DNA of 34,168 nt from an uncultured Flavobacteriales bacterium (GTDB lineage: Bacteria > Bacteroidota > Bacteroidia > Flavobacteriales_G > Salibacteraceae): contig CAJXNO010000030.1 in assembly GCA_913057205.1 (NCBI GenBank), positions 1 to 34,168 of the forward strand. Reading direction: 5' to 3'. The notes under the pieces are model-generated. The model saw only the letters and a list, made by a program, of their open reading frames with translations. It did not search any database and was not told the DNA's origin. Below are positions 1-34,168 of this stretch, piece by piece (the stretch's first letter is position 1; every line of letters starts with the position of its first letter). Position numbers and translations under genes: made by a program.

Positions 1-63
1 CTGACAGCTGGAAAGACCAGCGAAGAAGACGGCGATTAAACTGATATGTAAGAGCTTTTTCAT
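1..63 (-). CDS. Lipoprotein, N-terminal fragment (cut by window edge)
   Basis: Read on the minus strand, the first 21 codons give MKKLLHISLIAVFFAGLSSC followed by Q. This is a textbook bacterial lipoprotein signal peptide: two lysines, a hydrophobic core and a lipobox LSSC, with the lipidated cysteine at residue 20. The rest lies beyond the window, so the function cannot be named. The gene follows the sensor kinase on the same strand with a gap of only 25 bases. A promoter-like TTG-N19-TATAATTG sequence overlaps the kinase stop codon, so the gene probably has its own transcript. The start is the only ATG that gives a signal peptide. Confidence 0.75.
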   Translation of the reverse strand, partial: MKKLLHISLIAVFFAGLSSCQ

Positions 64-75
64 GAAAGAATCCCT

Positions 76-105
76 CAATTATAAGAAATCAAACTGGATT
101 TTCAA
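76..105 (-). promoter_or_regulatory. Bacteroidota-type promoter of the edge lipoprotein
   Basis: On the minus strand TTG (105-103) is followed after 19 bases by TATAATTG (83-76), one mismatch from the TAnnTTTG -7 box. The site lies 12 bases before the lipoprotein ATG and overlaps the last codons of the kinase gene. Confidence 0.5.
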
Positions 106-3094
106 GTTTTATCTTTGATAATGATCGAAATTGTTGGTAGTTGAGCGGCAATAATATCCTCACGCGTGTACCAACGGTGCGGTTTTCTTCGTCCTTGCGT
201 TCTTCTGGGCCGAATACGCCGTAGGCGCTATTCATAACCTTCGCCAGCAGATCTATGCGTTGTTTGGTGATCTTCATGCCATTCGACACGTGGTGTGAAG
301 TACCGTTCTTCATTTTTACGCTGGTGTCAACACCAATACCATTGTCGTCAATGATGAATTCGATCCCGTCTGCATGCTGATTGATCTGGATCGCGATCTC
401 ACCGAATCGTTCGCTGGGTAGGATGCCATGCATGATGCTGTTCTCAACAAAAGGCTGCAGGATCATGGATGGAACTTGGATCGACTCCATGTCAAGCTCA
501 CTGTCTACCTGAATTTCAAAGGAGAAACGGTCTTTGAACCGCATTTTCTCTAGGTTGATGTAGAGCTTTAAGCGCTCGAGTTCATCGCTTAAGTAAATCG
601 TTTCTACCTGAGCGCTATCCAGGTTCTTCCGCACTAAGGCAGCGAAATTCGTTAGGTATTGATTGGCCAGTTTTCGGTCTTGGGTATTGATGTAACACTG
701 GATGCTGTTGAGGGCATTGAAGATGAAATGCCGATTCATGTGTGCGTTCAAGGTCTGCTGCTCTAAACCGAGGATTTTTGCCTCATTCTGCATGTCAGTG
801 AAGGCTTTTTTTCTTCTTGACTGTGTTCGGTATTGGAGATATATCAAGAAGATAACACCGCCCAAAGCAGCGGCACACAATAAGATGAACCACCACCGCA
901 TCCAGAACGGGGCAGCGATGTGAAACAGAAACGATGAAGGCAGACTCCATTCGCCGTTGTTGATGCGTGCGCGCACTTCGAAGGCGTAATCACCGGGTGC
1001 AAGGTTAGAAAAGGTGATGTACTGCTCGTTGGTGGCGGGCGACCAATCTTCATCCAGCCCCATCAAGCGGTGACTAAAGCTGACCTTATCTGGATTGGTA
1101 AAATGAATGGCCGCGTAACGGAACGTGATTTTGCTTTCCGTGTAAGCAAAGGTGTTGGTTTCGGGATCATCATTCTTTAGCTTCACATCAGACAACACAC
1201 TTTCAAAGTTCTGTTGGATGTCATTGAAGCTCACACCAAGCACCTCACTGCTGGTGCGCTTGTTGTAATCGTTGCTGTATTTGATGAGTCCACCGTTGGT
1301 GCCAAACCAAACATCGCCTTTCGCATCAACGAAAGCTGCGTTCTGGTTGCACTCATTGCTGATGATACCGTCGTGTTGATTGAAGCTTTGAACCGATACC
1401 TTTCCCGAAGCGTAGTAGGCGACAAGGTCTAAGCTGAAGAGTCCATTGTCTGTACCTACCCAAAGGCGCTCACCTCGCTCGTTCACAAGAAAGTTGATGA
1501 TATTGGCACTGAGCTGCTCTGAAATACGATGCACCTCGTGCAGCCTTGTTCTAGGATCGAAGTGAATGACGCCTTCTTCTGACCCGATCCACAGGTCATT
1601 CTTGCTACCTTCGCTCAGGCAAGTAAGGTAGTCTTCTGGAAAGCCGTTCGCTTTGTTCAAATGCGTCACTTGCTTATCCGGTGCATATCCCAACAAGCCT
1701 TCATTGGAGGTATACCAAACGGTGGAGTCGATCTCTACAAAGCCTTTGACATCCTTTGAATTGAGTGCTTCAAGCTCCGATGGCGTGAAAAGCGAATCTC
1801 CATTCCAAATGGCTGGACCATTTCGCGTAGCGATCCAAACGCGACCTGTGGCATCTTCATACATATTGGATATCCGTGGAAAGGGAAGCGCGTCGTTTGA
1901 ACGGAATGGGACCACTTTGCTTCCGTTGAAAACTTGGATGCCGTCAGAGGTGCCTAACCAAAGTTCATTCGATCGAGGTAAAAGGCTCCAAACGGTTAAG
2001 TTGCTCAACCCGCTTCGATCGGTTAAGGTGTCTGCGCTTTCTTCATACTTCAGCGTAACACCGTTTCCGTAAGTGGCGAACACGTAAGCGTCTCGCCATT
2101 GGTCAATGTCCATCACGATGTTTGAACTCAAGCCATCTTCTGTGCTGTAGATCTCGAACTGCTCACCGGTAAACTTTAAAATACCGTATCCATCTGTACC
2201 GATCCAAAGGTTGTTCTCAGCGTCCATCAAGAGCACTTTCATATTAGACGTGATTTCTGGGTCGTAAGACCGTACTTCTTTGAATCTACCCGATGCCGGA
2301 TCCAGGTGTTGGATGCTGTTCTTAGAAATCACCCACGGGTATCCTTCTTGATCGATGCAGACATCGCGCACATACATGTTTTTGAGTCCGTCTGCCTTGG
2401 TGAACTGTTGCAAATCACCATCCGCAAATCGAAACAAACCATCGCCATTCGTGGCGATCCATGCAGCATCATCTCCTTCGGTGATGCTGGTAACGCTGAT
2501 CGTGTCATTGATGCTCGTGATCTCCTGCGCGGCATTGATGTGAATCAGTCCGACCTTGGTACCCGCAAGAATGCCTGTATCCGTTTTGCTCAGACATCGA
2601 ATAAAGTTTCTTCCCTTTGAACCCAAATCAAGGCTTCTCGTGATTTTAGTGCTGTCTAGGTAGAGCACTCCGCGACCATTGGTGCCGAGGATCAAACGAT
2701 CAGACTGGTCAATAAACGCGTTGACCAAAACGCTCTCGTAGGGTGCTTCAAAGGTGTAGGAACTGATCCTGCCGTCTTTGAAATGAACCAGTCCACCTGC
2801 GCATGACGCTACCAAGGCTCCTTTATCATTCACAAAGAGTGCATTGGTCAGGTTGTTCATCAATCCGTTCGACTTGTTGTAGGTCTTGAACTGGTTGCCA
2901 TCAAATCTGCTGATCCCGCCCACCGTGGCTATCCATATGTAGCCGTCGTCTGATTGTACGATGTCCCTGACTTGTGATTGCGCGAGCCCTTCGTTTACAC
3001 TGTAGGGTATGAAGTAATGGCGCTGTGCCCTAGCCGTGAGCAGGCTGATCAGCAACAAATAAGTCAGTACAAGACGCATCATTCCCATAGACAT
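89..3094 (-). CDS. Beta-propeller sensor with LytS-type histidine kinase
   Basis: The 1001-residue protein has a signal peptide (about 1-24, ending TARAQ). A long periplasmic part to about residue 630 carries two-component-regulator propeller repeats, with recurrent motifs such as GYIWIATVGGISRFDG and NLWIGTDGYGILKF. Next comes a Y_Y_Y domain (about 650-730) and one membrane helix (about 735-757). The C-terminal kinase is of the His_kinase/LytS type: the phospho-acceptor region reads NRHFIFNALNS with His789 (the usual motif is NPHFLFN, so Pro is replaced by Arg), an N-box FVENSIMHG and a G-box DDNGIGVD. Such proteins normally signal to a LytTR response regulator; none is in the window, and no receiver domain is fused. 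A TAATTTTA box 5 bases before the ATG supports the first of three clustered ATGs as a near-leaderless start. The ligand is unknown. Confidence 0.9.
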   Translation of the reverse strand: MSMGMMRLVLTYLLLISLLTARAQRHYFIPYSVNEGLAQSQVRDIVQSDDGYIWIATVGGISRFDGNQFKTYNKSNGLMNNLTNALFVNDKGALVASCAGGLVHFKDGRISSYTFEAPYESVLVNAFIDQSDRLILGTNGRGVLYLDSTKITRSLDLGSKGRNFIRCLSKTDTGILAGTKVGLIHINAAQEITSINDTISVTSITEGDDAAWIATNGDGLFRFADGDLQQFTKADGLKNMYVRDVCIDQEGYPWVISKNSIQHLDPASGRFKEVRSYDPEITSNMKVLLMDAENNLWIGTDGYGILKFTGEQFEIYSTEDGLSSNIVMDIDQWRDAYVFATYGNGVTLKYEESADTLTDRSGLSNLTVWSLLPRSNELWLGTSDGIQVFNGSKVVPFRSNDALPFPRISNMYEDATGRVWIATRNGPAIWNGDSLFTPSELEALNSKDVKGFVEIDSTVWYTSNEGLLGYAPDKQVTHLNKANGFPEDYLTCLSEGSKNDLWIGSEEGVIHFDPRTRLHEVHRISEQLSANIINFLVNERGERLWVGTDNGLFSLDLVAYYASGKVSVQSFNQHDGIISNECNQNAAFVDAKGDVWFGTNGGLIKYSNDYNKRTSSEVLGVSFNDIQQNFESVLSDVKLKNDDPETNTFAYTESKITFRYAAIHFTNPDKVSFSHRLMGLDEDWSPATNEQYITFSNLAPGDYAFEVRARINNGEWSLPSSFLFHIAAPFWMRWWFILLCAAALGGVIFLIYLQYRTQSRRKKAFTDMQNEAKILGLEQQTLNAHMNRHFIFNALNSIQCYINTQDRKLANQYLTNFAALVRKNLDSAQVETIYLSDELERLKLYINLEKMRFKDRFSFEIQVDSELDMESIQVPSMILQPFVENSIMHGILPSERFGEIAIQINQHADGIEFIIDDNGIGVDTSVKMKNGTSHHVSNGMKITKQRIDLLAKVMNSAYGVFGPEERKDEENRTVGTRVRILLPLNYQQFRSLSKIKLENPV

Positions 3095-3163
3095 TGGGTA
3101 AAATTACAGGAATTCAGTTGGGTTTTTAAAGGCTTTGAGTAAATGGTTATTTCTGCCAGCTGA

Positions 3164-4047
3164 ATGGCGACAACCTTTACACGTATAAGTCTTTTGGTCT
3201 TCGTTTGTTGCATTTTCTTGATGGAAACAGCAGAAGCCCAGCGTGGTGGAAATACCGCTTTGCGGAAGTACCGCCACGAGGCATCCTTAGGGTACGGCAT
3301 GAACAACCTTTTCGCAAACCTCGGAGAGCGAGATAAGCCTGTGGCCATCACGGTTTTTCAGCGAAGCACCTTCAATCCGTCTTATCGCTACTTCTTTCTC
3401 AAGAATTTTGCCGCTCGCGGTAGCTTCTCGCATGGCTATGCCCGCAAGAACGACAAGGCAATTCCAGAGAATGATGTGCGTAACAATGTTCCATTGACTA
3501 TGCTGCGAGCATGACGGAGTTTGCGGGTATGGTTGAATACCACATCATGGACGAAACCACCAAGGGCCGACGCGGTAAAGTGCGAAGAGCGCGGGGTGGC
3601 ATGTCTACGGGATTGAACCTCGGGGTGAGCGTTTTTGCTGGAGTGGGGTTGAGTTACTTTCGTCCTTATGGTGAATACTTTGGAGACGAGGTGGTCTTTC
3701 GTCCGATCTCTGACCCCTTAACCATCCCAAACACGGCCAGCTACAGGCAACTGCGCATACATTTTCCAGTAAGCGGACAGGTACGTATCATCGCAACTGA
3801 GAATTGGCGTGTTGGATTGGAAGGTGGATATCGCATAGGCTTGAGTGACTACATCAACAATGTTTCGGGTGTTTACTATCGCGAAGAAGGGGTAGGGCTC
3901 TCAGATCCGTTTGCTCCGGACCCTCAATATGTTGGCAACATCACCTTTGCCAAGGAAGAGGCTCCTATCTCACAATTGGCGAGCGAGTCGGGCAAGCGCA
4001 ATTACCTTTTTGTGTTGCTTACTTTGAGCTACCGATTCAAGTCGTAG
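3164..4047 (+). pseudogene. DUF6089-like outer-membrane beta-barrel protein, frameshifted
   Basis: Two reading frames together make one protein. Frame A (3164-3514) gives a signal peptide ending AEAQ and an N-terminal part with RHEASLGYGMNNLFANLGERD. Frame B continues to 4047 with MTEFAGMVEYHI, SYFRPYGEYF and WRVGLEGGYRIGLSDYINNVSG. These match, as I recall the family, the order seen in Bacteroidota DUF6089/PorT-like barrels. Frame B is open before its ATG and reads SIDYAAS there, so the break is a one-base loss near 3488-3492 (gttcc where gtttcc would restore VSIDYAAS). The restored protein would be about 295 residues, a full barrel. An alternative is two coupled genes through the ATGA overlap at 3511-3514, but a half barrel beginning at MTEF is unlikely. 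A sequencing or assembly error is possible. The family is envelope-located; its function is unknown. Confidence 0.75.
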
Positions 4048-4066
4048 CCGTCAAACCATCCTTTTC

Positions 4067-5002
4067 TTACAACAACGTAGAACGCAGCATGTCTTTCTGT
4101 GCGTCAGACAGTCCCGCTTGTTTTTGAGTCCATCCGAGGATGTCAGTTGGGAAGAACCGAGTGGGTTGCCCTACGATGCTGACCGATGAGGAAGTCGATT
4201 GCACCTCAAACTTCCTGAGCTCACCTCCACGTTCAACTTCAACGAAGGCGCTGAACAGTTCAGTGGAGCGTTCCATCGTGAATGTTGGACTGTATCCGTA
4301 ATTCCATTCCTCCTGGCTGTAGCGCAGATCGATCAAGGCTTCTAGCTCTTCTCTGCTAGGGGTAGGGGCTTCAAAGATTTCCATGGCTTGGACCCTCAGC
4401 GCACCTGCTAACGCAGTCAGGAATTCCTCCGTTGTGCCTAGATCCAAGTGGCTCCTCAAATTCGCAATCGGGCTGCGAACGCTTTTCACGCTTTTATCTT
4501 GGTAGTTTCCTAAGCTTCGTTTGATCGCCTTACCCAGGGTAACTCGGTCGGCATCGTATAGAATGGTGCCGTGGTGCAACGCTCTGCCTCTTCTCAAGTG
4601 TTGTGCGTTTCCAGATACTTTGTGCGCATTCAAGAATAAATCATGCCGCGCATTCATTGCTACCGGATAGCCCAGAGTGGTCAAAGCTTGCTGGATCAAT
4701 ACCAGATTTCGTTCGTAGTCGATCATCTTCTCAGCATCAACCGGTCTGAAGAAGCTGAAGTTGATGTTCCCAGGGTCGTGATAGACCGTTCCGCCGCCAC
4801 TGATCCTGCGCACTACGGAGATGCCTTCTTGAATGCAGTAAGGAACATTGGCCTCTGCCATCGCGTTTTGGTGCTTGCCTACCACCACTGAACGCGGGTT
4901 GATCCACAAGCGAAGTATGGTTTCATCAAAGGCATGAAACAACCACTCTTCATAGGCGAGGTTCTCTTCTGCACTGGGATAGCTGTGAACAATGATCTTC
5001 AT
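4067..5002 (-). CDS. lplA: Lipoate-protein ligase A
   Basis: The protein attaches lipoate through lipoyl-AMP to the lysine of 2-oxoacid dehydrogenase E2 and glycine-cleavage H proteins in the cytosol. The 311 residues include the family signature RRISGGGTVYHDPGNINFSF (about 63-82) and the substrate loop HKVSGNAQHLRRGRALHHG (about 126-144), whose lysine contacts lipoyl-AMP in known LplA structures. The C-terminal accessory region (about 225-311, with EEWNYGYSPTF) is present, so this is a two-domain ligase and not a short LplA or LipB. The stop is 20 bases from the end of the convergent barrel gene. The ATG is 39 bases from the divergent phosphoesterase start, so the two share a small promoter region in which I see no clear box. 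Confidence 0.93.
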   Translation of the reverse strand: MKIIVHSYPSAEENLAYEEWLFHAFDETILRLWINPRSVVVGKHQNAMAEANVPYCIQEGISVVRRISGGGTVYHDPGNINFSFFRPVDAEKMIDYERNLVLIQQALTTLGYPVAMNARHDLFLNAHKVSGNAQHLRRGRALHHGTILYDADRVTLGKAIKRSLGNYQDKSVKSVRSPIANLRSHLDLGTTEEFLTALAGALRVQAMEIFEAPTPSREELEALIDLRYSQEEWNYGYSPTFTMERSTELFSAFVEVERGGELRKFEVQSTSSSVSIVGQPTRFFPTDILGWTQKQAGLSDAQKDMLRSTLL

Positions 5003-5041
5003 GGATGGCGCTGAACTGCGAATGTGAATGTTTTACGCTAA

Positions 5042-6085
5042 ATGAAGGCAAAACAAAATCGAACCGATAGCTTTGGCAAAATTTCAACGGTGGATTACAA
5101 TCAACTCCAAGCAGCACTCTCCGATGCCCAGAACATCGTTATCACCACGCATCGTTCGCCAGACGGGGATGCCATCGGATCATCGTTGGCGCTTGCTGGG
5201 TTCCTAAAGCCCAAGCAAAAGAACGTTACCGTGATCGTTCCAGACCCCTTCCCAAATTTTTTAGAGTGGATGGAAGGGGCGACAGATATTGTGGTATTTG
5301 AGTCTCAGAAAGAAGCAGCAGAAGACGCCATTGAAACGGCAGATGTAATCTTTTCTCTCGACTACAATCGCTTTGATCGGGTGGCCGCTATGGGGGAGGT
5401 CTTGAAGTCCAGGTCCTGCACCAAGGTCATGATCGATCACCATATCGATCCCGACCGATCGTACGATCTCATACTGTCCGACACGTCGGCCTCGTCAACG
5501 GCTGAATTGGTGTATCGCTGTGCGAAAGAGATGAACTGGTTGGATCATTTGAATCGACCCATCGCTGAAGCGCTGTATGCGGGTATCATGACCGATACGG
5601 GTTCGTTCAAGTTCTCCTCTACCTCTGCTGAAACCCATCGCATTGCGGCGCATTTGATGGAGGCTGGACTTGTACCCGAGGTGGTTCATCAACGCATCTT
5701 TGATACGAACAGCTATGACCGATTGCAATTGCTCGGTTATGCGTTGTCTAAGAAAATGGACTACGATGCAGCGCGTAAGGTTTGCATCATTGCCCTCTCC
5801 TTATCTGAAAAGAACCGTTTTCGCTATCAGAAAGGCGATACGGAAGGTTTGGTGAATTACGGACTTTCCATCAATGGTTCAAAGATGGCGGTATTCGTTT
5901 CGGAAGAATTGGGCGGTACCAAGTTCTCGTTCCGGAGCAAGGGAGATGTGAATGTGAATGAAATTGCCCGAGCCTATTTCAATGGTGGTGGACATAAGAA
6001 TGCTGCGGGCGGACGGGTAGAAATGAAGATCAAAGACGCGATCAACTATTTGAAAGATGTCATTGAAAACAAACTTGAATTTTAA
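5042..6085 (+). CDS. nrnA: DHH-family phosphoesterase (NrnA-like oligoribonuclease / pAp phosphatase)
   Basis: The protein is a cytosolic Mn-dependent phosphoesterase of the DHH-DHHA1 superfamily. NrnA members degrade nanoRNA and dephosphorylate 3',5'-pAp. The visible motifs are SPDGDAIGSSLALAGFL (motif I, about 40-56), SLDYNRFDR (about 109-117), the name-giving DHH in MIDHHIDPD (about 130-138), MTDTGSFKFSSTSAETH (about 189-205) and the DHHA1 glycine-rich loop FNGGGHKNAAGG (about 313-324). A length of 347 residues is normal for NrnA; RecJ would be much longer. It heads a same-strand group: its TAA is separated by a single base from the ATG of the GldI-like lipoprotein, so the two are probably co-transcribed, although no functional link is obvious. 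The exact substrate is not settled by sequence. Confidence 0.88.
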   Translation: MKAKQNRTDSFGKISTVDYNQLQAALSDAQNIVITTHRSPDGDAIGSSLALAGFLKPKQKNVTVIVPDPFPNFLEWMEGATDIVVFESQKEAAEDAIETADVIFSLDYNRFDRVAAMGEVLKSRSCTKVMIDHHIDPDRSYDLILSDTSASSTAELVYRCAKEMNWLDHLNRPIAEALYAGIMTDTGSFKFSSTSAETHRIAAHLMEAGLVPEVVHQRIFDTNSYDRLQLLGYALSKKMDYDAARKVCIIALSLSEKNRFRYQKGDTEGLVNYGLSINGSKMAVFVSEELGGTKFSFRSKGDVNVNEIARAYFNGGGHKNAAGGRVEMKIKDAINYLKDVIENKLEF

Positions 6086-6086
6086 G

Positions 6087-6608
6087 ATGCGTTGGCTCAT
6101 AGTGCTCTCTATTACCCTTGCGGCTGCAAACGGGTGTTCTGATCAAGGAAAGGGAGAGCGGATACCAACCCAAAAGCAGGTCAATAAAAGCATGGAAGAC
6201 GTAAACCGTCAGATGATGCTCGAAGAAGACGCGGTGATCGAAGGCTACATCGAACGTCGGGGCTGGAACATGACCAAGACCGGGACGGGGGTGCATTATG
6301 AAGTGATATCGTCCGGTCCAGAAGGTCCAACCGCCAAGGAAGGTCAAGTTGCCGTGGTGACCTACGAAGTGAGCTTGATCGATGGGGAGGTTGTCTATTC
6401 ATCGGAGAAGGAGGGCCAGCGCAGTTTCTTGATCGGGCAAGACAATGTAGAAAGCGGGATCCACGAGGCCATCACGTATTTGAAGAAAGGTGACAAGGCT
6501 CGGATCATTCTTCCATCGTATCGTGCGCATGGACTTTCTGGCGACAACGATAAGATTCCGCCGCGCTCTACGGTAATTTATGAGCTAGAGTTGATTGATG
6601 TCCGATAA
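6087..6608 (+). CDS. gldI: GldI-like FKBP-type lipoprotein
   Basis: This is a periplasm-facing lipoprotein with one FKBP domain (about residues 85-173), resembling GldI, which is needed for gliding in Flavobacterium johnsoniae. I chose the ATG at 6087, one base after the phosphoesterase TAA, because it gives a compact lipoprotein signal (MRWLIVLSITLAAANGC, Cys17). A longer frame from 6057 overlaps the upstream gene and buries the signal. The FKBP part (VVTYEVSLIDGEVVYSS ... IPPRSTVIYELELID) has lost usual active-site residues: the VIPGW position reads VESGI and the AYG position reads AHG, so catalytic activity is doubtful. The stop codon lies one base before the next gene's preferred ATG. A helical stretch (about 30-60) precedes the domain. 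The assignment as GldI rather than another FKBP lipoprotein is supported by length and layout, not by a search. Confidence 0.72.
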   Translation: MRWLIVLSITLAAANGCSDQGKGERIPTQKQVNKSMEDVNRQMMLEEDAVIEGYIERRGWNMTKTGTGVHYEVISSGPEGPTAKEGQVAVVTYEVSLIDGEVVYSSEKEGQRSFLIGQDNVESGIHEAITYLKKGDKARIILPSYRAHGLSGDNDKIPPRSTVIYELELIDVR

Positions 6609-6609
6609 C

Positions 6610-7473
6610 ATGCGGAAGCGGAAGGCTTGGAAATGGACCATCCTAGGGCTAGTGTTGCTTCTGGCGTGCGAAACCACCGATCATGAGGGCTTTAAACGCG
6701 TGGATAACTCCATTCATCTCAAGTGGCGAACACTCGGCGATGAATCTCGAGCCGTTACTGCTGAGCGCATCGTAAGTCTTTCTGTAAGGCTTCGAAACCT
6801 AGCCGGTGATGACATTGCCTTGAAAAAGGTAGATCGCGTGCGCTTTGAAGAAGGTCATTGGCCGCGTCCCATTGCCGATCTGTTGCTCAACAAAGGCGAA
6901 GGCGATGAATTCTTGATCCGTGGGCGTTTAGATGAGTTGATGATCCGCGATTGGTTTGCTCCGGTGGTTTTGGGGGCAGATGATGCGGTGCTAGAATTGG
7001 AAGTGGTGGTCAATGAAGTATTGACCGAGGAAGAACTTCGTCAACGTAGAGCACAAGAGCGCGTGGCAACCGACAATGAGCTCGAAGGATTACGATGCTT
7101 ATCCTTGGCCAAGGATAGCCTTGGATTTACCGATGCTGATTTTCAGGATGGCATCTATTTCCGTTCATTGAAACCGGGTAGAGGAGCGCGCCCAGAAAGC
7201 GGTAAACTGGCACGTGTGCACTACAAGACCTACCTGTGCGATGGGAGCATGGTAGACGATACCTATCGAGCAGAGGAATTTGAATACCCCATCGGAAAAC
7301 CGGATCAAGTGCTTCCAGGCTTTGGCGTGGCTATTGCTCGGATGCGGGTGGGTGAAACAGCTTTGTTCATTGTACCATCAGCACTGGCATTTGGTGAGCG
7401 TGGTTCATCTTCAGGCTTGGTACCACCGCACACGGCATTGATCTATGAGGCCACCTTGCTTGAACTGCGCTAA
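6610..7473 (+). CDS. FKBP-type peptidyl-prolyl isomerase lipoprotein, two domains
   Basis: The ATG at 6610 begins one base after the stop of the GldI-like gene and gives MRKRKAWKWTILGLVLLLAC, a lipoprotein signal with Cys20. ATG 6598 and TTG 6595 are also in frame but overlap the upstream gene. Residues about 30-145 look like a highly diverged FKBP-like domain followed by a charged linker (TEEELRQRRAQERV). Residues about 190-287 form a clearer FKBP domain, with VHYKTYLCDGSMVDDTY, VLPGFGVAIARM and AFGERGSSSGLVPPHTALIYEATLLEL. The tryptophan of the VIPGW motif is Phe and the AYG tyrosine is Phe, so activity may be reduced. It is the middle member of three adjacent FKBP genes and probably shares a transcript with the two upstream genes. 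The role is likely folding or chaperoning of envelope proteins. Confidence 0.82.
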   Translation: MRKRKAWKWTILGLVLLLACETTDHEGFKRVDNSIHLKWRTLGDESRAVTAERIVSLSVRLRNLAGDDIALKKVDRVRFEEGHWPRPIADLLLNKGEGDEFLIRGRLDELMIRDWFAPVVLGADDAVLELEVVVNEVLTEEELRQRRAQERVATDNELEGLRCLSLAKDSLGFTDADFQDGIYFRSLKPGRGARPESGKLARVHYKTYLCDGSMVDDTYRAEEFEYPIGKPDQVLPGFGVAIARMRVGETALFIVPSALAFGERGSSSGLVPPHTALIYEATLLELR

Positions 7474-7491
7474 CATATTCTGTTAGCTTTG
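7460..7491 (+). promoter_or_regulatory. Promoter of the tandem FKBP gene
   Basis: TTG at 7460-7462 is followed after 21 bases by a perfect TAnnTTTG box (TAGCTTTG, 7484-7491). The box is 20 bases before the ATG at 7512. The third FKBP gene can therefore be transcribed alone, although it is only 38 bases from the previous stop. Confidence 0.65.
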
Positions 7492-7511
7492 CCGCAAATC
7501 AAAAAAACGAT

Positions 7512-8333
7512 ATGAAAATCTATTCTCTTTTAATCGCTTCTGCATTGGTGCTCAGCGCATGCAATGGAGGAGGAAGTTCGGATGAAAGCACTGCAACGGA
7601 AGAAACAACGGTAAAGACCTTGGATTCTGGCGTCCAGGTTGAGATATTGGAAGAAGGCGATGGTGTGTTGCCGCAACAAGGACAGAAGGTGAGTGTGCAT
7701 TACAAAGGAATGCTATTGGACAGCACTGAATTCGATAACAGCTTCAAGCGAGGTGAGCCGATCACTTTTACCATTGGTGTTGGACAAGTGATTCCAGGTT
7801 GGGATGCGGGTATTGCTCAGCTATCAAAGGGAGCCAAGGCACGCTTGACCATTCCAGCTGATCAGGCGTATGGAGCAATGGAGCGTCCAGGAATTCCAGC
7901 CAACAGCACCTTGGTTTTTGAGGTGGAAGTGGTCGATATCAAGGAAGCACCTACTCCCGTGGCACACGAGCCATTCAATACCGAAGGAATGGAGCCGATG
8001 GTAACCCCATCTGGTCTTGAGATCTACATGATCGAAGAAGGTACGGGTGCGCAGGCTGCTGCCGGAAAGACGGTTGAGGTACATTATTATGGAATGTTAG
8101 AAGATGGTACCAAGTTCGATGCATCTTATGAGCGCGGAGAACCGATCTCTTTTATGCTTGGACAAGGACGCGTGATTCCTGGTTGGGAAGAAGGCATCGC
8201 AATGTTGAGCGAAGGAGCTAAGGCGCAGTTGGTGATTCCATCTGATCTTGCCTACGGCGATCGCGGTGCGGGTGGTGTTATTCCTCCAGGAGCAACCTTG
8301 GTCTTTGACGTGGAGCTGCTTTCTGTAAAATAA
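7512..8333 (+). CDS. Tandem FKBP-type peptidyl-prolyl isomerase lipoprotein
   Basis: The lipoprotein signal MKIYSLLIASALVLSAC (Cys17) is followed by a Gly/Ser/Thr-rich tether and two complete FKBP domains (about 40-140 and 165-273). Both keep the FKBP pocket: VHYKGMLLDSTEFDNSF, QVIPGWDAGI, AYGAMERPGIP and LVFEVEVV in the first; VHYYGMLEDGTKFDASY, RVIPGWEEGI, AYGDRGAGGVIPPGA and LVFDVEL in the second. This is therefore the catalytically intact member of the three-gene FKBP cluster and should speed proline isomerisation in periplasmic or exported proteins. It has its own promoter. The end is 7 bases from the convergent T9SS plug gene. A duplication within the gene is evident from the near-parallel spacing of motifs in the two halves. 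Confidence 0.92.
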   Translation: MKIYSLLIASALVLSACNGGGSSDESTATEETTVKTLDSGVQVEILEEGDGVLPQQGQKVSVHYKGMLLDSTEFDNSFKRGEPITFTIGVGQVIPGWDAGIAQLSKGAKARLTIPADQAYGAMERPGIPANSTLVFEVEVVDIKEAPTPVAHEPFNTEGMEPMVTPSGLEIYMIEEGTGAQAAAGKTVEVHYYGMLEDGTKFDASYERGEPISFMLGQGRVIPGWEEGIAMLSEGAKAQLVIPSDLAYGDRGAGGVIPPGATLVFDVELLSVK

Positions 8334-8340
8334 GCACGAT

Positions 8341-9717
8341 CTAATTCTGCGGGGGGTAGTTGACGGTTGTGATGTTCAATAGCCGATCGAAGTCTAATCC
8401 GAGGCCACGGTGGTACACCAAGATCGAATATTCATTCTCGGTCTGAAAGTGTGACCCCTCAAATCGCGTCAGGTCAGGCTGAAGCTGTCCGTCCTTTACG
8501 AATACATATTGATAATTGTAAATACCCTGTTTCAAATACAGGGTATTTTCATATTGGAGCTCCAGTTGATTGAACTTCATCTTAGCTTCAGGAATAATGC
8601 GCCAGTTGGTCAAGGCACCATAGATGTAAACATCCCCATCCACTAAGGGGCGTTCTTTCTGCAACCTGAAGTGAGCGTGAACATAATCCGCATCGGTATT
8701 GGATCGTCCTTGAAACAGGTCATTTCTGACATAAAACCAACCGTTGAGGTCGGGATTTTGAAGGTAGGCTTTAGAAGCACGGCTTTTGTCCAACTCGAGG
8801 TAGGCGTGATTCTCTTGATTGTCGAAGGTGACCCGCTCAACGCCCGGTCCATTGAAACGCGGGTTGGTCATGTTCACCAATCGAAACTCATTGCCACCTT
8901 CCATGGCATTCGGTCCGTCATAATCATAATCCAACTCATTTTGCTTCACAAAGCGGGGCTCCAGTCCTGTGAGTGTTTTCGACCAAGAGTGGTTTTGCAT
9001 GATGACCACATGCAGGTCCTGGTATGGATTGGTCATATCGTATCGATCGGTGGAGATGGTAAAGTCGACTTCTTGATGGCTGTAGCGCTGATCAACCCTT
9101 GAGGCTTGTCGCACCTTCACATCCACATTTACTAAATTCTCAGAGACGCAAAAACGGCGGGTGAGCACCGGTTCCTCTGTATCTGCATCGTAGACCAAGA
9201 GTAGGTAGTTGCCCGATACGGTCAGGCGCATATTGAAGTTGGGGATCTCAAGGCTGTAGTGGATGTAGCGTTGAAAGGTGTTTCCTGAATAGGCATAGTC
9301 ATTTAAGAAATCTTCCGGTGGCCCATCGATGTATTCCTGAACATCCAACTGACTCTGTTTCCAGTCGTGATCGCAGTGGATGATCCTGTACATGAAGTTG
9401 CCCATTTCCTCATCAAGTACATCAAAATGCAACTCAAGCAAACTCTCCGGCTCATTCAGGTCAATGAAGGGCGCAGCGATCGGCCAGCCTTTTGGGTGGA
9501 GCAGAACGGTCTTAATGTTATCGCGGTAGGTGTGGTTCTCAAAGCGAATGAAATCATCCGAGTAGTACTGTTCATCGCTGCTTCCTACGTCGAATTGCGA
9601 CCATGCTGGGAATGGAAGCATAGCCAGAACCGAGACAAAAAGAAAAAGTGAAAGTTGTGTCAACCCTTGCAAGAAAGATTTGTTAGAAAGTTCAAAGAGG
9701 AAAAAGACGTTTTTCAT
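8341..9717 (-). CDS. Type IX secretion system plug protein (DUF5103)
   Basis: The 458-residue exported protein has a long N-terminal signal (about 1-41, ending PFPAWSQ). The conserved first domain follows, with YRDNIKTVLLHPKGWPIAAP, LELHFDVLDEEMGNFMYRIIHCDHDW, DYAYSGNTFQRYIHYSLEIPN and FCVSENLVNVDVKVRQAS. This is the family (formerly DUF5103) that, in the F. johnsoniae SprA translocon structure, plugs the periplasmic side of the T9SS channel when the lateral gate is occupied. The C-terminal third (about 340-440) is an Ig-like or AMPK-glycogen-binding-like beta fold, with VYIYGALTNWRI and YNYQYVFVKDG. The gene is monocistronic, with its own promoter-like TAGTTTCG box; no other T9SS core gene is in the window. 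The GldI-like gene nearby fits the same envelope-secretion theme. Confidence 0.88.
   Translation of the reverse strand: MKNVFFLFELSNKSFLQGLTQLSLFLFVSVLAMLPFPAWSQFDVGSSDEQYYSDDFIRFENHTYRDNIKTVLLHPKGWPIAAPFIDLNEPESLLELHFDVLDEEMGNFMYRIIHCDHDWKQSQLDVQEYIDGPPEDFLNDYAYSGNTFQRYIHYSLEIPNFNMRLTVSGNYLLLVYDADTEEPVLTRRFCVSENLVNVDVKVRQASRVDQRYSHQEVDFTISTDRYDMTNPYQDLHVVIMQNHSWSKTLTGLEPRFVKQNELDYDYDGPNAMEGGNEFRLVNMTNPRFNGPGVERVTFDNQENHAYLELDKSRASKAYLQNPDLNGWFYVRNDLFQGRSNTDADYVHAHFRLQKERPLVDGDVYIYGALTNWRIIPEAKMKFNQLELQYENTLYLKQGIYNYQYVFVKDGQLQPDLTRFEGSHFQTENEYSILVYHRGLGLDFDRLLNITTVNYPPQN
8520..8550 (+). terminator. Terminator-like hairpin inside the plug gene, plus strand
   Basis: A perfect 11-bp inverted repeat (8520-8530 with 8538-8548, stem AATACCCTGT plus one A:T pair, 7-base loop) is followed by a short run of T on the plus strand. 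It lies about 190 bases past the stop of the tandem FKBP gene, whose transcript would otherwise run antisense through the plug gene. The sequence is coding on the minus strand, so chance cannot be excluded. Confidence 0.4.
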
Positions 9718-9725
9718 GCTGGCAG

Positions 9726-9758
9726 CGAAACTAAAGGATGTAAGTGATGATCGGACAA
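9726..9758 (-). promoter_or_regulatory. Promoter of the T9SS plug gene
   Basis: On the minus strand TTG (9758-9756) precedes, after 22 bases, TAGTTTCG (9733-9726), one mismatch from TAnnTTTG. The box is 8 bases before the plug ATG at 9717. Confidence 0.5.
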
Positions 9759-9834
9759 AAGGATGATAAAACGGCTCGTTTACAATACCTTAATATTCGT
9801 CGAATTATAGGGTCATTATCAATGAAAAAACATG

Positions 9835-9842
9835 TAGGTTTG
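9835..9842 (+). promoter_or_regulatory. -7 promoter box of the nqr operon
   Basis: TAGGTTTG is a perfect TAnnTTTG box, 36 bases before the nqrA ATG. The matching -33 region (around 9811-9817) has no clean TTG, so the promoter is only half-supported. It is the only such box seen in this intergenic region on the plus strand. Confidence 0.5.
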
Positions 9843-9878
9843 CGCCCGTTTTTGAAGCGTCAATTTTAACCTTGAGCA

Positions 9879-11225
9879 ATGTCTAAGAACGTTAAAATCC
9901 GCAGAGGAGCTGATATCAAGCTGCAAGGAGCAGCTGAGCGAGTGAAGGCTGAAGCGCCTTTTCCATCAGCCTTTGCGATCAAACCAACAGACTTTCATGG
10001 GCTAACCCCCAAGATGGTCGTTAAGGAAGGAGCCGAAGTGAAAGCAGGCTCCGTTTTGTTCTACGATAAGTATAACGAGCACGTAAAGTTTACTTCACCT
10101 GTAAGTGGTGAGGTGGCGGAAATCGTGCGAGGAGCTAAGCGCCGTATCATGGAGGTGCGTATCGTAGCAGACCAGAATCAGAGCTATGAAAGCTTTGATG
10201 TTTCCGATCAGTCTTCTGAAGAGAAGGTAAAGGCATTGCTGATGAGCAGTGGTCTTTGGGCAATGATCAAGCAACGTCCATACGACATCGTGGCTGATCC
10301 AAAACGCAAGCCAAAGGCAATTGTGATTTCTGCTTTTGACAGCGCACCGCTCGGAGCAGACTATGATTTTATCCTACACGGACAGAACGAAGCATTTCAA
10401 AAAGGCATCGATGCATTGGCTCAGATGACCAGCGGTAAAGTTCACTTGAACACACGTGGTGGAAGTACTGCTGATGCGGTATTCACCAATGCGAAGAATG
10501 TTGTTCACAATACGTTCAGCGGTCCGCACCCGTCAGGAACACCGGGTGTTCAGATTCATCATTTGGATCCGATCAATAAAGGCGAGGTGGTATGGACCGT
10601 ATCGCCACAGCACGTTGCGATGATCGGTCGATTCTTACTTACCGGTAAGGTAGATATGAGTAAGACCATTGCGTTGGCGGGTTCTGAAGTTGAGAAGCCT
10701 CGCTACCTCAGCACTTGGATTGGCGCTTCGATCAAATCCATTGTTGAAGGACAGATCAAAGACGGAAAGAACCGCATCATCAGTGGAAACGTCTTGACCG
10801 GCGATAAGGTAGATTTGGATGGGTACCTTGGTTACTACAGCGATGTAGTTACGGTGATCCCAGAAGGGGATGAGGCACAGTTCATGGGATGGCTAGCGCC
10901 AAACCTGCATAAGTATTCCTTGTCGCGCGCTTACTTCAGTTGGTTGATGCCGAAGAAGCGCTACAAGTTGAATACGAACATGAACGGTGAAGACCGCGCC
11001 TATGTGGTTTCAGGTCAGTACGAGGATGTACTTCCTATGGATGTCTATCCAGTACAATTGATCAAGTCCATCATGACCAACGACATTGACAAAATGGAGA
11101 AGCTCGGGATCTACGAGGTGGCTCCGGAAGACTTTGCGTTATGTGAGTACGCATGTACAAGTAAAATGGAGGTTCAGAAGATCTTACGAGAAGGATTGGA
11201 CCTCGCTCAAAAAGAACTAGGTTAA
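9879..11225 (+). CDS. nqrA: Na+-translocating NADH:quinone reductase subunit A
   Basis: This is the cytoplasmic-side subunit of Na+-NQR, the respiratory complex that oxidises NADH, reduces quinone and pumps Na+. The 448 residues begin with the family start MSKNVKIRRGADIKLQG and a Rnf-Nqr barrel/sandwich region (KEGAEVKAGSVLFYDKYNEHVKFTSPVSGEV, about 50-85, a biotinyl-lipoyl-like fold). The central part contains FSGPHPSGTPGVQIHHLDPI (about 211-230), typical of NqrA and RnfC. The C-terminal part carries YEVAPEDFALCEYACTSKMEVQKILREG. NqrA carries no redox cofactor but contributes to the quinone site. It is the first gene of a six-gene operon with 6-18-base gaps and has a promoter box upstream. 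Confidence 0.97.
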   Translation: MSKNVKIRRGADIKLQGAAERVKAEAPFPSAFAIKPTDFHGLTPKMVVKEGAEVKAGSVLFYDKYNEHVKFTSPVSGEVAEIVRGAKRRIMEVRIVADQNQSYESFDVSDQSSEEKVKALLMSSGLWAMIKQRPYDIVADPKRKPKAIVISAFDSAPLGADYDFILHGQNEAFQKGIDALAQMTSGKVHLNTRGGSTADAVFTNAKNVVHNTFSGPHPSGTPGVQIHHLDPINKGEVVWTVSPQHVAMIGRFLLTGKVDMSKTIALAGSEVEKPRYLSTWIGASIKSIVEGQIKDGKNRIISGNVLTGDKVDLDGYLGYYSDVVTVIPEGDEAQFMGWLAPNLHKYSLSRAYFSWLMPKKRYKLNTNMNGEDRAYVVSGQYEDVLPMDVYPVQLIKSIMTNDIDKMEKLGIYEVAPEDFALCEYACTSKMEVQKILREGLDLAQKELG

Positions 11226-11241
11226 TTTATAGGTATCGATT

Positions 11242-12465
11242 ATGCAGTTTTTAAGGAACTTTTTCGACAACCTCCGCCCCAACTTCGAAGAAGGTGGGAA
11301 ATTTGAGAAGTATTACAAGGCGTTTGAAGCGATGGAAACCTTCGCGTTCACTCCGCCGCATACGACCCATAACGGAGCACACATCCGCGATGCGATCGAT
11401 TTGAAGCGTACGATGTTCTTTGTGATCATCGCTTTGATTCCGTCGCTCTTGTTTGGTATTTGGAATACGGGTCACCAGTATTACCTGAGTATTGGTCAGT
11501 ATCCAGAGCTGATGGATGGCTTCATGGATAAGATCATTTTCGGGGCGATTCGCGTGTTACCGATCGTCGTGGTAAGTTATGCGGTTGGACTCGGCATCGA
11601 GTTCGGGATTGCTGTTGCTAAGAACCACTCGGTCAATGAAGGTTACTTGGTTTCGGGTATGTTGATCCCATTGGTGCTTCCATCTGAGATTCCATTGTGG
11701 ATGGTTGCTGTGGCGACAGCATTTGCAGTGTTGATCGGTAAGGAAGTGTTCGGTGGAACCGGCATGAATATTCTTAACCCGGCACTTACGGCACGTGCAT
11801 TCCTGTTCTTTGCTTATCCAACCAAGATGAGTGGAAACATGGTTTGGATTCCTCAGGAGTCGGGAATGGCCAGTGTAGATGGTTACACGGGTGAGACCTT
11901 GTTGTCTCAAGCATACAATGCACCAGCTGGTAGTCAGTTTGGAAGCGTGGCCTACGATGCAGCGGGCGTTCAGTATGGAAGTCTTGCAGACACCATGTGG
12001 GCTTCCTTCTGGGGTTGGATCCCAGGTTCGATCGGTGAGACGTCTGTTTTCGCTATTCTCCTTGGAGCTGCCTTCTTATTGTACACCGGCATCGGTAGCT
12101 GGCGCATCATGTTGTCTTTCTTGATCGGTGGTTTGGGAATGTCTATGATCTTCAACGCGTGGGGTGCGAATCCATTCATGTCGGTTCACCCATTGCAACA
12201 ATTGATGATGGGGAGCTTCATGTTCGGTATGGTGTTCATGGCAACCGACCCTGTTAGTGCCGCTCAGACCAATACAGGTAAGTGGATCTACGGGTTCTTT
12301 GCAGGATTCCTCGGAATCATGATCCGGGTCTTTAACCCCGCCTACCCTGAAGGTATCATGATGGCGATCTTGTTCATGAACGTGATGGCGCCTTTGATCG
12401 ATCATTACGTAGTAGAAGCTAATATCAACCGCCGCTTGAAGCGCGCGAAAGCAGTTGCATCTTAA
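11242..12465 (+). CDS. nqrB: Na+-translocating NADH:quinone reductase subunit B
   Basis: NqrB is the main membrane subunit, with about ten helices, a covalent FMN and the Na+ path. The 407 residues include the cytoplasmic N-terminal helix region (FAFTPPHTTHNGAHIRDAIDLKR), the conserved GGTGMNILNPALTARAF loop and the flavinylation region DGYTGETLLS. There Thr219 aligns with the FMN-bearing threonine (Thr236 in Vibrio cholerae). The usual consensus ends GAT, but here it is GET, a small deviation in the residue before the acceptor. FMN transfer is expected from the ApbE encoded downstream. Further on are FMATDPVSAAQT and several hydrophobic segments. The gap to nqrA is 16 bases and to nqrC 12 bases. 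Confidence 0.97.
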   Translation: MQFLRNFFDNLRPNFEEGGKFEKYYKAFEAMETFAFTPPHTTHNGAHIRDAIDLKRTMFFVIIALIPSLLFGIWNTGHQYYLSIGQYPELMDGFMDKIIFGAIRVLPIVVVSYAVGLGIEFGIAVAKNHSVNEGYLVSGMLIPLVLPSEIPLWMVAVATAFAVLIGKEVFGGTGMNILNPALTARAFLFFAYPTKMSGNMVWIPQESGMASVDGYTGETLLSQAYNAPAGSQFGSVAYDAAGVQYGSLADTMWASFWGWIPGSIGETSVFAILLGAAFLLYTGIGSWRIMLSFLIGGLGMSMIFNAWGANPFMSVHPLQQLMMGSFMFGMVFMATDPVSAAQTNTGKWIYGFFAGFLGIMIRVFNPAYPEGIMMAILFMNVMAPLIDHYVVEANINRRLKRAKAVAS

Positions 12466-12477
12466 TTACTTTGAGTC

Positions 12478-13257
12478 ATGGCAATCAATAAAGAATCCCA
12501 AGCATTTACCTTCATCTTCTCGGTGATCATGGTAGTGGTGGTAGCCACCGTACTTTCCTTGGCCGCGATGGGCTTGAAAGGTCCACAGAACGAGAACATG
12601 AAGCAGGAGAAGATGCAGAACATCCTCAGCTCCATTCAGGTAGAGTCTACCCGTGAAGAAGCTGCTGCCAAGTTCGATCAGTACATCAAGAAACGCGTGA
12701 TCTTGAACAGCCAAGGTCAAGTGGTGAGCGAGATGGAAGGTCCGATCAAAACCTTGTCAGGTGATGGTAAGGAAGCGTTCGAGAACGATGCGTTCAACAT
12801 CGACATCAAAAAGCAATACCGAGATAAATCGTTGAGTGATGCGGACCGACGCTATCCTTTGTTCATTTGTGAAAAGGACGGATCGCCTTATTATGTTGTT
12901 CCATTGATCGGAACAGGGTTATGGGGACCGATCTGGGGTTTCATCTCTTTGGAAGGGGACATGAATACCGTATTCGGTGCAACCTTTGACCACAAAACAG
13001 AGACCCCTGGTTTGGGAGCGGAGATCAATACAGACTGGTTCCAAGATCCCTTCCGTGGTGAGAAGATCTTCAACGAACAAGGTGAGTTCGTTTCCATCGA
13101 CGTAGTGAAAGGGGGAGCGGCAGAAGACAATAAGCATGGCGTTGATGCCATCACAGGAGGAACCATTACCAGCAATGGAGTGTCTGATATGTTGCAGAAC
13201 ACCTTGAAGGTTTACGTACCCTATTTCAAAGACAATTCAAACATCGCATCAATCTAA
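12478..13257 (+). CDS. nqrC: Na+-translocating NADH:quinone reductase subunit C
   Basis: NqrC is anchored by an N-terminal helix (about 12-32), with its FMN-binding domain in the periplasm. The FMN_bind region contains PLIGTGLWGPIWGFISL and ATFDHKTETPGLGAEI. It also holds the acceptor motif DAITGGTITSNGV, where Thr231 corresponds to the covalent FMN threonine of the (S/T)GATxT consensus; again Ala is changed (to Gly). The length of 259 residues is normal. The partner transferase is ApbE. The gene is in mid-operon, with 12 bases from nqrB and 6 bases to nqrD. Confidence 0.97.
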   Translation: MAINKESQAFTFIFSVIMVVVVATVLSLAAMGLKGPQNENMKQEKMQNILSSIQVESTREEAAAKFDQYIKKRVILNSQGQVVSEMEGPIKTLSGDGKEAFENDAFNIDIKKQYRDKSLSDADRRYPLFICEKDGSPYYVVPLIGTGLWGPIWGFISLEGDMNTVFGATFDHKTETPGLGAEINTDWFQDPFRGEKIFNEQGEFVSIDVVKGGAAEDNKHGVDAITGGTITSNGVSDMLQNTLKVYVPYFKDNSNIASI

Positions 13258-13263
13258 GGACCT

Positions 13264-13962
13264 ATGAGCACAGAATCAGCGGTACAAGAATCAACAACGG
13301 CTACGTCGCAAGACGTTAAAGAGCCGAAGGAGCCCTTGTTCTCCAAGAAGAATAAGAAGCTTCTGACCGATCCACTAGACGACTCAAACCCCATCACCGT
13401 TCAGGTATTGGGTATTTGTTCAGCCTTGGCGATCACCGTACAGGTGAAGCAAGCAATCGTAATGTCGCTTTCGGTTTTAGCGGTAATGATCGGTGGAAAC
13501 TTGATCATTTCCTTGATCCGTAACGTCATCCCTAGCCGTATCCGAATCATCGTTCAGTTGGTGGTGGTGGCTTCTTTGGTGATCTTGGTAGACCAGGTGT
13601 TGAAGGCATACGTTTACGATGTGAGTAAAGCCCTATCGGTATTCGTAGGATTGATCATTACCAACTGTATCATCATGGGACGCTTCGAGGCCTTTGCTAT
13701 GGGCAACAAGCCTTGGCCATCCATCCTCGATGCGATCGGTAACGCTGCAGGTTACGGCTGGATATTGATCGCCGTGGCAGTGGTGCGCGAGCTTTTCGGT
13801 AGCGGTTCATTGATGGGTTATCAGTTGATCCCACAAGCAGTATTTGATTTTGGATACATGAACAACAACCTCATGATCTTGCCTCCAATGGCCTTGATTA
13901 CAGTAGGGGTGATCATTTGGATCCAACGTGCACGTAACACCAAACTAATCGAAGAAAACTAA
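13264..13962 (+). CDS. nqrD: Na+-translocating NADH:quinone reductase subunit D
   Basis: NqrD is a six-helix membrane subunit that forms an inverted pair with NqrE around an intramembrane iron centre. The cysteines expected to bind that centre are visible as Cys52 (VLGICSALAIT) and Cys135 (LIITNCIIMGRFEAFA). A hydrophilic N-terminal extension of about 25 residues (TESAVQESTTATSQDVKEPKEP) precedes the conserved start LFSKKNKKLLTDPL and makes the protein (232 residues) longer than the roughly 210 usual in Proteobacteria. ATG 13264 follows nqrC by 6 bases. The extension has no recognisable domain. Confidence 0.96.
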   Translation: MSTESAVQESTTATSQDVKEPKEPLFSKKNKKLLTDPLDDSNPITVQVLGICSALAITVQVKQAIVMSLSVLAVMIGGNLIISLIRNVIPSRIRIIVQLVVVASLVILVDQVLKAYVYDVSKALSVFVGLIITNCIIMGRFEAFAMGNKPWPSILDAIGNAAGYGWILIAVAVVRELFGSGSLMGYQLIPQAVFDFGYMNNNLMILPPMALITVGVIIWIQRARNTKLIEEN

Positions 13963-13968
13963 GCCACC

Positions 13969-14586
13969 ATGCTAGATTTAGTCAACATATTCGTAAAGGG
14001 CATTTTCATTGAGAACATGATCTTCGCCTACTTCTTGGGAATGTGCTCTTACTTGGCCGTATCCAAGACTGTGAAGACCGGAGTTGGTCTCGGTGCAGCA
14101 GTGATCTTCGTATTGGGTATCACCGTGCCGGTAAACTATTTGATCGAGAACTATGTTTTAAAAGAAGGCGCTTTGACATGGATCGATGCAGATTTTGCAA
14201 GCATCGACCTGAGCTTTTTGAGCTTCATCATGTTCATCGCAGTGATCGCTTCTATGGTACAGCTTGTTGAAATGGCAGTAGAGAAGTTTGCACCAGCGTT
14301 GTACGGTGCATTGGGTATCTTCTTGCCATTGATCGCAGTAAACTGTTCCATCTTGGGTGGTGCACTGTTCATGCAAGAGCGTCAGTATTCATCCATCGCA
14401 GAAGCCACCTCATTCGGACTCGGTTCCGGAGTTGGATGGTTCTTGGCCATCGTGGCCATCGCTGCCATCCGCGAGAAAATCAAGTATTCCAATGTTCCTG
14501 CGCCATTGCGTGGACTTGGAATCACCTTCATCATTACCGGGCTTATGGGCATCGCGTTCATGGCTTTCATGGGAATTGAATTATAA
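13969..14586 (+). CDS. nqrE: Na+-translocating NADH:quinone reductase subunit E
   Basis: NqrE, the six-helix partner of NqrD, has conserved half-motifs [20 protein letters not shown] (Cys26) and [21 protein letters not shown] (Cys126). Both cysteines are placed as in the intramembrane [2Fe-2S] site shared with NqrD. The 205 residues match the usual length, with six hydrophobic segments. The gaps are 6 bases from nqrD and 18 bases to nqrF. The intact cysteine sets in both subunits imply a need for an iron-centre maturation step of the kind NqrM provides in Vibrio. Confidence 0.97.
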
Positions 14587-14604
14587 GAAACAGACCTCAA
14601 GAAC

Positions 14605-15897
14605 ATGGGAACAACAGTTATTATCAGTATTGCAGTCTTCTTGATCTTCATCATGCTATTGGTGTCGATCATCCTCTTCGCCAAAGCGAAACTCTCGCCA
14701 AGCGGAAAGGTGAAGTTGACCATCAACGGTGAGAAGACCATTGAGGTAGAAGCAGGAGGCACCCTCTTGTCGACCCTCGGAAACAATAAGATATTCCTTC
14801 CTTCTGCGTGTGGTGGAGGTGGTACATGTGTTCAGTGCAAGTGCCAAGTACACAGCGGTGGCGGTGCGATCTTGCCAACAGAGGAGCCGCACTTCTCCCG
14901 CAAGGAGCAAGCAGATAACTGGCGCTTGGGCTGTCAAGTGAAGGTGAAAGAAGACATGGATATCGAGGTGCCAGAAGAGGTGTTCGGTATCAAGAAATGG
15001 GAGGCTGTTGTGGTGCGTAACTACAACGTGGCATCTTTCATCAAAGAGTTTGTAGTGGAGATCCCTGAGGACATGGACTACAAAGCAGGTGGATACATCC
15101 AGATCGAGATTCCACCATGCGAAGTGAAGTATTCAGACATTGACATCACTGCTCACCCACAGGAACATCCAGGGGAGCCTGACAAGTTCAAGAAAGAGTG
15201 GGATAGCTTCGGTCTTTGGCCGTTGGTGATGAAGAACGATGAAACGGTAGAACGTGCTTATTCCATGGCTTCCTATCCAGCTGAAGGACGCGAGATCATG
15301 TTGAACGTACGTATCGCTACGCCGCCATGGGACCGCGCAAACAACAAGTGGATGGATGTGAATCCTGGTATTGCATCGTCGTACATCTTTGCTCAGAAAG
15401 AAGGTGATAAAGTGACCATCTCAGGTCCTTACGGTGAATTCTTCATCAAGCATTCAGATGCGGAGATGTTGTACATCGGTGGTGGTGCAGGTATGGCACC
15501 GATGAGAAGTCATTTGTACGAGCTCTTCCGTACGATCAAGACCGGTAGAAAGGTGACTTATTGGTACGGTGGGCGTTCGAAGCGTGAGCTGTTCTACATC
15601 GATCACTTCAAGGCATTGGAAAAGGATTTCCCGAACTTCAAGTTCTATATGGTACTCTCTGAACCGTTGGAAGAAGATAACTGGCAGGTGATGGAGAACA
15701 TGGAAGACGAAGGCGACGGTTTCGTAGGTTTCGTTCACCAGGCTGTGATCGATCAATACCTCAGCAAGCATGACGCTCCTGAAGACATCGAATTCTATTT
15801 CTGTGGTCCACCATTGATGAACCAGGCGGTACTGAAGATGTGTGATGACTGGGGCGTGCCACCAGAGAATGTATCCTTCGACGACTTCGGAGGTTAA
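14605..15897 (+). CDS. nqrF: Na+-translocating NADH:quinone reductase subunit F
   Basis: NqrF is the NADH-oxidising input subunit. An N-terminal membrane helix (about 4-27) is followed by a 2Fe-2S ferredoxin domain with ligands Cys69, Cys75, Cys78 ([13 protein letters not shown]) and Cys110 (WRLGCQV). Next is a ferredoxin-reductase-type FAD domain with RAYSMASYP (about 213-221). The NADH domain has [29 protein letters not shown] and [13 protein letters not shown]. The protein ends in DDFGG. The length of 430 residues is normal. It is the last gene of the nqr operon; a strong terminator follows within 30 bases. Confidence 0.98.
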
Positions 15898-15924
15898 TAC
15901 ATCATCAAACAATCAGAAAACTCG

Positions 15925-15964
15925 AATCCCTCTGCCGCATGCCGTCAGGGGGATTTTCTTTTTC
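15925..15964 (+). terminator. Intrinsic terminator after nqrF
   Basis: The left arm AATCCCTCTG (15925-15934) pairs with CAGGGGGATT (15946-15955) with one G:U pair, an 11-base loop and a following TTCTTTTTC tract. It separates nqrF from apbE. It also contains an in-frame ATG that could be mistaken for the apbE start. Confidence 0.75.
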
Positions 15965-15974
15965 CTTTGCATTC

Positions 15975-17084
15975 ATGAAATCCATGCTTAGAAACGTCCT
16001 CTACTTTTTATCAATCTTGATTATGGTAGGCTGCAAGCCAACGATGGAGAAAACATCGTCTGAAGATTTTAAGCGTAGCATACGAGGACAAGCACAGGGC
16101 ACCACGTGGAGCATCGTGTACTACGATCTGCAAGAGCGAGACTTTAAACCCCAAGTTGATAGCATTCTAGCCGCGATTGATCAGAGTGTGTCTACCTATT
16201 TAGAAGGGTCTACGATCGACCGTTGGAATAAGTCAGACAGCGGCGCTATGATCGATGAGCTTTTCTTGGAGTTATTGCTTCAGAGCTGGGAGGTGTATCG
16301 GCAAACGAACGGTGCATTCGACCCCACGGTGAAGCCCTTGGTGAGCTATTGGGGATTTGGTCCAGAACGCTACATGCACCCAGAGCAGGCGGATCCTGCA
16401 GTAATCGACAGTTTACTGACATTGGTAGACTTTGATACGCTGCGCTTACGTCGCAGCGAGCAGCGTTCCATGAGGCTGGATGAGCTGCAACAAGGAAAAA
16501 CGGGTAAAGGATCGTGGTTTTTAGAGAAGCCGATTCCCGGAATGCAACTGGATTTCAATGCGATCGGACAGGGATGGAGTGTAGATAAGATTGGAGCATT
16601 CTTAGCGGAACAAGACATCGAGATCTTCTTTGTTGAACTCGGGGGAGAGATCTTAGCCGGCTATCCGAAGCCAGAAGGCGTGCTCTGGCGCTTTGGCATC
16701 GATAAGCCGGTAGACGGTAACGCAGAACGCGTATTACAAGCGATCGTTAACCTCAGAAATAAGGGCTTAGCCACCAGTGGAAGCTACCGGAAGTTCTACG
16801 AACGTGACGGCGTGCGCTATTCCCATACGATTGATCCAACAACGGGCTACCCGGTTCAGCACAGCTTGCTCAGTGCCACCGTAGTGGCTTCAGACGCCGG
16901 CTATTCCGATGCCTTGGCCACGGCTTTCATGGTCATGGGTAGCGATTCTACCATCCGCTTCCTTGCAGATAAAGATTACTTAGGGGCCTACGTATACCTC
17001 ATCAATGCCACCGAAGGCGAAAGCTTCGAGACCTACACGAGCGAAGCACTAAAAAGCATGATGGAGGAGATAGAAGGGGATTAG
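15975..17084 (+). CDS. apbE: FAD:protein FMN transferase (lipoprotein)
   Basis: ApbE transfers FMN from FAD to threonines of exported flavoproteins; its clients here are NqrB and NqrC. From ATG 15975 the protein has a lipoprotein signal (MKSMLRNVLYFLSILIMVGC, Cys20). I reject the upstream ATG at 15939 because it sits in the nqr terminator loop. ApbE motifs include QAQGTTWSIVYY, DQSVSTYLEGSTIDRWN, GAFDPTVKPLVSYWGFG, LDFNAIGQGWSVDKI, VELGGEILAGYP, ATSGSYRKFYE and YSHTIDPTTGYPV. The C-terminal Mg2+-site residues are in DAGYSDALATAFMVMG. A TTCCTTTG box, one base from consensus, lies just before the ATG, so separate transcription is possible. The stop codon TAG is embedded in the first unit of a 7-bp repeat array. 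The length of 369 residues is normal. Confidence 0.95.
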   Translation: MKSMLRNVLYFLSILIMVGCKPTMEKTSSEDFKRSIRGQAQGTTWSIVYYDLQERDFKPQVDSILAAIDQSVSTYLEGSTIDRWNKSDSGAMIDELFLELLLQSWEVYRQTNGAFDPTVKPLVSYWGFGPERYMHPEQADPAVIDSLLTLVDFDTLRLRRSEQRSMRLDELQQGKTGKGSWFLEKPIPGMQLDFNAIGQGWSVDKIGAFLAEQDIEIFFVELGGEILAGYPKPEGVLWRFGIDKPVDGNAERVLQAIVNLRNKGLATSGSYRKFYERDGVRYSHTIDPTTGYPVQHSLLSATVVASDAGYSDALATAFMVMGSDSTIRFLADKDYLGAYVYLINATEGESFETYTSEALKSMMEEIEGD

Positions 17085-17122
17085 GAGTTAGGGGCTAGGA
17101 GCTAGGGGCTAGGAGCTAGGGA
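17081..17122. repeat. Heptamer array 1 (CTAGGAG/CTAGGGG type)
   Basis: Six contiguous 7-base units read TTAGGAG, TTAGGGG, CTAGGAG, CTAGGGG, CTAGGAG, CTAGGGA. The apbE stop codon (17082-17084) lies inside the first unit. The units alternate A and G at the sixth position. Confidence 0.85.
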
Positions 17123-17127
17123 GTTGC

Positions 17128-17162
17128 CAGTACGCAGTAACCAGTCGGCAGTGAGCAGTGAA
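17128..17162. repeat. Heptamer array 2 (CAGTNNN type)
   Basis: Five contiguous 7-base units all begin CAGT and then vary: CAGTACG, CAGTAAC, CAGTCGG, CAGTGAG, CAGTGAA. The last three positions are free and the period is strict. Confidence 0.8.
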
Positions 17163-17170
17163 AAGCCGAG

Positions 17171-17219
17171 TCTAATTTCTAAGGTCTAACTTCTAATGTC
17201 TAATCTCTAGGGTCTAGAT
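17171..17219. repeat. Heptamer array 3 (TCTAANN type)
   Basis: Seven contiguous 7-base units begin TCTA: TCTAATT, TCTAAGG, TCTAACT, TCTAATG, TCTAATC, TCTAGGG, TCTAGAT. The array ends exactly at the stop codon of the small membrane protein (17219-17221, minus strand). Confidence 0.85.
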
Positions 17220-17407
17220 CAATCTTTCTGACACTGCTCCGTAGGGCGGGCGCCGCAAACGGTACAGCTGCCATCATCGGTTTTGAGGAGTGGGTTGTTG
17301 CTGGCGCACGTTCCGGCAAACTCGCCGTCTTTCTTACCCCAGATCTTTACGGCAATTCCTGCCAGTCCCAACCCCAATAAACCAGCTGCTAAGAGTATCA
17401 ATTTCAT
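17219..17407 (-). CDS. Small four-cysteine membrane protein, candidate NQR maturation factor
   Basis: The 62-residue protein has one N-terminal membrane helix (about 2-23, LILLAAGLLGLGLAGIAVKIW), a short basic/acidic turn (KKDGEF) and a tail with four cysteines: Cys34 (AGTC), Cys48, Cys51 (CTVC) and Cys59. I recognise it as a conserved short Bacteroidota protein found beside apbE. Its plan (one helix, then G-[ST]-C, then C-x1-2-C and a last C) is like NqrM/DUF539, which matures the NqrDE iron centre in Vibrio; the resemblance is in layout and not a proven homology. A perfect TACATTTG -7 box (17412-17419) stands 4 bases before the ATG, so the mRNA is probably leaderless. The gene converges on apbE and its stop abuts heptamer array 3. 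Confidence 0.8.
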   Translation of the reverse strand: MKLILLAAGLLGLGLAGIAVKIWGKKDGEFAGTCASNNPLLKTDDGSCTVCGARPTEQCQKD

Positions 17408-17411
17408 GGTG

Positions 17412-17419
17412 CAAATGTA
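17412..17419 (-). promoter_or_regulatory. -7 box of the small four-cysteine protein gene
   Basis: TACATTTG on the minus strand fits TAnnTTTG exactly and ends 4 bases before the ATG. No clear -33 TTG is seen at the expected distance. Confidence 0.5.
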
Positions 17420-17465
17420 AGAACAAGTCGATGAAAGGAGCTCGATTTAAGGGGAGATTAACGAA

Positions 17466-17528
17466 AGCTGTCTGCTGAGAGCTGTCAGCTATCAGCTGTC
17501 GGCTGTCAGGGGCTAGGAGCTAGGGGCT
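17466..17528. repeat. Heptamer array 4, switching from AGCTGTC to AGGGGCT units
   Basis: Nine 7-base units keep one phase: AGCTGTC, TGCTGAG, AGCTGTC, AGCTATC, AGCTGTC, GGCTGTC, AGGGGCT, AGGAGCT, AGGGGCT. The unit sequence changes part-way, but the 7-base register does not. The last three units are the array 1 unit in another phase. Confidence 0.8.
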
Positions 17529-17543
17529 AGGTGAAATCGTTCA

Positions 17544-17598
17544 CTGTCAGTTCGAGTATCGTTCCGCTGAAAGCGGAACGGTGTATCGAGAACGACAG
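17544..17598. repeat. Palindromic element A
   Basis: Outer arms CTGTC (17544-17548) and GACAG (17594-17598) enclose GTTCGAGTATC, a perfect 9-bp hairpin (CGTTCCGCT-GAA-AGCGGAACG, 17560-17580) and TATCGAGAAC. It resembles the palindromic intergenic repeats common in Bacteroidota genomes. Confidence 0.75.
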
Positions 17599-17637
17599 GA
17601 CCCTAGTAGTGAATAGAATGCTATCGTAATCATTCCG

Positions 17638-17692
17638 CTGTCGTGCTTCGAGACGTTCTCCACCTGCAGGAGGAGAACCCTCAGCATGACAG
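17638..17692. repeat. Palindromic element B
   Basis: Outer arms CTGTC (17638-17642) and GACAG (17688-17692) enclose CGTGCTTCGAGAC, a hairpin with 7-bp arms GTTCTCC (17655-17661) and GGAGAAC (17672-17678) around a central CCTGCAGG, and CTCAGCAT. It has the same length (55 bases) and the same outer arms as element A but a different core. Confidence 0.7.
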
Positions 17693-17726
17693 CTACAAAG
17701 TGGTTTTGGAGCTAGGTACTCGTGCT

Positions 17727-17745
17727 TGTCCGCCAGAGGCGGACA
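17727..17745. repeat. Palindrome C
   Basis: Perfect 8-bp arms TGTCCGCC and GGCGGACA surround AGA. Confidence 0.7.
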
Positions 17746-17758
17746 GGTGTCTTTCGTC

Positions 17759-17778
17759 CCTGCCTGCCGGCAGGCAGG
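17759..17778. repeat. Palindrome D, perfect 20-base
   Basis: CCTGCCTGCC is followed directly by its reverse complement, a perfect 20-base palindrome of a type often seen between Bacteroidota genes. It is followed by three in-phase 7-base units (TTTGTCT, TTCATCT, TTTGTCT). Confidence 0.8.
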
Positions 17779-17819
17779 TTTTGTCTTTCATCTTTTGTCT
17801 GAACCCCATTCCGCTGCCG

Positions 17820-17862
17820 CTCTCGATACGTCACGCCTGCAGCGTGACACTCGAGCTGACAG
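17820..17862. repeat. Palindromic element E
   Basis: Read on the minus strand it begins CTGTCAGCTCGAGTG, then a 7-bp hairpin (GTCACGC with GCGTGAC, 17830-17836 and 17842-17848), then TATCGAGAG. The arms match those of element A in inverted orientation while the core hairpin differs. Confidence 0.7.
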
Positions 17863-17880
17863 CTACGAGAAGTGCCAACA

Positions 17881-17908
17881 GCTAGAAGCCAGAAGCCAGA
17901 AGCCAGAA
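17881..17908. repeat. Heptamer array 5 (GCCAGAA type)
   Basis: Four contiguous 7-base units read GCTAGAA, GCCAGAA, GCCAGAA, GCCAGAA, followed by a partial unit GC. Confidence 0.85.
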
Positions 17909-17933
17909 GCGTATTCTTAAGCAAGGTCACAAA

Positions 17934-17996
17934 GTCTAACCTCTAAGGTCTAAGGTCTAAGGTCTAACGTCTAATGTCTTTCGTCTTTTGTCTCAA
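17934..17996. repeat. Heptamer array 6 (GTCTAAN type)
   Basis: Nine contiguous 7-base units: GTCTAAC, CTCTAAG, GTCTAAG (twice), GTCTAAC, GTCTAAT, GTCTTTC, GTCTTTT, GTCTCAA. This is the array 3 unit in another phase. The array stops one base before the stop codon of the DUF2807 gene (17998-18000, minus strand). Confidence 0.85.
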
Positions 17997-17997
17997 C

Positions 17998-18741
17998 TCA
18001 AAAAACCACCTCCCCACCGCCGCTTTGGTGCCACTTCACTACGCTGGCTGGACCTTTCAGATGAATATTGCCTTGGTGGTAGATTTGGTAATAGAGCGTT
18101 TCCCAAGCGTTTACGTAGGTGTCTCCGGTGCTGTTGTTGTGTACGCTGACCGTTCTGCTTATCAGGTCTTCGGCTCTGATAGGCGCGTAGCCTGAATTGT
18201 AGATGTATACATACCCACATGTGCCAGACGCTTTGATATCCGTGGCTCCGGTGTGTGCGATGATGTCTACGGCATCGCAGTTTACTTGGAGTTCAATGAG
18301 GCCAGAAACATCTTCTACTTCCAGCTTTAAGCTATCGCCCTCGAAGGCATTCTCACCTTTTACACTGCCTGAGTTTTCTGATAGGATGTGCCTCAGTTGG
18401 GTGTAATGCACCCTCACTTGTGGCAGCGGATCTTGTTTACGCATCCAATCACAGCGGTTGTCTTCTGAGATGCGCAGGGTCTCTCCATCCATGGTTTCCA
18501 CAATGCCACCCAGTCCATTTTCTCCGTAGGTCACTTCCAAGAAATCACTGGAATCCTGCACCAGTACCACATTCATGCGGTCTTCTAAGTGCAAGGATCG
18601 AAAAGCCTCAAGCGGTCGCACCTCGGTGACCTGCTCACCCCGTCCCTCAAAGCAGTCTGCCCGCTCCTTGGAGCAAGCCACTAAGCTCAACAAGCCGATG
18701 GCCAGTAGCGTCTTAGATCCGATATGCCAGTCCCAATTCAA
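17998..18741 (-). CDS. DUF2807 (head GIN domain) lipoprotein
   Basis: The 247-residue lipoprotein has the lipobox LVAC with Cys23. The start is TTG at 18741; no in-frame ATG gives a signal peptide. The body is a right-handed beta-helix-like DUF2807 fold. The conserved opening is VRPLEAFRSLHLEDRMNVVLVQ and VTYGENG, followed by ladder-like short strands (LKLEVEDVSGLIELQV, VDIIAHTGATDIKASG, VSVHNNSTGDTYVNAW). The family is abundant in Bacteroidota envelopes and has been called a putative adhesin; its function is not known. The gene overlaps the upstream lipid A deacylase gene by 29 bases, so it is probably translated by coupling. Downstream it runs directly into heptamer array 6. Confidence 0.85.
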   Translation of the reverse strand: MNWDWHIGSKTLLAIGLLSLVACSKERADCFEGRGEQVTEVRPLEAFRSLHLEDRMNVVLVQDSSDFLEVTYGENGLGGIVETMDGETLRISEDNRCDWMRKQDPLPQVRVHYTQLRHILSENSGSVKGENAFEGDSLKLEVEDVSGLIELQVNCDAVDIIAHTGATDIKASGTCGYVYIYNSGYAPIRAEDLISRTVSVHNNSTGDTYVNAWETLYYQIYHQGNIHLKGPASVVKWHQSGGGEVVF

Positions 18742-19795
18742 AATAGTCTGCTTTGAAAAAGTGTGTTTTTAAGGAAATGTTCATTCCCCAGTGTTCATTG
18801 ATCAGGTAGCGAAATCCTGCTCGGTGGTATAAGAAACCATCGCGCTTGTAGCTGTCGAGTACATAGCCGCCCATGGTTACAGAGACTACGGCCTGACCGA
18901 TATGCAGTCCATAAGCTACGTGCAATCCCGCTTGTAGGTTTTCCAGTGCGCTGATGGCTTCGCCGAGTTCATTGCGATAGTGGAACAGCGCAGCATTGTA
19001 GAATATGTCGCCACCAAGGGTGATGGAAGACTTCTGGCTTAAACCGATCTGTCGCCCCCCATACATGCTGTAGGTAGGGTAGGTGGCATCAAACGGACGC
19101 AAGCTTTGCTTAACCCCGAAATTTCCGGCAACGGTCCAGCAGCTCTCTACTTGGGGCAAGAAGTCTTCGTAATCATTGGTATCGTTAAAGATGCGTTGAG
19201 GACGGTAACTCAATCCTACCGACAGCATGGGATAATTCACGCCCAGATTGGGAAGGGCAACGGCTGCATTGGAGAAGTGGTTGAAGGACGTGGCTACTGC
19301 AAGATCCAAACGTGGACTCATGGCATAGGTGAAACGCTGTCCCAGAACCACAAAGAAGTTACCGTAGCTGCCGATGGCAATATTCCGGTAATTATCGTCG
19401 TAATCAAAGGGTTTGGAGATGAACCCGGGGCCGTCTCCCAATTCCAGGTGCCAAGCAAAGCGTTCTGTCATGAGTACGGGAGAGGAGAAATATGCGGCAA
19501 TACCCAAACCATACCCGAGGATGTCACGGTTTGCTAGATCAAAGAAGCGCGCACTGACACCGATTTGCGGCTGGTGATAAACCCGTTTCCAGTTCTGATC
19601 GCGATTGGTTTGTGTGAAGAAGCGCAGTTCGCCAAAGTGGGCCGGACCATCTGGTAGGTGCATCATGTTTTGCCGGTGCGGCAACAAGAAGCCACGTGCG
19701 CCGTGCACTTCTACACCAAGGTTCTGACCAAGAACAGCCAGTGGTAGCAGCAGCATGACCCAACAAATGATCCTTATAGCATTGGTGCGTTTCAA
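18713..19795 (-). CDS. PagL-type lipid A 3-O-deacylase (acyloxyacyl hydrolase family)
   Basis: This is an outer-membrane beta-barrel enzyme expected to remove an acyl chain from lipid A. The 360 residues include a signal peptide (about 1-24, ending AVLGQ). The PagL signature is SFNHFSNAAVALPNLGVN, with the catalytic pair His173 and Ser175. Repeated aromatic strands are GLGIAAYFSSPV, YGNFFVVLGQRFTYAMSP and MLSVGLSYRPQR, and the C-terminus reads YFELGLAYRI. It is longer than Pseudomonas PagL because of N-terminal and extra-loop sequence, as is usual for the Bacteroidota members. The start is TTG at 19795, because the only internal ATG, at codon 14, would remove the basic n-region of the signal. 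It probably forms a two-gene unit with the DUF2807 lipoprotein. Confidence 0.82.
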   Translation of the reverse strand: MKRTNAIRIICWVMLLLPLAVLGQNLGVEVHGARGFLLPHRQNMMHLPDGPAHFGELRFFTQTNRDQNWKRVYHQPQIGVSARFFDLANRDILGYGLGIAAYFSSPVLMTERFAWHLELGDGPGFISKPFDYDDNYRNIAIGSYGNFFVVLGQRFTYAMSPRLDLAVATSFNHFSNAAVALPNLGVNYPMLSVGLSYRPQRIFNDTNDYEDFLPQVESCWTVAGNFGVKQSLRPFDATYPTYSMYGGRQIGLSQKSSITLGGDIFYNAALFHYRNELGEAISALENLQAGLHVAYGLHIGQAVVSVTMGGYVLDSYKRDGFLYHRAGFRYLINEHWGMNISLKTHFFKADYFELGLAYRI

Positions 19796-19859
19796 GCTCG
19801 ATTAGTTCTTCAGGAAAGCTTTCTTTTGAAGACGCAAAATAACCCAAGAAGTTGAAAGC

Positions 19860-20636
19860 ATGAGACCTGAATTAGCCGCATTTGAACGACTCGTACGCAT
19901 CATCAGCGAACTGCGCGTGGGGTGTCCGTGGGATCGCAAGCAAACCATTGAATCGCTGCGTTACCTCACCATTGAAGAGACCTACGAGTTGACCGATGCG
20001 ATCATCGATAATGACCTAGAGGAGGTGAAGAAAGAGCTGGGTGATTTGATCATGCACGTGGTCTTCTATGCGCAGATCGGAAGTGAGAAGAAAGTTTTTA
20101 ACATTACCGATGTGCTGAACAGCGTTTCCGATAAACTGGTACGCCGCCACCCGCACATCTACGGCGATGTGAAGGTGGAGAACGAGGAAGACGTGAAGCG
20201 CAACTGGGAGCAGATCAAGTTGGCAGAAGGTAAGAAGTCGGTTTTGGAAGGCGTACCGAAGAGTTTACCTGCTATGGTGAAGGCCAATCGCATTCAGGAG
20301 AAGGCGCGAGGCGTGGGCTTTGATTGGGATGAACAGCACCAAGTTTGGGAGAAGGTGCAAGAAGAATTGCAGGAGTTACAGCACGAGGTAGAGCAGAAGG
20401 CATCAGCCGAGAAGATCGAAGAGGAGTTTGGAGATGTGTTGTTCAGCATGATCAACTATGCTCGATTCATAGGAGTGAATCCTGAGGACGCATTAGAACG
20501 CACCAATAAGAAGTTCATCCACCGTTTCCAGTACTTGGAAGAGAAGGCCAATGCATCCGAGAAGAAGCTGGCAGACATGAGCCTAGAAGAGATGGAAGCG
20601 ATGTGGCAGGAGGCGAAATCAGCTGATCAATCCTAG
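19860..20636 (+). CDS. mazG: Nucleoside triphosphate pyrophosphohydrolase MazG
   Basis: MazG is a cytosolic enzyme that hydrolyses (d)NTPs to NMP and PPi and so clears aberrant nucleotides. The first domain carries CPWDRKQTIESLRYLTIEETYEL (about 21-43) with the Mg-binding EExxE...D set continuing in LEEVKKELGDLIMHVVFYA. The second copy of the domain has LQELQHEVEQ and IEEEFGDVLFSMINYARFIGVNPEDALERTNKKFIHRF. This tandem arrangement and the length of 258 residues match E. coli MazG. The start codon is 64 bases from the divergent deacylase start. The 3' end overlaps the convergent ZIP gene by 18 bases. Confidence 0.94.
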   Translation: MRPELAAFERLVRIISELRVGCPWDRKQTIESLRYLTIEETYELTDAIIDNDLEEVKKELGDLIMHVVFYAQIGSEKKVFNITDVLNSVSDKLVRRHPHIYGDVKVENEEDVKRNWEQIKLAEGKKSVLEGVPKSLPAMVKANRIQEKARGVGFDWDEQHQVWEKVQEELQELQHEVEQKASAEKIEEEFGDVLFSMINYARFIGVNPEDALERTNKKFIHRFQYLEEKANASEKKLADMSLEEMEAMWQEAKSADQS

Positions 20637-21317
20637 CGCAACACCCACTGCGATTACGGCTACCCGCTTCGGTGTGAGTTTATGATGATCGCTGCTCTCG
20701 AATAAGATGGTGGTGGAAACGTGCAACAGAATGCCTACCGTAAGCCCGAGGGAGGTGAACATAAACACCTCGCTATCGCTGCCGAAGTAGTGCTGTAGCA
20801 CAGAACCAATCACCGTGCAAGCGATGAAGGCGAAAAGCAGACCCGTGCTCACGCGTTTGTTCACCTTGCTCTTGTTCAACAAGGTCACCAAGGTGATGGC
20901 TACAGGAATCTTATGCAACATGATCCCGATGGTGAGTTCTTGATCGTACTGGATCATCGATGAGAAGAGGGCAGAGGCCAGCGGCATGCCTTCGATCAAT
21001 GCATGTAAACACAGCGCAGCAAAAGAGATGTACAATGCTGCTTTGCTTGCTGAACCGTGGGCATGACCATGTTCGATCCCTTTCGAGAAATTCTCAAGGA
21101 AGATCTGGATCAAGAACCCGATGAGCAACACATATCCCGCGCGGTGGTCCAAAACCTCAAAGAGTTCAGGCAGGATGTGCGTGAAAAGAATCGTCATCAA
21201 ATAGGCACCTCCAGCAGCGAGGAACAAGAAGATCCAAGAGCGATTGCTCGGCGGACGGTAGATGAACCAGACGCCAGCGAGGAACGAGATCAATAAACCC
21301 AGGATGTAGGTGGTCAT
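20619..21317 (-). CDS. ZIP-family metal transporter
   Basis: The 232-residue inner-membrane protein has about seven to eight hydrophobic segments and the ZIP metal-site helices. These show as THILPELFEV (about 47-56), the HALIEGMPLASAL helix (about 104-116) and MLHKIPVAITLVTLLN (about 132-147). A His-containing loop (KGIEHGHAHGSASK, about 79-92) is typical of the variable cytoplasmic or periplasmic metal loop. The likely substrate is Zn2+ or Fe2+, which sequence cannot separate. The ATG overlaps the stop of the upstream methyltransferase gene by four bases (ATGA), suggesting translational coupling, while the 3' end overlaps convergent mazG. Confidence 0.88.
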   Translation of the reverse strand: MTTYILGLLISFLAGVWFIYRPPSNRSWIFLFLAAGGAYLMTILFTHILPELFEVLDHRAGYVLLIGFLIQIFLENFSKGIEHGHAHGSASKAALYISFAALCLHALIEGMPLASALFSSMIQYDQELTIGIMLHKIPVAITLVTLLNKSKVNKRVSTGLLFAFIACTVIGSVLQHYFGSDSEVFMFTSLGLTVGILLHVSTTILFESSDHHKLTPKRVAVIAVGVALGLIS

Positions 21318-22051
21318 GCTTTCTTCTCTGCTATGATAACAACACGTGGAAGCTCAGCCGCATAGGCATCGAGCTGATAATTGCCGAAAACCTGCTTGAT
21401 GGTGAAGCCTACTTTCTCCAACAAGGTACAAAGATCTGACTTGCTAAATGCGCGAACGCGCTCTTCAAAATGGTGAGTTGCCGAACCGTCTGTCACATCG
21501 ATGGACTTGACAATGGAAGGCGCTTCGAGGTAGCGTTGAATGGCGAAATGAACGCCATCTACCTCTTGTTCATCGGTACGCTTTAAGCTCGCGATAACCT
21601 CGGACGTATTCAAATAATCGATTACGAAGGTTCCGCCTGGTTTCAGGCAATCGTGCATGTTCTGCAATGCTTGCTGGTGTTCAGCGTCATTTTGAAAGTA
21701 ACCGAAACTGGTAAAAAGATTGAAGGCGAAATCCTGCTCTGTGACAGGAAACGGATCGCGGATATCGTGCTGAAAGAAGTGGATGTTCTGCTGGCCATCA
21801 ACGGATGCATTGGCTTGGGCGATGCTGTTGGCAGAGAGGTCAATGCCGGTAACATCAAAACCTTGCGCATGCAAGTAGCGCGCATGCCTGCCTTTACCGC
21901 AAGCTATGTCGATGCACTTCGCACCTGCCTCTGGTTGGAGAAAACGAAGAAGCGCATCGATGAATTGATGCGCTTCAACTTCGTTTCTGTTCCGATAGAG
22001 GAGGTGGTAGTACGCCGTATCAAACCACGTTGCAAACCACTCTTTCCCCAC
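21314..22051 (-). CDS. Class I SAM-dependent methyltransferase
   Basis: The 245-residue soluble protein has a Rossmann methyltransferase core. Motif I is CIDIACGKGRHARYLHAQGF (about 47-66), then VTGIDLSANSI, an acidic motif HDIRDPFP (about 93-100), FTSFGYFQND and LKPGGTFVIDYLN (about 132-144). The substrate is not evident; the family contains small-molecule and ubiquinone/menaquinone-type methylases as well as many uncharacterised ones. The ATG is only 3 bases from the stop of the S46 peptidase gene upstream, and it overlaps the ZIP gene. The three genes are probably one transcript starting at the peptidase promoter. Confidence 0.85.
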   Translation of the reverse strand: MGKEWFATWFDTAYYHLLYRNRNEVEAHQFIDALLRFLQPEAGAKCIDIACGKGRHARYLHAQGFDVTGIDLSANSIAQANASVDGQQNIHFFQHDIRDPFPVTEQDFAFNLFTSFGYFQNDAEHQQALQNMHDCLKPGGTFVIDYLNTSEVIASLKRTDEQEVDGVHFAIQRYLEAPSIVKSIDVTDGSATHHFEERVRAFSKSDLCTLLEKVGFTIKQVFGNYQLDAYAAELPRVVIIAEKKA

Positions 22052-22054
22052 GGA

Positions 22055-24298
22055 TTAACCTTTCATTTTCTCTTTCTTCATCTTCGTTGTTGTCTCGATA
22101 GAAGGAGCAGGTTGTTCTTCATTTTTATGTGATACCACGTTCATTTCATCGATCAGGTGGCGGGCACCTGCATACTTATCGATGATAAACAATACGTATC
22201 GGATATCCACTGCGATGGTGCGTTGAAGCTCTGGCTCGAAGGCGATGTCGCCGCTCATGGCTTCCCAGTTACCATCAAATGCACAACCGATCAATTCACC
22301 GCGGCCATTGATCACGGGGCTACCGGAGTTACCACCGGTGATATCCGTATTGGTCAAGAAGCAAACGCGCATCTCACCATCCTGTCCATAAGACCCAAAG
22401 TCCTTGTTCTCGATCAATTCCTTGAGCTTAGCAGGAACGATGAATTCATCGTTGTTTGGATCTTCCTTTTCCAAGATACCATCTGTGGTAGTGTAGTAAT
22501 TGTAGTACACCGCGTCTGCAGGGAAGTAATCCAACACATTGCCATAAGTAACACGCATCGTGCTGTTGGCGTTCGGATAGTAGTTCTTGTCTTCATTCAT
22601 CTTGCGCAATCCGTTCACAAACAAACGGTTCGCGTTATCAATTTTGTCCATTGCTGGCGCCATCTGAGGTGCTACTGCACCGCGGAAATGATCCAAGAAT
22701 CCATTCATGAATTCGAAAACCATGTCTTTCTCCAAGGTTTTAGCCTTTGGATCATCTAAAAACGCCAAGAAATCTGCTTTTGAACCGAAGATGGTCTTGT
22801 CATACATTTTCTCTGCAAGTGCGTTAAAGTCTCCCTTGAACTTGCTTGCGTAATCCTTAAAGAACTCAGGCTGAAGGTCTGCAGGAATATCTTCATGGAA
22901 GAAGTTGAACAAAGCAGCGGTGATCTTGCGATCGGTAGGCATGTTGTAGTCTTTGTAGAACTTATCTGCACGTGAACGAAGGTCGCTCACCAACGCATCG
23001 ATCTGTGCTTGGTCTTGTTCTTCCGCGCTCAAGGCACTGTAAAGACGTGATGTCCTCCACGCCATAACAATGGCCTCGCTTCCAAACACACATTCGTTCA
23101 AGTAGGTACGGTAAAGGGCGGTTTCGTTGGTCTCTTTGAAGCCACTTGCCCAATCGTTTACTACATCTCCATAAATCTTTTTACGCTCTTCATCTGAATT
23201 CACCCAGTTCATGAACTCACGCTCGAGCTGTTGCTTCTTTTCTTTCACCTTCAAGCGCTTCAATCCGCGTTGCTGACCGATGAAATACTTGTAGTAATTG
23301 CTTACGCCAGCGTACTTAGAAGCGTACTTGATGCGCACTTCATCGCTCTCCTTCATGTCTTCTTTCATGAGTGCCAAGCGTACCTCACGCACCTTAACGG
23401 TATTGGGTTGACGTACCGTAAGCTCTTGATCTACACCATAAGAACTCAAATAGCGATCGGTGCTGCCAGGGTAACCCATGATCATGGCAAAATCGTCTTT
23501 TTCTACACCGTCCATAGAAACCGGAAGGAAGTGCTTAGGCTCGTAGGGTACGTTGTCTTCTGAGTAGTCAGCAGGCTTGCCGTCAGGACCCATATACACA
23601 CGCATCAATGAGAAGTCGCCGGTATGGCGTGGCCACATCCAGTTATCTGTATCGCCACCGAACTTACCGATGTATGATGGAGGGGCACCTACCAAACGAA
23701 CATCACGGAACGTCTCGTAAACAAAGGCATAGTACTCATTGCCTTCGAAGAAACTCCGCACTTGAATGTCATAGTGTTCTTCAACCTCTTCTTTGATCGA
23801 AGCTTCCACTTCTGCGATAGCTGCACGCACTGCTGCATCGCGTTCGCTACCGCTGAGGGTAATTGGCACTTCGCCCAAGACCTTATCGGTAACATCGCGC
23901 ATTTCGATGAGAAAACCGGCAGTCATACTCTGAGCAGGAAGCTCTTTCTTCATGGCCATGGCCCAGAAGCCGTCTGTAAGGTAATCGTGTTCGGTGGTAC
24001 TGTTGTCTTGGATCACACCATATGCACAGTGGTGGTTGGTCAGGAAAAGGCCCTTGCTGCTGATCATCTCAGCTGTACATGATCCACCGTTCAATACAAC
24101 GATGGCATCTTTAAGGCTTGCATTGTTTACGCTGTAAATCTCCTCAGCGCTCAATTGTAGGCCGTGCTTCTGCATATCGGCATAGTTGAGACGCTTGATC
24201 AAAAGGGGAAGCCACATCCCTTCGTCTGCCCGTAAGGTGTTGACCGAAGCACCCAAAAGCACCGTCAACGCCAAGAATCCTGATAATATCTTCTTCAT
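22055..24298 (-). CDS. S46-family dipeptidyl-peptidase (DPP7/DPP11-type)
   Basis: This periplasmic serine exopeptidase releases N-terminal dipeptides and supports amino-acid feeding. The signal peptide is about residues 1-24 (ending TLRAD). The chymotrypsin-like parts are GGSCTAEMISSKGLFLTNHH with the catalytic His at 89/90, the GGDTDNWMWPRHTGDF block (about 215-230) that carries the catalytic Asp, and TGGNSGSPV with Ser658. Between them lies the helical substrate-recognition domain typical of S46. Eighteen residues after Ser658 the FDGNWE segment has Gly. By my recollection of the family this position is Gly in DPP7 (hydrophobic/aliphatic P1) and Arg in DPP11 (acidic P1), so I lean to DPP7-like specificity. 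The length of 747 is slightly above the usual 710-720 because of a charged C-terminal tail. It has its own promoter. Confidence 0.93.
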   Translation of the reverse strand: MKKILSGFLALTVLLGASVNTLRADEGMWLPLLIKRLNYADMQKHGLQLSAEEIYSVNNASLKDAIVVLNGGSCTAEMISSKGLFLTNHHCAYGVIQDNSTTEHDYLTDGFWAMAMKKELPAQSMTAGFLIEMRDVTDKVLGEVPITLSGSERDAAVRAAIAEVEASIKEEVEEHYDIQVRSFFEGNEYYAFVYETFRDVRLVGAPPSYIGKFGGDTDNWMWPRHTGDFSLMRVYMGPDGKPADYSEDNVPYEPKHFLPVSMDGVEKDDFAMIMGYPGSTDRYLSSYGVDQELTVRQPNTVKVREVRLALMKEDMKESDEVRIKYASKYAGVSNYYKYFIGQQRGLKRLKVKEKKQQLEREFMNWVNSDEERKKIYGDVVNDWASGFKETNETALYRTYLNECVFGSEAIVMAWRTSRLYSALSAEEQDQAQIDALVSDLRSRADKFYKDYNMPTDRKITAALFNFFHEDIPADLQPEFFKDYASKFKGDFNALAEKMYDKTIFGSKADFLAFLDDPKAKTLEKDMVFEFMNGFLDHFRGAVAPQMAPAMDKIDNANRLFVNGLRKMNEDKNYYPNANSTMRVTYGNVLDYFPADAVYYNYYTTTDGILEKEDPNNDEFIVPAKLKELIENKDFGSYGQDGEMRVCFLTNTDITGGNSGSPVINGRGELIGCAFDGNWEAMSGDIAFEPELQRTIAVDIRYVLFIIDKYAGARHLIDEMNVVSHKNEEQPAPSIETTTKMKKEKMKG

Positions 24299-24326
24299 AT
24301 AACTACAGTTTCAATTTTTAGGGCGC

Positions 24327-24359
24327 CAAAAATAGCAAAGCATTGCGCTCCTGATGCAA
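24327..24359 (-). promoter_or_regulatory. Promoter of the S46 peptidase gene
   Basis: On the minus strand TTG (24359-24357) is followed after 22 bases by a perfect TATTTTTG box (24334-24327), 28 bases before the ATG. Confidence 0.6.
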
Positions 24360-24433
24360 TTCGCTTGACCAATCAACAATTCAATGATGAAACGTTTGCG
24401 TTTTATCCGCTGCAATCGGATGCCATATTACGC

Positions 24434-24441
24434 TATATTTG
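24434..24441 (+). promoter_or_regulatory. -7 promoter box of siaB-siaC
   Basis: TATATTTG matches TAnnTTTG exactly and lies 23 bases before the GTG start of siaB. No clear TTG is seen about 20 bases upstream. Confidence 0.5.
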
Positions 24442-24464
24442 CTCGACTCTTAAGCCAAGATTGA

Positions 24465-25016
24465 GTGGAAAGTCCAGTCATTAATGATTTTGCAGCAAAG
24501 ATGTCTTCAGCGGAAATGCTGATAGATTTCCACGGTGAGGTCAGTGAAAGCCGCATCAGTGAAATCCTTGGTGACGTAGAGAAAAAGCTTGAAGCGACAG
24601 AAGAAGACTTCAAGAAACAGCGCAAGGTCTACAATATCTTGGTAGAAACCCTCCAGAACCTTTATTACCATACCGACCCCTTCGGCGGAGAAGAACTGAG
24701 CGATGGTGAAAAGAAGCGTGTTGCTCGTTTCATTTTAGGAAAGGCAGAAGATCACTATCATGTGCTGGCCGCTAACTACATCGATTCAGATAATATAGCT
24801 CCACTCAAAGCACGATTAGACAAGATCAATGCACTGGATAAAGATGGACTACGCGATTATTACAAAGAGGTCTTGGATAATGGGCAGTACAGTGTGCACG
24901 GTGGCGGTGGGCTGGGAATGATTGACATTGCGCGTAAGTCACGCAACAAATTGGAATACGATTTTACCGAGGTCAATGACGATTTCGGTCTCTATATTTT
25001 GAAAATTAAAGTTTAA
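24465..25016 (+). CDS. siaB: SiaB-family protein kinase (DUF6272)
   Basis: SiaB is a cytosolic kinase of an atypical family that phosphorylates SiaC in the Pseudomonas SiaABCD switch. The 183 residues include the N-terminal strand-helix MLIDFHGEVSESRISEILGDVEKKLE, the central helix KQRKVYNILVETLQNLYYHTDP and the C-terminal GHKL-like end HGGGGLGMIDIARKSRNKLEYDF (residues about 144-166), a short G-rich loop followed by a helix. GTG 24465 is chosen because it lies just past a perfect -7 box; ATG 24501 is an alternative that would trim the first helix. siaC begins 44 bases downstream. The usual partners SiaA (phosphatase) and SiaD (diguanylate cyclase) are absent from the window. Confidence 0.82.
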   Translation: MESPVINDFAAKMSSAEMLIDFHGEVSESRISEILGDVEKKLEATEEDFKKQRKVYNILVETLQNLYYHTDPFGGEELSDGEKKRVARFILGKAEDHYHVLAANYIDSDNIAPLKARLDKINALDKDGLRDYYKEVLDNGQYSVHGGGGLGMIDIARKSRNKLEYDFTEVNDDFGLYILKIKV

Positions 25017-25060
25017 AACAAACCTTTCTATCCCATAACCCTAACAAATACGATATCAAG

Positions 25061-25441
25061 ATGGATCCAATCAAAATTGAAGGAACACCAAAAACACCCA
25101 CTGTAAATTTCGACGCCGAGTCAGGTCTGCTTGAGATCAAGGGACGTTCAATTCCAGAGAATGCTGTTGAGTTTTATAAGCCCCTTGTTGATTGGATCGG
25201 TTCTTATGGCGACGGAGCGAAGGACAACACTCAAGTGAACATTCAGCTCGAGTATTTCAATACGAGTTCGTCTAAGTGCATCTTAGATGTTTTCAAGAAA
25301 CTAGAGTCGATCAACGGTAAGACCAGCATCACCATCAACTGGCACTACGAAGAAGACGACGAGGATATGTTGGAAGCAGGCGAGGACTACCAAGCCATCA
25401 TCAACATCCCTTTTAAGATGATCGAAATGGAAGAGATGTAA
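25061..25441 (+). CDS. siaC: SiaC-family regulatory phosphoprotein (DUF1987)
   Basis: The 126-residue cytosolic protein is of the fold exchanged between a kinase and a phosphatase in the Sia switch. The conserved stretch VNIQLEYFNTSSSKCILDVF contains the phospho-acceptor threonine at exactly residue 68, the number known for Pseudomonas SiaC. The rest is alternating beta strands and helices with an acidic tail (YEEDDEDMLEAGEDYQ). It follows siaB closely and is followed by a strong terminator, so the pair forms a closed two-gene unit. The downstream output is unknown here, because no GGDEF or PP2C gene is nearby. Confidence 0.85.
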   Translation: MDPIKIEGTPKTPTVNFDAESGLLEIKGRSIPENAVEFYKPLVDWIGSYGDGAKDNTQVNIQLEYFNTSSSKCILDVFKKLESINGKTSITINWHYEEDDEDMLEAGEDYQAIINIPFKMIEMEEM

Positions 25442-25466
25442 GAACATCTGCTTTAACATGAAACGT

Positions 25467-25494
25467 AAAGGCGCCCATCTGGGCGCTTTTTTTT
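25467..25494 (+). terminator. Intrinsic terminator after siaC
   Basis: A 10-bp stem AAAGGCGCCC with GGGCGCTTTT (one G:U pair, loop ATCT) runs directly into eight T. It is one of the strongest terminators in the window. Confidence 0.9.
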
Positions 25495-25554
25495 GCTCCA
25501 TTGTTTCGTAAAAGGAGGGAATGGCGGTTCAGTAGTATCAATCAGTGCTGCGAC

Positions 25555-26970
25555 CTATTTTCCTCGTCCCTGTAAGACGATAAGCACGGTGTAGATCAGG
25601 ATTTTTAGATCCACCAAGAGCGACATGTTCTCAATGTATAGGACATCGAACTTCAAGCGTTCGATCATCTGTTCTACGTTCTCCGCATAACCATACTTCA
25701 CTTGTCCCCAACTGGTAATGCCCGGACGAACCTTGTGCAAATGCTTGTAATGAGGAGCCTCCTTCACGATCTGGTCGATGAAGAACTGTCGCTCCGGACG
25801 TGGACCTACCATGCTCATGTCACCGATCAAGACATTGTAAAACTGAGGCAACTCATCCAAGCGCGATCTTCGGAGGAATCGACCGAACGGGGTGATACGA
25901 CTGTCGTTCTCGCTGCTCAGGGCCGGACCGTTCTTTTCGGCATCTTGGTACATGCTTCGGAACTTGTAAATGCGGAAAGGTTTACCGTTCAATCCGATGC
26001 GTTCGTGTGAATAGAATACGGGTCCAGCAGAACCCAGCTTCACCAACAAGGCGATGATAGCAAAGACCGGTGCCAAGATGATCAGACTCAAGATCGAGAT
26101 CACCACATCAACAATGCGCTTTACTGACTTCTGCCATACGGGCATGATCTCTTGGTTAATATCGATCAACGGCGCACCCAGTATGGATGACATACGTACT
26201 TGTCCGCTGAGGATATCATACATCTTCGGGATGATCTTTACGTTCACAGATCTACCATCCAACGTATTGAGGATCTGACCGATCTTATCGTGTTCACTGG
26301 ATTCTAAAGCGATGATCACGTCTTCGATTGCATGCTTTTCCAACACCTCATCGATCTCGCGAAAGTGTCCCAGATGGGGCAGCACATCATCCAACGCATG
26401 GTTCTTTCCACCGTTGATGTGCACAAAGCCTTTGATGATGAATCCAGATGATTTACGCTGTGCGTTCAGCTCTTCAAAGAGTTGTAAGGCGTTGGTGTTG
26501 CTTCCAACAATCAAGGTATTGAAGCCGATGATCCGGTTGTGGATCCGCCGAGCGGTGATGGTGGATAGGACCAATCGCCCAAAGGCAGTAAGCAAGAAGT
26601 GCGTACCAAATAGTATGGTGAAGGATAGGTAGTAGCTTTTGTAGGAGTCGATGAAATCATCCAAGATGATGGTGAAGAAGAGGAAGATTGATCCAAGTAG
26701 GCTGGTGCTGAAGGTTTGAATGAACTCCTTCAAGCGTGATCTGCGGTAGATGCTGCTGTATACTCCGGTGATGGAGAAGATGCCGATCCAGAAAAGAACG
26801 ATGGCTGCAAGACTCAAGAAAAACTTTTGGTCATAGAGCAAGAGCACATTCTCCCCGAACATCCGAGGTTCAATGACCGACTTCCTGAACGTGAAGACTG
26901 CAAAGTAGGCAACAGCTGCACCGATGGCATCACTAAGGATGTATTTGAACACCTGGAGGTTCCGATTCAT
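25555..26970 (-). CDS. Undecaprenyl-phosphate sugar transferase (WbaP/WcaJ type)
   Basis: This enzyme starts polysaccharide units by moving a sugar-phosphate from a nucleotide sugar to undecaprenyl phosphate at the inner membrane. The 471 residues contain about four N-terminal membrane helices (to about 135), a CoA_binding_3/Rossmann-like domain (about 140-260, NTLIVGSNTNALQLFEEL) and the catalytic bacterial sugar-transferase domain (about 278-471). That domain has KRIVDVVISILSLIILAPVF (re-entrant helix), GPVFYSHERIGLNGKPFRIYKFRSM, LRRSRLDELPQFYNVLIGDM, SMVGPRPERQFF and PGITSWGQVKYG. The ATG overlaps the stop of the upstream lipoprotein by 4 bases. The sugar is unknown, though hexose-1-phosphate is usual for this size. 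Confidence 0.93.
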   Translation of the reverse strand: MNRNLQVFKYILSDAIGAAVAYFAVFTFRKSVIEPRMFGENVLLLYDQKFFLSLAAIVLFWIGIFSITGVYSSIYRRSRLKEFIQTFSTSLLGSIFLFFTIILDDFIDSYKSYYLSFTILFGTHFLLTAFGRLVLSTITARRIHNRIIGFNTLIVGSNTNALQLFEELNAQRKSSGFIIKGFVHINGGKNHALDDVLPHLGHFREIDEVLEKHAIEDVIIALESSEHDKIGQILNTLDGRSVNVKIIPKMYDILSGQVRMSSILGAPLIDINQEIMPVWQKSVKRIVDVVISILSLIILAPVFAIIALLVKLGSAGPVFYSHERIGLNGKPFRIYKFRSMYQDAEKNGPALSSENDSRITPFGRFLRRSRLDELPQFYNVLIGDMSMVGPRPERQFFIDQIVKEAPHYKHLHKVRPGITSWGQVKYGYAENVEQMIERLKFDVLYIENMSLLVDLKILIYTVLIVLQGRGK

Positions 26971-27866
26971 AGCTCGATCATCACTTTGAGGTTATCGAGG
27001 ATCACTTTTCCGTTTTCTCCACCGTTCGCACCAATGTCTGGAGCAAAATAGATGTACACCGATTGAGGGTTGGCCGCTTGCGCAAGGGTACTGGTCAGTG
27101 AAACATAGGCCTTACGAAAACGAATGCCTTCTTCCTCCAACCGGTTTAAGGTCAAATAATCAATGTTCTGATCCCTCAATTGACCGTTGTTCACGTAAAG
27201 CCCAATGACCAATGGGTAGTCCGTGTAATAATCCATCTCTAAAAACACCGCCTTCCCCCGCTGAGGGAGTTGCATATCTTCCGTTCTAATGGCAACCGCA
27301 GTTACCGTATCGTTGATCTCCAAGAGTCCAGAACCACTTCCTTCGTAAACAAAATCCGGGTTGGTTGTGCGAAAGATTTGCGCATTGCTGGCCTCGGTGG
27401 TCTCTACGTTCAAGAGTCCATCCTCAAAATCATCGATCAAGCGGTATTCATACATGCCAGCAGGGTCACGGTAGCGTGTAACAGGTTCGATGCGGAGGGT
27501 TTCGCCTGGCACCAAGTCTACATCCTGCTCATGGCCTTGAAAGAAGAGGTAGTTATCCCGCAAGGTACTGATGGTAGATACCTTGATTCCTGGTCCAACC
27601 AAGAGCCTGCGCTGACCCTCGTCTAGGATCGGGATAGTGGCGGGAAGTTCAAAGATTCCAACCATTTCTTCGTTGATGAAGACCCATCCATCTGTGATGT
27701 TTTGCGAGAGCGATCCTTCGTTGGCATTGGGATTGTCTACAAGTTGAATGCTGTCTATTTGTATCCAAGCTGGCGTTTGCTCAGGACGGTCGATGAGCTG
27801 GCAACTGGGTACAGCCAAGACGCTCAAGGATAAAAGCCACAGCACAAATAGATTCCGATTCAACAC
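26967..27866 (-). CDS. Conserved lipoprotein of the sugar-transferase operon, unknown function
   Basis: The lipoprotein signal ends LAVPSC with Cys22. The 299-residue rest is beta-rich with no membrane segment. The N-terminal half contains PEGA-like ideas (WVFINEEMVGIFELPATIPILDEGQRRLLVGPGIK), a surface-carbohydrate-associated small repeat fold. The C-terminal half (about 155-299, YEGSGSGLLEINDT ... GENGKVILDNLKVMIEL) looks like a jelly-roll carbohydrate-binding-type module. I do not recognise a named family with certainty. It sits between the Gfo/Idh gene and the sugar transferase and is coupled to the latter by a 4-base overlap, so a role in polysaccharide display or anchoring is plausible but inferred. 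Confidence 0.78.
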   Translation of the reverse strand: MLNRNLFVLWLLSLSVLAVPSCQLIDRPEQTPAWIQIDSIQLVDNPNANEGSLSQNITDGWVFINEEMVGIFELPATIPILDEGQRRLLVGPGIKVSTISTLRDNYLFFQGHEQDVDLVPGETLRIEPVTRYRDPAGMYEYRLIDDFEDGLLNVETTEASNAQIFRTTNPDFVYEGSGSGLLEINDTVTAVAIRTEDMQLPQRGKAVFLEMDYYTDYPLVIGLYVNNGQLRDQNIDYLTLNRLEEEGIRFRKAYVSLTSTLAQAANPQSVYIYFAPDIGANGGENGKVILDNLKVMIEL

Positions 27867-27931
27867 AATACCCAGGACTAGTAGGAGTTAAAGAACGCGC
27901 AAGCTACGCCATTAGTATGCTCCTGTCAAGA

Positions 27932-28927
27932 TTAGGCTGCGAAAATAGAATTCGTGTAGTTCAGTTGCTCTAATATTTGATGAGCAACCTGAATGGCTTG
28001 GTAGCCTTCTTCAATGCTCACTTCTGGATGCGCGTCGTTTTGGATGCACTCGGCAAAAGATCGGAGCTCATCTTTCAAGGCGTTCGACTCAGGGATCTCT
28101 GGATGATCAAAGATCAATTGTTTCTTCTCCTTGCCATTTCCCGGATCGATCACCAATGCGAAGGGATTGCTTTCGTCTACCTTATCGATGCGTACGATCT
28201 CCGCCTTCTTTTCCATGAAGTCTACGCTTAAGTAGGCGTTCTTCTGAAAGAAACGTGATTTCCGCATGTTCTTCAATGAGATTCGACTAGCGGTAAGATT
28301 CGCCACGCATCCGTTATCGAACTCCAATCGTGCATTGCAGATATCTGGGGTGTCACTGATCACTGCCACACCGCTTGCACTTGTCTTACGCAGGTTAGCT
28401 TTCACCACAGACAGCACAATATCGATGTCGTGGATCATGAGGTCTAGTACTACCGACACATCCGTGCCACGCGGATTGAATTCCGCCAATCGGTGCGATT
28501 CTACGAACATCACCTGTCCAAAGGCATCCTTTACCGCCTGAAAAGCCGGATTGAAGCGTTCGATGTGTCCAACTTGTACTTTGACTTTCGCTTCATGAGC
28601 CAGGTCTACCAGTTTCTTAGCCTCTTCAACTGTATTGGTGACGGGCTTCTCAATGAAAGCGTGCTTGCCATTTCGGAGTGCATAGATGGCGCATTCAAAA
28701 TGGGAAAGGGTAGGCGTAACGATGCTTACCGCATCCGAAGCATCCACCAAAGACTCCATGCTATCAAAGCGCTTAAGGCCATATTCAGCTTGCACTTGGG
28801 TCGACTTCTCATGATCCGGATCATAGAATCCGATTACCTCAAAGTGCGCATTGAGTTCGAGTGCCAAGCGAATGTGGATCTTACCCAAATGACCTGCTCC
28901 AAGGATGCCTAGTTTGATGTGCTCCAT
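27932..28927 (-). CDS. Gfo/Idh/MocA-family oxidoreductase
   Basis: The protein is an NAD(P)-dependent sugar or inositol dehydrogenase type, cytosolic, 331 residues. The N-terminal Rossmann domain has LGILGAGHLGKIHIRLALEL (about 6-25) and VIGFYDPD. The family lysine is in FIEKPVTNTVEEAKKLVDLA (about 92-111) and the second domain begins QVGHIERFNPAF. MIHDIDIVLSVVK (about 163-175) supplies the conserved catalytic-side His. It is first in a three-gene minus-strand group with the lipoprotein and sugar transferase, so it may make a nucleotide-sugar precursor for the polysaccharide. Some 65 bases separate it from the next gene. The substrate cannot be read from the sequence. Confidence 0.9.
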   Translation of the reverse strand: MEHIKLGILGAGHLGKIHIRLALELNAHFEVIGFYDPDHEKSTQVQAEYGLKRFDSMESLVDASDAVSIVTPTLSHFECAIYALRNGKHAFIEKPVTNTVEEAKKLVDLAHEAKVKVQVGHIERFNPAFQAVKDAFGQVMFVESHRLAEFNPRGTDVSVVLDLMIHDIDIVLSVVKANLRKTSASGVAVISDTPDICNARLEFDNGCVANLTASRISLKNMRKSRFFQKNAYLSVDFMEKKAEIVRIDKVDESNPFALVIDPGNGKEKKQLIFDHPEIPESNALKDELRSFAECIQNDAHPEVSIEEGYQAIQVAHQILEQLNYTNSIFAA

Positions 28928-28990
28928 AATTTCAAGTGCTTACAAAGTTCCTTTCAAAAAGTCCCTTGTCGATAAACAATTGGAGATTCG

Positions 28991-29023
28991 TTTAACATGC
29001 CATTGTCGAAATGGATAATTTCG
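28991..29023 (+). promoter_or_regulatory. Promoter of pcm
   Basis: TTTA (28991-28994) is followed after 21 bases by TAATTTCG (29016-29023), one mismatch from TAnnTTTG. It lies 8 bases before the ATG at 29032 and inside the possible upstream start at 29011, which argues for the later start. Confidence 0.45.
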
Positions 29024-29031
29024 AACCCGTA

Positions 29032-29688
29032 ATGAGGGATACACTGAAGCATAAAGGAATGCGCAAGAAGCTCATGGATGTCTTGCGCCAAAAAGGCATT
29101 GAAGATGAGCGGGTGTTGGAAGCGATGATGCAGGTACCTCGCCACCTGTTCTTCTTTGATACGGCATTTTTACATCTAGCTTACGAAGACAAGGCGTTTC
29201 CGATTGGTTCAGGTCAAACGATCTCTCAGCCTTTCACCGTGGCTTTTCAGACCTCTTTATTGATGACGAAGAAGCGGGAGAAGATCTTGGAGATCGGCAC
29301 AGGTAGCGGTTATCAAACGGCCGTGCTATCTACTCTTGGTGTGAAGGTCTTTACCATAGAACGCCAACAAGTATTGCACGACAAAAGCAAGGTGTTATTG
29401 GAAGAAATGGGCTACAAAGCCCGCTGCTTTTACGGCGATGGCTATGCGGGTAGGCCTGCGTTTGCGCCTTTTGATAAGATATTGGTTACCTGTGGAGCGC
29501 CTTACGTGCCGGATGCATTGAAAGAGCAGTTGAAGGTTGGCGGACGCATCGTTATTCCGGTAGGGGAAGCCAATGCCAACCAACGCATGATCACCATAGA
29601 TAAAGTGAGCGAAACCGAATTCAAAGAGCAAGAACACGGTGATTTCCGTTTCGTTCCAATGCTTGAAAAAACGGACACGGCCGAGTAG
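29032..29688 (+). CDS. pcm: Protein-L-isoaspartate(D-aspartate) O-methyltransferase
   Basis: Pcm is a cytosolic repair enzyme that methylates isoaspartyl residues in aged proteins using SAM. The ATG at 29032 gives MRDTLKHKGMRKKLMDVLRQ, the usual N-terminus of the Bacteroidota family; ATG 29011 would add seven residues that overlap a -7 promoter box. Motifs include VPRHLFFFDTAFLHLAYEDK, IGSGQTISQPFTVAFQTSLL (the substrate loop), ILEIGTGSGYQTAVLSTLG (SAM motif I), FYGDGYAG and ILVTCGAPYVPDALKEQLKVGGRIVIPVG. The length of about 218 residues is normal. It is divergent from the Gfo/Idh gene. smpB lies about 1.5 kb downstream on the other strand. Confidence 0.93.
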   Translation: MRDTLKHKGMRKKLMDVLRQKGIEDERVLEAMMQVPRHLFFFDTAFLHLAYEDKAFPIGSGQTISQPFTVAFQTSLLMTKKREKILEIGTGSGYQTAVLSTLGVKVFTIERQQVLHDKSKVLLEEMGYKARCFYGDGYAGRPAFAPFDKILVTCGAPYVPDALKEQLKVGGRIVIPVGEANANQRMITIDKVSETEFKEQEHGDFRFVPMLEKTDTAE

Positions 29689-29740
29689 GTATGAAATAAA
29701 CTCTTCGCCCCATCGTTGACGTATTCATTAAATTCAACCC

Positions 29741-30538
29741 ATGATGAAGAAGTATAAGCTGTTTATCGCTATCGCTTTGCTTGCCCTTTCTTTAGGAGTA
29801 AGTGCTCAGGAAGAGCCTACAGAATCAGAACTTTTGCCCGTAATTGATACCCTCGATCGTTCTGCTTTATTCCCTCAACCAGGGGACTGGGGCGTATTTG
29901 TGAATGTGAATGGATTGGTAGGTAACATCACTGCCAATCCTCGGCCAGACTTGCTGGGCAATAGCAGCTTAGTGTTGCGCTACACACATAGTCCTAGGGT
30001 TACCTTTCGCTTGGGTCTTGCACCGCGGCTTACTCGAAGCAGGATCCTGTCAACGGATAGTGTCAATACCACCTTGGTGGAGTTTGACTCAACCGCTTTA
30101 CGTTCGCAGTTCAGTTTGCGTCCGGGCGTAGAGTTTCACTTGAAAGGAAGCAAGCGCATCGATCCCTATGTTGCCGTTGATGCAGAGTTGGGTTTGGTAG
30201 GTCAATTGAGCATAGGAAGTGTAACCGACGTTACCGACACCACAGGAACATCGCGCACCATCAGAACCATTACCGAAGACGGTGGCTACAGTCTAGGAGC
30301 TCGCTTGAGTTTCGGGGCGAACTATTTCATCACCCAGAATTTCTTTTTGGGGATGGAATACGGTTTGGGAGTCAATAGTTTGATTACCGGTGGAGACCGA
30401 CAAGACGTGGTTCAGATCGAGCCGGTTTCAGGGGCCAACACAACCATCCGAGAGCTGAGCAGTGCGCGGAGCAGTAACCTGAATTTTGCGGTAGACCCAA
30501 CCGTTCAACTCACGATCGGTTACTTCTTTGGATGGTGA
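29741..30538 (+). CDS. Outer-membrane beta-barrel protein, unknown function
   Basis: The 265-residue protein has a signal peptide (about 1-22, ending GVSAQ). Alternating aromatic/hydrophobic strands such as WGVFVNVNGLVGNI, SLVLRYTHSPRVTFRLGLAPRL, FSLRPGVEFHL, YVAVDAELGLVGQL, YSLGARLSFGANYFITQNFFLGMEYGLGVN and QLTIGYFFGW are typical of an eight-or-more-stranded barrel. The C-terminus ends in an aromatic residue, the usual Bam recognition feature. It overlaps the next lipoprotein gene (TGATG), so the two are translationally coupled and probably function together. No named family is recognised. Confidence 0.8.
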   Translation: MMKKYKLFIAIALLALSLGVSAQEEPTESELLPVIDTLDRSALFPQPGDWGVFVNVNGLVGNITANPRPDLLGNSSLVLRYTHSPRVTFRLGLAPRLTRSRILSTDSVNTTLVEFDSTALRSQFSLRPGVEFHLKGSKRIDPYVAVDAELGLVGQLSIGSVTDVTDTTGTSRTIRTITEDGGYSLGARLSFGANYFITQNFFLGMEYGLGVNSLITGGDRQDVVQIEPVSGANTTIRELSSARSSNLNFAVDPTVQLTIGYFFGW

Positions 30539-31170
30539 TGCGACCGTATTTGACCATAGCCCTTGCGTTTATATTGGTTCTGCCTGCTTGCAGGAAAGGA
30601 GAGGATGATCCGTATTTCAGCATCCGTAGTCGAAAGAACCGCATGATCGGCTACTGGCAATTACAGAGCTATGAGCTAACCCGAGACTTTAGTGAGGTAA
30701 GGGAAGAACGTTATGAACCGGAGGACGGCGTTTTGGTGCTCATTGACGAAGACTCATTGGAAGTGCGCCGAAAGTTTGCTTGGGACATTGAGTTCAATCG
30801 TGAAGGGGGCTACCGATCCTTGCAGGAAGAGCGCTTCACGATCGATACAGTAGAGGTGCCATTTAGCTATACCCAAAACAGAATCATCAAAGGAGAGTGG
30901 GATTTTACCGGCGGTAACGGCGAGCCGAGTAAGTCCAAGCTGCTTTTGTTGCCAACTGAATTCAGCAGTACGCGTTCAGATCAAGGCTCGAACATCCAGA
31001 TCCGCACAATTGATGGCCAAGAGGAGGGCATGGTTTGGGATATCAGACGATTATCGAACGAAGAGCTTTGGTTGTCTTACGAGCGGGTAGAAGCGGTTGC
31101 TTTTGATCAGGAAACGGAACGGGTTGAGGTTCGATTCATCAAACTAGACGCTGCACCAGCAGAGGATTAG
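30538..31170 (+). CDS. Lipoprotein coupled to the barrel gene, unknown function
   Basis: ATG 30538 shares a base with the barrel gene's TGA and gives MRPYLTIALAFILVLPAC (Cys18). A slightly earlier ATG at 30532 adds two residues. The mature 190 residues are beta-rich and begin with a motif (MIGYWQLQSYELT) like that of lipocalin-like Bacteroidota lipoproteins, in which a conserved W-x-L opens the barrel. Later strands end in VRFIKLD. No catalytic motif is seen. With the upstream barrel it forms a two-gene envelope unit. Its 3' end meets convergent smpB with a 4-base overlap and no terminator between. Confidence 0.78.
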   Translation: MRPYLTIALAFILVLPACRKGEDDPYFSIRSRKNRMIGYWQLQSYELTRDFSEVREERYEPEDGVLVLIDEDSLEVRRKFAWDIEFNREGGYRSLQEERFTIDTVEVPFSYTQNRIIKGEWDFTGGNGEPSKSKLLLLPTEFSSTRSDQGSNIQIRTIDGQEEGMVWDIRRLSNEELWLSYERVEAVAFDQETERVEVRFIKLDAAPAED

Positions 31171-31619
31171 TGCATCTTCTTCAAGCGGTCTAATTGGCGC
31201 TTGTTTTCTTTTTCCTTCAAGTTCTCGCGTTTATCGTACAGCTTTTTACCCTGAGCCAATGCGATTTTGAGCTTCGCCAATCCATTCGCGTTGATGAATA
31301 AGGCAGTTGGTACAATGGTGAGTCCTTTTTCCGTCACCTTTTTATGCCATTTGTGGAGTTCATTGCGCTGCAGCAAAAGTTTGCGTTCGCGTTTCGGTAG
31401 GTGATTGGCGTCTGTACCGAATTTGTATTCTGCGATGTTCATATTGATGACATACAGCTCGTCGCCTTTGAACTGACAGAAGGCTTCATTGATGCTTGCC
31501 TGCCCATCTCGAATACTCTTGATCTCTGTCCCACGCAAGACAATACCGGCCACATATTCTTCAAGAAGCTCGTACTCGAATTTGGCTTTCCGGTTCTTTA
31601 TGTAAATGTCTTTTTGCAT
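31167..31619 (-). CDS. smpB: SsrA-binding protein SmpB
   Basis: SmpB binds tmRNA and is required for trans-translation rescue of stalled ribosomes. The 150 residues show the beta-barrel core with KNRKAKFEYELLEEYVAGIVLRGTEIKSIRDGQASINEAF, the conserved YVINMNIAEY and HLPKRERKLLLQRNEL, and PTALFINANGLAKLKIALAQGKKLYDKRE. The basic C-terminal tail KENKRQLDRLKKMH folds into the decoding centre in known structures. The start is the ATG at 31619. The tmRNA gene itself is not in the window. Confidence 0.96.
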   Translation of the reverse strand: MQKDIYIKNRKAKFEYELLEEYVAGIVLRGTEIKSIRDGQASINEAFCQFKGDELYVINMNIAEYKFGTDANHLPKRERKLLLQRNELHKWHKKVTEKGLTIVPTALFINANGLAKLKIALAQGKKLYDKRENLKEKENKRQLDRLKKMH

Positions 31620-31762
31620 GCTAGCGCGAAGGTTGCAATTATTTCAACGTATGCGATAGGGAAGGTGTTTTCACTTTTTAATGCTTATACCCAACCTTTT
31701 GGATGATAGTTGCGTCTAAGGTATAGGTTATTTAAATTAGGGTAGGTTTAGTTTAAAAAGAG

Positions 31763-31792
31763 AAGGCCCCGTCAGCAGATGGGGCTTTTTTT
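31763..31792 (+). terminator. Intrinsic terminator with no adjacent gene
   Basis: AAGGCCCC (31763-31770) pairs with GGGGCTTT (31781-31788) around a 10-base loop and runs into eight or nine T. No plus-strand gene ends nearby; the last plus-strand stop is at 31170, before the antisense smpB. The rest of 31620-31901 is AT-rich with no coding sequence that I can support. Confidence 0.8.
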
Positions 31793-31901
31793 TGTGTATA
31801 CCTCGAACTTCACTTTACCACGGCATCCATGATAACGAGCATATGAACCTCTGTTTGCCTAGAATTAATATTTTCGTGCGTAAATTATTTAAATCATTGG
31901 T

Positions 31902-32159
31902 ATGAAACCTGTAGAAATGGCAAAACTCTTTTCAGAGTATTTGAATGAAGGAACCACTCCGAAAGGCGTGAAAGTACAGTCCTTCTTTCAGCGTTTAGAA
32001 GATAAAGACAAGAAGGTAGTGTCTAATAACGTAAAGCGCGCGTTTGAAGCTCATTTGAAGGAGCAAAAGGAACGTGCTGACATCCTGAAGAAGAAGAAAA
32101 AGGAAGTAAATGACCTTAAAAAGCGAGCAAAGGAATTGGGATTAAAGATTGTAGATTAA
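31902..32159 (+). CDS. Small coiled-coil protein, unknown function
   Basis: The 85-residue, highly charged protein has no signal or membrane segment. The N-terminal half (PVEMAKLFSEYLNEGTTPKGVKVQSFFQRL) looks like a compact helical domain. The C-terminal half (about 44-80) is a continuous Lys/Glu-rich helix likely to form a coiled coil and to bind nucleic acid or protein. ATG 31902 is the only reasonable start. A strong 17-bp terminator begins 18 bases after the stop, so it is a free-standing gene; an upstream TATTTTCG box (one mismatch) about 30 bases before the ATG may be its -7 element. I do not recognise the family. Confidence 0.75.
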   Translation: MKPVEMAKLFSEYLNEGTTPKGVKVQSFFQRLEDKDKKVVSNNVKRAFEAHLKEQKERADILKKKKKEVNDLKKRAKELGLKIVD

Positions 32160-32176
32160 TCCATATGATTTCTGTT

Positions 32177-32223
32177 AAGGCATAAGGATGGTAACCCAAA
32201 CTACCGTCTTTGTGCTTTTTTTA
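32177..32223. terminator. Strong bidirectional terminator
   Basis: A 17-bp stem (32177-32193 with 32202-32218, a few G:U pairs, 8-base loop) runs into T on the plus strand. The complementary A's on its left side give a weaker U tract on the minus strand. It ends the small coiled-coil gene and may also end the leftward broken lipoprotein gene, whose stop overlaps the T tract. Confidence 0.85.
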
Positions 32224-32718
32224 TTCGCTTTGTGTTGAGTCTTCTTTCTTTAGTGAATGGATCATCTCCGTAGGATCGTTTTTCATGTTTTCTTTCGACA
32301 CGCTTGTTTGCGGTAATCCCAAGAAGAATAAGTAGGGTCCATCTTCAATAATTTCTGCACTCCACGAATATTCACGTTGTGCGCAATTCGGCTGGAAGAT
32401 TGTTTCTGCATCTTCTGCTACGATCCAGAATGCATAGTGCGGTGGTGCTATGGTTTCACCATGCCAAAGGATGTTGCCATGCGCTTTCAATGCTTCTGCA
32501 TTGCAAGTGTCCGTTGCTTTCAGCGCCTTTCGGATGCCGATCTTGCTTTGCGTGAACTCAATGTCTCTTGGCGTCTGTATCGATCAGTTATAGCCGCGGT
32601 TGTTCACATAGGAATAGGGATCCTCCTCGATGCGTGTTTTCGAGGAGTGCTTATGCGTGTATGAACCGCAGCCGGATAACCCAATCAAACCGGCTGCTAT
32701 GAGTAATCTTCGAGACAT
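32221..32718 (-). pseudogene. Lipoprotein gene interrupted by an in-frame TGA
   Basis: From ATG 32718 the minus strand reads MSRRLLIAAGLIGLSGC (lipobox, Cys17) and continues to ...YVNNRGYN at codon 44. A TGA follows at 32586-32584. The same frame then stays open for about 121 more codons, from SIQTPRDIEFTQSKIGIRKAL through GNILWHGETIAPPHYAFWIV to a proper stop at 32221. The two parts together would be a 165-residue lipoprotein. CGA to TGA at that codon would be a one-step change, so I read this as a recent nonsense mutation. Alternatives are two separate small proteins, readthrough, or a sequence error. The downstream part has no convincing start; the first candidate is TTG 32490. No named family is recognised. 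Confidence 0.65.
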
Positions 32719-32751
32719 GAGTGAAAATTACTCAATTCACCTGTTCTTTCA

Positions 32752-33060
32752 CTAATCGAGGTATCGAATAGTAGTTCCTGATACCAAGGGCCACCAGCCT
32801 TGGAAATCATATCGCACGTTGACCACGGCGTCTGCCCCTTGTGCTGATGCTGCTTTTGTGAGTCCGTTCATCAGGTGTTGTGGGGTATGAAAAATACCAC
32901 CACTCGTCTCGATGTAGTTGAGCTCCTCAAACGGTCGGCCAGGCAGCTTGGTGGTGCACACCTCGAGGGCTTCAGAACGATTAATCACCGCGGTCCTGGT
33001 GGTTGTGCAACTGGATAAGAGCGTAAAAGTCAAAGGGATTAATATGAAAGTTTTTTTAAT
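32752..33060 (-). CDS. Small lipoprotein, YbjQ/RcsF-like fold, probable AUU start
   Basis: With ATT at 33060 as start, the protein opens with (M)KKTFILIPLTFTLLSSC, a complete lipoprotein signal with Cys18. The in-frame stop TAA is 2 codons upstream, so no ATG is available, and the next candidate (TTG 33033) removes the lysines and half of the hydrophobic core. The mature part has LPGRPFEELNYIETSGGIFHTPQHLMNGLTKAA and ADAVVNVRYDFQGWWPLVSGTTIRYLD. This order (strand, helix, GADAVVNVRY strand, W-x-x-SGT) resembles small YbjQ/RcsF-type domains; the resemblance is by eye. AUU starts are known but rare (for example infC). The gene is monocistronic. Confidence 0.7.
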   Translation of the reverse strand: MKKTFILIPLTFTLLSSCTTTRTAVINRSEALEVCTTKLPGRPFEELNYIETSGGIFHTPQHLMNGLTKAASAQGADAVVNVRYDFQGWWPLVSGTTIRYLD

Positions 33061-33120
33061 TGATTACATACGAAAAGGATGACATAAGGACGTCTGGTTT
33101 TGACCTTTATTGTTCGAGTA

Positions 33121-33261
33121 CTTCGTTTCTTGTAACCGGTTCCGCCTTCATTGCATTGCGTCGGACAGGCCCGCCTTTTTTGAGTCGGGCAGGCATGCTC
33201 CCCGATAGTTATCGGGACAGACTTCTTCGCCCCAGACATTCCTTCGCTTCGCTCAGAAATG
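33121..33261. repeat. Cluster of palindromic intergenic repeats
   Basis: Between the small lipoprotein and tRNA-Lys lies a series of inverted repeats. An imperfect GCCCGCC/GGCAGGC pair (about 33169-33194) is followed by CCCGATA-GT-TATCGGG (33201-33216, perfect 7-bp arms), then a CTTCGCTTCGCTCAG segment. I recognise the second and third as sequences that recur between Bacteroidota genes. No coding sequence is supported here. Confidence 0.65.
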
Positions 33262-33288
33262 AAAAAACCCGGCTATCGCCAGGTTTTT
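33262..33288 (-). terminator. Terminator of tRNA-Lys
   Basis: On the minus strand AAAAACCTGGC (33288-33278) pairs with GCCGGGTTTTT (33273-33263; one C:A mismatch) around GATA, running into six T. It begins 13 bases after the tRNA 3' end. Confidence 0.75.
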
Positions 33289-33301
33289 ACCGTTCCCTTC
33301 G

Positions 33302-33374
33302 TGACCGGTCAGGGGCTCGAACCCTGGACCCATACATTAAAAGTGTATTGCTCTACCAACTGAGCTAACCGGTC
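33302..33374 (-). tRNA. tRNA-Lys (anticodon UUU)
   Basis: The 73-base minus-strand cloverleaf has acceptor stem GACCGGT/ACCGGTC, D arm GCTC-AGTTGGTA-GAGC, anticodon stem ATACA/TGTAT with loop CTTTTAA (anticodon TTT), variable loop GGGTC and T arm CAGGG-TTCGAGC-CCCTG, followed by the discriminator A. CCA is not encoded. It has a near-consensus promoter upstream and a terminator downstream. Confidence 0.96.
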
Positions 33375-33393
33375 GCCTCATTTTTGAGGGGTG

Positions 33394-33424
33394 CAAATAT
33401 AGCCGCAACTTTTACAGAATCAAA
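33394..33424 (-). promoter_or_regulatory. Promoter of tRNA-Lys
   Basis: On the minus strand TTTG (33424-33421), a 19-base spacer and TATATTTG (33401-33394) form a full-consensus Bacteroidota promoter. Transcription would begin around 33385, just before a small CCTC/GAGG hairpin in the leader. Confidence 0.85.
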
Positions 33425-33452
33425 TCCTTTTCGAGAAAATCGAGTAAGAAGC

Positions 33453-34168
33453 TTAGCGGGGGTTGTTCCAGAAGTCCAAGGCCTGACTCGCAACATTAGG
33501 CAGGTCGAGTCCTCGGAGGTTGTTTGGGTCGGTTACTGAATTGTTCATCATCGGCTCATCATTGCCGGTAGGGTCTATTTGGTAAGTAGATAGCCTGTAG
33601 TACCATGCGTAGTCTACGATCTCGCCCGGTACATTTGAATTGATCAATACGTAATCATTCGTTACGGCTGAAGGATCCATGAACGCGAACTTGGCATCTT
33701 GCTTCTCTGGTAAGGCGTAATAGTGCCAGATCTCATAGGGGAGAGCATTCGGCTCACGTTGCTGCTGTACGCGGGTGTTCGGCTTTCCGTAGTGCAAGTA
33801 TACACGTCCGCGGTCGGTAGCACATGCGTGACGCCTTCTTGAGCCTAATCCAAACTCGTTTTCAACGTATTTGATCTTGCGCTCATATCGCTTCCATTCG
33901 ATCTCTGGGGCCAGCGGGTTCCGATCGCGCCAGAAGTTGTACATGAAACGCTTCAATTCCAAAGTGTCAGCTTTCTGGTAGTTCTCTTCGATGTATTTCT
34001 CTTCGAAAGTCGACGCTTGGTAACGCATACAGTAGACGTAGTCGCGCAATTGCTCACCGTGCACCTTACCTACAAAGGTGTTGTTGATGTCTGCCACGCT
34101 CATCGAGTCGGCAGATTTTGCGATGCTCTGGCGTTGAATGATGGCGGATTGGGCTGCCAATACCTCGT
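33453..34168 (-). CDS. GWxTD-domain protein, C-terminal part (cut by window edge)
   Basis: The frame is open from the window's right edge, so the N-terminus is missing; at least 238 residues are seen. The GWxTD domain region has RFMYNFWRDRNPLAPEIEWKRYERKIKYVENEF, then DRGRVYLHYGKPNTR and PYEIWHYY, typical of the C-terminal half of this family. The tail contains VPGEIVDYAWYYRLSTYQIDP and ends FWNNPR. Full-length members are usually secreted or envelope proteins of about 400-500 residues in Bacteroidota; their function is not known. The domain name-giving motif has ACATDRGRV where others read GWxTD-GRG-V, so the GW is not conserved here. It lies upstream of the tRNA on the same strand, with about 80 bases between. 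Confidence 0.82.
   Translation of the reverse strand, partial: EVLAAQSAIIQRQSIAKSADSMSVADINNTFVGKVHGEQLRDYVYCMRYQASTFEEKYIEENYQKADTLELKRFMYNFWRDRNPLAPEIEWKRYERKIKYVENEFGLGSRRRHACATDRGRVYLHYGKPNTRVQQQREPNALPYEIWHYYALPEKQDAKFAFMDPSAVTNDYVLINSNVPGEIVDYAWYYRLSTYQIDPTGNDEPMMNNSVTDPNNLRGLDLPNVASQALDFWNNPR

Follow-up and report, generated by a model that had tools for sequence, protein, structure and literature searches.

In one spacer of the DNA analysed here (the window, a stretch of 34,168 nt from an uncultured Flavobacteriales bacterium, the host), tandem arrays built from different units stand close together. Why should units of different sequence all be 7 nt long, and what sets the place where such arrays occur?

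Heptamer arrays in the spacer and their gene neighbours

An earlier, sequence-only reading of the window had counted six arrays of 7-base units in one intergenic island. A lag-7 self-match scan found all six, each with period 7 (segments 17081-17161, in which arrays 1 and 2 are merged, 17171-17217, 17467-17531, 17880-17910 and 17935-17993); Tandem Repeats Finder also gave period 7 (or 14/21) at the six sites. Summed over the spacer (17085-17997), the period-7 score was 123, against 12 for period 4 and 0 for periods 5, 6 and 8-11; in 500 dinucleotide shuffles of the spacer the best period-7 segment never exceeded 9. The island itself is interrupted, contrary to that reading, by a minus-strand gene of 62 aa (17219-17407; MKLILLAAGLL...CGARPTEQCQKD*). 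By inspection, minus-strand sequence resembling this gene follows the ApbE gene in several genomes of the same genus, without arrays.

Three gene 3′-ends face the spacer, and at each of them an array begins within a few nucleotides, on the coding strand of that gene. The ApbE-family gene (15939-17084, plus strand; Pfam PF02424, E=3e-73) ends with a TAG stop (17082-17084) that doubles as the first TAG of array 1 and shares its register (...GGGGAT TAG GAGTTAGGGGCTAGG); array 1 (17081-17122, plus strand) has the unit TAGGAGC/TAGGGGC, sense to ApbE, and array 2 (17128-17162, plus strand, unit CAGTNNN) is continuous with it at lag 7 over the segment 17081-17161. Array 3 (17171-17217, minus strand), TCTAANN on the plus strand and TAGANNN on the minus strand, starts 2 nt past the TGA stop of the 62-aa gene. 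On the other side lies a DUF2807 gene (17998-18741, minus strand; Pfam PF10988, E=1.5e-25) with the last codons GGT GGG GAG GTG GTT TTT TGA; its TGA is followed by AGACGAA units. Two minus-strand arrays belong to this side: array 6 (17934-17996), which changes from GTCTAAG to GTCTTTT on the plus strand, reads AGACAAAAGACGAAAGACNTTAGAC on the minus strand and starts at most 8 nt from the DUF2807 TGA, and array 5 (17880-17910), AGCCAGA on the plus strand and TCTGGCT on the minus strand, sense to the same gene. Array 4 (17467-17531, plus strand) is the exception: no plus-strand stop precedes it, and it lies ∼59 nt upstream of the start of the 62-aa gene. Its unit passes from AGCTGTC/AGCTATC to AGGGGCT within a single unbroken lag-7 segment, so the claim that the change occurs without loss of phase was borne out.

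The arrays are oriented head-to-tail and do not show the spaced repeats, terminal inverted repeats or single palindrome of a CRISPR, MITE or REP element. Rfam models gave a single match in the window, a tRNA elsewhere, and the arrays match no structured RNA family. A block of imperfect palindromes (17550-17870, inverted repeats) stands apart from the arrays and belongs to a dispersed repeat, with copies at C16:29267-29482 (83% identical to 17635-17867) and C14:54169-54318 (91% to 17508-17657); one dispersed copy overlaps the final codons of an unrelated gene. This palindrome-rich repeat is of the type CTGTC..TTCGAG..hairpin..GTATCGAGAACGACAG, with CCTGCCTGCCGGCAGGCAGG, and heptamer tracts adjoin it in the copies listed. 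The 3′-end of the DUF2807 gene resembles two other gene ends of the host genome (C2 ∼96746-96761 and C16 ∼29720-29735). The three belong to different gene families, and all end in ...GTGGTTTTT(TGA/TAG)..AGACGAAAGAC with an AGACGAA array behind; it looks as though gene 3′-ends were copied from one locus to another.

One step, many units, in the host and in other genomes

The host-genome scan covered 1.6 of 2.83 Mb. With a score of at least 18 we found 32 period-7 segments, whereas no period outside the multiples of 7 gave more than three and a Markov shuffle gave none; at a threshold of 14 the number of period-7 segments rose to 53. Segments with an exact tandem pair fall into 22 unit classes. 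The tracts form ∼31 islands, all of them intergenic, with only ∼7% of the sequence outside called ORFs; ORFs were called by length alone, with no annotation. Two contigs, C2 and C14, make up 13% of the sequence read and carry 26 of the 53 tracts (p=2e-12); for the idea of a replication terminus, the GC skew of contigs showed no clear link to the tract clusters. Units change in phase elsewhere too, at C2:112470 (AGGAATTx4 ... AGGAGCTx4 AGAAGCC) as in arrays 4 and 6 of the window.

Period 7 was again dominant in G182, a genome of another family in the same class, with 21 segments scoring at least 18 against at most three; by a simple ORF call, 5 of its 40 tracts are inside ORFs. The pattern of the window's first unit, TAGGNGC, was found at 116 or more loci, in Cyanobacteria, Proteobacteria, Planctomycetes, Verrucomicrobia, Frankia, Gemmatimonadetes, Elusimicrobia, Uhrbacteria and others. 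With the query arrays taken out, these pan-phylum loci still had 70 period-7 segments, and no period outside the multiples of 7 had more than 14. A 7-base step regardless of unit, as the sequence-only reading had proposed, thus holds in the host, in G182 and at the pan-phylum loci: the genome-wide scan it had suggested revealed an excess of period-7 tracts, and unit types did not come each with a period of its own. The Bacteroidota setting in which it had placed such tracts is too narrow, as they occur in many other phyla.

No tract is present at the orthologous ApbE 3′-ends of 12 relatives, 11 of the same genus; therefore, the tract at this gene end is a recent gain. The distribution is patchy: of 395 genomes searched in the class, 9 have GCTRTCR arrays, and the other members of the host's genus among them have none. 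In one pair of Pseudoalteromonas species an orthologous array (L300 ∼6700-6850, L308 ∼680-760) consists of GAGATGC then TAGGTGC in one and of TAGGTGC only in the other; the flanks are 91-95% identical, and both unit and copy number differ. The last codons of the gene differ, in this pair, at the same base as the units (AAGATGC / AAGGTGC). After the orthologue of the host gene at C14:50934, a same-genus genome (G011, locus L376) has a period-7 tract with a different unit, GTGGTTC; here it may be the place rather than the unit that is shared. A tract with an 8-nt step, GTAAAGGC repeated, follows another stop codon of the host (C7 ∼51721-51840, locus L045), a rarer relative of the heptamer tracts.

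Unit classes turn up again in other genomes a little more often than chance predicts. Their presence at many loci, even in remote phyla, together with the three like-ended genes described above, could suggest that gene ends receive heptamer arrays, along with short flanks, as copies made by a mobile element or a reverse transcriptase. We consider this highly improbable: in the loci inspected there was no common terminal sequence or linked enzyme, and shared ends are few. The sequence-only reading had thought of a protein footprint or of template-guided extension, and nothing in the data points to either.

Stop codons, coding strand and the last eight codons

Among 34 flanking 3′-ends in the host genome, 24 have the outer edge of a tract at a distance of -8 to 19 nt, and no tract comes closer than 13 nt to a 5′-end. 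In G182, too, 24 of 34 flanking 3′-ends adjoin tracts; 9 of 22 flanking 5′-ends are also within 13 nt of a tract, which may in part be an artefact of start calling. We distrust the abutment near starts in G182 and at the pan-phylum loci (19/51), because TAGs of the arrays make a simple ORF caller put starts beside arrays. At the 116 pan-phylum loci, selected without regard to genes, an array lies within 25 nt of the end of 46 of 62 sense neighbours, but of only 11 of 70 antisense neighbours (p=6e-12). Since thresholds (25 nt distance, score 13-18) were set during the work, the p-values should be read as descriptive, with independent checks provided by the tests in G182 and at the pan-phylum loci.

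By inspection, the units GGCTGTC, AGACGAA, TAGGAGC and GGCTTCT are in most cases read on the coding strand of the adjacent gene. Tract-adjacent host genes are 12 on the plus and 13 on the minus strand; thus, replication strand is not the cause of orientation. The rule that an array follows a stop codon in coding-strand orientation is valid for many units, not for one; in the window alone, TAGGAGC follows the ApbE stop, TAGANNN the TGA of the 62-aa gene and AGACGAA that of the DUF2807 gene.

The choice of stop codon is biased as well. At tract-adjacent ends of the host TAG is used in 18 of 25 cases, against a background of ∼28% (p=4e-6), and TAA in one; at array starts without a TAG ladder the stop is still TAG in 11 of 14 (p=9e-5). 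In G182, TAG occurs at 13 of 25 tract-adjacent ends, against 19%. Where the unit itself contains TAG, the stop often doubles as a TAG of the array and keeps its register. We nonetheless rejected the idea that the local stop codon seeds each array, since a shared register is seen mainly with units of this kind (8 of 11 TAG genes in G182, 5 of 15 in the host).

These observations bear on a neutral explanation, in which slippage makes 7-nt duplications anywhere and selection lets them survive where DNA is dispensable, the space between stop and terminator being the freest in a compact genome. Such slippage is a published hypothesis (as cited in PMC4679880 and PMC4692102), and the explanation agrees both with the strictly intergenic siting of host tracts, in a genome with so little sequence outside called ORFs, and with their avoidance of 5′-ends. 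However, it predicts neither a fixed orientation to the gene, nor TAG enrichment where there is no TAG ladder, nor a synonymous shift towards G; we hold it to be rather unlikely.

The synonymous shift concerns the last codons of the genes. In the last 18 nt before tract-adjacent stops C makes up 7% (22% elsewhere) and G 41% (24% elsewhere), and the shift is gone by ∼24-40 nt upstream of the stop. It is present in all synonymous classes: R-ending codons have 74% G, Y-ending codons 79% T and four-fold codons 58% G and 5% C, compared with 50% G, 46% T, and 23% G and 25% C, respectively, at other gene ends. In the last eight codons third-position G was counted 87 times, with 53 expected and a maximum of 74 among 5000 synonymous resamplings; third-position C was counted 10 times, with 40 expected and a minimum of 24. 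Amino acids were kept fixed in the resampling, which rules out chance amino-acid composition as the cause, and the shared GGTTTTT ends were taken out, as dispersed repeats link some gene ends and make them not fully independent. A shared repeat family as the driver was rejected (p=5e-10 without that family), and so was deamination of the exposed coding strand (no rise of four-fold T). We also rejected the idea that coding ends have been converted into the unit of the adjoining array: k-mer sharing is not in excess in the host and only slightly so in G182 (p=0.006 at k=6). The composition of antisense neighbours was set aside, because the ends in question contain array bases.

Orthologues from five families (54 sequences, nearly all same-genus, with two entries representing one gene) do not have the shift, and their stops are mixed; third-position G in the last six codons is 34% in relatives and 77% here. 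In the clearest case the peptide KGEKVPVH* is unchanged, and GGC GAA AAA GTG CCC in the relative G009 stands against GGT GAG AAG GTG CCG in the host. The relatives' gene ends are nearly all tract-free; three in one family have other short repeats.

Could the gene end be a selected element, with a G-rich, C-poor coding strand over the last eight codons, then the stop, then the array? One conjectural form of this explanation would have the antisense RNA, C-rich and G-poor, act as a Rho-loading site that halts convergent or antisense transcription into the gene, with repeats as raw material. In all synonymous classes, codon choice agrees with a coding strand as rich in G and as poor in C as possible; the shift lies beyond all 5000 resamplings and is derived relative to the orthologues, and tract-adjacent stops avoid TAA. 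G182 shows the shift too, though more weakly. On the other hand, the same genes in relatives manage without the shift, some arrays have no GC skew, and Rehm et al. 2015 (PMC4692102) saw no regulatory role for GGGNATC repeats. We regard selection of such an element as unlikely. Its broadest version, that the 7-nt array forms one strand-polarised unit (G over C) with the stop and the eight codons before it, selected to end or insulate transcription, with any repeat sequence and widely in bacteria, seems decidedly unlikely.

Known heptanucleotide repeats, origin and meaning

STRR sequences of heterocystous cyanobacteria are short tandem heptanucleotides, intergenic and present in many copies; our arrays resemble them in these traits. 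Having 7-nt tandem units longer than chance and mainly non-coding, as in LSSR/STRR, the tracts are with high confidence members of the known class of heptanucleotide simple-sequence repeats. Mrazek, Guo and Shah 2007, as cited in PMC4679880 and PMC4692102, found heptanucleotide long simple-sequence repeats over-represented in many bacteria and proposed length-preferred polymerase slippage as their source. Step, mostly non-coding position, varied units and proposed slippage are common to those repeats and ours; ours differ from that work, as it is cited, in lying behind stop codons, in following the coding strand, and in the TAG stops and shifted last codons of the adjoining genes. The GGGNATC / GGGGA(C/T)T repeats of Xanthomonas and Nostoc (Rehm et al. 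2015, PMC4692102) likewise have a 7-nt step, are non-coding and lie near stops on the coding strand, some of them overlapping the stop; they also occur close upstream of starts, on the non-coding strand. They are, however, one G4-forming unit, read as quadruplex biology, whereas here there are many units, mostly not G4-capable and without a GGG run. TAACTGA direct repeats (MacGregor 2015, PMC4679880) are intergenic, occur also in Bacteroidetes, share spacers with other heptamers and have a patchy phylogeny, in all of which our intergenic, mixed and patchily distributed arrays are similar. In Beggiatoaceae, though, this single unit lies mainly just upstream of start codons; host tracts avoid starts, and TAACTGA is not among the unit classes listed for the host or G182. 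What the present data add is that tracts of many different units sit behind stops, mostly TAG, in coding-strand orientation and next to genes with G-shifted last codons; in the literature we found no report of this combined rule.

As the most likely account, with about an even chance of being right, we propose sequence-independent 7-nt slippage and in-phase turnover in DNA exposed behind the stop, directed by the gene and linked to transcription. A replication or repair process would duplicate DNA by 7 nt regardless of sequence, making and renewing arrays; point mutations would be re-duplicated at the same step, so that the unit turns over in phase, and purifying selection would keep arrays out of genes. 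DNA past the stop would be exposed when the transcript sheds ribosomes before RNA polymerase halts (an R-loop or stalled-polymerase zone), and slippage and repair would act in this zone; pieces with gene ends may also be copied between loci. Slippage is probably the source of the step, in line with the literature hypothesis. The sequence-only reading had objected that simple slippage of one unit would not give one period for different sequences; length-preferred slippage has been published (as cited in PMC4679880 and PMC4692102), and an in-phase unit change, being expected from mutation and re-duplication at a fixed step, is no argument against it. Arrays start behind stops and follow the coding strand in either direction; therefore, a gene-directed event sets their formation or persistence, and a gene-directed, transcription-linked placement could well be correct, if at slightly less than even confidence.

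Several observations count against transcription-linked slippage. The span of the codon shift, ∼24-40 nt, is shorter than expected of R-loops; several units (AGTACTT, AGCTATC) are not G-rich; tracts cluster in few contigs; and the above-chance recurrence of unit classes between genomes is not predicted by slippage. The G182 5′-ends near tracts and the upstream arrays of Rehm et al. 2015 (PMC4692102) speak against siting at stops only. Nor does transcription-linked slippage explain the synonymous G shift, which exceeds slippage and leaves room for selection: at four-fold sites C is down, G is up and T is unchanged, though mutation bias should favour transitions, so the shift looks more like selection for coding-strand G over C.

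The 7-nt preference of bacterial tandem repeats has been a standing question since 2007, and the data split it into two: what fixes the step and what fixes the place. The rule for the place (behind stops, in coding-strand orientation, with G-shifted last codons) is testable and binding on any mechanism. If the arrays are functional, they would constitute an unrecognised 3′-end element in many phyla; if they are mutational, a repeat-generating process would be localised between the stop of translation and the stop of transcription.
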